The translations under genes were made by a program, and so were the position numbers. The notes beneath the pieces are model-generated. The model had not been told where the DNA came from. It did not search any database and worked only from the letters and a program-made list of their open reading frames with translations. A DNA stretch of 45,942 bases. It comes from Oscillospiraceae bacterium. GTDB lineage: Bacteria; Bacillota; Clostridia; Oscillospirales; CAG-272. Location of the stretch: positions 1 through 45,942 of the forward strand of contig SVQM01000004.1 of NCBI GenBank assembly GCA_015065335.1, written 5' to 3'. Positions 1 through 45,942 of the stretch are shown here, piece after piece (the first letter of the stretch is position 1; each line of letters opens with the position of its first letter).

Positions 1-781
1 AAGAGAGAAGCTTTCCTGCTGTTGCAAAAGCGGATCTTGCCTCATCGGTATCCCATATGCCATCCTTGTAATTCATGCAGTCATTAAAGAATTCGATCCC
101 GCCTGATTGCGCAAGAAGGGCATACATGAGCGAATCCATATAGCCTGCTGTGGGATAAGTGAAGAGGTAGATTCCCTCAGCCTTTGCCTTGTCTCCAAGC
201 TCCCACATTTCCGTCCATGTTTCGGGTACCTTCCAACCTTTTGCCTTAAAAAGTCCTGCATTGTAGAAGAGACCGCATGGACTGTAGAAGATAGGCGCAA
301 GATAAGTCTTATCATCAGAATAAGGATTGGTAGCTGATGTGCTTGTGAAATTCTCCAGGAGCTTATCGCCAACTTTGTTTTTTTCACCGGGGATAGTTCT
401 GTCTTTAAGATCGGAAATGTCTGTCAGTGCGTTTTCCTTTATCATGGTTTCAGTAAGTCCCGCAGGTCTGCCTGTTGCGAGATATACAACGTCGGGGTAA
501 TCTTTTGCCTTGATTTTTGAGCCTATCACATCTTCGATATTCTTATCGATGGTCAGCTCAACTTCAACGCCTTCATAGACATCCTCAAAATCCTCGCATA
601 TCTCACGCCATACATCAGCACCGTAAGCTGATTCAAGAGCTGCCACTTTTATTACAGTCTTTTTTCCGTCTGTATTACCGTTGGCGTCATTAGTGACCTC
701 ACCATCCTTACCACCGCTTCCGCAGGATACGATAGAAAGCATTAAAGCAAGTGAAAGAAATAAACTACTTAATTTTTTCAT
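1..781 (-). CDS. Sugar ABC transporter substrate-binding lipoprotein (N-terminal part, runs off left edge)
   Basis: About 260 residues are visible, starting at an ATG at 781 with an AAAGGA ribosome-binding site 8 nt upstream. The N-terminus is a lipoprotein signal: MKK, a hydrophobic stretch, then lipobox IVSC with Cys20, followed by a Gly/Asp/Asn-rich linker. The remainder reads like an extracellular solute-binding protein of the carbohydrate family: a VIKVAALESAYGADVW first strand, a DYPDVVYLATGRPAG segment, and YNAGLFKAKGWKVPETWTE, typical of the closing hinge region. The expected role is to capture a sugar or oligosaccharide outside the membrane for an ABC permease that would lie beyond the left edge. 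It starts 12 nt after the ldh stop and is probably co-transcribed with it. The ligand cannot be read from the sequence; it somewhat resembles GlcNAc/diacetylchitobiose-binding proteins, but this is uncertain. Confidence 0.85.
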   Translation of the reverse strand, partial: MKKLSSLFLSLALMLSIVSCGSGGKDGEVTNDANGNTDGKKTVIKVAALESAYGADVWREICEDFEDVYEGVEVELTIDKNIEDVIGSKIKAKDYPDVVYLATGRPAGLTETMIKENALTDISDLKDRTIPGEKNKVGDKLLENFTSTSATNPYSDDKTYLAPIFYSPCGLFYNAGLFKAKGWKVPETWTEMWELGDKAKAEGIYLFTYPTAGYMDSLMYALLAQSGGIEFFNDCMNYKDGIWDTDEARSAFATAGKLLS

Positions 782-793
782 TTTTATGATCCT

Positions 794-1750
794 TTATGCA
801 TTTACTTTTGAAATTTCAAGCGCGTTTATAACGTCCTTCAACGTCTCAGCCGATGCTCTGAGACGTCTGTTCTCGTCATCGTTCAGAGGTATATCGAGAA
901 CATGAGTTATACCTTTTTTGCCGATGACAGCAGGAACACTTATACACAGATCCTCAAGTCCGTAGTGTCCGTCTACAAGTGTAGATACGGGAAGTATGGT
1001 ATTCTGATCCTTGATAATAGAGGTAACAATTCGTAGTGTCGCTTGTGCTATGGCATAATAAGTGGCACCCTTGCCCCTTATTATCTCATATGCACTGTTC
1101 TTTACATAATCATAGATGCCGTACAGATCCTCGTATCTGCCACAGTTATCGCAGATAGGGAAGTAATCCTTAAGGTCAAGACCGGAGACATTTGCACTAC
1201 TCCACACTGCAAGCTCTGAATCTCCGTGTTCACCTATGATAAACGTATGCACATTTCTGCTGTCTACGCCGAGACGTTCTCCCACGAGAAATTTGAGCCT
1301 TGCAGTATCGAGAACGGTACCGGAGCCGATCACACGTGAAGGAGGAAACCCGGAAACCTTAAGTGCAACATAGGTCAGAACATCAACGGGATTAGATACC
1401 ATGAGGATAATACATTCCTTATTGACTGAAGCAATTCTTTCAACTACAGAGGTAGTTATTTTTGAGTTTCTTTGTACAAGATCGATCCTTGTTTCTCCCT
1501 CCTTCTGATTTGCTCCGGCGGCAACGATAACGATAGCGGCATCCTCCAGATTAGTATAATTACCTGCATATATCTGCATTGGAGCGATGAAAGGAAGACA
1601 ATGATTTAGGTCCATTGCTTCACCTTTTGCTTTTTTCTCATCAATATCAATGAGAACGATCTCGGAAAAAAGACTGCTGCTCATAAGTGTGTATGCAATA
1701 GTAGCACCTACGAAACCACATCCAACTATACCGATTTTTTGCTTATTCAT
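794..1750 (-). CDS. ldh: L-lactate dehydrogenase
   Basis: NAD-dependent reduction of pyruvate to L-lactate in the cytoplasm. The 318-residue length is normal. Visible are the Rossmann motif GCGFVGAT (10-17), acidic Asp35 for NAD, the mobile loop NQKEGETR with Gln82 (the lactate-specific residue; malate dehydrogenases have Arg) and Arg88, and the catalytic Asp147, Arg151 and His175 (GEHGDSE). I chose the ATG at 1750, preceded by GGAAGGA at 8 nt. The open frame extends to 1864, but that extension runs through the terminator hairpin at 1812-1847 and resembles no LDH. It sits between a GH32-like gene and a sugar-binding protein, so it may dispose of pyruvate made from the imported sugar, or simply be a housekeeping gene in this position. 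Confidence 0.93.
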   Translation of the reverse strand: MNKQKIGIVGCGFVGATIAYTLMSSSLFSEIVLIDIDEKKAKGEAMDLNHCLPFIAPMQIYAGNYTNLEDAAIVIVAAGANQKEGETRIDLVQRNSKITTSVVERIASVNKECIILMVSNPVDVLTYVALKVSGFPPSRVIGSGTVLDTARLKFLVGERLGVDSRNVHTFIIGEHGDSELAVWSSANVSGLDLKDYFPICDNCGRYEDLYGIYDYVKNSAYEIIRGKGATYYAIAQATLRIVTSIIKDQNTILPVSTLVDGHYGLEDLCISVPAVIGKKGITHVLDIPLNDDENRRLRASAETLKDVINALEISKVNA

Positions 1751-1811
1751 AATATGATTCCTTCCGTATTGTTTTTCATAGTATGGAATATGAAATACAA
1801 AAATATACATA

Positions 1812-1847
1812 CAAAAAACTGTTATGGTATTAGCCATAACAGTTTTT
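1812..1847 (-). terminator. Intrinsic terminator after the GH32-like gene
   Basis: Perfect 14-bp inverted repeat (1814-1827 with 1834-1847) around a 6-nt loop, 9 nt after the GH32 stop, with a T-run on the minus-strand 3' side. Being flanked by As and Ts it could work in both directions. It separates the kinase/GH32 pair from ldh, implying attenuation within the operon or a separate ldh promoter. Confidence 0.8.
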
Positions 1848-1856
1848 ATAGAAAAT

Positions 1857-3083
1857 TTATTCAAATATAAGCTCGCCCTTATCGTTTTGGTATGCAGATG
1901 TGAATGTCATTGAGCCGCCGTATCCTCCGATGGCATTGAATCCTGTAAATATTACTTTGTCTTTCCAGATAGCACCCTTAGGCACGCTTGAACAGGGGAT
2001 CACACGCTCATCGGGGATGATCCAATCCTTGAATGCGGTCCTTGAATACATATAGTGCGCTTTGCCTCGTATGCTTCCGAGGATGTAATAGTAATCTCCG
2101 TACTTGAAGCAATCGGGACATTCGGGCTGCTCGGGATCGTCGGAAATGTAGACGGGATCGTTGAGTTCTGTCCAGTTAACAAGATCCTCAGAGGTCAGAT
2201 GTGCAAGGCATCCTCTGTCTTCGGGCATATAAGTAGTTGTAACGAGCATATGAAAGATCCCGTTCTCGTCCATTATAATCTTGGGATCTCTTGCGGTGGG
2301 CCCGTGAAAATTTTTGGAGAGGGTAACGGAAAAGTCGGGATCTTTTTCAAAGTGATATCCATCGTGAGAGATGCTTCTGTGTACTGATGCAGGAGAGTTG
2401 TTATTGAATCTTTCTTCGTAGAAATCATTGTTGCGTACAGTATAATAGAGATAGTGAACACCGTCGTGCTTGATCCATGATCCCGTGCAGATAGAGGCTT
2501 CACTTTGATCTGTGATCTCTACAGCCAGTGGATGTATCTGCCAGTTAATGAAATCATTCGTGGAGATATGTGCCCACTGATGCGCACCGAGGCTCCATTT
2601 ACTTGAATGATGACGTCTGTCCTTGAGATATAGCACATGATATCTTCCTTCATCGTAGAAGGGCATACAGTCTCCGACGAAAACGTTTTCTTCCGGATGC
2701 CAACCCTCGGCATTTGTGAAGGTATCGATAATTGTCGGTTCATCCTTTTTTGTGTATTCGTAAAGCTCTGCTTTGACCTCAAAATCTCCCGTAATAATAT
2801 CGTCTATATCGTAAAATCTGTTGCCTGCAGGCCATTCTTCATCGCAGAGTTTCCCATTTATCCAAAGCTCGTTTCTGAATGACATAAGTATCATTTCAAC
2901 TGAATCTCCCCCATTTGCGGGAGATATGAGAGTGAGAGGACGCTCGTTGAAATCGTATCGGATAAGACACATCAGATACCCATTTTCAAAAACGAGCTTC
3001 AAAGCCTCCACATCGTTTTTCATTGATACAACAGAGGAATTCTTATCCGGTATTTTAAAAGAAAGTTTGATGAAGTTATTCAT
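1857..3083 (-). CDS. GH32-like glycoside hydrolase with N-terminal beta-sandwich domain
   Basis: A 408-residue cytoplasmic protein (no signal peptide). Residues 1-115 look like a small beta-sandwich domain (FRNELWINGKLCDEEWP). Residues 130-400 form a five-bladed beta-propeller of the GH32/GH68/GH43 type: RDP transition-state triad residue at 265-267 and acid/base motif ECPD at 321-324 are typical of GH32. The usual N-terminal nucleophile block (NDPNG) is replaced by GDCMPF with Asp138. Family knowledge suggests hydrolysis of a beta-fructofuranoside or related ketofuranoside, but the altered nucleophile block makes the substrate uncertain. It follows the FGGY kinase by 15 nt with a GAGGTGA ribosome-binding site, so the two are likely co-transcribed: hydrolase releases, kinase phosphorylates. 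Confidence 0.8.
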   Translation of the reverse strand: MNNFIKLSFKIPDKNSSVVSMKNDVEALKLVFENGYLMCLIRYDFNERPLTLISPANGGDSVEMILMSFRNELWINGKLCDEEWPAGNRFYDIDDIITGDFEVKAELYEYTKKDEPTIIDTFTNAEGWHPEENVFVGDCMPFYDEGRYHVLYLKDRRHHSSKWSLGAHQWAHISTNDFINWQIHPLAVEITDQSEASICTGSWIKHDGVHYLYYTVRNNDFYEERFNNNSPASVHRSISHDGYHFEKDPDFSVTLSKNFHGPTARDPKIIMDENGIFHMLVTTTYMPEDRGCLAHLTSEDLVNWTELNDPVYISDDPEQPECPDCFKYGDYYYILGSIRGKAHYMYSRTAFKDWIIPDERVIPCSSVPKGAIWKDKVIFTGFNAIGGYGGSMTFTSAYQNDKGELIFE

Positions 3084-3098
3084 ATAGTCACCTCGCAG

Positions 3099-4463
3099 TT
3101 AATTATAGTTTATGTATTTCGATAATGCGTGTATATCTTCAAGATAGCCTGCAGTGAGGGCAGAGAACAATGCAGTACCGGTAGCGGCTTCTTCACACCC
3201 TGAAGTTACCCGCACCGGAAGAGAGAACATATCCGATATTACATCCTTAAATATCTCTATCCTTTGTACTGCATTACCTGATGCCACGACTGTGGTTTTG
3301 TTATTGACCATACCCTCAGCATACTCGTAAAGCTCACGGCAGATACCGTTTATAAATCCAAGTGCAAGAGCCCCCGGAGTGAAATTTGTGTCAGTGATAC
3401 CGAGTATTGAACCGGTGATGCTTGTATCACTGCGCTTTCCCTTAAAAAGGGTGTTGACAGTAAGAGCAGGGATTTTATTAATGTACGCATCTTTTGCAAG
3501 TTCATTTATGATATCATACTGCGAGGATGTATCGTTTTTTGCGGATCTGATATATGAACGGAAGAATTTTTCCAGCAGTGCGTAAGCTGAGCCTCCGCAC
3601 AGAGCAGCACCGCATACGATATATTTATCCTTGACAAGCGGACGGATCTCAAGATCATTGTTTACTTCAAGGGTATCGGTTACGGCAGATATCTGGCTGC
3701 CCGTACCGATGTTCACAAGAATACTATTGTCGATATCTTTAACGGATCCGAGATAACTTGCCTGGTTATCGCCTATTGCAACTGAGACAGCAGCTGTGCC
3801 GTAATATCCTGTTATGAGATAATCGTCGGTGACTTGAGGTATATGAGGTATGTTTATACCAAGCATATTTATTTTGTCAGTCTTAAAACAGCATTTTTTA
3901 AGATCGAAAAGTCCAAAGCTGTTTGCAACGGACGAATGTATAACAGGAGTAGTACTGCCTGTCAGCTTTATTGCTACATAATCCATAATACTGCAGAAGG
4001 AATAGGCATTCTCCGGGACACGATCATTATGATGATCATAGAACAAGGTTGCAAGGCCGTATCCCGAAGGGACAGCTTCTCCGGTAATTTCAAAGATCTT
4101 ACTGCAATATGAAACAGTATCTTCGAAAAGTCTGTCTCCGCGTTTGTCCTGCCAATTTATAAGAGGCGATACGGCATTTCCTTTTTTGTCTATGTAGAGA
4201 ATACCGTGCATTTGTCCCGTAACTCCGATGGAGCTTATATGAGGGAACTCTTCGTTAACTTCAGCTAAAAGAATCTGAACGTTTTTATAAATCAGATCCG
4301 GATCTTGTTCACGGAGATCACAATAAGTATTCGGAATATCACAATTATAAGGTAAGGTGTAGGTCTTACAAATGCAGAGTTTATTTATATCAAGCACGGC
4401 AATGCTTATTGAAGTGGTTCCGATGTCAATGCCGACAGATAAGATAGGGTTAGAGCTGGACAT
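3099..4463 (-). CDS. FGGY-family carbohydrate kinase, sedoheptulokinase-like
   Basis: 454 residues, a normal FGGY length. The N-terminal ATPase domain starts with DIGTTS (13-18); TGQMHG (82-87) and WQDKRG (104-109) resemble sedoheptulokinases and xylulokinases, and GDNQ (231-234) carries the presumed catalytic Asp. The C-terminal half has the phosphate-2-like GTG and adenosine motifs (VNIGTGSQ; VASGNA). It should phosphorylate a ketose at the expense of ATP; sedoheptulose is the best guess from the MHG and WQD motifs, xylulose or another ketose remains possible. The ATG at 4463 has AAAGGAGG 7 nt upstream; a GTG at 4484 opens the frame further but would place the ribosome-binding site inside the gene. 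First gene of the sugar operon, behind its own promoter. Confidence 0.82.
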   Translation of the reverse strand: MSSSNPILSVGIDIGTTSISIAVLDINKLCICKTYTLPYNCDIPNTYCDLREQDPDLIYKNVQILLAEVNEEFPHISSIGVTGQMHGILYIDKKGNAVSPLINWQDKRGDRLFEDTVSYCSKIFEITGEAVPSGYGLATLFYDHHNDRVPENAYSFCSIMDYVAIKLTGSTTPVIHSSVANSFGLFDLKKCCFKTDKINMLGINIPHIPQVTDDYLITGYYGTAAVSVAIGDNQASYLGSVKDIDNSILVNIGTGSQISAVTDTLEVNNDLEIRPLVKDKYIVCGAALCGGSAYALLEKFFRSYIRSAKNDTSSQYDIINELAKDAYINKIPALTVNTLFKGKRSDTSITGSILGITDTNFTPGALALGFINGICRELYEYAEGMVNNKTTVVASGNAVQRIEIFKDVISDMFSLPVRVTSGCEEAATGTALFSALTAGYLEDIHALSKYINYN

Positions 4464-4485
4464 AGTAAATTCCTCCTTTGACACT

Positions 4486-4514
4486 ATTATAAACTAATTA
4501 TCTAAAATATGCAA
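4486..4514 (-). promoter_or_regulatory. Sigma-A promoter of the sugar operon
   Basis: TTGCAT (4514-4509), 17-bp spacer, TATAAT (4491-4486), followed within about 10 nt by AAAGGAGG. The predicted mRNA leader is short, so there is little room for a riboswitch. No obvious operator palindrome is seen at the core. Confidence 0.8.
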
Positions 4515-4516
4515 TA

Positions 4517-4557
4517 AAAAATAAAGTCTCATTCAAAATGAACAAGACTTTATTTTT
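4517..4557 (-). terminator. Intrinsic terminator of the ylxM-ffh-rpsP-khpA operon
   Basis: 18-bp stem (two G-U wobbles) with a 5-nt loop starting 2 nt after the khpA stop, followed on the minus strand by a T-rich run. It insulates the operon from the sugar operon promoter immediately downstream. Confidence 0.88.
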
Positions 4558-4558
4558 A

Positions 4559-4795
4559 TTATCTTATTTCCACGGAAATCTTTTTGTCCGTGATTCTGGC
4601 TGCGGCTTTCGCAACAGTACGGATAGCGCGGGCAATATTACCGTGCTTGCCGATTACCATACCCATGTCACTTTCAGCAACTTTGAGGGTATATACGGTT
4701 TCAACGGCAGACTCGCTTTCGCTCACACTTACTTCATCCGGATGTTCAACGATCGCACGCACCATATCCTCAAGAAGGCGGCTGATCTCAACCAT
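4559..4795 (-). CDS. khpA: KH-domain RNA-binding protein KhpA (YlqC family)
   Basis: 78 residues, the normal size of this single-KH-domain family. The GxxG loop is present as VIGKHGN (about 47-53), flanked by the expected hydrophobic helices. In Streptococcus and related Firmicutes KhpA pairs with KhpB/Jag and affects cell elongation and small-RNA biology; that role here is by homology only. It follows rpsP by 14 nt, the standard position of ylqC in Firmicutes, and is the last gene before a strong terminator. Confidence 0.93.
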   Translation of the reverse strand: MVEISRLLEDMVRAIVEHPDEVSVSESESAVETVYTLKVAESDMGMVIGKHGNIARAIRTVAKAAARITDKKISVEIR

Positions 4796-4809
4796 ATTTA
4801 TTCTCCGAA

Positions 4810-5049
4810 TTATTTGGAAGCGTTTGTGATAAGCTTCTTAACGGTATCGGTAGGCTGAGCACCGTTCTTGATCCACTTATCAACCTTCTCCATGTCAAGG
4901 TTGACCTGAGCAGGATTGGTCATAGGATTGTAGGTACCAACCTCCTCGATAAAACGACCGTCACGGGGAGAACGTGAATCTGCTACAACTACACGGTAAA
5001 AGGGAGCCTTCTTTGCACCCATTCTTCTGAGTCTGATTTTAACTGCCAT
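4810..5049 (-). CDS. rpsP: 30S ribosomal protein S16
   Basis: 79 residues starting [11 protein letters not shown], the diagnostic S16 N-terminus, with the [16 protein letters not shown] block near residues 26-41. The start is the ATG at 5049, placed by a GGAGG site; the open frame extends 5 codons upstream, but those codons contain that site. It assembles into the small ribosomal subunit. It lies 44 nt downstream of ffh and 14 nt upstream of khpA, the conserved Firmicutes arrangement. Confidence 0.97.
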
Positions 5050-5093
5050 TTTCTTTTCCTCCAAAAATGTATATAAATTTATATAAAAATCCG

Positions 5094-6428
5094 TTAGAAA
5101 CTAAACGGTATTTTCATCCTTTTTTTCTTTTTGCCCATCATTCCGCCTGTGAGCTGCTTCATCATTTTACTGATCTGCTCAAATTGACGGAGGAGCTTGT
5201 TTACCTCTTCGACGGAGGTACCGCTTCCTGCAGCGATCCTCTTCTTTCGTGAAGCGTTTATGATATCCGGATGATCTCTTTCTTTCTCAGTCATTGAAAG
5301 AATGATCGCTTCAACTCTTCCGAGAGCACTCTCATCGATCTTTGCATCCTTAAGCGCATTAGACTTCATACCGGGGATCATTCCGATAAGTTGCTCAAGG
5401 GAACCCATTTTCTTTACCTGACGCATCTGATCCAGATAATCGCTGAGTGAGAATGTGGATTCACGCATTTTACGTTCAAGCTCTTCAGCCTGTTTTTCAT
5501 CGAAGGATTGCTGAGCTTTTTCAATAAGAGTAAGGACATCACCCATACCGAGAATCCTTGAAGCCATACGATCAGGATAGAAGGGTTCGATCATATCGAG
5601 CTTCTCTCCCATACCGACGAACTTGATCGGCTTTCCTGTGATATATTTTACAGACAGAGCAGCGCCGCCTCGGGTGTCACCATCGAGCTTTGTGAGAATA
5701 ACACCGGTGATATCAAGGAGAGAGTTGAAGGATTCAGCCGCTTTTACGGCATCCTGACCGGTCATAGCATCAACTACAAAGAGTATCTCCGTAGGATTTA
5801 CGGCATCACGTATACGGTGAAGCTCATCCATGAGTTCCTCATCAACGTGGAGACGTCCTGCTGTATCAATGAACAGCATATCGTGACCATGCTTGATAGC
5901 ATGCTGTACAGCATTTTTTGCGATCTCAACAGGATCGATCTGTCCCATTGTGAATACAGGAACACCGACCTGTTCACCTACTACCTCAAGCTGCTTGATA
6001 GCAGCGGGTCTGTAAATATCACAGGCGGCAAGCAGAGGACGTTTACCCTGCTTTTTGTACATTGCAGCGAGCTTTGCGGTGTGAGTGGTCTTACCGGCAC
6101 CCTGCAGACCTACCATCATAATTACCGTGGGGGGCTTTGATGAGATCTCAAGCTTTGCCTGAGAAGTACCCATGAGAGCAATAAGCTCTTCGTTTACGAT
6201 CTTAATGATCTGCTGAGCAGGTACGAGACTTTCAAGAACATCAGAGCCAACAGCACGCTCGGTAACTCGGTTTACAAATTCTTTTACGACTTTGAAGCTG
6301 ACGTCCGCTTCAAGGAGAGCAAGCTTTACCTCTCGCATTCCTTCGCGTACATCTTTTTCGGTAAGCTTACCTTTGTTTCTGAACTTTCCGAAAGCACCGG
6401 AAAGTTTTTCGGTGAGACTTTGAAACAT
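5094..6428 (-). CDS. ffh: Signal recognition particle protein Ffh
   Basis: SRP54-type GTPase that binds the SRP RNA and signal sequences of nascent membrane proteins. 444 residues, full length. N domain 1-85; G domain with P-loop GLQGAGKTT (107-115), DTAGR (188-192) and TKLDGD (246-251); methionine-rich M domain from about 325, with the RNA-binding stretch near [13 protein letters not shown] and a Met/Lys-rich tail. Starts at the ATG at 6428, 36 nt after ylxM. Its regulator-like partner YlxM precedes it, as in Bacillus and Streptococcus. Confidence 0.98.
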
Positions 6429-6464
6429 ATATCAACCTATTCCTTATAGATCCTTAAAAATACT

Positions 6465-6800
6465 TCAAATAGCAAGATTTCTTATCTTTTCAATTATAGC
6501 AGAGGTAATATCCGTATCATCAAGAAGCTTTTGTAATTCATCAACAATGTTATTGCGATTTTCTTCAAAATATTCGATGCGGCTTTTAAGATGGAGCTTT
6601 TCTTCCATTTCGAGAAGCTTTTTTGAGCTTTTACGTATGGAATCACTGATACCCTGCCTTGTGATCCCTGTTATCTCGGAAATCTCGGACAGGGAATAGT
6701 CTTCATTAAAATACATATCCATTATCTGAAGACGTCTTTCATCGAGAATATTTCCGTATAGATCAAGATATTCGGATATTCCCAGATCTTTTTCGTGCAT
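6465..6800 (-). CDS. ylxM: YlxM-type helix-turn-helix protein, SRP-associated
   Basis: 111 residues with a sigma-70 region 4-like helix-turn-helix (NEDYSLSEISEITGITRQG, about 33-51) and a C-terminal helical segment. In Streptococcus mutans YlxM binds the SRP and stimulates its GTPase; the HTH also leaves open DNA binding. I take the ATG at 6800, preceded by GGAG; the frame opens 16 codons earlier across the operator-like palindrome and promoter and those residues look non-coding. First gene of the ffh operon. Confidence 0.9.
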   Translation of the reverse strand: MHEKDLGISEYLDLYGNILDERRLQIMDMYFNEDYSLSEISEITGITRQGISDSIRKSSKKLLEMEEKLHLKSRIEYFEENRNNIVDELQKLLDDTDITSAIIEKIRNLAI

Positions 6801-6817
6801 TATTATATCTCCGTGGT

Positions 6818-6836
6818 GTAAAGCAAAATGCTTTAC
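6818..6836. promoter_or_regulatory. Perfect 8-bp dyad in the ylxM leader
   Basis: GTAAAGCA, 3-nt centre, TGCTTTAC. It begins 2 nt beyond the -10 element of the ylxM promoter, covering the expected transcription start and the first leader nucleotides. It can be an operator (YlxM itself has an HTH) or a 5' hairpin in the mRNA. Confidence 0.5.
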
Positions 6837-6838
6837 AT

Positions 6839-6867
6839 AGTATAACACAGCAAATTTATTTTGTCAA
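6839..6867 (-). promoter_or_regulatory. Sigma-A promoter of ylxM-ffh-rpsP-khpA
   Basis: Consensus TTGACA (6867-6862), 17-bp spacer and TATACT (6844-6839), about 39 bp upstream of the ylxM start codon. Confidence 0.88.
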
Positions 6868-6891
6868 TAGCTGATACATAAAAATATGCAT

Positions 6892-6925
6892 AAAAAAGTT
6901 CAAGAGGACACATGTCCTCTTGAAC
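6892..6925 (-). terminator. Intrinsic terminator of the flavodoxin-like gene
   Basis: Perfect 13-bp stem (6898-6910 with 6913-6925) followed on the minus strand by six Ts. It closes the single-gene unit 6945-7385 about 20 nt after its stop. Confidence 0.92.
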
Positions 6926-6944
6926 ACAATGATTAAGCATCAGA

Positions 6945-7385
6945 TCAAAGAGCCTCGATAGTAGAGGTTACCCACTTAACTATATCTCGACGCTCGTCGA
7001 GAGAGATCTTTTTATTAAACATACCGAGAAGTCCGGCGGAACCACCGTTTACAGAGTAAACATCTTCGATCACATTTGTACCTGCTTCTCTCAGAGCTTC
7101 TTTGACCTTTTTAACGGGAACAGAGTCCTTGTCACCATCTGCAACGATACATACGTTGTAGGCTCTCTGACCGTTAAGCTCACGGCAGAAACGTTTGAGA
7201 GCATCGTCAGGATCTTTTGAAGCATTCATAAGAAGAACAACGATTCTTTCTTTGTCACAAGGAAATGCAGGGGGGACAGCATCTACCTGACATTTGAATG
7301 CTTCACCGACAGCAGTAGCAAAAGTAGCCATTTTAGGTTTATTTGATGAGTATACAACTCTCATCTTAATATTTTTGGGATCCAT
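6945..7385 (-). CDS. Small flavodoxin-like / Rossmann-fold protein, function unknown
   Basis: 146 residues, soluble, starting at 7385 behind GGAGG. Alternating beta-alpha segments (MRVVYSSN, RIVVLLMN, AYNVCIVADGD, TNVIEDVYSVNGG) suggest a flavodoxin-like sandwich, but I do not see a convincing FMN phosphate loop and the name is structural, not functional. There is a small Gly-rich loop (SVNGGSAGLLG) near residues 110-120. It is a stand-alone gene with its own terminator, 158 nt downstream of the ECF transporter gene; that gap holds a TATAAT-like element near 7431 but no convincing -35, so the promoter is not resolved. Confidence 0.6.
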   Translation of the reverse strand: MDPKNIKMRVVYSSNKPKMATFATAVGEAFKCQVDAVPPAFPCDKERIVVLLMNASKDPDDALKRFCRELNGQRAYNVCIVADGDKDSVPVKKVKEALREAGTNVIEDVYSVNGGSAGLLGMFNKKISLDERRDIVKWVTSTIEAL

Positions 7386-7543
7386 AGTAATTCCTCCGTA
7401 AATCCATGTCGGATGTCATATTATGAATAATTATATCATATTTTTTTTGATAAAGACAGAGTGAAAAAGAAATTTCATAAAAATTGGCATATTGCACAGA
7501 AAATCCAATTGTGTTTGTGAAATATAACTAAATGCCTATCGGG

Positions 7544-8194
7544 TTATTTAGAAAATAATTTTTTGAATTTCTTACTCTTGGAAAGAACGGTTGCAACAGC
7601 AGGAGAGCAAACAGTTGTTACTATAAGTTCAAGAATGAAGTTAAAAAGCACCATTCCTGCAAATCCGATCATAACAGTGATGAGCGCATCATTGCTTGAA
7701 TAAACAGGTGAATTATTGGCATCGGTTACAAGATCTCTCATGAAAAGTGCCATACCAAGAAGGTAAGTAAAGGTGTTGATAACCGGAATAACCATACCGG
7801 AAACAAGTGCGGAGGGAAGTACGTTGCTTTTGAAAATTTTCATACTACCTTTAAACGCAAGCGCACCGATCAATCCTGCAAGAATACCCTTAAGAAAACA
7901 CAAAAGGGTTGTTTCAAGGGGTTTGTTATCAAATAAATAGAACGTGTAAGCATCGAGACCGGTGATACCACAAATAAAAGTGACAGCACCGAAAACTGCA
8001 CCGAGAGTGACACCGCCTTTGATTCCCAAGGTAGCGCCTGCCAAAACCATTGGAACGAGCGCAAGGGTAGGGGCTACAAGTCCCACACGTACAAGTGATG
8101 CGGACAGGATCTGGAGAACAACAAGGATGGCCGACAGTAGGGCAAGTTGTGTAAGCTCAAGATTCTTCTTCTTTTGTAACTTTGAAATGCTCAT
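7544..8194 (-). CDS. ECF transporter S component, probably pantothenate-specific (PanT-like)
   Basis: 216 residues with about six hydrophobic segments, and an N-terminal LTQLALLSAIL helix followed by a VAPTLALVPMVLAGATLG segment characteristic of vitamin-binding S components of energy-coupling-factor transporters. It would bind a vitamin outside and hand it to the shared EcfT/EcfA1/EcfA2 module, not encoded here. The substrate is inferred: the next upstream gene is type III pantothenate kinase, whose substrate is pantothenate, and the LVPMVLAG...GAVFG region fits PanT-like proteins. Riboflavin or another vitamin cannot be excluded from sequence alone. The start at 8194 has GAGGT six nucleotides upstream. 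Confidence 0.75.
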   Translation of the reverse strand: MSISKLQKKKNLELTQLALLSAILVVLQILSASLVRVGLVAPTLALVPMVLAGATLGIKGGVTLGAVFGAVTFICGITGLDAYTFYLFDNKPLETTLLCFLKGILAGLIGALAFKGSMKIFKSNVLPSALVSGMVIPVINTFTYLLGMALFMRDLVTDANNSPVYSSNDALITVMIGFAGMVLFNFILELIVTTVCSPAVATVLSKSKKFKKLFSK

Positions 8195-8205
8195 ATGAAT
8201 ACCTC

Positions 8206-8254
8206 ACGGACTCGAACCGTTGCTACCGCCTGCATGAACGACAGTGTGGTGCAG
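8206..8254 (-). promoter_or_regulatory. Structured leader of the ECF S-component gene, with a tRNA T-arm-like hairpin
   Basis: On the minus strand a 5-bp stem (CTGCA/TGCAG, 8254-8230, 15-nt loop) is followed by ACGG-TTCGAGT-CCGT (8220-8206): a 4-bp stem closing a 7-nt loop identical to the tRNA T-loop consensus, ending 1 nt before the GAGGT ribosome-binding site. No matching 5' acceptor strand exists, so this is not a tRNA gene. It may be a cis-regulatory RNA, or coincidence. Confidence 0.35.
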
Positions 8255-8290
8255 TTGAATTATATAATAACAGCCGTGGCTGAAATTATC

Positions 8291-8302
8291 AATTATACAA
8301 AA
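8291..8302. promoter_or_regulatory. Half-site shared with the coaX leader dyad
   Basis: AATTATACAAAA (minus: TTTTGTATAATT) lies between coaX and the ECF gene. It is identical to both arms of the dyad at 9133-9162. The motif contains TATAAT, so it could alternatively be a -10 element; the region 17 bp upstream has only a poor -35. Confidence 0.4.
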
Positions 8303-8308
8303 TAAAAA

Positions 8309-9109
8309 TTATTTTCTAATATTTTTGTAATATAGGGAGGCAATACCACGCAGAGTGAGCGAATCATCGATAATAAACTTATTTCGGCAATTAGTAGTAA
8401 TAAGTTTAGCATAGCCACCGGTGGCGATTAGACCGAGTTTAACGGGATGATCTTTATTTATTAGTGATTCACGAATGTTTCTGATAAAACCGTCAATCAT
8501 CATCGAACAGCCCAGAATAAGTCCGGAACGAACTGATTCGTCGGTATTTTTACCGATCAGAGGTATATTTTCAGAAGAAATAGGTACAGTATCGAGAAGT
8601 TCGGTATTATCGTGCAGAGAAGATGAAGAAATGCGGATACCGGGCATAATGATAGTTCCAATGAGCGAGCAGGAGCTGTCAATTACCGTAATAGTGTTGG
8701 CAGTACCTGCGTCGAAGATAATGAAAGGAGCTGTACAGATATTTAAGGCTGCTGCGGTATTTGCTACGATATCAGCACCGAGACAAGCGGGATCGTTAAT
8801 ATTTATTTTGAATCCGGTTTTAATTCCCGGACCGATAAGATATGGCTTTGATGAAGATAAAATTTCAGCAGCTTTTAAGACATTATCAGTAACACTTGGA
8901 ACAACAGAAGAAACAGCGGCACAATCAATAGAATAATCACTATCGAATCTAAGGTCGATAATATTTTTGATCAGCGCAGCGTATTCATCGGAGCTGCGAT
9001 TCTTTTGTACTGATAGTTTAGAAGTAAACAAAGGAGTTTCAGAACGTGCATCAGTATCAAATAAAGCGAAAGAAACGCTCGTATTACCAATATCTATTGT
9101 CAGTAACAT
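8309..9109 (-). CDS. coaX: Type III pantothenate kinase
   Basis: Phosphorylates pantothenate with ATP, the first step of coenzyme A synthesis; cytoplasmic. 266 residues from the ATG at 9109 (AGGAGA just upstream; the frame continues 14 codons into the dyad and is unlikely to be used). ASKHA-type motifs typical of CoaX: DIGNTS (6-11), GPGIKTGF (93-100), GADIVAN (111-117, catalytic Asp113) and FDAGTANT (132-139), followed by IMPG and a late ATGGYA. Neighbouring S component suggests import and activation of the same vitamin. Confidence 0.95.
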   Translation of the reverse strand: MLLTIDIGNTSVSFALFDTDARSETPLFTSKLSVQKNRSSDEYAALIKNIIDLRFDSDYSIDCAAVSSVVPSVTDNVLKAAEILSSSKPYLIGPGIKTGFKININDPACLGADIVANTAAALNICTAPFIIFDAGTANTITVIDSSCSLIGTIIMPGIRISSSSLHDNTELLDTVPISSENIPLIGKNTDESVRSGLILGCSMMIDGFIRNIRESLINKDHPVKLGLIATGGYAKLITTNCRNKFIIDDSLTLRGIASLYYKNIRK

Positions 9110-9132
9110 ATCTCTCCTGTTTTCCTTCCCTG

Positions 9133-9162
9133 AATTATACAAAATTTGCATTTTGTATAATT
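9133..9162. promoter_or_regulatory. Perfect 12-bp dyad in the coaX leader
   Basis: AATTATACAAAA, 6-nt spacer TTTGCA, TTTTGTATAATT. It lies between the coaX promoter and start codon, 24 nt upstream of the ATG. The stem is AT-rich, so an operator is likelier than a stable RNA hairpin. One arm recurs exactly at 8291-8302 in front of the ECF gene. Confidence 0.5.
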
Positions 9163-9205
9163 GCTTGTGTCGTTTTTATAGGCTTTTTTATTGCCCTTTC
9201 TATAT

Positions 9206-9234
9206 ATGATATCATTATTGCGGACATTTGTCAA
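9206..9234 (-). promoter_or_regulatory. Sigma-A promoter of coaX
   Basis: TTGACA (9234-9229), 17-bp spacer, TATCAT (9211-9206). The -35 begins directly after the T-run of the spoIIID terminator. The leader to the coaX ATG is about 90 nt and contains the 9133-9162 dyad. Confidence 0.85.
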
Positions 9235-9241
9235 GAAAAAT

Positions 9242-9264
9242 GCACCGGCAATTAAGCACGGTGC
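9242..9264 (-). terminator. Intrinsic terminator of spoIIID
   Basis: GCACCG...CGGTGC stem with an inner GC pairing and A-rich loop, followed by five Ts on the minus strand, 7 nt after the spoIIID stop codon. Confidence 0.8.
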
Positions 9265-9271
9265 GCTATGA

Positions 9272-9559
9272 CTATTTTGTTTTTCTGAGTTTTTGATATT
9301 TAATTTTTGTTGCAAGACCTCCTCTTATATGACGTTCGGATTTATTTATTTCGATTATTTCTTTAACTTCGTTAAATTTTCCGAGATTTACATTTTTCAA
9401 ATTTTTAGTTATATCCTTATGTATGGTAGATTTACTGATTCCGAAATGGTTGGCAGCTGACCTTACTGTGCATCTGTTTTTTATAATATGATCCGCAATT
9501 ATCTCACATCTTTCTCTATTTCCGCCATTAAATACAAAACAGGTAGAATGTTCAAACAT
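9272..9559 (-). CDS. spoIIID: Stage III sporulation transcription factor SpoIIID
   Basis: 95 residues. A helix-turn-helix (SAANHFGISKSTIHKDIT) matches SpoIIID, followed by the family signature NEVKEIIEINKSERHIRGG and a basic C-terminal tail (ATKIKYQKLRKTK) that in Bacillus contacts DNA. SpoIIID acts in the mother cell together with sigma-E and sigma-K. The ATG at 9559 has GAGGTG 5 nt upstream; TTG at 9574 would open the frame earlier but lies inside the hairpin. The N-terminus is slightly longer than in Bacillus. Its ribosome-binding site is inside the 3' arm of the galM terminator, so its translation depends on that hairpin opening. Confidence 0.92.
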   Translation of the reverse strand: MFEHSTCFVFNGGNRERCEIIADHIIKNRCTVRSAANHFGISKSTIHKDITKNLKNVNLGKFNEVKEIIEINKSERHIRGGLATKIKYQKLRKTK

Positions 9560-9561
9560 AA

Positions 9562-9606
9562 AACACCTCAGCAAACTATCGTTGATAAATAATATGCTGA
9601 GGTGTT
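9562..9606 (-). terminator. galM terminator hairpin that also contains the spoIIID ribosome-binding site
   Basis: Perfect 12-bp inverted repeat (9562-9573 with 9595-9606), 21-nt loop, 16 nt after the galM stop and followed by TTTAT on the minus strand. Positions 9564-9569 (GAGGTG on the minus strand) are the spoIIID ribosome-binding site. Confidence 0.72.
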
Positions 9607-9622
9607 AATTATTATGTTTTGA

Positions 9623-10687
9623 TTATACAAACTTATAGATTGTTGTATAGTCGTAAATTTCGCCGGGACGAAGAACAGTATTGTTGAAATTTGCGTGATT
9701 TATTGCATCGGGCATTTTTTGAGTTTCAAAGCATACGGCACAGTTCACCTTCTGCTCTACCCCACCCTTGAATGCAGGATCGTCCTCATTTATCATATTG
9801 GCGGTATAGAAACCGACGCAGGGCTGATTAGTCCATACTTCCATCTTTCTTCCCGACTTGGGATCTTGGAGGAATGCGCACAGCTTAACAGTTTTTTCGT
9901 CAGTATCATTGAAGATGAAATTATTATCGTAACCACCGCAATTTACGTCCATTGAAGGCTCTGAGTTAAAATCACGTCCGATAGCTTTAGGTTCTCTGAA
10001 ATCGTATGCGGTACCGGTGATGTCGATGAAATTACCTGTGGGGAGAATATTCTCATCATTTTCAAGTATTCTGTCAGCATTTATCCATGCGATGTTATCC
10101 CTGATATCACAGGAATCATATCCTGCCATGTTGAAGTAGGAATGATTAGTGATATTCACAATAGTGGGTTTATCGGTGGTAGCTGTATATCTGATGGAAA
10201 GTGCTCCATCAGATGTCAGCTTATATGTGCATTTAACGGAGAGGTTTCCGGGATAATTCTCCTCGCCGTCGGGACTGAGATAGGAAAACTCAATCTCGGG
10301 CTCTTCACCGTTAGAAATTACTACTGCATCCCAGATTCGCTTGTCGAAGCCAATATCACCGCCGTGGAGTGAATTGGGACGAGGAGCATCATTGAGTGAG
10401 AGAGTATATTCAACGCCATCGAGGGTGAATTTTCCATTTCCGATTCTGTTGGCAACACGACCTACGATCGCACCCTGATACCCTCCTCCGTTCAGATAAC
10501 CGTCGATATCATCATAACCGCAAACGACATCTGCAATATTACCGGATTTGTCTTTTACCCAAAGGTTTACGATGATGCATCCGAAATCAAGAACACGTGC
10601 GGAAACCCCGGAGCTGTTTGTCATAGTATATGCATAAACATCAGAACCGCACGGGAGAGTTCCAAAAAGCTTCTTATCAATACTCAT
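9623..10687 (-). CDS. galM: Aldose 1-epimerase (galactose mutarotase)
   Basis: 354 residues. Interconverts alpha and beta anomers of galactose or other aldoses. Family motifs: GRVANRI (76-82), SLHGG with His108, NHSYFN with His182 (catalytic acid) and CFETQKMPDAINH near 320 with the catalytic Glu. It follows galE by 21 nt with an AAAGGAAAA ribosome-binding site. Last gene of nahK-galE-galM. Confidence 0.96.
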   Translation of the reverse strand: MSIDKKLFGTLPCGSDVYAYTMTNSSGVSARVLDFGCIIVNLWVKDKSGNIADVVCGYDDIDGYLNGGGYQGAIVGRVANRIGNGKFTLDGVEYTLSLNDAPRPNSLHGGDIGFDKRIWDAVVISNGEEPEIEFSYLSPDGEENYPGNLSVKCTYKLTSDGALSIRYTATTDKPTIVNITNHSYFNMAGYDSCDIRDNIAWINADRILENDENILPTGNFIDITGTAYDFREPKAIGRDFNSEPSMDVNCGGYDNNFIFNDTDEKTVKLCAFLQDPKSGRKMEVWTNQPCVGFYTANMINEDDPAFKGGVEQKVNCAVCFETQKMPDAINHANFNNTVLRPGEIYDYTTIYKFV

Positions 10688-10708
10688 GATGGTTTTCCTT
10701 TACAATGA

Positions 10709-11722
10709 TCAGTCCGGGTATCCGTCAGGATTTTTTGCCTGCCAATGAGCGAGATCCTCGCACATTTCCTTGATACCGCGCTTAGCAGTCCAACCAAGGA
10801 GGTTTTTCGCCTTTGCGGGATCTGCGTAGCACTCGTCGATATCGCCGGGACGGCGATCCACGATCTTATAATTCACCTTGAGGCCGGTAGCATTTTCGAA
10901 AGCACCGATAACATCAAGAACAGAATAACCGGTACCTGTACCGATATTGAAGTAGTCGATTCCCTTTCTGGTGGCAGCCAGATCGAGGGCCTTGAGATGA
11001 GCATCGGCGAGGTCGACAACGTGGATGTAATCACGAACGCCTGTGCCGTCATGAGTGTTGTAATCGTTTCCGAAAACGGAAAGGCACTCAAGTTTACCTG
11101 CAGCAACCTTAGAGATATAAGGAAGCAGGTTGTTGGGTATACCGCGAGGATCCTCACCGATGAGACCGCTTTCATGAGCACCGATAGGATTGAAGTATCT
11201 GAGGATAGATACGCTCCAATCGGGATTAGCGTGGCAGATATCGGCAAGAATACGCTCTATCATGAGCTTTGTCTCGCCATAAGGGTTTGTTGTGGAAAGG
11301 GGGAAATCTTCCATTATCGGCACGCTTTTGGGATTGCCGTATACTGTTGCGGAAGAGCTGAATACGATCATTTTACAATCGTGGTCAAGCATAGCACGGC
11401 AAAGATTGAATGTGCCGGTGAGATTGTTGTGGTAATAATACAGAGGCTTTTCAACAGATTCACCGACAGCCTTGAGACCTGCAAAATGAATAACGGAATC
11501 GATCTTATTCTCATCAAATACACGCTGAGTTGCCTCAAGATCGAGAAGATCGACCTTGTAGAATTTTGGACGTGTGCCTGTTATGGTTTCTATGCGATCA
11601 AGCACGCATTCCTTACTGTTGAGAAGATTGTCGAGAATAACAACTTCCCTGCCATCTTTTATAAGTTCAACAACTGTATGGGAACCGATAAAGCCGGTTC
11701 CTCCTGTTACGAGAATTGCCAT
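10709..11722 (-). CDS. galE: UDP-glucose 4-epimerase
   Basis: 337 residues, the typical length. Extended short-chain dehydrogenase: NAD-binding GGTGFIGSH (7-15), catalytic Ser in FSSSATVYG (121-129) and Tyr148-x3-Lys152 (PYGETKLM). Converts UDP-galactose and UDP-glucose, possibly also the N-acetylated forms, as in the bifidobacterial lacto-N-biose pathway. Lies 40 nt downstream of nahK. Confidence 0.97.
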
Positions 11723-11762
11723 TTGGTTTAACCGTCCTTGCTTTAGAGATTATTATGGTAGA

Positions 11763-12857
11763 TTAAAGATATTTTTCAATGATGGAATTCATTTCGGGCA
11801 TCTTCTTTTCCATGTCAGAAACGAGTTTGAACTGAGTACGGGCACGATCCAGGTTCTGTCCTTCTCTGTGCGTTGCAAAATAAGTATCACCGTTAAGATA
11901 ATCGGTAAGAAAACGGATACCTGTTTCAAAGGTGATAACAAGAGCACCCATAGGAAGACCAAGCATCTCAGCTTCAGAGAGCGAACCGCCGAGTCCCTTA
12001 AGGAATCCCTTAGCATAGTCATCAAAGAGTTCAAGACGCATATATACCTTACCAAGATCTCTCTCATCCTCTTCGGCACTGCTTGCACCAAAGCGGATAC
12101 TGTCACCGAAATCATAGAGCACAGATCCGGGCATTACGGTGTCAAGATCAATAACGCAGATACCTTCTTTTGTTACTTCATCGATCATGACGTTATTGAG
12201 CTTTGTATCGTTATGAGTAACACGGAGAGGATATTCGCCGGAGGCGATCCTGTCTGTAATAAAAGAACAGACATTTTCACGCTCAAGAACGAAGTCGATC
12301 TCCTTCTGTACTGAAGCTGCTCTGCCGCACACATCAGCCTCAAGAGCCTTTTTGAAATCAGTGAAACGGCTTACTGTATTATGGAAATTGGGGATGGTCT
12401 CATGAAGCTCATCTGCAGGATAGTCGGAGAGGAGCTTCTGGAAATTTCCAAAAGCTACAGCGGAATTATAGAAAAGGATGGGATCCTCTACGATCTGATA
12501 AGTCTTAGCACCTTTTATATAGTCGTACATTCTCCAATATCCGCCGTCACCGGATTTTGAATAGTATCCGCCCTGTTTACTGCGGATAAGGTGCAGTACT
12601 TCCCTTTTGGGATCTCCGCCCATTGCTTCAACTTTTCTGCGAAGAAATTTTGTAACACCAACGATGTTAGCGGTAAGCTCATCGGGATTTTTAAAGATAG
12701 ATGTATTTATTTTTTGCAGCACATATTTTTTTACATCCTTAACAGTGACAAAAAAAGTACTGTTGATGTGTCCGAAGGAACAGCACTCAAATGAATCAGG
12801 CTTATCGGTAACCTCGAATGTTTCGAAAATTTTGGTTAACTGTACGTAATCGGTCAT
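11763..12857 (-). CDS. N-acetylhexosamine 1-kinase-like phosphotransferase (NahK/LnpB type)
   Basis: 364 residues of the aminoglycoside-phosphotransferase (APH) kinase fold. Catalytic loop THNDTKLNN (214-222, Asp217) and metal motif VIDLDTV (235-241) are clear; the Gly-rich loop near 27-35 is SFGHINSTF. Overall length and the segments FLTDYLNGDTYF and HREGQNLDRARTQF fit bifidobacterial N-acetylhexosamine 1-kinase. It would phosphorylate GlcNAc/GalNAc, or perhaps galactose, at the 1-position, feeding galE. galT and a lacto-N-biose phosphorylase are not in the window, so the exact substrate is inferred. First gene of the operon, with an 80-nt leader. Confidence 0.78.
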   Translation of the reverse strand: MTDYVQLTKIFETFEVTDKPDSFECCSFGHINSTFFVTVKDVKKYVLQKINTSIFKNPDELTANIVGVTKFLRRKVEAMGGDPKREVLHLIRSKQGGYYSKSGDGGYWRMYDYIKGAKTYQIVEDPILFYNSAVAFGNFQKLLSDYPADELHETIPNFHNTVSRFTDFKKALEADVCGRAASVQKEIDFVLERENVCSFITDRIASGEYPLRVTHNDTKLNNVMIDEVTKEGICVIDLDTVMPGSVLYDFGDSIRFGASSAEEDERDLGKVYMRLELFDDYAKGFLKGLGGSLSEAEMLGLPMGALVITFETGIRFLTDYLNGDTYFATHREGQNLDRARTQFKLVSDMEKKMPEMNSIIEKYL

Positions 12858-12904
12858 AGGAATACCCTTTCCGGTCGTCAGACCTGTTGTGATTAGATAC
12901 TTTC

Positions 12905-12936
12905 ATATGAAGTTGACAATAATTTGATCTTCATAT
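12905..12936. promoter_or_regulatory. Candidate operator: 8-bp inverted repeat over the nahK transcription start
   Basis: ATATGAAG (12905-12912) and CTTCATAT (12929-12936), 16 nt between arms, immediately downstream of the -10 element. The two arms are centred 24 bp apart, about two helical turns, consistent with a dimeric repressor, though no candidate regulator is nearby. Confidence 0.4.
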
Positions 12937-12937
12937 A

Positions 12938-12966
12938 ATTATATCACAACAATAAATTTATGTCAA
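12938..12966 (-). promoter_or_regulatory. Sigma-A promoter of nahK-galE-galM
   Basis: Consensus TTGACA (12966-12961), 17-bp spacer, TATAAT (12943-12938). Leader of about 75 nt to the nahK ATG. Confidence 0.88.
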
Positions 12967-13010
12967 TCATTTATGCAGTAATACTGAATATATAAAATTT
13001 TTGCAACAAT

Positions 13011-13034
13011 AAAAGGACGGTATTCCGTCCTTTT
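13011..13034 (-). terminator. Intrinsic terminator of the lipoprotein gene
   Basis: Perfect 10-bp stem AAAAGGACGG / CCGTCCTTTT with a 4-nt loop, 12 nt after the lipoprotein stop. The minus-strand 3' arm ends CCTTTT, giving part of the U-run. Confidence 0.85.
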
Positions 13035-13046
13035 ATAGAAGTTAAA

Positions 13047-13547
13047 TTACTCTTCAAATCCGTCGTCAACAGTTTCAACGGTCTTAGGAGGCTCAGTTGT
13101 AGCCTCAGTAGTAGTCTCATCTGTAGCAGTTTCCTTAACACCTGCATTTCTCTTAAGGAGAAGAGTGTTTCCGTCAGCGACCTCGATTGTAGCGAATCTA
13201 CCTTCAGCAGGCTCTTCAGCATCGTCGATGTAAAGCTCCCAGATGTAATCGTTGTTCTCTGTACCGTATTCGTCGATAACATCAAACATATCATAATTAC
13301 CGAGCTTCTTAAGCTCATACTTAATGTCGTTGTCGTCAAGAGCAGCAATAATAGCATCAATAGCGAGAGGTGCATTTCCGTCAATGCCTTCGATCTCAAC
13401 CTCAACATTTTCGATGATTTTTACATCATCTGCTTCAACGGTTACCTTTACCTTAGCGGTTGTAGAATCATTACTCTTACCACCGCAACCAACGAGTGCT
13501 GTACAAAGCAGAATTGCTGCTACGAGTACGGAAAGTATTCTTTTCAT
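13047..13547 (-). CDS. Lipoprotein with DUF4430-like domain, function unknown
   Basis: 166 residues. Type II signal peptide: basic MKR, hydrophobic helix, lipobox LVGC (Cys21). Residues about 30-130 resemble DUF4430/transcobalamin C-terminal-like domains (IDAIIAALDDND... NDYIWELYIDD ...ADGNTLLL), often found on surface proteins of Clostridia, sometimes linked to cobalamin binding, but no ligand can be assigned. The tail is Thr/Glu-rich (ATDETTTEATTEPPK), a low-complexity wall-spanning or linker segment, and it is acidic overall. Single gene with a consensus promoter, so probably well expressed. Confidence 0.78.
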   Translation of the reverse strand: MKRILSVLVAAILLCTALVGCGGKSNDSTTAKVKVTVEADDVKIIENVEVEIEGIDGNAPLAIDAIIAALDDNDIKYELKKLGNYDMFDVIDEYGTENNDYIWELYIDDAEEPAEGRFATIEVADGNTLLLKRNAGVKETATDETTTEATTEPPKTVETVDDGFEE

Positions 13548-13603
13548 GTTTTTTCCTCCGAATGAATGTTAAAATTTGGGGTTTTCCCAATAGCACTGTA
13601 CAT

Positions 13604-13632
13604 ATTATATATCTAATGCACGTATTTGTCAA
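13604..13632 (-). promoter_or_regulatory. Consensus sigma-A promoter of the lipoprotein gene
   Basis: Perfect TTGACA (13632-13627), 17-bp spacer, TATAAT (13609-13604). The leader of about 50 nt contains a small TTGGG/CCCAA hairpin ahead of a GGAGGAAAA site. Confidence 0.9.
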
Positions 13633-13654
13633 GAGCCATATTTACGCAAACATT

Positions 13655-14176
13655 CTAATTAAGGATAAGAAAAGCAAGATTCATATACGTAAAAACAGAC
13701 AACACAATGATTTTAATTATGCATGAAAGAAAGATCAGTAGAGAGTATTTTAGTATATCTCCGGCTTCGATTATAACAAGTATAGTTGCAGCTATAATTA
13801 CGATCAGTGAGAAAAACTGAGAGAAGGTAGTGAAAAACAGCGGATACCACAGTATCATACATAGAAGAGATGCTAAAAAGCAGAGGATAGTTCTGTTGTC
13901 ATAGCATTTTCGATTGACAAAAAAAAGGAGTATCCCCTCTCCACCCGATAGGACGAACATTATGAACCATAGGACATAATATGCGCCGATAGTGAATCCA
14001 CCTCCTGGTATTTTGAAAAATAAGGAGATCCTGCATGGCCCATCAAAGCATAACCAACTTGCTATGATAATGGTAGCTCCGAGAAGCATTCCAATGATAA
14101 GCGACCCCTTAATACGTGTCATACAGCGAAGCTCTCTTATTATAGTTTCACGAATATTGTTTTGTTTTTTTAACAT
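13655..14176 (-). CDS. Divergent TspO/MBR-like membrane protein
   Basis: 173 residues, five probable transmembrane helices. The end of the protein resembles TspO: ILWYPLFF corresponds to the conserved WSPLFF segment, and the C-terminal TYMNLAFLILN to the AYLNxAIxxLN ending; GGGFTIGAYYVLWFIMF sits where PPPWVFxxVWTxLY is expected but lacks its prolines and several tryptophans. TspO proteins bind porphyrins or lipids; ligand binding here is uncertain. I chose the ATG at 14176 behind GGGGTG; GTG at 14185 is a weaker option. Its ribosome-binding site is inside the PBP terminator. Follows the penicillin-binding protein by 48 nt and may be read through from it. Confidence 0.55.
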   Translation of the reverse strand: MLKKQNNIRETIIRELRCMTRIKGSLIIGMLLGATIIIASWLCFDGPCRISLFFKIPGGGFTIGAYYVLWFIMFVLSGGEGILLFFVNRKCYDNRTILCFLASLLCMILWYPLFFTTFSQFFSLIVIIAATILVIIEAGDILKYSLLIFLSCIIKIIVLSVFTYMNLAFLILN

Positions 14177-14212
14177 AAAAATCACCCCATAAAATAATAT
14201 GAGGTGATTTTT
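14177..14212 (-). terminator. Terminator of the penicillin-binding protein gene, containing the next gene's ribosome-binding site
   Basis: 14-bp stem (14177-14190 with 14199-14212; one G-U wobble), 8-nt loop, flanked by A5/T5, 12 nt after the PBP stop. On the minus strand GGGGTGA (14188-14182) in the 3' arm is the ribosome-binding site of the TspO-like gene. Confidence 0.78.
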
Positions 14213-14224
14213 TAATATATTCGA

Positions 14225-16759
14225 TCAGTGAGGATCGTGATGATAACAATATGCATTTGCAAGAGTTGCTGCATCCGATGTTCCGCAATACTCTCCGTCT
14301 TTCAGCATATTGCCGAAGAAAGGTTCTCCCCACCATCCTCCGGGGATGACACCCTCGGGCAGATCACGGTAGGCGTATTGTGCATCCCAAACGGTGATCT
14401 CATAAGGGAAGCTTCTGGTCTCGATTCTTACAAGTCCTACTTCCCTTGTGTTACGGCATTTGGGTGATGCTACCATGTTGTAGTCATTACAGTACTTCAC
14501 CTTTACGTGTCGATCGCAATATTCCGACGGTTCGGTACCGTAAGCGAACCAGCCCGTTTCGGATCTGTCTCCTCTCATGTCAAGACGACATGCATCTGTA
14601 ATAAGCTTACCGGAATCTTTGCAGTAAGTTGCTTCAATAACTCCGGGAGCTGTTTCAAATGTCTTCAGGGCTTCGCCACCGTTTGCCGCATCATCAATAT
14701 ATTTTTGGTGAAGCTTTGTCATGACCTTGTCCCATATAATACAAGCAGGGTTGGGGCCGAAGGCACTGAGAGCGATATTGGTATCGTAACCTACCCAACA
14801 GCCGCCTACATAGTAAGGGGTGTATCCGACGAACCATCGGTCGAAGTCGGCAGTGGAAGTACCGGTCTTTCCTGCAACGTCTACAGAATTTTTTAGGGTG
14901 ATGTTTCCTACTGCGGTTCCTTCGGGATCGTTAACGACATTGTAGAGCATCTTAGTCATAATACTTGCGCTCTGCTCGCTTATGACGATATCAGTTTCAC
15001 GATCGCAGGTAAGGATAGTTTCGTTGTTGCTGTTAACGACCTTGGAATAAAGTCTCGGATTATTGAATACTCCTGAATTTTGGAATATTGAATAAGATGC
15101 GGTGATCTCTTTTACTGAAATACCGTAGGTGAGCTGGCCGAGTGCAAGAGGTGACAGGTCGATATCTGACATGACAGCACCCGATGCAGTGGTGATCTTA
15201 TCATATACTGTTGAGAATCCGAGCTTTTCAGTAACAAATTTGTATGATGCCTCAGGGGTGAGATCCTGAAGAACTCTTACAGCCACAGTGTTAACTGATC
15301 GTTCTATTGCGCTGTTAACATTTGTCAAACCTCGGTAGACATACGGGAGGTTTCCGGGCCATGCTTTGGGATTGTTGGGATTATTTCCAAAGTTTACGGG
15401 AACGTCATCGTATACAGTAGCGTATGAGATTATTCCCGCATCAAGTGCCGGAGCATAAACAGAAACGGGTTTTATTGATGATCCCGGGGGGCGAAGGGTT
15501 CCCGTGGCACGGTTGAGGATCCTGTTTGAGACCTTCTCTCCTCTACCGCCGACAAGGCCAAGCACATCTCCCGTGTAGGGATCGACGATCACCATGGCGG
15601 ATTCGGGCTGCATTGAGCTTTGTGCCATGGGAAAATATTCAGTGTCGTTTGTGTAGATCTCTTCAAGTACACTCTGGACCTCGGGATCCATACAGGTATA
15701 TATTTTAAGACCGCCTGTGTAGATCGCCATACCGGCAGAGTATTTTGAGTAGCCGTATTGCTCCATCAGGTCCTCTTGTACCTCGTTGAACACGGCCTCC
15801 GTGTACCAATTAAAAATTGTTGTGGTATCACTTGAATCATCCTCTTCGTTGTTGTTATCAACAAGGACGATATCTTTATCGTACAATGCGTTAGCCTCAG
15901 CTTCGCTGATCTTACCCTGATCCTGCATAGCCCAAAGGACATCATTGCGACGTTCCTTGCATTTGTCAGGGAAATTTACGGGATTATAGGAATAAGGATT
16001 CTTTACGATACCCGCAAGTGTAGCACATTCCTCAAGACTCAGATCAGCGACATCCTTACCAAAATAGGTATTTGCCGCAGTTTGAACACCTGTGCAGTTA
16101 TTTCCGAAGAAAATGACATTCAGATACATCTCAAGTATCTGCTCTTTTGAAAGCTCTTTTTCAAGATTCAGCGCACGGAATATCTCCTGTACCTTACGTG
16201 TGATCTTAGCTTCACTGTCACCTGTGAGGTTTTTTACAAGCTGCTGGGTAATTGTAGAGCCTCCAAACTCGCTTTTAAAAGGGATGACATAGTTAAGGAA
16301 TGCCTTAGAAGTCGTTATCCAGTCAACACCGTTATGAGAGAAGAATCTGTCATCCTCAATGGCGACAAAGGCATCGATAAGCTGTTTTGGAATACCGTCG
16401 TAGTTCACCCAGATGCCGTTATCGACACCATAGATACGTTGGTCTTCTATCTCGATGTTCTTGCCTGTCTCCGGATCCGTATAATAGATCTGGGTAGTTT
16501 TGTTTGCACCGGAGCTTACAAGAAGTGATGCGTCAATATCGGAATCAACGTAGTTTTTAACATACAGTGCAAAGGTTGAACCGACTATGATTCCAATAAT
16601 AAAACATATGAGAAGAATAGTCAAAAAGATATTTAGAAAATAGGTGAATACCTTAAGAGCTATTTTTCCGATTTTTTTAAGCACTGCTTTAGTTTCGGTA
16701 TTCCAGTCTATTGGCGGTTTATTTGAATGATTACGATTTTCTTTAGCAAGTTCAGCCAA
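14225..16759 (-). CDS. Class A penicillin-binding protein (bifunctional glycosyltransferase/transpeptidase)
   Basis: Polymerises and cross-links peptidoglycan at the outer membrane face. About 844 residues from a TTG start at 16759, 8 nt after AAAGGAGG; no ATG is near that site, and the ATG at 16798 lies upstream of it. Cytoplasmic tail of 25-30 residues, one transmembrane helix (about 36-68), GT51 domain with catalytic EDDRFFSHNG (Glu135) and GGSTITQQ (166-173), then a linker and transpeptidase with SSIK (Ser427), SVN and KTG (VAGKTGTS) motifs. The C-terminus is extended with a cysteine-containing stretch (PSEYCDRH, PKCRNTRE). Gene name not assigned; PBP1a-like. Divergent from the bofC-like gene with 97-bp spacing. 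Confidence 0.95.
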   Translation of the reverse strand: MAELAKENRNHSNKPPIDWNTETKAVLKKIGKIALKVFTYFLNIFLTILLICFIIGIIVGSTFALYVKNYVDSDIDASLLVSSGANKTTQIYYTDPETGKNIEIEDQRIYGVDNGIWVNYDGIPKQLIDAFVAIEDDRFFSHNGVDWITTSKAFLNYVIPFKSEFGGSTITQQLVKNLTGDSEAKITRKVQEIFRALNLEKELSKEQILEMYLNVIFFGNNCTGVQTAANTYFGKDVADLSLEECATLAGIVKNPYSYNPVNFPDKCKERRNDVLWAMQDQGKISEAEANALYDKDIVLVDNNNEEDDSSDTTTIFNWYTEAVFNEVQEDLMEQYGYSKYSAGMAIYTGGLKIYTCMDPEVQSVLEEIYTNDTEYFPMAQSSMQPESAMVIVDPYTGDVLGLVGGRGEKVSNRILNRATGTLRPPGSSIKPVSVYAPALDAGIISYATVYDDVPVNFGNNPNNPKAWPGNLPYVYRGLTNVNSAIERSVNTVAVRVLQDLTPEASYKFVTEKLGFSTVYDKITTASGAVMSDIDLSPLALGQLTYGISVKEITASYSIFQNSGVFNNPRLYSKVVNSNNETILTCDRETDIVISEQSASIMTKMLYNVVNDPEGTAVGNITLKNSVDVAGKTGTSTADFDRWFVGYTPYYVGGCWVGYDTNIALSAFGPNPACIIWDKVMTKLHQKYIDDAANGGEALKTFETAPGVIEATYCKDSGKLITDACRLDMRGDRSETGWFAYGTEPSEYCDRHVKVKYCNDYNMVASPKCRNTREVGLVRIETRSFPYEITVWDAQYAYRDLPEGVIPGGWWGEPFFGNMLKDGEYCGTSDAATLANAYCYHHDPH

Positions 16760-16843
16760 AACCAATACCTCCTTTTGTTTATGATATACATATGACAAAT
16801 TTAAACTTTAAAAGTATTATACAACATACATTTGAATAATTCG

Positions 16844-16873
16844 TGAATAGAGGCTGATAATAAAGTTATAATA
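16844..16873 (+). promoter_or_regulatory. Candidate sigma-G (forespore) promoter of the bofC-like gene
   Basis: TGAATA (16844-16849), 17-bp spacer, TATAATA (16867-16873). The -35 equals the Bacillus sigma-G consensus; the -10 differs from CATAMTA at one base. It is also a fair sigma-A -10, so dual or vegetative use is possible. The leader would be about 15 nt with AAGGAAA. Confidence 0.5.
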
Positions 16874-16895
16874 CTTCAGAAAAAGGAAATTTATT

Positions 16896-17273
16896 ATGAA
16901 AACATCATTAAAAAGTATCTTTAGCAAGCATTTGGGAGCATTTCTTATCGGGTGCCTTATCCTTTCGGCAATATTTATTACCATGGGAATGATATATTCC
17001 ATAGAATCGCAAGTTATAAAAGAATTAACATTTCCTGTTTCCGGCAAAGTGCAGACAGGTAATTCCGTTCCTGTTTCCGTGAATGAACAATATATCTTAA
17101 AGGAATACGATGGCAGAATAGGCGTTTTTCTTTACGGAGATACTCAGCCTGTAAGAATAGTAGAGGTGTACGTAATGTTTTTACCGGAACAGGACAGGAT
17201 AAAGCTTCGTGACGGTATAATTGTTAACGGAAAAATGAATCTTGAAACACTAATCAGTGATTTTTCAAGCTGA
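16896..17273 (+). CDS. BofC C-terminal-domain-like protein, membrane anchored
   Basis: 125 residues with one N-terminal transmembrane helix (about 13-35) and an extracytoplasmic domain. The segment ILKEYDGRIGVFLYG... VMFLPEQDRIKLRDGIIV resembles the BofC C-terminal domain of clostridial proteins. In Bacillus BofC is a forespore protein that restrains sigma-K processing; clostridial short versions are not characterised, so the role is only suggested. The sigma-G-like promoter agrees with such a role. It is on the plus strand and its stop codon abuts the dnaE stop (17274) with no terminator between. Confidence 0.7.
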   Translation: MKTSLKSIFSKHLGAFLIGCLILSAIFITMGMIYSIESQVIKELTFPVSGKVQTGNSVPVSVNEQYILKEYDGRIGVFLYGDTQPVRIVEVYVMFLPEQDRIKLRDGIIVNGKMNLETLISDFSS

Positions 17274-20200
17274 TCATTTCAGCACAACGGAATCATTCCC
17301 GAGAAGCTCTTTAAGCTCATTTATCATCATTGCTGATGCACTGACAAAAATACCCGTATCCTTTGCATAAGTCTTATTAACTTTATTATATAACACTACA
17401 GGTACAGCACCGCTGAAAATTTCAAAAAAGCAGAACAGTCTTTCATACAGCTTTTTGTCGGAGGGATCAACACTGAGATATAATTTTGATGATCTGTGCC
17501 GGGGCTGTGCGGTAAGATTATCGTTGTTTACGGTGTTCTGCGTCGTATACACAGGACGCATGACAGGGGTATTTGTTTTCTTTTCGGGAATGGGGATCGA
17601 TATTGCCTTTCCGATCTGCTCATTGTTTATGAGAATAATAATATCATTGCAGATCACACGGAGCTCGTCTCCATCCTTATCGGAAACAGTACCGGATATA
17701 CAGATAGGCGCTTCGGAGTTTATAAGATATCCGCATCTCTGATAAAGAGTCGAAAAGATTATGACCTCGATCTCACCGCTTCCGTCCTCCAGAGTGATAA
17801 AAGCCATACGCTCACCCTTGCGGGTATCTTTTATGCTTCTTCGTGTTACAGTACCACATAGGACGACAGAGTCTTTTGATGAAAAAGCATCACTTTCCTT
17901 GATTTCAAAGATTTTGTTCGGTTCTATCAGATCAACGTGCTCCGAATAATCGTCAAGGATATGTCCCGATGCGAAAACACCGAGGTATTCTTTTTCAAGG
18001 AGAAGCTTGTCGTGTACAGACATTTCTGGTATCTGCGGAAAGTTTATGACAGGAACTATCCCCGAGGAATCATCGGATCCGAACATTCCTATCTGACCGT
18101 CATCTCCCTTACCGCCGTCGGCTATTTCCATGGCCTTATCGATAACGGAAATGATCCTCGATCGCATTTCACCGAGACTGTCAAGAGCACCGCATTTTGC
18201 GAGAGATTCAAGAAGGCGTCTGTTAAGTCCGAGCTTACCTGCACGAACGATAAAATCGGTAAAGCTCTTGTACTCTCCGTTTTCCTTTCTGTCTTTGATC
18301 ACAAGCTGAGTGAAAGTGATCCCTACATTTCGTATAGCCGAGAGGGGGAATCTTACAGCATCGGTCTCAGCATGAAATTCTGTATAGCTTTTGTTAATGT
18401 CGGGCGGAAGTACACGTATTCCCTGCTTTGCATATTCACTTATATATTCGGAGATCTTTCCCGGATTTCCGATAACGGAAGTGAGCAATGCGCAGAAATA
18501 CTCAAGGGGATAGTGGCATTTAAGATAAGCAGTTCTATATGAAAGAACTGCATATGCTGCGGCATGGCTTTTGTTAAATGCGTAGTTGGCAAAGCCTGCA
18601 ATATCATTGAAAAGTCGCTCTGCCTCTGAGATATCCACACCCCTTTCAGCCGCACCTTCATAGAAGGAATTTCTCTCTCTTTCAAGCTCATCGCCATGCT
18701 TTTTGGAAATTGCACGTCTGACGATATCTGCACGTCCGTATGAATATCCTGCAACTGTACGGAATATCTGCATTACCTGCTCCTGATATACGATACAACC
18801 GTAAGTGTCAGCAAGGATCTCATCAACGCCGGGAATGGCGTAGCCTTTTACGTTGCCTCCGTTTCTGTTTTCGATATATTTGGGGATAGAATCCATGGGA
18901 CCGGGACGGTACAGAGCAATGGCGGCAATTATCTCCTCAAATTTGCACGGCTTCAAACGCTGTAGCATCTGCTTCATTCCACCGCTTTCAAGCTGAAAAA
19001 CGCCGTCTGTGAGTCCTTTGCCGATCATTTCATATACACTCTTGTCGTCATCAGAGACTGTCGTGATATCAAAATTCGGTTCTGATTCCTGTATCTGACG
19101 TTCGGCTGCATCGATTATCGTAAGATATCTGAGAGCCAGAAAATCAAATTTCAAAAGGCCAAGCTCAGCGACACCGTCCATTGTAAATTGTGTAACAGGG
19201 AATCCTGAATTTTCAGCTATGGGAACGTATGATGTAACCGGTTCGTCCGTTATTACTACCCCTGCGGCATGAGTTGATGCGTGTCTCGGCATTCCTTCAA
19301 GTGCCATCCCAACATCAAACAGACGGCGCACTTCCCCGTCTGAATCGTAGGCAGCTTTTATTTCACGGCGTTCAAGTGACTCCTTCAGTGTTATACCGAG
19401 ATCTCTTGGTATAAGCTTTGCAACACGGTCTACGTCACCGTAGCTCATTCCGAGTGCTCGTCCGGCATCACGAATTACGGCTTTTGCCGCCATAGTTCCG
19501 AAGGTGATGATCTGAGCTACGTGATCATCACCGTATTTTTGACGTACATAATCTATAACTTCATCTCTGCGGTTATAGCAGAAGTCGATATCAAAGTCGG
19601 GCATACTGACACGTTCGGGATTGAGGAATCTCTCGAACAGGAGACCGTATTTTATAGGATCAACATCGGTTATCCCTATAAGGTATGCGACAATACTTCC
19701 CGCACCGGAGCCTCGTCCGGGTCCGACGGGAATCTTCTTTGTTCTGGCGTGGTTTACGAAATCCCATACGATGAGAAAATATTCGGAATATCCCATACTG
19801 TCAATAACGGACAGCTCATATTCCATACGCTTTGAATAATCATCGGTATCGGAAGGAATCAGTCCTGCATTTTTTCTGCGGATGATACCTTCCTCGGATA
19901 ATTTTTTGAGATATTCGCCCGGTGTGGTTCCTGTGGGAACATCATATCTCGGAAGATATGTTTTATTGGTTTCAAAATCAAAATTACACTTTTCTGCGAT
20001 GTGAACGGTGTTTTCAACAGCGCCCTCATATTCGCTGAAAAGCTCGTACATTTCATCACCGGATTTAAGATAGAACTCATCTGTTTCAAATCCGACGGGT
20101 TTACCCTCAGAGATAGTGGTATTGGTCTGAATACACATAAGGATGGCTTGATTTTCGGCATCCTCACGTCTGAGGTAATGTACATCATTTGTTGCGACCA

Positions 20201-20798
20201 TGGGTATACCTGTTATCCTTGCCAGCTCTGCGAGCTTTGGGAGGATATACTTTTGTTCCTCAAGGCCATGATCCTGTAATTCGATGTAATAATCGTCACC
20301 GAAGATCGATTTCATTTCTTCGGCATGACGTTTCGCCTCATCAAAATCATCTATTGCAAGGCAACGGGGGATATACCCTGCAAGACAGGCTGAAAGCGCA
20401 ACAAGCCCCTCCGAATGATTACGAAGAAGCTCCATGTCTATTCTCGGCTTCGAATAAAATCCTTCCGTGAATGCTTTTGACACCATGTGGATGAGATTTT
20501 TATAGCCAATATTATTTTTTACAAGAAGAACAAGGTGATAGTAGCGTGTATCACGACCTCCGGATCTGTCATTCATACTACCCGGAGCAACATATACTTC
20601 ACATCCTATAATAGGCTTGATACCGCTATTTTTGCACTCTTTCCAAAATTTAAGAGTTCCGTACATGACGCCGTGATCGGTGATAGCAACGGCATTCTGA
20701 CCGCACTTCGCTACAGCCTCCGGAATTTCGGTCACTCGGCAAGCTCCGTCAAGAAGGCTGTATTCACTATGCAGATGAAGATGTACAAACTCTTTCAT
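17274..20798 (-). CDS. dnaE: DNA polymerase III subunit alpha, DnaE type
   Basis: 1174 residues, the replicative polymerase of the DnaE class. PHP domain at the N-terminus begins HLHLHSEYSLLDGA and continues with ITDHGVMYG. The palm carries PDFDIDFC (catalytic Asp pair) after PVGPGRGSGAGS. Fingers, helix-hairpin-helix region and C-terminal OB domain follow. Firmicutes usually also have PolC; DnaE then primes lagging-strand synthesis. It starts 10 nt after the whiA stop, so it is co-transcribed with murB-whiA. ATG at 20798 with GAGGAAA upstream. Confidence 0.97.
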   Translation of the reverse strand: MKEFVHLHLHSEYSLLDGACRVTEIPEAVAKCGQNAVAITDHGVMYGTLKFWKECKNSGIKPIIGCEVYVAPGSMNDRSGGRDTRYYHLVLLVKNNIGYKNLIHMVSKAFTEGFYSKPRIDMELLRNHSEGLVALSACLAGYIPRCLAIDDFDEAKRHAEEMKSIFGDDYYIELQDHGLEEQKYILPKLAELARITGIPMVATNDVHYLRREDAENQAILMCIQTNTTISEGKPVGFETDEFYLKSGDEMYELFSEYEGAVENTVHIAEKCNFDFETNKTYLPRYDVPTGTTPGEYLKKLSEEGIIRRKNAGLIPSDTDDYSKRMEYELSVIDSMGYSEYFLIVWDFVNHARTKKIPVGPGRGSGAGSIVAYLIGITDVDPIKYGLLFERFLNPERVSMPDFDIDFCYNRRDEVIDYVRQKYGDDHVAQIITFGTMAAKAVIRDAGRALGMSYGDVDRVAKLIPRDLGITLKESLERREIKAAYDSDGEVRRLFDVGMALEGMPRHASTHAAGVVITDEPVTSYVPIAENSGFPVTQFTMDGVAELGLLKFDFLALRYLTIIDAAERQIQESEPNFDITTVSDDDKSVYEMIGKGLTDGVFQLESGGMKQMLQRLKPCKFEEIIAAIALYRPGPMDSIPKYIENRNGGNVKGYAIPGVDEILADTYGCIVYQEQVMQIFRTVAGYSYGRADIVRRAISKKHGDELERERNSFYEGAAERGVDISEAERLFNDIAGFANYAFNKSHAAAYAVLSYRTAYLKCHYPLEYFCALLTSVIGNPGKISEYISEYAKQGIRVLPPDINKSYTEFHAETDAVRFPLSAIRNVGITFTQLVIKDRKENGEYKSFTDFIVRAGKLGLNRRLLESLAKCGALDSLGEMRSRIISVIDKAMEIADGGKGDDGQIGMFGSDDSSGIVPVINFPQIPEMSVHDKLLLEKEYLGVFASGHILDDYSEHVDLIEPNKIFEIKESDAFSSKDSVVLCGTVTRRSIKDTRKGERMAFITLEDGSGEIEVIIFSTLYQRCGYLINSEAPICISGTVSDKDGDELRVICNDIIILINNEQIGKAISIPIPEKKTNTPVMRPVYTTQNTVNNDNLTAQPRHRSSKLYLSVDPSDKKLYERLFCFFEIFSGAVPVVLYNKVNKTYAKDTGIFVSASAMMINELKELLGNDSVVLK

Positions 20799-20808
20799 GA
20801 TTTCCTCT

Positions 20809-21546
20809 TTAGTTAGTGTGTTCTTTGTTTTTGGATTCGTAAAAATCTATTATTTTATCAAGTCTGTGTTTTACACCAGATTTGGAGATGGGCGGAGAGA
20901 ATTTTTGTCCAAGCTCCGCTATTGAAATATCTGGGAATTTTGTGCGCATCTCTGCTGTTTCTTTAAGATCACCGGTGAGAGAATTGAAAAGTCCGCACTC
21001 TTTCAGTTCATCTATTACTTTTATATACCTTTCGGATGCACTGAGTGTCTTTGAAATATTAGCAGCATCACAATTGACTTGTCGGTTCGTGTTTTCTCTC
21101 ATTTCACGAACGATTTTGGCATTCATAAGCTCAAAAGCACCTGAGGATGCTCCGATAAATCCGAGAATATCCTCAATGACGGTGCTGTTCTTGAAATAAA
21201 GGATAACTCTTCCCTTGCGGATAGTTCTGCCGGCATCAAAGCCTGCCTCGGTCAACACTTCCGATATTGCATCTGCAGTATCGTCGTCAGGTATGGAAAA
21301 TTCAAGATGATAGCTTTTATCGGGATCGGATATGTTACCGGAGGCAACAAAAAGACCGGCAAGAAAGCTTGAGAGACAATCATGACAAACAAGCCCGGAA
21401 AGTCCTTTTTGAACAAGCGTGGCAGGTGAGAGGCTACCGTTGTATATCACACAACCGTCTTTGAATGCGTGTTGGCAACATTTCTTTTTACGAGGTACTT
21501 CGTGAAGATGCTCTTTGACGGAAGAAGAAAAACTATCTTTTTTCAT
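20809..21546 (-). CDS. whiA: WhiA-type DNA-binding protein, shortened N-terminus
   Basis: 245 residues; family members are usually about 300-330. The core LAGLIDADG half (CLSSFLAGLFVASGNISDPDKSYHLEF, from about 56), the RKGRVILYFK segment and the C-terminal HTH (ELGQKFSPPISKSGVKHRLDKI) are intact, with the NCDAANISKT motif. The N-terminal arm (SFSSSVKEHL) is present, but the first LAGLIDADG repeat of roughly 70 residues is almost absent. It starts at 21546, overlapping the murB stop by 4 nt (ATGA). In Bacillus WhiA influences division and chromosome segregation; the DNA-binding HTH remains here. Confidence 0.9.
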   Translation of the reverse strand: MKKDSFSSSVKEHLHEVPRKKKCCQHAFKDGCVIYNGSLSPATLVQKGLSGLVCHDCLSSFLAGLFVASGNISDPDKSYHLEFSIPDDDTADAISEVLTEAGFDAGRTIRKGRVILYFKNSTVIEDILGFIGASSGAFELMNAKIVREMRENTNRQVNCDAANISKTLSASERYIKVIDELKECGLFNSLTGDLKETAEMRTKFPDISIAELGQKFSPPISKSGVKHRLDKIIDFYESKNKEHTN

Positions 21547-22445
21547 TTTACAAAAATTATTTCACTTTCGATCTCAATATTATGGAGTTCGAAAAGCCTG
21601 TTTTTTATATACTCAGAAAGATTACGAACATCTGCTGCAGTTGCACCACCCTTGTTGATAATGAAGCCTGCGTGCTTTTCAGAAACTTGGGCACCGCCGA
21701 TGGAGAATCCCTTTAGTCCTGCCTCATCGATCATCTGGGCGGTGTATCTGCCGGGATATCTTTTGAATGCACTGCCTGCACTGGGATATTCAAGAGGCTG
21801 CTTTTCACGACGCCTTGTAATGAAATCGTTCATTTTGGCATCGATGTCCTCTTTTTGTCCAACGGAGAGAGAAAGCTCTGCGTTTGTAATAATAAGCTCG
21901 GTCCGTTTTTTGTATATACTTTCTCGGTAACCGAAGCAGTGTTCATCACCGACAAATTCACCGAAGATGATCTTATCTGTGTCAAAATATCGGCTCCTTG
22001 AAACCACAAAGCTGATCTCACCGTCGTATGCACCTGCATTCATGAAAACAGCACCACCGAGGCTTCCGGGAATACCATATGCAAATTCGAGTCCCGTAAG
22101 ACAGCTTTTGGACGCAGTCACTGCAAGTTCTGTGAAGGAAGTGCCTGCTCCCGCAGTAATGGTGCAACCGTTTACCGTAGTTTTGTTTAAACCAAGAGTT
22201 GAAATTACTGCACCGTCAAAGCCTTCATCGGGGAAAACTATATTACTTCCCTTTCCGATCACATAATAGCGGATACCGCTTGTTATAGCAAGCATGACAG
22301 CCATAGAGAGCTGTTCTTCAGTTGAAGGCATAACGAAAACCTTAGCATTTCCGCCTATCCTGAAAGTGGAGTGGAGTGAAAGTGGCTCATCCTCTTTGAA
22401 GTTTATTCGATTTTTGGTGAGAACGCCCTTGTAGGTCTGAATCAT
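21543..22445 (-). CDS. murB: UDP-N-acetylmuramate dehydrogenase
   Basis: 300 residues; reduces UDP-GlcNAc-enolpyruvate with NADPH via bound FAD in peptidoglycan precursor synthesis. FAD-binding PCMH domain with YVIGKGSNIVFPDEGF and FAYGIPGSLGGAVFMNAGAYDGE; the YPSAGSAFKRYPG active-site Ser and a late catalytic Glu in IEIESEI mark a type II-like enzyme. First of murB-whiA-dnaE. Confidence 0.97.
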   Translation of the reverse strand: MIQTYKGVLTKNRINFKEDEPLSLHSTFRIGGNAKVFVMPSTEEQLSMAVMLAITSGIRYYVIGKGSNIVFPDEGFDGAVISTLGLNKTTVNGCTITAGAGTSFTELAVTASKSCLTGLEFAYGIPGSLGGAVFMNAGAYDGEISFVVSRSRYFDTDKIIFGEFVGDEHCFGYRESIYKKRTELIITNAELSLSVGQKEDIDAKMNDFITRRREKQPLEYPSAGSAFKRYPGRYTAQMIDEAGLKGFSIGGAQVSEKHAGFIINKGGATAADVRNLSEYIKNRLFELHNIEIESEIIFVK

Positions 22446-22465
22446 GCTTATTCACTCCTTTGCGT

Positions 22466-23146
22466 TTATATAATGCTCGTGATATCCGAAAAACTCTTTA
22501 TAGTATATGTCTGTCCGTGATCCTTGTATTCCTTGCCGTTGGTTACAAAGCAGGAATCGATACCGAAATCGACAGCTCCTTTAATATCCGATGAAGGTGA
22601 GTCACCTACCACAAGATAGGAAGAAAGATCCCTGTCGCCAATACTTTCAATTACATGATTGAAGAAATCACGTGATGGCTTTGCGGCGCCGATCTCCTCA
22701 GAGATGAACAACTCCTTTACATAGCTCATTACGGGAGAATCATCAAGACGGCCGTGCTGTGCCTCTGCAGTACCGTTGGTTATGATGTATATATCATAAG
22801 TCTTGCTGAGAACCTCAAGAGCTTCTACGACGTTCGGAAGAAGCTGACCTTGATGAGAGATATTTGATAGATAAGTTGTGGAGAAATCTTTTGCAAGTTC
22901 TTTCGGAAGAATGCCTGTCTCGATAAAAAGCTGCTCAAAGCGTTCAACTTTCAATTTTTCTCTTGTTGTAAGTCCAAGCTCAAGCTGTTTCCAATGTGAA
23001 TCATTTATCTGATGATATATTTCGTAGATATCATCATCGAATACAGCATCAAATGCCGCACAGCTCTCCTTGAATGCCTGCTTTTCGGCGGCAGAAAAAT
23101 CAAGGAGAGTTTCATCGGCATCACACAGAATATATTTATATCCCAT
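22466..23146 (-). CDS. HAD-family nucleotidase, YjjG type
   Basis: 226 residues, HAD superfamily subfamily IA. Motif I DADETLLDF (8-16), motif II ITNGTAE, Lys in AAKPSRDFF and motif IV VVGDSPSSDIKGA are all present. YjjG dephosphorylates non-canonical pyrimidine nucleoside monophosphates; assignment is by overall similarity. Its ATG overlaps the tyrS stop codon by 1 nt (TAATG), indicating translational coupling. Confidence 0.85.
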   Translation of the reverse strand: MGYKYILCDADETLLDFSAAEKQAFKESCAAFDAVFDDDIYEIYHQINDSHWKQLELGLTTREKLKVERFEQLFIETGILPKELAKDFSTTYLSNISHQGQLLPNVVEALEVLSKTYDIYIITNGTAEAQHGRLDDSPVMSYVKELFISEEIGAAKPSRDFFNHVIESIGDRDLSSYLVVGDSPSSDIKGAVDFGIDSCFVTNGKEYKDHGQTYTIKSFSDITSII

Positions 23147-24372
23147 TATTTTGCAAGGAATCTGTGGAAGGTCTTCTTACCTTTTTTAACGATAAGGCCG
23201 TCACCTTCGAAGAGCTCCTTTGCAACAGTTTCGTCGAATCTTTCAGCCTTCTTGTCCCCGTAGATCACACCGCCCTGCTGGATAAGACGCTTTGCCTCAC
23301 CCTTGGAGGGAGCAAGACCGCCTACGACGAGAAGATCGGCAATGCCTATAACACCATCGGTGAAATTATCATCGGAGAGCTCAGTAGTGGGCATATTTTC
23401 GGACATACCACCACTCTGGAATACTGCTCTTGCGGCAGTCTGAGCCTTATTTGCCTCATCCTCACCGTGAACCATCTTTGTAAGCTCAAATGCGAGGATC
23501 TCCTTTGCGGTGTTGAGCTGGCTTCCTTCCCACTTATCCATCTCATCGATCTGCTCAAGAGGAAGGAATGTGAGCATACGGATGCACTTGAGAACATCAG
23601 TATCTGCAACATTTCTCCAATACTGATAGAAGTCGAAGGGGGAAGTCTTATTGGGATCGAGCCATACTGCGTTTCCTGCAGTCTTACCCATCTTCTTACC
23701 CTGGGAATCTGTGAGGAGAGTGATAGTCATAGCATCTGCATCGCCGCCGAGCTTACGTCTGATAAGCTCAGTACCGCCAAGCATGTTTGACCACTGGTCA
23801 TCACCGCCGAACTGGAGATTGCAGTCGTAATTCTTGTAGAGGTAGTAGAAGTCGTAGGACTGCATGATCATGTAGTTGAACTCAAGGAAGGAGAGTCCCT
23901 TCTCCATTCTCTGCTTGTAACACTCAGCTCTGAGCATATTGTTTACGGAGAAACAAGCACCGACTTCACGAAGCATGTCGACGTAATTAAGCTCAAGGAG
24001 CCAATCGGCATTGTTGATCATCATAGCCTTGCCCTCTCCAAAGTCGATGAACTGCTCCATCTGACGCTTGAAGCAAGCGGCGTTGTGGTCGATGTCTTCT
24101 TTGGTGAGCATTTTTCTCATATCGGTACGACCGGAGGGATCACCGATCATGGTAGTACCACCACCGATAAGTGCGATAGGCTTGTTACCTGCCATCTGAA
24201 GTCTCTTCATGAGGGTGAGTGCCATGAAATGACCTGCTGTAAGACTGTCAGCGGTACAGTCAAATCCGATATAGAATACAGCCTTACCGTTATCGATACG
24301 ATCACGGATAAGCTCTTCATTGGTGGTCTGTGCAATAAGACCTCGTGCCTGTAATTCTTTATAAAGACTCAT
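23146..24372 (-). CDS. tyrS: Tyrosyl-tRNA synthetase
   Basis: 408 residues, class I. DCTADSLTAGHFMAL replaces the HIGH motif as usual in TyrRS, QFGGDDQWSNMLGG binds tyrosine/ATP, KMGKTAG is the KMSKS-like loop, and the C-terminus has an S4 RNA-binding domain (SKGEAKRLIQQGGVIYGD). Unlike many Firmicutes tyrS genes there is no room for a T-box: only 47 nt separate it from recN. Confidence 0.97.
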   Translation of the reverse strand: MSLYKELQARGLIAQTTNEELIRDRIDNGKAVFYIGFDCTADSLTAGHFMALTLMKRLQMAGNKPIALIGGGTTMIGDPSGRTDMRKMLTKEDIDHNAACFKRQMEQFIDFGEGKAMMINNADWLLELNYVDMLREVGACFSVNNMLRAECYKQRMEKGLSFLEFNYMIMQSYDFYYLYKNYDCNLQFGGDDQWSNMLGGTELIRRKLGGDADAMTITLLTDSQGKKMGKTAGNAVWLDPNKTSPFDFYQYWRNVADTDVLKCIRMLTFLPLEQIDEMDKWEGSQLNTAKEILAFELTKMVHGEDEANKAQTAARAVFQSGGMSENMPTTELSDDNFTDGVIGIADLLVVGGLAPSKGEAKRLIQQGGVIYGDKKAERFDETVAKELFEGDGLIVKKGKKTFHRFLAK

Positions 24373-24419
24373 TTTTGTTATCCCGGGGGTGTTCCCCGTC
24401 CTTTCTATATGCTTGTAAA

Positions 24420-26102
24420 TTATTTTTTATTCTGATCGAGCATTTCCGATGCAGCTCGTCTTTGAGCATCAGTGATCTCAATGCCACCGATTATACGTGT
24501 GATCTCGTCGATCCTTCCCTCTCTGTCAAGCTCTGTGACACTGCTTTCCGCACGTCCGTCGATCTCGGTCTTACGGATGAGAAGGTGATTTTCTGCAAGA
24601 GATGCGATCTGTGGTGAATGAGTTACGCAGAGCACCTGTGCGGATTTTGATAATTCTCTGAGCATTCGACCCATTTTTTCAGAAGTTGCTCCCGAAATTC
24701 CCGTGTCGATCTCATCAAAAATATAAGTGTCTGACGGATGCTTTGAAGCGAGTGCACATTTCAGTGAAAGCATTGTTCTTGAAAGCTCACCGCCTGAAGC
24801 GGCGCGTCCCAGCTCAACAGGAGCTTCACCCGGATTTGCGGATATCATAAATGTTACATCATCTCGACCGAGAGGCGCAAATCCGTCAAACTCTCCTGTG
24901 GCAGGAGATATCTTCACAAAGAAACGAACTTTCGGCATATCAAGATCCTTCAGATATGCACATACCTTATCCGATATCTCACGACCTGCATCGGTACGAC
25001 GCCTTGTAAGATCGTCGGATACTTTGATTGCCTTATCAGACAATACCTTAAATTCTCTTTCAAGCTCGTCGATTATAAGATCACCTGACTCGAGCTTATC
25101 AAGCTTATCTGCGGCATTTGCACGGAATGCGAGTATGTCCTCTACAGTAAGACCGTATTTGTTTTTAAGCCTGTCGATCTGACGAAGCCTCGTTTCGGCG
25201 ATATTTATAGTTTTTTCGGGGTCATCCATATCGGACCCGATAATATCCGAGGCAGTTTCCGCCATGTCGATAAGCTCGAATCTGATAGATTCGAGCCTGT
25301 TCGCAATATCATCGGCATTATCGATGATATCCGAAAGCTGACGGAATGCCTGAGAAGCTCTTTCAACAAGGTAAGCGGCAGAACCCTTTTCTCCCTCGGA
25401 GAGGGCACGTTTTATAAGATTGATATGACGTGCTACCTTATCGGCATCACGTGCCTTTTTGAGGATACGCTCAAGCTTTTCGACCTCAGCTTCGCTCGTG
25501 AGCTTTGCGGCGTCGATCTCCTTTAGCTGATACTTTAGGATATCGGACATCATGGATTTTTCCACGATGGATTCCTTGAATTTCTTAAGCTCGGCACGGT
25601 TGTCAAGCATTTTTCTGTAGATCTCAGAATACTCACAAACAAGCTTTTCGTTTTCCGCATAATCGTCAAGCAGATTTATGTGAATGCTTTTATCCGTAAG
25701 AGTACGACTGTCACTTTGACCGGAAATACCAAGCAGAAAATCACATACTTCTCTGAGTGCGGTTATGGGAATACTGCTTCCGTTAAGCTTTGCACTGCTT
25801 CGACCGTCAGCCGAAAATTTTCGGATTATTTCGATCTCTCCGTTTTCGTCTACCACATCGGCAAGCCTTTCGGGAAAATCTTCTCTGTCGGATATATCGA
25901 AAATGGCGGAAACCGTAGCAAAGCTCTCACCGCTTCTGACCATGTCTTTTGATGCTCTTGCACCTGCAATAAGTTCAAGACTGTCGATCAGTATTGATTT
26001 TCCGGCACCTGTTTCACCGGTAAGAACGGTAAAGCCCTCGGTAAACTCTATATTAACGCTTTTAGCTACAGCAACATTCTTTATAGATAATGCTCTGAGC
26101 AT
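24420..26102 (-). CDS. recN: DNA repair ATPase RecN
   Basis: 560 residues, SMC-like. Walker A GETGAGKS (29-36), long coiled coils (about 150-360), signature ASGGELSR and Walker B TYIFDEIDTGISG near the C-terminus. Acts at double-strand breaks in recombinational repair. Follows argR by 12 nt, as in Bacillus. Confidence 0.97.
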   Translation of the reverse strand: MLRALSIKNVAVAKSVNIEFTEGFTVLTGETGAGKSILIDSLELIAGARASKDMVRSGESFATVSAIFDISDREDFPERLADVVDENGEIEIIRKFSADGRSSAKLNGSSIPITALREVCDFLLGISGQSDSRTLTDKSIHINLLDDYAENEKLVCEYSEIYRKMLDNRAELKKFKESIVEKSMMSDILKYQLKEIDAAKLTSEAEVEKLERILKKARDADKVARHINLIKRALSEGEKGSAAYLVERASQAFRQLSDIIDNADDIANRLESIRFELIDMAETASDIIGSDMDDPEKTINIAETRLRQIDRLKNKYGLTVEDILAFRANAADKLDKLESGDLIIDELEREFKVLSDKAIKVSDDLTRRRTDAGREISDKVCAYLKDLDMPKVRFFVKISPATGEFDGFAPLGRDDVTFMISANPGEAPVELGRAASGGELSRTMLSLKCALASKHPSDTYIFDEIDTGISGATSEKMGRMLRELSKSAQVLCVTHSPQIASLAENHLLIRKTEIDGRAESSVTELDREGRIDEITRIIGGIEITDAQRRAASEMLDQNKK

Positions 26103-26114
26103 ATTATCGCCTCC

Positions 26115-26567
26115 TCACAGTCCAACGGATTTTGCGATCTTTTCGGAGAAGGATTTTGCAAGCTCATCATCTTTGGTAATGACGATGATGGTGTCATCAC
26201 CTGCTACACAGCCGAGGACTTCGTCGTACTTACCTGAATCGATTCCCGCAGCAACAGCATTTGCAAGTCCCGGATAAGTTTTAAGGACAACGGTGTTGCA
26301 GGCAAAATTAACACTTCGTACCGAACGTGTTATAGTATCTCCGTACACGGCATGATGATCGAGAGAATCGTCCTTTGGCATAGAATAGGTATATTTACCA
26401 TCGCTGCTAAGAGATTTTGTGATATTAAGCTCTCTTATATCTCTTGAGATCGTGGCTTGAGTAACGATATAACCACTTTGATTAAGATGTGTGATCAGAT
26501 CATCCTGTGTTTCGATGTTATAGGTACGGATGATCTTGATTATTTCTTTTTGTCTGTCGGATTTCAT
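26115..26567 (-). CDS. argR: Arginine repressor ArgR/AhrC
   Basis: 150 residues. N-terminal winged HTH (SGYIVTQATISRDIRELNITK, about 31-51) and C-terminal arginine-binding trimerisation domain (VVLKTYPGLANAVAAGID ... CVAGDDTIIVI, the GDDT loop binds arginine). Controls arginine metabolism; no ARG box or arg genes seen in the window. Position between nadK and recN is conserved in Firmicutes and not arginine-related. Confidence 0.96.
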   Translation of the reverse strand: MKSDRQKEIIKIIRTYNIETQDDLITHLNQSGYIVTQATISRDIRELNITKSLSSDGKYTYSMPKDDSLDHHAVYGDTITRSVRSVNFACNTVVLKTYPGLANAVAAGIDSGKYDEVLGCVAGDDTIIVITKDDELAKSFSEKIAKSVGL

Positions 26568-26580
26568 GTTTTTGATCCCC

Positions 26581-27432
26581 TTATGACATTTTTTCGTGAA
26601 GTATTTCGAGGAAACTACGGTTACGCAGTCTCACGAGCTTTGCAGATATATCGGATTTTTTAATTTGAATCCTGTCATCAGGCAGGATCTGAAAAATATC
26701 TGCACCGTCAACGGTGAGGTATATATTATTCTCACGGCAAGATACGGAGCATATTTCAATATTGGTTCGGCTTCCGTATATTACAGGGCGTTGATTAAGT
26801 GTAAACGGACATATTGGTGTAGTAATGATACATTCGAGTGACGGATCGGCAATAGGACCGCCTGCAGACAGAGAGTAAGCGGTAGAGCCGGTAGGAGTTG
26901 CGATTATAATACCGTCAGCTCTTGCAGATTGCACCTGAACACCATCGCTGTACAGATCATATTTGAAAAGTCGGGAAACGGGACCATTTGCAAGAACGAT
27001 CTCATTAAGTGCGGGAAGATCGGGGGTGATTATACTGTCTCCTCTATGTATGAGGACATCAAGCATCATTCTTTCGTCGATCCTGAAATCCTCGCAAATC
27101 ACCTTTTCGATAACATCGTGCTCATCGGGTGAGAGCTCTGCGAGATAACCGAGCGTTCCGGTGTTGACACCGAGAACAGGGGTATTATATGGGGAAAATT
27201 CTCTCGCCGCTTTTATAATGGTACCGTCGCCGCCGAATGCTATAACAAGCTCAGCAGTGCTGTATTCTTCCCTGTCTGTAACATACTCGGCGATATCGTC
27301 AAATAAATTATCATCATCCTTTGAGGTTATGATACGACAGCCGAGCATTTTGACAGCTTTGAGAAAATTACGGATCTTTTCAATATCTTCGTTTTTCGGA
27401 GGTCTGTATCTTACAGATATAATATTTATCAT
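26581..27432 (-). CDS. nadK: NAD kinase
   Basis: 283 residues; phosphorylates NAD to NADP. GGDGT motif (AFGGDGTIIKAA) is near residue 66 and the second NE/TGSTAYSLSAGGP block follows. I use the ATG at 27432, which overlaps the tlyA stop by 4 nt (ATGA) and has GAGGT 6 nt upstream; an ATG at 27438 adds two residues and is less well placed. Between tlyA and argR, typical for Clostridia. Confidence 0.96.
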   Translation of the reverse strand: MINIISVRYRPPKNEDIEKIRNFLKAVKMLGCRIITSKDDDNLFDDIAEYVTDREEYSTAELVIAFGGDGTIIKAAREFSPYNTPVLGVNTGTLGYLAELSPDEHDVIEKVICEDFRIDERMMLDVLIHRGDSIITPDLPALNEIVLANGPVSRLFKYDLYSDGVQVQSARADGIIIATPTGSTAYSLSAGGPIADPSLECIITTPICPFTLNQRPVIYGSRTNIEICSVSCRENNIYLTVDGADIFQILPDDRIQIKKSDISAKLVRLRNRSFLEILHEKMS

Positions 27433-28208
27433 GAGCATACCTCACAAACAGTTTTTTCAAAATCTGAAGCGGACATTCCCTCTCCGGATTTTTTTAGATA
27501 TATAAGGAATTCTGTATTACCGTCACCACCGGTAACAGGGGATCTTGTCAGACCTGCCACTGAGAATCCGCATTCAATGGCGACAGCAGCTACTTTGTTA
27601 ATTGCAAAAATGTAGTGCTTCTTATCCTTGACGATGCCTTTTTTGTTGAGTGCAGAGATCCCGCATTCAAATTGCGGCTTTATAAGACCTATATAGATAC
27701 CGTCATCCTTAAGGATCGAATATGCCGGTGTGAGGATAAGAGTCTGAGAAATAAAAGAAACATCGGTTACAGCAATATCGGCAAGAAATCCCGCAGTATC
27801 AGGAGTAAGATCACGAGCGTTGAAGCCTTCGAGAGATTTGACACGGTTATCGGCTCTGAGCGACTCATCAAGCTGATCGTGACCTGAATCAACGGCAAGA
27901 ACGAAATCGGCACCGTGCTTCAGGAGACAGTCTGTAAATCCTCCGGTAGAAGCACCGATGTCAACAGCACACATACCATCAGCACTGATCCCGAAATGCT
28001 TCAATGCATGATCGAGCTTCACTCCACCCCTGCCAACGAACTCATGTGTTCGTCCGAGAAGCAGTACGGTGTCATTATCGGATACCGCAAGAGATGGTTT
28101 TACAGAAGTACTTCCGTTTACGGAAACGAGTCCTGCTTTGATATATTCAACCGCCTGACTGCGGCTTTTAGTCATTTCTGTTTCAGTTAAATAAACGTCA
28201 AGGCGCAT
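27429..28208 (-). CDS. tlyA: TlyA-family rRNA methyltransferase
   Basis: 259 residues. N-terminal S4 RNA-binding domain (MRLDVYLTETEMTKSRSQAVEYIKAG) and Rossmann methyltransferase with AVDIGASTGGFTDCLL and AVDSGHDQL. TlyA methylates 16S/23S rRNA 2'-hydroxyls in some bacteria; older annotations call it hemolysin. Start codon overlaps the ispA-type stop by 1 nt. Confidence 0.94.
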   Translation of the reverse strand: MRLDVYLTETEMTKSRSQAVEYIKAGLVSVNGSTSVKPSLAVSDNDTVLLLGRTHEFVGRGGVKLDHALKHFGISADGMCAVDIGASTGGFTDCLLKHGADFVLAVDSGHDQLDESLRADNRVKSLEGFNARDLTPDTAGFLADIAVTDVSFISQTLILTPAYSILKDDGIYIGLIKPQFECGISALNKKGIVKDKKHYIFAINKVAAVAIECGFSVAGLTRSPVTGGDGNTEFLIYLKKSGEGMSASDFEKTVCEVCS

Positions 28209-29095
28209 CAGTTGTTCCTTTTACAAAGATGAAGAGCGAGTGCAGTAAGAGATTCACTGCCGGGAATATCGCTTATGGCGTCAATAGCCTTATCGGTGAG
28301 AACCTCGTACTCATGGATTGCTTCATCAACACTCATGTAAGCGAGAGATGTATGCTTGTCATTTTTTGAGTCACTGCCAACGGGCTTTCCTATAACAGCC
28401 TCATCACCGCATACATCAAGAACATCATCCTGTATCTGAAAAGCGAGACCGAGCATAAGTCCGTAGGTCTTCAGCTTTTCAATGATCTTCTGATCGGGTA
28501 CAGGAGAAGCCGCAAAGTATCCTGCAAAAAGTGAAGCACAGATAAGAGCACCTGTTTTGAGGTTGTACATACGGCACAGCTCGTCATACGAGCCTGCATT
28601 TCCTCCAAGATCGATCTCCTGTCCGCCCGCCATGCCGAGAACACCTGAAAGACGTCCGTATTCGGCGGCTGTAAGTGCAGCAGAACGGGGATCTGCATTT
28701 TTGTTCCCTGCCGTTACCTCAAAAGCGAGAGACAGTAGCGCATCACCTGCAAGAAGCGCCGTAGCTTCACCGAAAGCTTTATGGCAGGATGGTTTTCCCC
28801 GACGCATATCGTCATTGTCCATTGCAGGGAGATCATCGTGAACGAGAGAGTATGCGTGTATCATCTCGATACCTGCGGCAAAAGGTACACACATTTCAGG
28901 TGTTGCACCGAATATTCTTCCTGTTTCCATAACGAGAAAAGCACGGATACGCTTTCCTCCTCCGAGAACTGCATATCTCATGGCATCGGCAAGATCTCCG
29001 TCTCCGATAGCTTCACATGAAAGAATGTCTGAGAGAAAGCTCTCGATATATTCGGAATTGTTTTTAAGAGCAGAAACTATATCAAAGCTTTTCAT
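28208..29095 (-). CDS. ispA: Polyprenyl synthetase (farnesyl/geranyl diphosphate synthase)
   Basis: 295 residues. First Asp-rich motif HDDLPAMDNDDMRRG (86-100), second FQIQDDVLDVCGD, and LGGGKRIR. Condenses isopentenyl diphosphate with allylic diphosphate; the two residues before the first motif (LVHDD) fit farnesyl-type synthases. Overlaps xseB by 4 nt and tlyA by 1 nt. dxs, often found between ispA and tlyA, is not there. Confidence 0.95.
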   Translation of the reverse strand: MKSFDIVSALKNNSEYIESFLSDILSCEAIGDGDLADAMRYAVLGGGKRIRAFLVMETGRIFGATPEMCVPFAAGIEMIHAYSLVHDDLPAMDNDDMRRGKPSCHKAFGEATALLAGDALLSLAFEVTAGNKNADPRSAALTAAEYGRLSGVLGMAGGQEIDLGGNAGSYDELCRMYNLKTGALICASLFAGYFAASPVPDQKIIEKLKTYGLMLGLAFQIQDDVLDVCGDEAVIGKPVGSDSKNDKHTSLAYMSVDEAIHEYEVLTDKAIDAISDIPGSESLTALALHLCKRNN

Positions 29096-29337
29096 ATTCC
29101 CTGTACCCCCGATTCAGGAACTGCACCATCTGAGATCTCCTCACCACCTGAGGTAAGGAAACGGACCTTCTGCTCTGCATTATCAAGCTTACTGTTACAA
29201 AGCTTAACGAGAGCAACCCCTTCTTCAAAAACCTCAAGGGATTTATCAAGAGGAGCATTGCCGCTTTCAAGGTATTTTACGATCTCTTCAAGTCTAGCCA
29301 TTGCCTCTTCGAAGGTTACGTCATTTATGTTATTCAT
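29092..29337 (-). CDS. xseB: Exodeoxyribonuclease VII small subunit
   Basis: 81 residues, normal length. FEEAMARLEEIVKYLESGNAPLDKSLEVFEEG is the XseB signature. Forms a complex with XseA that degrades single-stranded DNA. Overlaps both neighbours by 4 nt. Confidence 0.95.
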   Translation of the reverse strand: MNNINDVTFEEAMARLEEIVKYLESGNAPLDKSLEVFEEGVALVKLCNSKLDNAEQKVRFLTSGGEEISDGAVPESGVQGI

Positions 29338-30566
29338 GATTTCATGTCTCCTTCATTTGGATATATCTCTCTGACCTCGGCACCGATCATACCGTCTGAG
29401 AGCCTCATCGTGATCCGATCCCCGATCCGTGCATTTTTGGTACTCTTAAGGATCTCACCGTCGGTGTCATAAACAGCGCCATAACCTCTTGCAAGCACTG
29501 CCATGGGGTCAAGAGCACTGAGCTTTCCTGCGTTGACGGCAAGGGTTGACCTTTTCTCTTTGCATTTGATCTCAGTTGCGGAGATAAGTTTATCGGAGAG
29601 GGACATAAGTCCCATCCTTCTGTCGTCTATTTGATTTTTGGGATCGGAGAGTGCACGGGATTTTGAGAATCTTTCAACCATTGCACGTCCTGCTATGATC
29701 CTTTGAGAAAGAAGTGCTGATTCCCGTTTGATTATATTTGTGATCTTTCGTTTTAGCTCTTCCGTATCGGGTACAGCTATCTCTGCAGCAGCAGATGGAG
29801 TGGGGGCACGCTTGTCAGCCACAAAATCGCATATTGTAAAATCGGTCTCGTGACCTACAGCGGAGATCACCGGAATCGTTGATACGGCAATTGTTCGTGC
29901 AAGCAATTCACTGTTGAATGCCCACAGATCTTCGATGGAACCACCGCCTCGTCCGATTATTATTACATCTGCAGAGGAAGTATTGTTGAAATATTCAAGC
30001 CCCTTTATAAGAGAAGCCACAGCACCCTCTCCCTGAACAAGAGCAGGATATACAGTTACTTCGGCAAAAGGAAATCTTCTTCCTGTGACGTTTATAATGT
30101 CACGTACAGCGGCACCTGTGGCGGAGGTGATAACACCGACTCTTGAAGGGATCTTCGGTATCGGTTTCTTTCTGTCATCTGCAAACAGTCCTTCAGCCTC
30201 CAGCTTGCGTTTAAGCTGTTCATATGCGATATACAGAGAGCCAACACCGTCAGGCTCCATTTCGGTAACATATATTTGGTATTGTCCGTCACGTACAAAA
30301 GCTGAGATACGACCTCGAAGTATCACAAGCATACCGTTTTCCGGTATAAATTGAAGCTTTGATGCAGCGGAACGGAACATTACGGCTTTTATAACAGAGG
30401 TGTCATCTTTAAGGGAGAAATAATAGTGCCCTGTGCTGTAGTGGTTTTTGAAGTTGGATATTTCGCCTTTAATATATATATCACAGAGGTGAGTATCACC
30501 CTCAAGCAGTTTTTTGACATATTCATTCAGTGCAGTAACACTGATAGCGGTAGAAGCGTCGTGCAT
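29334..30566 (-). CDS. xseA: Exodeoxyribonuclease VII large subunit
   Basis: 410 residues. N-terminal OB fold (ISVTALNEYVKKLLEGD ... IYIKGEISNFKNH), catalytic domain with GVITSATGAAVRDI and IIGRGGGSIEDLWAFN, AVGHETDFTICDFVADKRAPTPSAAA, then a coiled-coil to the end. Slightly shorter than the E. coli enzyme. Starts 18 nt after the Kae1-like gene. Confidence 0.96.
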   Translation of the reverse strand: MHDASTAISVTALNEYVKKLLEGDTHLCDIYIKGEISNFKNHYSTGHYYFSLKDDTSVIKAVMFRSAASKLQFIPENGMLVILRGRISAFVRDGQYQIYVTEMEPDGVGSLYIAYEQLKRKLEAEGLFADDRKKPIPKIPSRVGVITSATGAAVRDIINVTGRRFPFAEVTVYPALVQGEGAVASLIKGLEYFNNTSSADVIIIGRGGGSIEDLWAFNSELLARTIAVSTIPVISAVGHETDFTICDFVADKRAPTPSAAAEIAVPDTEELKRKITNIIKRESALLSQRIIAGRAMVERFSKSRALSDPKNQIDDRRMGLMSLSDKLISATEIKCKEKRSTLAVNAGKLSALDPMAVLARGYGAVYDTDGEILKSTKNARIGDRITMRLSDGMIGAEVREIYPNEGDMKS

Positions 30567-30584
30567 ATTCTCCCTCCCTTCGGA

Positions 30585-31541
30585 TCATTTTTCTGATATG
30601 TGTTTCATACGTGTAAGAAGTGCTGTACCGCAGGCATTATCGGAAGCATACTGCGGCTCGGCAAAATATCGATCGGTTCCCGATAATTCGGCACGGAGCA
30701 TTTTGCAGCTTATTACACCGCCGGCAAAAACGACGGGGATATCACCGTATTTCTCATAAATTCCGGAAAGCATCTCAGAGAGTGTGTCACGAATAGAGGT
30801 GAGCACGAAAGATGCCACGGCTTCCTTTGAAGCGGTCTCCAGATACAGCTTTTCGGCTTTATTTTCAAGTCCGGACAGATTACATGAAAGTCCGTGTACT
30901 GAGCAAAGGGGACGAATAGCTTTACCGTTATACTTTTCGGCAAGCATCTCCATCTCTTTTCCTGCGGGAAAGGAGAGTCCCATCATAACACCGGCTCTGT
31001 CTATAGCCTGTCCTGCATTTATATCAAGGCTCCCGCCAACAGTAACGGGATAAATTATTCTTTCATTGTCCGGTGAGACTTCGATGATATCAGTAGTGCC
31101 GCCCGATACATGGAAAGCGGCAAATTTTTCGCCTGCAAGCATGGTCACACCGGCTGAATATAACGCCGCCATGATATGCCCTGCCTGATGAGAAAACCGA
31201 TAAAGAGGCACAGACATGGCTGAGGCGATCATCTGGGCCTCTGCAAGCCCTGACATGAAGCACGGCATATACGAGCCTTTTTGATATGTTGGGGATGCGG
31301 AAACTCCGACAGCACATATCTCACCGTCAAGCTCACATAGACGATCCTTTAGAGCCTCAGCCGCATCAGAAGCGTTTTTTATATGCTGGAAAACGGCATC
31401 ACTCTGTCTCAGACCACGCTCTCCCGCTTTAACTTCAAGTAATTTTTTGTAATTAAGTACGATCTCACCATACTCATCAGCCAAAGCTACGGAGGTCGTG
31501 TAATTGCTCGTGTCTATACCGAGAAAAAGCTTATTCTTCAT
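30585..31541 (-). CDS. Kae1/TsaD-like ASKHA ATPase paralogue (peptidase M22-like)
   Basis: 318 residues. It has GIDTSNYTTSVAL at the N-terminus, metal ligands His118 and His122 in SHQAGHI (TsaD has HxxxH), SGGTTDI (146-152), INAGQAIDRAG and a C-terminal SDNACGTALL with Asp301. Iron/ATP ligands of the family are kept, but it is distinct from canonical TsaD (no HMEGH and no C-terminal extension), so it is probably a paralogue of unknown function rather than the tRNA t6A enzyme. It overlaps nusB by 11 nt and precedes xseA, the place where folD sits in Bacillus. Confidence 0.85.
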   Translation of the reverse strand: MKNKLFLGIDTSNYTTSVALADEYGEIVLNYKKLLEVKAGERGLRQSDAVFQHIKNASDAAEALKDRLCELDGEICAVGVSASPTYQKGSYMPCFMSGLAEAQMIASAMSVPLYRFSHQAGHIMAALYSAGVTMLAGEKFAAFHVSGGTTDIIEVSPDNERIIYPVTVGGSLDINAGQAIDRAGVMMGLSFPAGKEMEMLAEKYNGKAIRPLCSVHGLSCNLSGLENKAEKLYLETASKEAVASFVLTSIRDTLSEMLSGIYEKYGDIPVVFAGGVISCKMLRAELSGTDRYFAEPQYASDNACGTALLTRMKHISEK

Positions 31542-32007
31542 CAGCAGTTACATCGATGTTTGTATCGGAAATGTTCTCGGTATCAGAATCCGCAGTAAGG
31601 TTCTCTTTTATAGTAGCTGTATCCTTTGCGATACTGTTGAGTATACCGTTTACGAAAGGTACAGCGGCAGGATCATCATATTTTTTCGCGATCTCTACAG
31701 CTTCATTTATCGCAATGCCGCAAGAGGTGCTTTTGCAGATCATATCATATGTGGCAACGAGCAGAACAGCTCTGGTGACCGGAGCGATTCTGGATACCTT
31801 CCATCCATCGGAATATTTTTCGATGATATCAGAAAGAACTCCTCTCTTTGATACAATATCGGAAAGTCCCTTTTTGATATAGCGATAATTCTCAAATTCA
31901 CGCTCAGTACGGGCATCCTCATATATTTCCAAAGCATCCTTTTCTCTGTTGAACTCGTATTCGTAAACGAGTGTGAAAAGTATTTCTCTTGCTTCTTTTT
32001 TGTTCAT
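31531..32007 (-). CDS. nusB: Transcription antitermination factor NusB
   Basis: 158 residues. All-helical NusB fold with REILFTLVYEYEFN at the start and the RIAPVTRAVLLVATYDM and INEAVEIAKKYDDPAAVPFVNGILN blocks. Binds boxA RNA in ribosomal antitermination with NusE. An acidic 20-residue tail (ADSDTENISDTNIDVTADEE) extends beyond the usual end and overlaps the next gene. First gene of the operon to recN/tyrS, behind AGAGGAG. Confidence 0.95.
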   Translation of the reverse strand: MNKKEAREILFTLVYEYEFNREKDALEIYEDARTEREFENYRYIKKGLSDIVSKRGVLSDIIEKYSDGWKVSRIAPVTRAVLLVATYDMICKSTSCGIAINEAVEIAKKYDDPAAVPFVNGILNSIAKDTATIKENLTADSDTENISDTNIDVTADEE

Positions 32008-32056
32008 AATACTCCTCTTTCCATGTGTTGGATCACTTCATAGTTATACATTGTAT

Positions 32057-32085
32057 ATTATACATCTTTTATGCATAAAAGTCAA
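32057..32085 (-). promoter_or_regulatory. Sigma-A promoter of the nusB operon with embedded palindrome
   Basis: TTGACT (32085-32080), 17-bp spacer, TATAAT (32062-32057). The 16-bp palindrome CTTTTATGCATAAAAG (32066-32081) fills the spacer and overlaps the -35 by two bases, an ideal position for a repressor. A second 16-bp palindrome, TTTCTTTATAAAGAAA, is at 32109-32124. Confidence 0.85.
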
Positions 32086-32121
32086 TGAATTATCGGTAAT
32101 ATAAGGGATTTCTTTATAAAG

Positions 32122-32150
32122 AAAAACCGCCTGAAAAGATTCAGACGGTT
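32122..32150 (-). terminator. Intrinsic terminator of divIC
   Basis: 11-bp stem AACCGTCTGAA/TTCAGGCGGTT (one U-G wobble) with a 4-nt loop, followed by TTT on the minus strand, 7 nt after the divIC stop. It insulates the nusB promoter. Confidence 0.85.
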
Positions 32151-32156
32151 AAAATG

Positions 32157-32438
32157 TTATCCGGCTATGTCGTTGTAAAAAATTATTTCTTCGGGAAGAA
32201 CGAGATTGAGCTTATCTTTAGCGATATCCTCGACATAATCATCATCCATTTCACTGTTGAGACGATTTTTGAGTTTTTCGTTATAAGCTTCTTTCTGCTT
32301 GTTTTTTTCAGAGAGTTCCGATATTCTGCTATTGAGATCATCGATCTGTATCTTTTGTACGAATAATGTCACAATGCAGAACAAAGTAAAAGCGGTCAGT
32401 GCAATTTTAACGGCAATTCCGGTTTTTTTTGATTTCAT
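32157..32438 (-). CDS. divIC: DivIC/FtsB-type septum formation initiator
   Basis: 93 residues: basic N-terminus, one transmembrane helix (about 8-30), heptad coiled coil (NSRISELSEKNKQKEAYNEKLKNRL) and the DYVEDIAKDKLNLVLPEEIIFY ending typical of DivIC/FtsL-B. Binds FtsL in the division complex. Last gene of the hup cluster, as in Bacillus yabQ-divIC. Confidence 0.9.
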   Translation of the reverse strand: MKSKKTGIAVKIALTAFTLFCIVTLFVQKIQIDDLNSRISELSEKNKQKEAYNEKLKNRLNSEMDDDYVEDIAKDKLNLVLPEEIIFYNDIAG

Positions 32439-32452
32439 TTTTAACCTCTGGT

Positions 32453-33061
32453 TTATATATTGAATCGTATATCCCTTCGCAGACTTTTTGTAGCACGGAG
32501 GGTGCGGTATTTAGCAAATCTGTATCTGATCTCTGCGACAAGAGGAATGATGATTCTTGAGGCAAACAGAGAAAACAATTTTCTTATGATCCGTGCGAGA
32601 AGACGGAAAGGTAAAGATGTGATCATAAAGACATACCGAATCAAGCATTTAAAAGCAAACAAAATTACTTCAAGGACTGAGATAAAAAACTTGCTTGCGG
32701 TAAAATAATATATAAAAAAACCGATGGCAGAGGCAAGAATAAAATAAAGTCTTATCTGTCCTCTGATGGCATGAAAAAGAAAAAGCGAATAAATAACGGA
32801 GCAAATACAGGCAAAAAACAGATCACTAAACAATAACAGTATAATGGAATATATACGTGAAAGACTTCCCTTGCTTTTTTTGTGATCCTTTGAGAGAAAA
32901 GGAAGCTTAATTGAGTGTAGCTTTAAGGCGGTGGAGGAATATCTCGTAATACCCATAGCAGAACGAGAAATACGGAATAAGTCATAGACTATTCCTAAAA
33001 ATACCCCCATTATCAAAGAATATAAAGTTACCCACAGTTGTTCTGAAACGGAAAACCACAT
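32453..33061 (-). CDS. yabQ: Spore cortex membrane protein YabQ
   Basis: 202 residues with about four hydrophobic helices. The N-terminal SEQLWVTLYSLIMGVFLGIVYDLFRI motif is diagnostic for YabQ. The C-terminal third is Arg/Lys-rich and cytoplasmic. YabQ is a sigma-E-controlled mother-cell protein needed for cortex formation in Bacillus. Starts 3 nt after yabP. Confidence 0.92.
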   Translation of the reverse strand: MWFSVSEQLWVTLYSLIMGVFLGIVYDLFRISRSAMGITRYSSTALKLHSIKLPFLSKDHKKSKGSLSRIYSIILLLFSDLFFACICSVIYSLFLFHAIRGQIRLYFILASAIGFFIYYFTASKFFISVLEVILFAFKCLIRYVFMITSLPFRLLARIIRKLFSLFASRIIIPLVAEIRYRFAKYRTLRATKSLRRDIRFNI

Positions 33062-33064
33062 ATA

Positions 33065-33340
33065 TTACTTCGTTGAACGTCGTTTGGATGAGCGTTTTTT
33101 TGCGTTATCGTCAATGTAATAAATACCGATGATCCTACCGCTTATGGTAAGTATCCCCTTTTCGGAAGAAAAATTGTCGATCCTCAATTCATCTCCGTCA
33201 ACGATCAAGTCCCCGAGCGCTGAATGTGCTGAAACTGAGCAATCGTCAAAACTGAAGACATCGTCGATCCCTGTGAGCTCAGCACTATGTCTGTCGTGAA
33301 TAAAGATGCTGTGAGATCCAAAATTCTTGTCGTTGTTCAT
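33065..33340 (-). CDS. yabP: Sporulation protein YabP
   Basis: 91 residues. RHSAELTGIDDVFSFDD...TSLG-like HSALGDLIVDGDELRIDNFSSEKGILTISGRIIGIYY is the YabP signature (cortex synthesis during sporulation). The basic C-terminus (KKRSSKRRSTK) is lengthened. ATG at 33340 behind GGGGG; an alternative GTG at 33346 is weaker. Confidence 0.93.
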   Translation of the reverse strand: MNNDKNFGSHSIFIHDRHSAELTGIDDVFSFDDCSVSAHSALGDLIVDGDELRIDNFSSEKGILTISGRIIGIYYIDDNAKKRSSKRRSTK

Positions 33341-33366
33341 ACGCACCCCCGAAATGATGTATTATA

Positions 33367-33395
33367 AATATATTCGGGAGGTATCTGAAATATTA
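33367..33395 (-). promoter_or_regulatory. Candidate sigma-E promoter of yabP
   Basis: TAATATTT (33395-33388) matches the sigma-E -35 pattern KMATATTT, followed after 13 bp by AATATATT (33374-33367), 6 of 8 with CATACAHT. The spacer is about 1 bp shorter than usual. It would start transcription about 20 nt ahead of yabP. Confidence 0.35.
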
Positions 33396-33404
33396 CGTAA
33401 AGAT

Positions 33405-33647
33405 TTAAGATATCACCTCATACAAGGAAGAGGCATCGTTTTTGCCGACTGTTTCTTTGACGTCTGTGACTTTAACGGTAAGACGGCGTTCACCGAATGC
33501 GACCTCAATTACATCCCCGACACTTACGTCATAGGAGGCTCTTGCGACCTTTCCGTTTACGGAAATATGGCCGGCATCGCAAGCATCGTTTGCAACAGTT
33601 CTTCTTTTAATAATACGGGAAACCTTCAGGAATTTATCAAGTCTCAT
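33405..33647 (-). CDS. rqcP: S4-domain ribosome quality-control protein RqcP (YabO/Hsp15)
   Basis: 80 residues, a single S4 domain: MRLDKFLKVSRIIKRRTVANDACDAG then VNGKVARASYDVSVGDVI. In Bacillus RqcP assists RqcH-mediated alanine tailing on stalled 50S subunits. The ATG at 33647 follows GAGG; the 34-codon upstream extension runs through the hairpin region and is not coding. Located after hup as in Clostridia. Confidence 0.92.
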   Translation of the reverse strand: MRLDKFLKVSRIIKRRTVANDACDAGHISVNGKVARASYDVSVGDVIEVAFGERRLTVKVTDVKETVGKNDASSLYEVIS

Positions 33648-33670
33648 TGGTGATCCTCTCAATGTAATAG

Positions 33671-33696
33671 GACAGTCTCGGAAACCCGAGACTGTC
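33671..33696 (-). other. Strong hairpin without U-tract between hup and rqcP
   Basis: Perfect 11-bp GC-containing stem GACAGTCTCGG/CCGAGACTGTC, 4-nt loop, in the hup-rqcP intergenic gap. On the minus strand it is followed by CTATTACATTG, not a T-run, so it may be an mRNA processing/stabiliser or partial attenuator. It ends 24 nt before the rqcP start. Confidence 0.6.
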
Positions 33697-33708
33697 ACCA
33701 TTTTGAAA

Positions 33709-33984
33709 TTACTTATTGATCTTAGCCTTAAGATCTCTGCCGGCAGCAAAAGCGGGCTGCTTTGAAGCGGGAATTGTAATTGTAGCGCCGGTAGCAGGGT
33801 TACGTCCGGTACGCTCGCCTCTTTCCTTTACGCTAAAGGAACCGAAACCGATGAGCTGAACCTTCTCGCCGTCAACAAGAGCAGACTCGATTGCGGAGAA
33901 AACACTGTTAACAGCTGCCTCAGCATCCTTTCTCTTGAGACCGGTATCCTTGGAGACAACGTCGATAAGCTGTGATTTGTTCAT
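33709..33984 (-). CDS. hup: HU family DNA-binding protein
   Basis: 91 residues. MNKSQLIDVVSKDTGLKRKDAEAAVNSVFSAIESAL helical base and the beta-arm GRNPATGATITIPASKQPAFAAG. Histone-like protein binding bent DNA. Start ATG at 33984; the six-codon upstream extension overlaps AAGGA. It sits between mazG and rqcP. Confidence 0.97.
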   Translation of the reverse strand: MNKSQLIDVVSKDTGLKRKDAEAAVNSVFSAIESALVDGEKVQLIGFGSFSVKERGERTGRNPATGATITIPASKQPAFAAGRDLKAKINK

Positions 33985-34017
33985 GATTCTAAATCCTTCC
34001 ACTTTTTCATTGCTGCA

Positions 34018-34035
34018 CTCTTCCGCGCGGGAGAG
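34018..34035. other. Hairpin in the hup leader
   Basis: CTCTTCC/GGGAGAG arms with GCGC loop in the untranslated leader of hup, between promoter and ribosome-binding site. Function unknown; HU leaders are often regulated post-transcriptionally. Confidence 0.4.
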
Positions 34036-34051
34036 GCGCTTACTTGGTGAT

Positions 34052-34080
34052 ATTATATCACTACATTTAAATTATTGCAA
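34052..34080 (-). promoter_or_regulatory. Sigma-A promoter of hup with palindrome over -10
   Basis: TTGCAA (34080-34075), 17-bp spacer, TATAAT (34057-34052). GTGATAT-A-ATATCAC (34047-34061) is a 7-bp dyad around the -10. Confidence 0.85.
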
Positions 34081-34083
34081 GGG

Positions 34084-34138
34084 TTTTTTAGCAGATTTAT
34101 TGTTTTTTATCGGTTTTTTTTAACGTTTTTTTATTTTT
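34084..34138. promoter_or_regulatory. Phased A/T-tracts upstream of the hup promoter
   Basis: On the plus strand T-tracts of 3-8 nt are at about 34084-34089, 34096-34098, 34103-34108, 34114-34121, 34126-34132 and 34134-34138. Most centres are 8-12 bp apart, near one helical turn. The stretch covers the end of mazG. It resembles intrinsically curved DNA or an UP-element. Confidence 0.5.
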
Positions 34139-34932
34139 GCATCATTCCATAGGGATAAAAGTTCAAATTCAGACATATTTTTTATGTCTTTATGAGCACC
34201 CAACACGGCATTTTCAACATCTTCAAATCTATCGTTAAATTTTTCGCAAGCACTATGGAGAGCACTTTCGCAGTCAACACCGGTAAATCTTGCAACATTT
34301 GTTATTGAGAGAAGAAGATCTCCGATCTCTTCAAAAATCCTTTCGTTTGTTGAAGACAGCTCATCCCTTACTTCGTATGCTTCCTCAAAAACCTTTTCCA
34401 TTGCCTCTGAAGCATCCTTGAAATCGAATCCGACTTTCCCTGCTTTTTTTCCTATTTTTTGAGCACGAATGAGGGACGGAAGTGATTTCGGAACTGCACG
34501 AATATCATCTGTAACAGTTTTACGTTCTTCTTTCTTCTCTTCTTTTTTTAAAAGCTCCCAGTTTTTCAGAACTTCATCGGAATTATCAGCATTGACGTCG
34601 CCAAATACGTGGGGATGTCTGTATATGAGCTTTGCACATATGTCATGGACTACATCATCAAATGTGAAATTACCCGCTTCTTCCTCTATTTGTGAATGAA
34701 AGACCACCTGAAGAAGTACATCACCAAGCTCTTCACGCAGATGTGTGGGATCATTTTGATCGATCGCATCAATAGCCTCATAAGTCTCCTCGATGAAATC
34801 ACGTTTTATAGAGGAATGAGTTTGTTCCCTGTCCCACGGACATCCGTTTTCGGAGCGAAGAATGGACATGATATCTCTTAGCGTATTTATATCGTAATTA
34901 TTTTGGCTAATAATTTCTTTAGCTTTTTTCAT
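34120..34932 (-). CDS. mazG: Nucleoside triphosphate pyrophosphohydrolase MazG
   Basis: 270 residues, two tandem MazG domains. The first has CPWDREQTHSSIKRDFIEETYEAIDAI and EELGDVLLQVVFHS; the second has VFEEAYEVRDEL and EEIGDLLLSITNVARF with the ExxxD ligands. Hydrolyses NTPs to NMPs (house-cleaning). Corresponds to Bacillus yabN position; a Lys-rich tail overlaps the hup upstream A-tracts. Confidence 0.95.
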   Translation of the reverse strand: MKKAKEIISQNNYDINTLRDIMSILRSENGCPWDREQTHSSIKRDFIEETYEAIDAIDQNDPTHLREELGDVLLQVVFHSQIEEEAGNFTFDDVVHDICAKLIYRHPHVFGDVNADNSDEVLKNWELLKKEEKKEERKTVTDDIRAVPKSLPSLIRAQKIGKKAGKVGFDFKDASEAMEKVFEEAYEVRDELSSTNERIFEEIGDLLLSITNVARFTGVDCESALHSACEKFNDRFEDVENAVLGAHKDIKNMSEFELLSLWNDAKIKKR

Positions 34933-34950
34933 TTTATATCTCCGTTATTT

Positions 34951-36597
34951 TTATCTGATAAGATTTACTTTACTCAGTGCGGAACATAGCTTTTTACCCT
35001 TTGGCAGAAGCATAATATCGTCGGATGTAATTGATTTTGTAATGAAAAGCAGAATTACATACACGATTCCGGCAGTAAGAATTCCTCCAATTGTAGAGAC
35101 AGTTGCGGAAAAGGCTTTTATATAAAGTAAATAACTGCCGAGTGCTGTCGCAGCGCATAAAAGTCCGCAGATGAAGGGTTTAAGGAAAACACGTCCTATA
35201 TTTGGTATTATATCAGCGTATTTTGCAATAAACGCAAAATTGATGCAGGTGACAACAAGATAGCAAAGGAAAGTGCTTATGGGAGTAGCGATCATACCTA
35301 TATGCTTTATAAGAAAGAAATTTGCAGAGAGCTTTACAGTTGCACCGGCAAGCATAGACAGTAGTGGCAGTCTTTCCTTTCCGCATGATTGCAGAATAGC
35401 ATTGGTGACGGAAAGAATACAGACAAAAATTGTAGACGGAGCAAGAACTCTCAAAAGCGGAGTTGCGTTGACTATTGCCGAAGCCTCACCGCCGCCGTAG
35501 AACATCTGAAGAATAGGCTCTGCAAGAACTGACATTCCAAGTCCGCAAGGGATGCCAATAAGTACAGCAACCTTAAGTGCAGATTCCATGATCGTGCGAG
35601 TGCGATCGGGATCCTTATTTGCTCTTGCTACAGACAAAAGCGGCACGATCGCTGCTGAAATAGGATAGATGAGTACAGGCGGAAGATTGAACATCGGTAC
35701 CGCAAGACCGGTGTAATTACCGAACAGCGTTGTTGCCTCTATCTGAGTAAAACCATTTTCTTGAAGGAGGTTTTGGACAATAAAAGTATCGATCAGATTA
35801 GTGAGAGACATCACAGTGGCACTCAGGGTTATCGGAAGTGATAGGAAGATTACTTTTTTGAGGATATCCTTTGTGGGAGACACCGTGTCTGATATTCCGC
35901 AAGTCTGAGTGAATTCCGCAGTGTATTTACTTTCATTGAAAAAGAATTTTGTTATACAGAGATATATCATACCAAGTCCGGCTCCGATGGAAAGACCGAT
36001 CGCACCGTAAGCCGCTACGATATTTATAGAATATTCTTGTTCAATTGCGTAAAGTGCAAAGATTATTCCGAGCACGAGCTTGCAAAGAGCCTCGATAAGC
36101 TGAGACACAGCAGTTGGTATCATTTGCTGAAAGCCCTGAAAATAACCTCTGAGAGTGCTAGAAACACAGATAAAAAACAATGTTGGTGCAATAGCTATTA
36201 TACAGATCTTCGCAGGACCTGAACCGAGGATATCGGCAAAAGAATTTGCGAAGATCAGCATAGCGGACATACCGATAAAACCGATAGCCAAAAAAAGAAT
36301 GACAGTTGTTCGAAAGATCTTTTTGATCTGTTTCAATTCACCCTTAGTCCTGGATTCGGAGATAAGAATTGAAACAGCAACAGGCAGACCGGATGTGGAA
36401 AACATAAAAAACACAGTATATATCTGATATGCCGTATTATAGTAACCGAAACCCTCTCCACCGAGGATATTGTTCATCGGTATCTTGAAAAGAAGACCGA
36501 TTACCTTTACGATCAGATTGGCAATTGTAAGTACGGCGACACCGGAAAAGAATAACTTTGTAGAATTTTTCACAGTCTTACCTGTGTTATTCTTCAT
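34951..36597 (-). CDS. SpoVB/MurJ-type flippase (YabM-like polysaccharide transporter)
   Basis: 548 residues with about 14 transmembrane helices of the MOP superfamily. The N-terminal FSGVAVLTIANLIVKVIGLLFKIP and FMFSTSGLPVAVSILIS match SpoVB/YabM. Likely flips lipid-linked cell-wall precursors in vegetative growth or sporulation. Position next to mazG matches Bacillus yabM-yabN. Substrate not determinable. Confidence 0.9.
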   Translation of the reverse strand: MKNNTGKTVKNSTKLFFSGVAVLTIANLIVKVIGLLFKIPMNNILGGEGFGYYNTAYQIYTVFFMFSTSGLPVAVSILISESRTKGELKQIKKIFRTTVILFLAIGFIGMSAMLIFANSFADILGSGPAKICIIAIAPTLFFICVSSTLRGYFQGFQQMIPTAVSQLIEALCKLVLGIIFALYAIEQEYSINIVAAYGAIGLSIGAGLGMIYLCITKFFFNESKYTAEFTQTCGISDTVSPTKDILKKVIFLSLPITLSATVMSLTNLIDTFIVQNLLQENGFTQIEATTLFGNYTGLAVPMFNLPPVLIYPISAAIVPLLSVARANKDPDRTRTIMESALKVAVLIGIPCGLGMSVLAEPILQMFYGGGEASAIVNATPLLRVLAPSTIFVCILSVTNAILQSCGKERLPLLSMLAGATVKLSANFFLIKHIGMIATPISTFLCYLVVTCINFAFIAKYADIIPNIGRVFLKPFICGLLCAATALGSYLLYIKAFSATVSTIGGILTAGIVYVILLFITKSITSDDIMLLPKGKKLCSALSKVNLIR

Positions 36598-36612
36598 ATG
36601 TTAAATATCCTT

Positions 36613-37905
36613 TCAGCACATTAACTTTTCTCTTGCAGCGGCGTATTCGTGATCTATCCGCGCAATATCTATAGTAGTATATTCACCGTTTTCGAAAAGA
36701 ATACGCCCGTCCACCATAGTCATGACTACATCGCTTCTGTCTGCGGCATAAGCGAGAGTACTAAAAGCATCCTCACATATGGAAACACCGGGGCGGTCAC
36801 ATGAAATTAGTACAAGATCGGCAGGCATACCGACTTTTATTTCTGCATATCCTTCTCTTCCCTGAGCGACAGAACCTCCGGCAGTAGCAGCAGTTATTAC
36901 ATCAGCGGCACGTACTGCAGAGGCGTCACGAAGGATCCCCTTGTGCAGAATTGCGGAAAGCTGCATTTCGGCGATAAGATCCTGCTTGTTGTTTGAAGCA
37001 GAACCGTCGGTACCGAGAGCAATATTCACTCCTGCCTTTGAGAGAGCTTCAAAATCCATCACACCGCTTCCGAGCTTAAGATTGCTTCTGGGATTGTGGA
37101 CAGCGGTCGCACCCTTTGATGCCATGATCTCCATGTCATTCCGATCGAGCCATACACAGTGAGCAGCAGTTACGGGTACATCAAACACTCCGCATTTTTC
37201 AAAAAATGCGGTAGGAGTCATCCCATGGCGTCCTATACACTCATTGTGTTCTTTTTCGGTTTCGGACAAATGTATATGCAAACGTGCACCGTAGTCCTTT
37301 GCAAGCTCTGCAAGATAACGGCACATGGATTCAGTGTTTGTATATTCGGCATGTAGAGAAAAATCAATTTTTACTCTGCCGTTACCGGCATTGTTATAAT
37401 CATTGAAAAGAGAAATAGTTTCTGCAACACGGAAATTGGATGCAGGAGCTTCGGATTCATCAAATGAAACTACAGAACGTGAGATATTCGCCTTTATACC
37501 GGACTCAATGACAGCATCGGCGACACGGTCACAGAAAAAATACATATCAGAAAAAGAAGTTACACCGCCGCGTATCATTTCAGCAATGGCGCTCATGGTT
37601 CCGATATATGCAAGATCGCCGTTAAGCTTGTCCTCTGTGGGGAAAATATGGTCGTTCAGCCACACATCGAGGGGACAGTCACTGCCAAGACCTCGAAGAA
37701 GTGTCATAGGAGTATGACAGTGAGCATTGACAAATCCGGGCATGAGTATACATCCCGCACCGTCGATCGTGCGGTCAAATGATGAACAGCCTTTAGGAAG
37801 AACATCTCCCGCAAAAACAACGGTGTCATTTTCAACGATTACGTTTTTTACTGCACTTTGCCCCGAAAGATCGGGGCAAAGTGCATTTTTTATAAGAATT
37901 TTCAC
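36613..37905 (-). CDS. mtaD: Amidohydrolase, 5-methylthioadenosine/S-adenosylhomocysteine deaminase-like
   Basis: 430 residues. Metal ligands HxH (NAHCHTPMTLLRGLGSD; His62, His64), LHIHLSETEKEH, then HCVWL and GTDGSASNN (Asp ligand), as in MtaD/SsnA-like deaminases. The substrate-binding RGL segment fits the MTA/SAH deaminase family; guanine or other amidohydrolases are less likely. Codons 7-18 coincide with a perfect 15-bp hairpin that is an antisense terminator on the plus strand. Gaps of 15-20 nt to neighbours suggest operon transcription. Confidence 0.87.
   Translation of the reverse strand: MKILIKNALCPDLSGQSAVKNVIVENDTVVFAGDVLPKGCSSFDRTIDGAGCILMPGFVNAHCHTPMTLLRGLGSDCPLDVWLNDHIFPTEDKLNGDLAYIGTMSAIAEMIRGGVTSFSDMYFFCDRVADAVIESGIKANISRSVVSFDESEAPASNFRVAETISLFNDYNNAGNGRVKIDFSLHAEYTNTESMCRYLAELAKDYGARLHIHLSETEKEHNECIGRHGMTPTAFFEKCGVFDVPVTAAHCVWLDRNDMEIMASKGATAVHNPRSNLKLGSGVMDFEALSKAGVNIALGTDGSASNNKQDLIAEMQLSAILHKGILRDASAVRAADVITAATAGGSVAQGREGYAEIKVGMPADLVLISCDRPGVSICEDAFSTLAYAADRSDVVMTMVDGRILFENGEYTTIDIARIDHEYAAAREKLMC
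37852..37891 (+). terminator. Antisense intrinsic terminator-like hairpin inside mtaD
   Basis: Perfect 15-bp stem (37852-37866 with 37871-37885), loop AAGA, followed by six Ts (37886-37891) on the plus strand. It lies inside the mtaD coding region near its 5' end. On the minus strand it is followed by A-tract, so it does not terminate mtaD. Confidence 0.7.
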
Positions 37906-37925
37906 TTTGATTCTCCGTATACAGA

Positions 37926-38837
37926 TCAGTCAATAAATTCGTGCAGAAGTGAATCTGCGGGAACGTCGGATTCGAGGATTGCATAAGGGATGATTCTGGT
38001 AAGCTTCTTTTTGATAAAGCTTACAGTGGGATATTGAGGACTGTATAGATCAACGGTATCGAGGATATCGTATATCTCCGTACACATAACGTAAAGATCA
38101 TACGGTATAACCGAATTTATCTTTATTTCAGCAGCCTTTCCTTGAGGAACGATGCGTTTATCTTCATTGTCACGAACGGCATCCCAAAGTCTGAGGGTGA
38201 ATTCGGGGCCGGATGCTCTGTTATTGTAATCTCTGAGAATGCGTCGGAGAAGTCTGATCTCATCCGCTTCAAAGCGCATACCGTTAGCTGTAACAGATGA
38301 GGCAACAGTAATATAAACACGCTTTGTGGTAGCGGAATCAAGGCTTCTGTAGATCTCGGGATAAAGAGCCTGTATTCCTTCGAAGATGTAAATGTCGTTT
38401 TCCTGAGGGACATATCTTCTCATACCTACTCTTTTTCTTTCTTTGAAGTCATATATAGGAGCTATGGCTTCATTTCCATTGTAAATATCACGGATAAAAT
38501 GATTGAACATTCCGAGATCAAGAGCTTCGGGAGATTCATAATCCGGTATGTATATCTTATCGGATGCAGTATTTTCCTCAAGATAGAAATCGTCAATAGA
38601 AATAGATACCACTCTTCTTCCTGCAGTTTCAAGAAGAGCTCCAAGCTTTCCTGCGGTTGTGGTTTTTCCCGAACAGGAAGGGCCTGCAAGAGCTACAGTG
38701 TTGATGTTCTTATCGGAAAGAATGGCATCGGCTGCCATTTTGACTTCGTTTTCAAAACGGCTCTCCCATTTGATTATTTCCTCTTTAATGTCTGTGTCCT
38801 GTCTGAAATCCAGGATAATGTTATCATAGTTTTCCAT
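37926..38837 (-). CDS. Uridine kinase/phosphoribulokinase-family nucleoside kinase
   Basis: 303 residues. P-loop GPSCSGKTT (52-60), DDFYL (82-86) and FEGIQAL with DxxR-like later segments are of the uridine kinase family; the RLLRRILRDYNNR motif resembles the substrate arm of this group. Nucleoside substrate not certain. I use the ATG at 38837, preceded by AAAGGA about 10 nt away; ATGs at 38870 and 38879 overlap the hemZ end and are alternatives. Follows hemZ. Confidence 0.8.
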   Translation of the reverse strand: MENYDNIILDFRQDTDIKEEIIKWESRFENEVKMAADAILSDKNINTVALAGPSCSGKTTTAGKLGALLETAGRRVVSISIDDFYLEENTASDKIYIPDYESPEALDLGMFNHFIRDIYNGNEAIAPIYDFKERKRVGMRRYVPQENDIYIFEGIQALYPEIYRSLDSATTKRVYITVASSVTANGMRFEADEIRLLRRILRDYNNRASGPEFTLRLWDAVRDNEDKRIVPQGKAAEIKINSVIPYDLYVMCTEIYDILDTVDLYSPQYPTVSFIKKKLTRIIPYAILESDVPADSLLHEFID

Positions 38838-38862
38838 TACTTTACGTTCCTTTCCGGCGACG

Positions 38863-40365
38863 TCAGCCATGATTTTCATAGAACTTCTTTGAATTTGTAC
38901 GAAGGACAAGCCGCCTTTTTTCACCGGTCTCGCCATCGTGATCCTTTAAGTATTCATAGGGATATTTGGGTTCAAAAATTCGCTCGATTATCTGCTCACC
39001 TGAGCGTTTATCATGAAGTGTGAGCCTTGTGACGGCGGAGGCACCGACACCGAAAACGGTGTGAATTTCTTCCATCATATATATATTGTACATACTCTCA
39101 CACCCGGGTAATGAAAATCCTACGTTTTCAAGGTTTCCAACAGTGTTTTTTTGTCTGTACATATAATACGGAATGTAGCCGAAGTCAGATATAATACGGG
39201 AAGCTTCGCTGACAGAACGCTCTGCATCAAGACTTTCTCTTGAATAAAGATCGCTCATGCCGTAATCTGAGGAGCGTTTTACAGTAAATGTATGAACGGT
39301 GATCGCATCAGGTTGAAGCTCAGCTATTTGATTTGCGGATGATATAAAGCTTTCTGCACTTTCTCCCGGCAAACCTGCTATCAGATCGACATTTATACAT
39401 TTTATTCCTGTGTCACGTGAGAGCTCATATGCTGCAAGGAAATCAGCCGCAGTGTGATTCCTGCCTACATTTTTCAGAACATCATCGTTCAGTGTCTGAG
39501 TATTAACACTTATCCTTGTGACATTGTTTCTCTTTATTGCTTCAAGTTTTTCTTTTGTGATGGTATCAGGCCGTCCTGCTTCAAATGTAAACTCTTCGAT
39601 CTCATATCCGACAGATTCTCGAACGAAAGACAGAAGATAATCTATTTGAGATGCATCAAGGATAGTCGGAGTACCGCCGCCGACATACACGGAAGAAACA
39701 TGAAGTCCGAGAGAATTTATGGTCTCTATAGTATTAGTGAGATCACGTTTCAGAGCAATAAGATACTCCGGAATAAGCTTGAGAAGCCCGGGAGATGAAA
39801 CAGAAACGAAGGAACAGTACCGGCATCTTGACGGGCAAAAAGGAATGGCGATATAGATACTGCATTCATTTCGCTGATCTTTTTTGATTACAGCCGATTC
39901 AGTAACCGAAACGGAGGTTGCGAGCCTTGCCTTATCTTCACTTACACGATAAATGTTTATAAGATAATTTGAGGCATCATCCGGTGAGAGTCCCTCATCA
40001 ATGAGAGCAGATACAACTCTTGCGGGGCGTACTCCCGTGAGTATTCCCCACGGAGGAGTATAACCGGTGAATTTTCCTGCTGCATCCATAAATGCAAGTC
40101 CTACGGCGATCTTGTCGGATTTTTCAATATCGGCTGATGTGAGTGAAGAGAAATCCACACTTCCCTTTCCTACATAAGCGCACCCGATCTCGGAATCACC
40201 TAACTGAACAACGGCAAAGCTGTTGTTCTCACATCTTTCCGAATGAACTTTGCACCAACGGGAATTTTCACTCTCCTTGAAGCCTTCACCCGGGAAATAG
40301 AGGAGACACAGTGTCTGTACATAGTAAGCGTTCAGCTTACCGTTTCCTGTGATATAAATATTCAT
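38863..40365 (-). CDS. hemZ: Coproporphyrinogen dehydrogenase HemZ-like radical SAM enzyme
   Basis: 500 residues. An N-terminal ~165-residue domain precedes the radical SAM core with CPSRCRYC (Cys177, 181, 184), then VYVGGGTPT, FEAGRPDT and SVNTQTLND as in HemN/HemZ. The long N-terminal domain is characteristic of HemZ. Heme biosynthesis role is by homology; other heme genes are absent. Start overlaps dtd stop by 1 nt (TAATG). Confidence 0.9.
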   Translation of the reverse strand: MNIYITGNGKLNAYYVQTLCLLYFPGEGFKESENSRWCKVHSERCENNSFAVVQLGDSEIGCAYVGKGSVDFSSLTSADIEKSDKIAVGLAFMDAAGKFTGYTPPWGILTGVRPARVVSALIDEGLSPDDASNYLINIYRVSEDKARLATSVSVTESAVIKKDQRNECSIYIAIPFCPSRCRYCSFVSVSSPGLLKLIPEYLIALKRDLTNTIETINSLGLHVSSVYVGGGTPTILDASQIDYLLSFVRESVGYEIEEFTFEAGRPDTITKEKLEAIKRNNVTRISVNTQTLNDDVLKNVGRNHTAADFLAAYELSRDTGIKCINVDLIAGLPGESAESFISSANQIAELQPDAITVHTFTVKRSSDYGMSDLYSRESLDAERSVSEASRIISDFGYIPYYMYRQKNTVGNLENVGFSLPGCESMYNIYMMEEIHTVFGVGASAVTRLTLHDKRSGEQIIERIFEPKYPYEYLKDHDGETGEKRRLVLRTNSKKFYENHG

Positions 40366-40829
40366 TATATATTCCTCGGGGCTTTGAGTGAATCGGAATC
40401 AAGCGAGATGGTAACGGGACCGTCACAGCACATGTCTATCTTCATGTCGGCTCCGAAAACTCCGGTTTCGACTTTTAATCCGCAATCAATTAGCTTATCA
40501 CGGAAATAATCAAACATGGGCTTCGCCTCATCGGGCTTCATGCAATTGCCGAAATCAGGACGTCTGCCACGTCTGCAGGAGGCGCTTAAAGTGAAATTCG
40601 GGATAAGAAGCACTTCTCCGTCAATGTCACTGAGTGCAAGATTCATTTTCATGTTCTCATCCTCAAAAATGCGAAGTCCTGCGATCTTTGAGCACAGAAG
40701 ATCGGCATCATCATGGGTATCACCTACAGCACAACCCAGAAGGATCATCATTCCCTTAGCCGCTTTACCTTTCACCTCTCCGTCAACGGAAACAGAAGCG
40801 AAAGAAACTCTTTGTAAAATTGCTGTCAT
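40365..40829 (-). CDS. dtd: D-aminoacyl-tRNA deacylase
   Basis: 154 residues. MTAILQRVSFASVSVDGE start, GCAVGDTHDDADLLCSKIAGLRIFED, and LIPNFTLSASCRRGRRPDF with the SQFTL-like and near-C-terminal GPVT motif (GPVTISLDS) characteristic of DTD. The motif LSASCRRGRRP differs a little from the usual LYGDTRKGRRP. Cleaves D-aminoacyl-tRNA. 24 nt after relA, a common Firmicutes arrangement. Confidence 0.94.
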   Translation of the reverse strand: MTAILQRVSFASVSVDGEVKGKAAKGMMILLGCAVGDTHDDADLLCSKIAGLRIFEDENMKMNLALSDIDGEVLLIPNFTLSASCRRGRRPDFGNCMKPDEAKPMFDYFRDKLIDCGLKVETGVFGADMKIDMCCDGPVTISLDSDSLKAPRNI

Positions 40830-40853
40830 TTACAGTCCTGCCTTTAAGTGAGA

Positions 40854-43088
40854 TCAACTGAAGCCACGGACGATATTGGTAACATTGTCGATAGACTTCA
40901 GACGTGAAACGATCGAAGTAAAATGCTCCGTATCCTTACACGCAATTGTGAGATTTATGATTATATCATCATTGGTGCGCTTTTTGGTATTGATCTGAAG
41001 GATCGATACCTTCATATCGGCAAGCGCTATGGTTATATCAGCGATAAGTGAGATGGAATTGAAGGCAAAAATCTGTATCATTGCCTCAAATGTAGTCTTG
41101 TTTTTGGAAACAAGTGCATCGTTATCCCACTCAGCATGGATCCAACGATTGAAGAATTCAGGAGACTTCATACCGCTCATGACGTTGGGACAATCTCTCT
41201 TGTGGATGGATATTCCGTAACCCTTGGTTATAAATCCGATCACCGGATCACCGGGGAGAGGGTTACAGCATTTTGCAAATTTAACTGCACAGCCGTACTG
41301 ACCGTCGACGATGATACCGCCGTTATTGTTACTCTTTTTGAAGCCGGCAGTCTTAACTTGATCGGTATTTGTAATAGGCGCTTCTTCTTCAAGTGGCTTC
41401 ACTTGCTTTTCAAATTCATCCTTTAGCTTCGGGATGATCTTTGACATTGCAAGACCGCCGTAACCGACAGTATTGTAAAGATCCTCGGCATCCTGAATAC
41501 CGATTCGCTTTGCAACGGCGCTGACTATGGATAGTTTTTGATCATCGGTGAGTCTTCGTGAAATCTTGGCAAGCTCACGTTCGATGTCACCACGTCCGAC
41601 TTCGATATTGTCAGATCTCTTTTCCTTTTTAAACCACTGACGGATCTTGTTTCTTGCTTCCGAAGTCTTAACGATCTTGAGCCAGTCACGGCTGGGGCCT
41701 TTAGATGCCTGCGAAGTAAGGATCTCGACGATCTCACCGTTCTGAGGAATACGGTCGATGGGAGCGATCATACCGTTGATCTTTGCACCGATCATACGGT
41801 TTCCGACCTGGGTATGGATCGAATAAGCAAAGTCGATGATAGTAGATCCCTGAGGAAGTGCAACCACATCACCCTTGGGTGTGAACACAAATGTCTCATC
41901 GTTGAATATATCGTTTTTAAGAACGCTCATGAACTCGTCGGGATCGACGGTCTCATTCTCTGTATCAACCAGCTTTGAGATCCACGCAAGCTTTTCGTCG
42001 ATCTCCTCACGGCTTCTTTCGCCAGATTTGTATTTCCAATGAGCGGCAATACCGTATTCTGCAACGTGGTGCATATCCTTTGTTCGTATCTGCACCTCAA
42101 AAGGGATACCGTCACGCCCGATGACCGTCGTATGAAGAGACTGATACATATTGGGCTTAGGAGTTGAGATATAGTCTTTAAAACGACCGGGCATAGACTT
42201 GAACAGCTCGTGTATGATTCCGAGGGCTGTATAACAGTCAAGCTCGGTGTCGACTATGATCCTCAGTGCATAAAAATCGTATATCTCGTCAAAGCTTTTG
42301 TTCTGATTGAACATCTTGCGATAGATGCTGTATACGGTTTTTACACGACCTTCAAGACGGTACTCGATCTTGTATTCATCAAGTCTGTCAGATATATAGG
42401 AACGGACTTTTTCAATAAAGTCACGGTTCTGACCGTATTTGCGCTCAATATTTTCGCTTACCTCAGCGTAACCGATAGGATCAAGATATCGCACAGCAAG
42501 GTTTTCAAGCTCCTGCTTGATACGTTGGATACCGAGACGGTGAGCAAGCGGTGCATAGACATGCATCGTTTCAAGTGCGGTAGTCCTTCGCTTATGTTCA
42601 GGCTTTGCGTCAAGAGTACGCATATTGTGGAGCCTGTCGCAAAGCTTTATAAAAATTACACGGATATCCTTAGACATCGCAAGAAGCATTTTGCGGATGT
42701 TTTCCATTTGAGCTTCTTCTTTATCTTCAATGGCGATATCTTCCATTTTTGTAAGACCGTCAACGAGATTTGCAACATCCTCACCAAATTTGGCTTTTAT
42801 CTTGTTGAAATCAGTTTTATCGGGGCAATCCTCAATTGTATCATGAAGAAAAGCGGCACATATGGAATCTGTATCAAGACCGAGAGCTGCGGCGATTTCA
42901 GCAACAGCGATGGGATGCACGATGTACGGCTCACCGGAATTACGGAACTGACCTTCGTGCATTTCGGTTGCATACCTGAAAGCCTCTGCGATCTTTTCCA
43001 TATTGTATTTTTTTCCGCTTGTTTCAAGAACCGAAAAAAGTTTACCTACGAGCTCACTTTCCTCGGGAGTTAAGTCGATTTTCGTCAT
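40854..43088 (-). CDS. relA: Bifunctional (p)ppGpp synthetase/hydrolase RelA/SpoT
   Basis: 744 residues. HD hydrolase domain with FLHDTIED (His82, Asp83 and following acidic residues) intact, synthetase domain with GRVKTVYSIYRKM and YISTPKPNMYQSLHTTV, then TGS (VFTPKGDVVALPQGSTIIDFAYSIHT), and a C-terminal ACT domain. Both catalytic halves look functional. relA-dtd-hemZ order continues from recJ, 25 nt after it. Confidence 0.97.
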   Translation of the reverse strand: MTKIDLTPEESELVGKLFSVLETSGKKYNMEKIAEAFRYATEMHEGQFRNSGEPYIVHPIAVAEIAAALGLDTDSICAAFLHDTIEDCPDKTDFNKIKAKFGEDVANLVDGLTKMEDIAIEDKEEAQMENIRKMLLAMSKDIRVIFIKLCDRLHNMRTLDAKPEHKRRTTALETMHVYAPLAHRLGIQRIKQELENLAVRYLDPIGYAEVSENIERKYGQNRDFIEKVRSYISDRLDEYKIEYRLEGRVKTVYSIYRKMFNQNKSFDEIYDFYALRIIVDTELDCYTALGIIHELFKSMPGRFKDYISTPKPNMYQSLHTTVIGRDGIPFEVQIRTKDMHHVAEYGIAAHWKYKSGERSREEIDEKLAWISKLVDTENETVDPDEFMSVLKNDIFNDETFVFTPKGDVVALPQGSTIIDFAYSIHTQVGNRMIGAKINGMIAPIDRIPQNGEIVEILTSQASKGPSRDWLKIVKTSEARNKIRQWFKKEKRSDNIEVGRGDIERELAKISRRLTDDQKLSIVSAVAKRIGIQDAEDLYNTVGYGGLAMSKIIPKLKDEFEKQVKPLEEEAPITNTDQVKTAGFKKSNNNGGIIVDGQYGCAVKFAKCCNPLPGDPVIGFITKGYGISIHKRDCPNVMSGMKSPEFFNRWIHAEWDNDALVSKNKTTFEAMIQIFAFNSISLIADITIALADMKVSILQINTKKRTNDDIIINLTIACKDTEHFTSIVSRLKSIDNVTNIVRGFS

Positions 43089-43113
43089 ATAGTACCTCAG
43101 TTATATGGGTAAT

Positions 43114-45291
43114 TTAACCTCTGCAGCTTTGAAGCTTTCTGTACAAGGGAGAATTTTCAAGACTTGTACGATGTTTTACGTGGATATACGTAAATACGAA
43201 TTTTTCAAGCTCGGTATCAGTTTCTTCTGCACGGATGAGATCAAGCTCATCTATGATCTTCAGAATAAATCTGAGCTTTGCATATCCGATATTACCGCCT
43301 GATTCACCGATAAGATGCAGAAGTGCACGTATGCTGTATATTTCTCTTTCCATGCGAAGCTCATTTTTGAGAAGGTTATAAATGAATCCGCAATCATCAC
43401 GTGAAGGGATAATTGAATCGTCAAATTTTTCTGATATTTCGTCAGAGGACTCAAGAAGCTCGGATATGCGGGCATATTCTTCTCGCTCGGCAAGCTCAGT
43501 CTCATACTGTTTTTCGGAAAGTCTCATATCCTTTGCGATGAACTGAAGGTTCTTTTGTCCCTGAAATTCATTTATGTCAAGATTGAAAAGAATGTCAGCT
43601 TTATCACCGGGATAAATATCATATTCCTCCGGAATATGACGGAAGCACATCACTGTAACGGGAATTCTTCCGCATTTAACTGTAAATTTTGTATGTTTAC
43701 CTGAACCGACCGTGCAATAATCGTCAACTGTAAGACCTCGTGCTACAAAAAGAGGTTGCGGATTTGATACCCCGTAAGGCTCAAGAAGATAAAGCTCCGA
43801 TGCCTGCTTCATAGTGACATCAGCGGGAGAGAGCTCCATATCGTATTCAAAGCCGGGGCATATATCCTCTCCGTTAAAGGAATTATTTGCATAATCGGCA
43901 AGGCGTGAAATAAATTCCGGCAGATTTTTTCGCTTGATCGACAGACCTGCCGCAAGCTCGTGACCTCCGTATTTCTCAAGAAGATCGTCGCAAGATCGGA
44001 GAGCATCCACAAGGTTCATTCCCTTGACGCTTCTTCCGGATCCCTTTCCTACATCCTCGGGGGAAATACCGTCTGTAGAGGAACCGTCGAAGGATATGAG
44101 TATGGAAGGCTTACCGTATCTTTCTGTAAGGCGGGATGAAACGATTCCTATGATCCCATGATGCCATGTTTCGTCATCAAGAACGATCACGGGAGAATCC
44201 TTGAGAGCCTCATTGGATTTAAGTTTTTCTTTTGCTGATGTAGCGATCTCATTTTCCTCAAACTGTCTTTCCCTGTTAATATCACAGAGCTTTTTAGCCA
44301 GTGCGGCAGCTCTGACAGGATCTTTCGCAAGGAAAAGCTCCACAGCAATGCCGGCACTGCTGATCCTTCCGGCTGCGTTGATTCTGGGGGCAATTGAATA
44401 ACTTATATATCCAGAAGTCACTTTTTTCTGCGAGCCCAGTTTCTTTGATTCGGAGCTTACGGCATCCATGAGAGCGACAAGACCGGGACGATCTGTACAT
44501 TCAATTTTTCTGAGTCCTTCAGCTACGATCAGTCTGTTTTCATCTTTGAGAGGCATTACATCAGCGACGGTACCGATAGCAACAAGATCTATGTAGTCCT
44601 TGCATATACGCTTCACACTTGTGTAAAGATCGTCACCGCTTTTCAGCTTTTCAATTGCACAGATAACCTTGAAAACGACACCGACACCTGCAAGCTCCTT
44701 GAAGGGATAGGTGCATCCGTTTTGTCTTGGGTTTACGATAGTATAGGCATCAGGAAGAATTTCATGGCATTCGTGATGATCGGTTACGATAAGAGTTATA
44801 CCGAGCTCACGACAAAGTGCAGCCTCTTCAAAAGCGGTGATACCGGTATCAACGGTAATTATCATTGAAACACCGTCTTTGGCAAAGCTGCGGACGATAT
44901 CTGTCGACATACCGTACCCCTCACCTGCTCTGTTGGGAATATAATAACCAACATTTTTGTCGATGGTTTCAAGATAAGTAAGGAGTGTACAGACGGAGGT
45001 CACTCCATCTACATCATAATCGCCGTAAACAATGATCTTTTCATTGTTTTGTGCGGCTTCGAGGATCTTTTGCGCAGCAACATCCATACCTGACAGAAGA
45101 AATGGATCATGGAGCATAACTTCGGATTTTGTTATAAATGAATCCGCATCTCCCGGAGTCATGCATCCTCTGTTCATAAGAAGCTGAGCTGTAACCTCGG
45201 TTACACCGAGAGATGATGCTATATCATGTCTGAGATCATCATTTTTGACAGCACCCTCGCTCAAATTCCATTTGTACTTGTACTTTCTCAT
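43114..45291 (-). CDS. recJ: Single-stranded-DNA-specific exonuclease RecJ
   Basis: 725 residues. DHH motifs YGDYDVDGVTSV (89-100), DTG (148-150), TDHHE (170-174), then DHHA1 with GSGRSVKGMNL and KYGGHELAAGLS. C-terminal OB and an extra helical domain (Firmicutes-type, a little shorter than Bacillus). 5' to 3' exonuclease in repair. Just upstream of relA. Confidence 0.96.
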   Translation of the reverse strand: MRKYKYKWNLSEGAVKNDDLRHDIASSLGVTEVTAQLLMNRGCMTPGDADSFITKSEVMLHDPFLLSGMDVAAQKILEAAQNNEKIIVYGDYDVDGVTSVCTLLTYLETIDKNVGYYIPNRAGEGYGMSTDIVRSFAKDGVSMIITVDTGITAFEEAALCRELGITLIVTDHHECHEILPDAYTIVNPRQNGCTYPFKELAGVGVVFKVICAIEKLKSGDDLYTSVKRICKDYIDLVAIGTVADVMPLKDENRLIVAEGLRKIECTDRPGLVALMDAVSSESKKLGSQKKVTSGYISYSIAPRINAAGRISSAGIAVELFLAKDPVRAAALAKKLCDINRERQFEENEIATSAKEKLKSNEALKDSPVIVLDDETWHHGIIGIVSSRLTERYGKPSILISFDGSSTDGISPEDVGKGSGRSVKGMNLVDALRSCDDLLEKYGGHELAAGLSIKRKNLPEFISRLADYANNSFNGEDICPGFEYDMELSPADVTMKQASELYLLEPYGVSNPQPLFVARGLTVDDYCTVGSGKHTKFTVKCGRIPVTVMCFRHIPEEYDIYPGDKADILFNLDINEFQGQKNLQFIAKDMRLSEKQYETELAEREEYARISELLESSDEISEKFDDSIIPSRDDCGFIYNLLKNELRMEREIYSIRALLHLIGESGGNIGYAKLRFILKIIDELDLIRAEETDTELEKFVFTYIHVKHRTSLENSPLYRKLQSCRG

Positions 45292-45334
45292 TTATTTATA
45301 TATTCCTTGAATATTAGAATCGATTTAAAAGATA

Positions 45335-45793
45335 TTATTCATCATCGGATATGACATTGTCATCATCGGACAATATCCGAAGGATCGTCAGTCTCGGTTC
45401 ATTATTCTTCATTTTTCTTTCGAAAATACGCAGAAAAGGAAAGACGATAATGAACCCTACGACAGCCGAAATAATACAGATATCAGATGAGAGACCTAAA
45501 AGCGTTGTTGTCACATAACAAATAAGTCCCATTATAAGAGGGAGAATGAATACTGCGGCAGCAGCACCGAGAACCTCCTTGTCGGAGGTGGAAACTTCAA
45601 CGGAGTCACCGATCTCTGCATCAGCTTTGTTTATTGCATATGCAGTCATTTTTTTGCCGGAGGACATTATTCCACTCATGGCACATTTGCCACTGCACTG
45701 CATCTTATGGCAGCCGTCACACATTGCTTTTCTTGATACTTCGATCTCAGCAAGACCGTTTTTAAATCCGATGACCTTTGCTCTTTGTACCAT
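45335..45793 (-). CDS. RseC/SoxR-reducing-system-like membrane protein
   Basis: 152 residues. A Cys-rich N-terminal part (MCDGCHKMQCSGKCAM, about 24-39) followed by AYAINKADAEIGDSVEV and two hydrophobic helices (about 75-115), then an acidic tail. RseC-family proteins in Gram-negatives act in sigma-E or SoxR control; the role in Clostridia is unknown, possibly Fe-S or redox related. Start ATG with AAAGGAGG. First gene seen before recJ, with a 43-nt gap. Confidence 0.82.
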   Translation of the reverse strand: MVQRAKVIGFKNGLAEIEVSRKAMCDGCHKMQCSGKCAMSGIMSSGKKMTAYAINKADAEIGDSVEVSTSDKEVLGAAAAVFILPLIMGLICYVTTTLLGLSSDICIISAVVGFIIVFPFLRIFERKMKNNEPRLTILRILSDDDNVISDDE

Positions 45794-45839
45794 GAGCTCC
45801 TCCTTTAACTAATTATCGTATTGTAAAGTTAAATGAAAG

Positions 45840-45869
45840 TTGAGAACCTGTCAATCCATATGGTACAAT
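45840..45869 (+). promoter_or_regulatory. Candidate plus-strand sigma-A promoter at the right edge
   Basis: TTGAGA (45840-45845), 18-bp spacer, TACAAT (45864-45869). It directs transcription to the plus strand away from rseC. GAGAACCT at 45842-45849 is repeated in inverse as AGGTTCTC at 45909-45916. Confidence 0.55.
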
Positions 45870-45916
45870 AGTTTCACCACAAAACACAAGTACTCCGAAA
45901 TGGAAGAAAGGTTCTC

Positions 45917-45942
45917 ATGATGAAATCATACCACATTTCATG
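45917..45942 (+). CDS. Beginning of an unidentified plus-strand gene (runs off right edge)
   Basis: Only the first eight codons are visible (MMKSYHIS), with AGAAAGG placed 5-8 nt before two adjacent ATGs (45917, 45920). The fragment is too short to identify. A transposase-like gene is possible, but nothing proves it. Confidence 0.35.

Follow-up and report, generated by a model that had tools for sequence, protein, structure and literature searches.

In the stretch of Oscillospiraceae DNA analyzed here (the window, 45,942 nucleotides of a draft genome), a perfect hairpin lies within the first codons of an MtaD-like amidohydrolase gene and has the shape of a terminator facing the antisense strand. 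On balance, we think that this hairpin is a coding palindrome, specific to the lineage and probably of recent origin, in a variable N-terminal loop of the protein, that it likely arose by template switching, and that no selected function is needed to account for it. Its arms (37852–37866 and 37871–37885, 15 bp each) enclose a 4-nt loop, and the whole inverted repeat (37852–37885) occupies codons 7–18 of mtaD, which is read from the minus strand. Nine of the 15 pairs are G–C. Immediately after the stem, on the plus strand, comes a run of six T's (37886–37891), which would form the U-tract of an antisense transcript; on the minus strand, the same bases are a run of six A's inside codons 5–7 (ATA AAA AAT, Ile-Lys-Asn). 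The original prediction of a perfect 15-bp stem followed by TTTTTT on the plus strand across these codons was exact in coordinates, strand, stem, tail, and codon positions.

With loops of 3–10 nt allowed, this is the longest perfect stem in the window. It is nearly as stable on one strand as on the other (−28.1 kcal/mol on the plus strand, −29.0 kcal/mol on the minus strand), whereas the T-tract score is 4.54 in the antisense direction and only 0.55 in the sense direction. The sense tail that follows the stem, GTAAAAAACG, has T at one of eight positions and provides no U-tract, and a sense terminator was rejected for this reason. The antisense direction does show the features of an intrinsic terminator, with a stable, G+C-containing stem-loop and a U-tract that follows at once. 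A 101-base region of the plus strand that includes the hairpin folds 5.1 SD below its dinucleotide shuffles, none of which (0/200) reached as low an energy. Six other hairpins were scored in the window, and the best tail among them (6898–6925, minus strand) has a T-score of 4.62; the tail in mtaD is thus near the best in the window and is joined to a stronger stem.

The host gene (36613–37905, minus strand) encodes 430 amino acids from a GTG start at 37905. A probable Shine-Dalgarno sequence, GGAGA, can be read at 37912–37916 on the same strand, 6 nt ahead of the GTG and outside the hairpin. Both the coding frame and the start at 37905 are supported, because the residues before the hairpin (MKILIKN) and those after it (VIVEND) align with homologues. 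The product matches Pfam Amidohydro_1, and the MTA/SAH deaminase 4f0r is among its closest solved structures; the NCBIfam models matched all fall below their curated cut-offs among the matches listed (25 of 38). As a name, “mtaD” is therefore acceptable if imprecise, and “MtaD-like” is preferable. Upstream, after a gap of 20 nt and on the same strand, is a uridine-kinase/phosphoribulokinase-like gene (37926–38936, minus strand). From 43.1 down to 33.7 kb, the genes run in the order RelA/SpoT-like, tRNA-deacylase-like, hemZ, uridine-kinase-like, mtaD-like, SpoVB/MATE-like transporter, mazG, and HU-like, where the first two are what we take these genes to be from their translations. HemZ and MazG passed NCBIfam cut-offs, and the other four genes searched were below cut-off among the matches listed. 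All open reading frames taken as genes between 33.7 and 43.1 kb lie on the minus strand, and both plus-strand frames of at least 120 amino acids overlie minus-strand genes. Since every gene in this run points the same way, no plus-strand unit is seen near the hairpin for it to end. Directly past the HU-like gene there is a perfect 11-bp hairpin (33671–33696) with almost no T-tract (T-score 1.19), and the gene run may end there.

We compared the 5′ end of mtaD among relatives. The collection searched contains no genome of the genus besides that of the window. In 395 genomes of the family, 130 of which had a match, the nearest relative at mtaD is 55% identical, and a scan of species genomes, for which the best 80 of 159 loci (at most 53% identity) were used, may have omitted entries closely similar to the window's genome. 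The 133 relative loci obtained were reduced to 120 distinct ones by removing shared loci, and after a further 20 without a start call and 18 low-scoring loci were set aside, 82 remained to be aligned with the window. Within nucleotides 1–75, the longest perfect stem among these 82 relatives is 7 bp, compared with 15 bp in the window. When the 15 stem pairs were projected onto the codon alignment, 463 of 1086 cells (42.6%) held standard pairs, compared with 36.4–43.1% when the partners were slid by 1–3 nt, and the best relative has 10 of the 15 pairs. Over the 83 sequences (window included), the antisense fold averages −9.6 kcal/mol (SD 4.7), with the window at −28.9 and the next sequence at −19.0 kcal/mol. 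Neither maintained pairing nor compensatory change of the kind expected for a conserved RNA element was found in the 82 relatives, the nearest of which is 55% identical, and no Rfam family reached its gathering score anywhere in the window. Conservation of the hairpin at this codon position had been proposed as a check, and the hairpin is absent from all 82. An element restricted to the genus would be missed by this comparison, because the relatives are at most 55% identical and the loop varies in length.

The same check had also asked whether the hairpin recurs in other genes. With up to three mismatches allowed, it is found at a single place in the draft genome that it comes from, and that genome is the only one of the 395 family genomes to contain it; a dispersed or mobile repeat was rejected on this basis. 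Half-arms with up to two mismatches are found at 18 places in the genome, including the two arms in the window, compared with 6 for a reversed control. An element inserted into mtaD was likewise rejected, as the distance from the start to the NxHxH motif is 64 residues in the window and 58–70 in relatives. A phage origin was also considered and set aside, as a search of the phage collection with positions 37500–38100 found nothing at E 1e-5.

Conserved positions in the N-terminal region fall in residues 1–7 and 22–33, and residues 8–18, which the hairpin encodes, are variable and gapped. Because this stretch is variable and gap-rich and the distance from the start to NxHxH is within the relatives' range, the palindrome appears to have taken the place of existing residues in a loop that is free to vary, as opposed to entering as an inserted block. 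Two of these residues are unusual: position 10 is Cys in the window and Ile, Leu, or Val in 71 of 82 relatives, and position 11 is Pro in the window and Leu, Ile, or Met in 63 of 82. Judged from the alignment, the Cys-Pro pair in place of the usual hydrophobic residues looks as if this segment had been rewritten. The T-run has a different source. Lys at position 6 and Asn at position 7 are the commonest residues there (46/82 and 63/82, respectively), and 36 of the 82 relatives, every one of them with Lys-Asn, have a run of at least five A's within nucleotides 10–27; runs of at least six are present in 2 of 82. Since the codons for consensus Lys-Asn supply the A-run, most of the U-tract needs no separate explanation, but the stem does.

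We propose that replication template switching between short imperfect repeats would have rewritten one arm to match the reverse complement of its partner. The protein would have tolerated the rewriting, as the variable loop was presumably free to change, and the palindrome may have been neutral since its origin. The terminator shape would then be accidental, with the adjoining Lys-Asn codons placing a run of T's solely on the antisense side. According to the portions of the reports available to us, template switching can create perfect hairpins and rewrite coding DNA with changes of several codons (PMC8794818, PMC8604942), and palindromes within coding sequence are compatible with a functional protein (PMC6649704). 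The repeat in mtaD is perfect like those described in these three reports, as far as their available portions go; here it is in-frame and tolerated by the protein, and both its residues and its synonymous sites fit the palindrome. Differences from these cases, taken to the same extent, are that the reports concern RNA, yeast, and mitochondrial genes, with no template switching named in the mitochondrial one, and that the palindrome in mtaD is present in one sequence only, so that neither the event nor the donor arm can be reconstructed. What the alignment does show is perfect arms in a variable loop, with a nearest relative that, at 55% identity, is too distant to reveal an ancestral arm or an imperfect precursor. 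Several details count against this account. The shape is a good terminator's, the T6 begins at the first base past the stem, with an A-run of six being as rare among the relatives as noted above, and the U-tract is confined to the antisense side, an asymmetry that selection for antisense termination would require. One of the four other coding palindromes of this genome (see below) likewise has five T's of eight on its antisense side.

Such a selected terminator is the alternative that survives best, and we regard it as unlikely. It would stop antisense RNA arising from inside mtaD or beyond at codon 5, before the ribosome-binding site and the upstream kinase gene; left unterminated at the hairpin, antisense RNA would continue into the kinase gene. 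The 15-bp stem with its folding energy, T6, and near-best tail fits this role, as do the restriction of the U-tract to the antisense side and a stem too long to be expected from synonymous chance (see below). Antisense RNA would also be untranslated, and would therefore carry no ribosome to suppress termination. From the scores of the stem and tail, plus-strand transcription, if there is any, should be stopped efficiently at the hairpin. On the other side stand the lack of conservation in the 82 relatives, 36 of which carry a T-run of five along with their Lys-Asn codons, and the lack of a plus-strand unit in the 33.7–43.1 kb region. Promoter-like matches between 36400 and 38100 are not in excess either (one, on the plus strand, compared with 3.4 expected).

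The likeness to intrinsic (Rho-independent) terminators, including intragenic ones, extends to the G+C-rich perfect stem, the 4-nt loop, the immediate T6, and the location within the first 100 nt of the coding region, as far as the available text of the comparison source goes (PMC4824070). In that text, Li et al. show, for sense transcripts, that terminators located within the initial 100 bp of a coding region can be functional. Set against the terminators covered in the same portion of that source, the hairpin in mtaD differs in that it faces the antisense strand, has no U-tract on the sense strand, and is unconserved in the relatives examined. Antisense RNA can also end without such hairpins, given that in E. 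coli, according to the part of the report available, 51.5% of Rho termination regions are antisense to genes (PMC7815308).

A strand-asymmetric version of the same idea strikes us as quite unlikely. The hairpin would be a “one-way” terminator in the first codons, past which sense transcription proceeds and at which antisense transcription is cut short ahead of the ribosome-binding site and the neighboring gene upstream; the variable loop would have been recruited for this purpose within the genus. Sense transcription of mtaD should indeed pass the hairpin, because the sense strand has no U-tract.

We consider it improbable that the hairpin is an element of the sense mRNA, acting as a brake on early elongation, as protection for a processed 5′ end, or as a means of adjusting mtaD translation within the operon. 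In the mRNA, the stem spans +21 to +54, forms on this strand too at the energy given above, and is the dominant structure in the folded 5′ region. Opening the segment from −18 to +35 is very costly, at 32.4 kcal/mol compared with 13.5 ± 3.3 for random synonymous versions. However, the segment from −18 to +18 is as open as in random synonymous versions (7.7 compared with 8.9 ± 2.1 kcal/mol for 60 of them), and the hairpin is unconserved in relatives. Since opening −18 to +18 costs no more than in synonymous versions, initiation should not suffer from the hairpin, and a block of initiation was dropped as unsupported. The earlier suggestion that the hairpin hinders translation of mtaD as a 5′ structure is not supported by the value for −18 to +18, as the ribosome-binding region is unoccluded.

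That the hairpin is purely a product of codon choice and peptide is very improbable. The peptide does permit a palindromic encoding; 768 of its 5,308,416 possible encodings pair perfectly, which amounts to a usage-weighted probability of 1.8e-4 for random synonymous codons. To assess this more broadly, we shuffled synonymous codons in 493,191 nt comprising the window and 40 stretches of its own genome (423 open reading frames of at least 150 amino acids, uncurated longest-frame calls as in all our hairpin surveys). Perfect stems of at least 12 bp numbered 12 in the observed sequence, compared with a mean of 0.33 per shuffle, and no stem exceeded 14 bp in any of the 12 shuffles. Because the shuffles gave no stem above 14 bp and few encodings pair perfectly, codon chance given the peptide is insufficient to explain the hairpin. 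A low synonymous probability is what a template switch would be expected to leave, since one event would write codons and residues together. Of 22 single synonymous changes available in the stem, 17 would destroy a pair, and a perfect stem therefore implies either recency or upkeep. The original prediction held that so strong a hairpin is rare in coding DNA unless selected; the rarity is borne out beyond codon chance, but presence by selection is not supported, with the pairing absent in 82 relatives. An assembly or sequencing artefact is hardly credible, as the reading frame is uninterrupted, the length is in line with the family, and protein on both flanks is conserved, even in a draft genome of 155 contigs that is 75.3% complete.

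The survey also places the hairpin among other palindromes in the same genome. By our own judgement from translations (from position alone for three stems), 5 of the 12 stems are truly coding: those in mtaD (15 bp), a transposase (18 bp), an AroE-like gene (13 bp), and two further open reading frames (14 and 12 bp). The remaining seven lie ahead of a likelier start, in a doubtful frame, or, for the three that were untranslated, at most 9 nt from the 5′ end of a frame. Four stems reach at least 15 bp, and the two of these judged coding are those in mtaD and the transposase. Among the four coding palindromes other than that in mtaD (12–18 bp), five T's of eight follow on the antisense side in one and on the sense side in none, and neither side has them in the other three. 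As three of four are without a T-tract, palindromes evidently arise in genes of this genome apart from terminators; four cases are too few to conclude whether they form a class of antisense terminators. For example, a perfect 14-bp coding palindrome (L175, 4020–4054) lies 25 codons before the end of its frame with five T's of eight on the antisense side, and is weakly another terminator-shaped antisense hairpin in coding DNA. The 13-bp palindrome in the AroE-like gene (named by eye; L192, 8200–8232) spans LLGEKLSHSFSP.

Other palindromes were seen along the way. Directly upstream of an mtaD relative, a single open reading frame holds two perfect palindromes of 14 and 12 bp (L076, 2288–2323 and 2470–2496), the first of which spans the peptide ISIDDFY (translated by hand), resembling a peptide in the window's kinase gene. 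In the window's own genome, hairpins recur at L157 (730–767), L165 (157–196), L158 (2099–2131), L160 (10016–10051), L192 (10622–10655), L182 (2630–2657), and L193 (749–776). They have a T-run and an A-run beside the loop and outer arms that contain G and C, several are at the 5′ edge of an open reading frame, and together they look like a dispersed family of palindromes.

The largest coding palindrome in the genome sample lies in the coding sequence of a transposase with rve and HTH_21 domains, which we named by eye as IS3-type (L156, 13147–13186, on contig C5 of the window's genome; also within L194, 2164–2223). It consists of 20 successive pairs around a center of zero length on a codon boundary, directly past an ESFW motif. 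Relatives at L195, L196, and L198 (64–74% protein identity) have 21 successive pairs in the same codons with compensatory changes, and a relative on a viral contig (L200, 90%) has 20 of the first 21. Pairing is less complete in L199 (59%; 16/21 pairs) and L197 (65%; 9/21). The alignment used seven of eight loci, leaving out L201, a 16-residue match without the palindrome. In this alignment of seven, both partners had changed at 8 of 19 pairs, and the covariation score was 0.331 compared with 0.117 in shuffles (0/500 as high) and 0.02–0.07 with the partners slid. Plasmids searched by tblastn with the transposase yielded no hit at E 1e-60, and nothing evidently on topic appeared in the portion of the open literature that our search on palindromes or hairpins in IS3-family transposase coding sequences covered. 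This palindrome may be kept by selection or by repeated template switching. Because the transposase relatives are closer (59–90%) than those of mtaD, it is not a like-for-like control for the hairpin in mtaD.

On its own, the hairpin in mtaD matters little, being a clear example of coding DNA that takes a textbook terminator shape with no sign of selection behind it, and the covarying palindrome in the transposase is the more interesting of the two. Taken across the sample, this genome has an excess of perfect coding palindromes, with five of at least 12 bp judged coding where 0.33 would be expected. This raises a general question that can be tested: whether coding palindromes are upheld by selection or by mutation alone.
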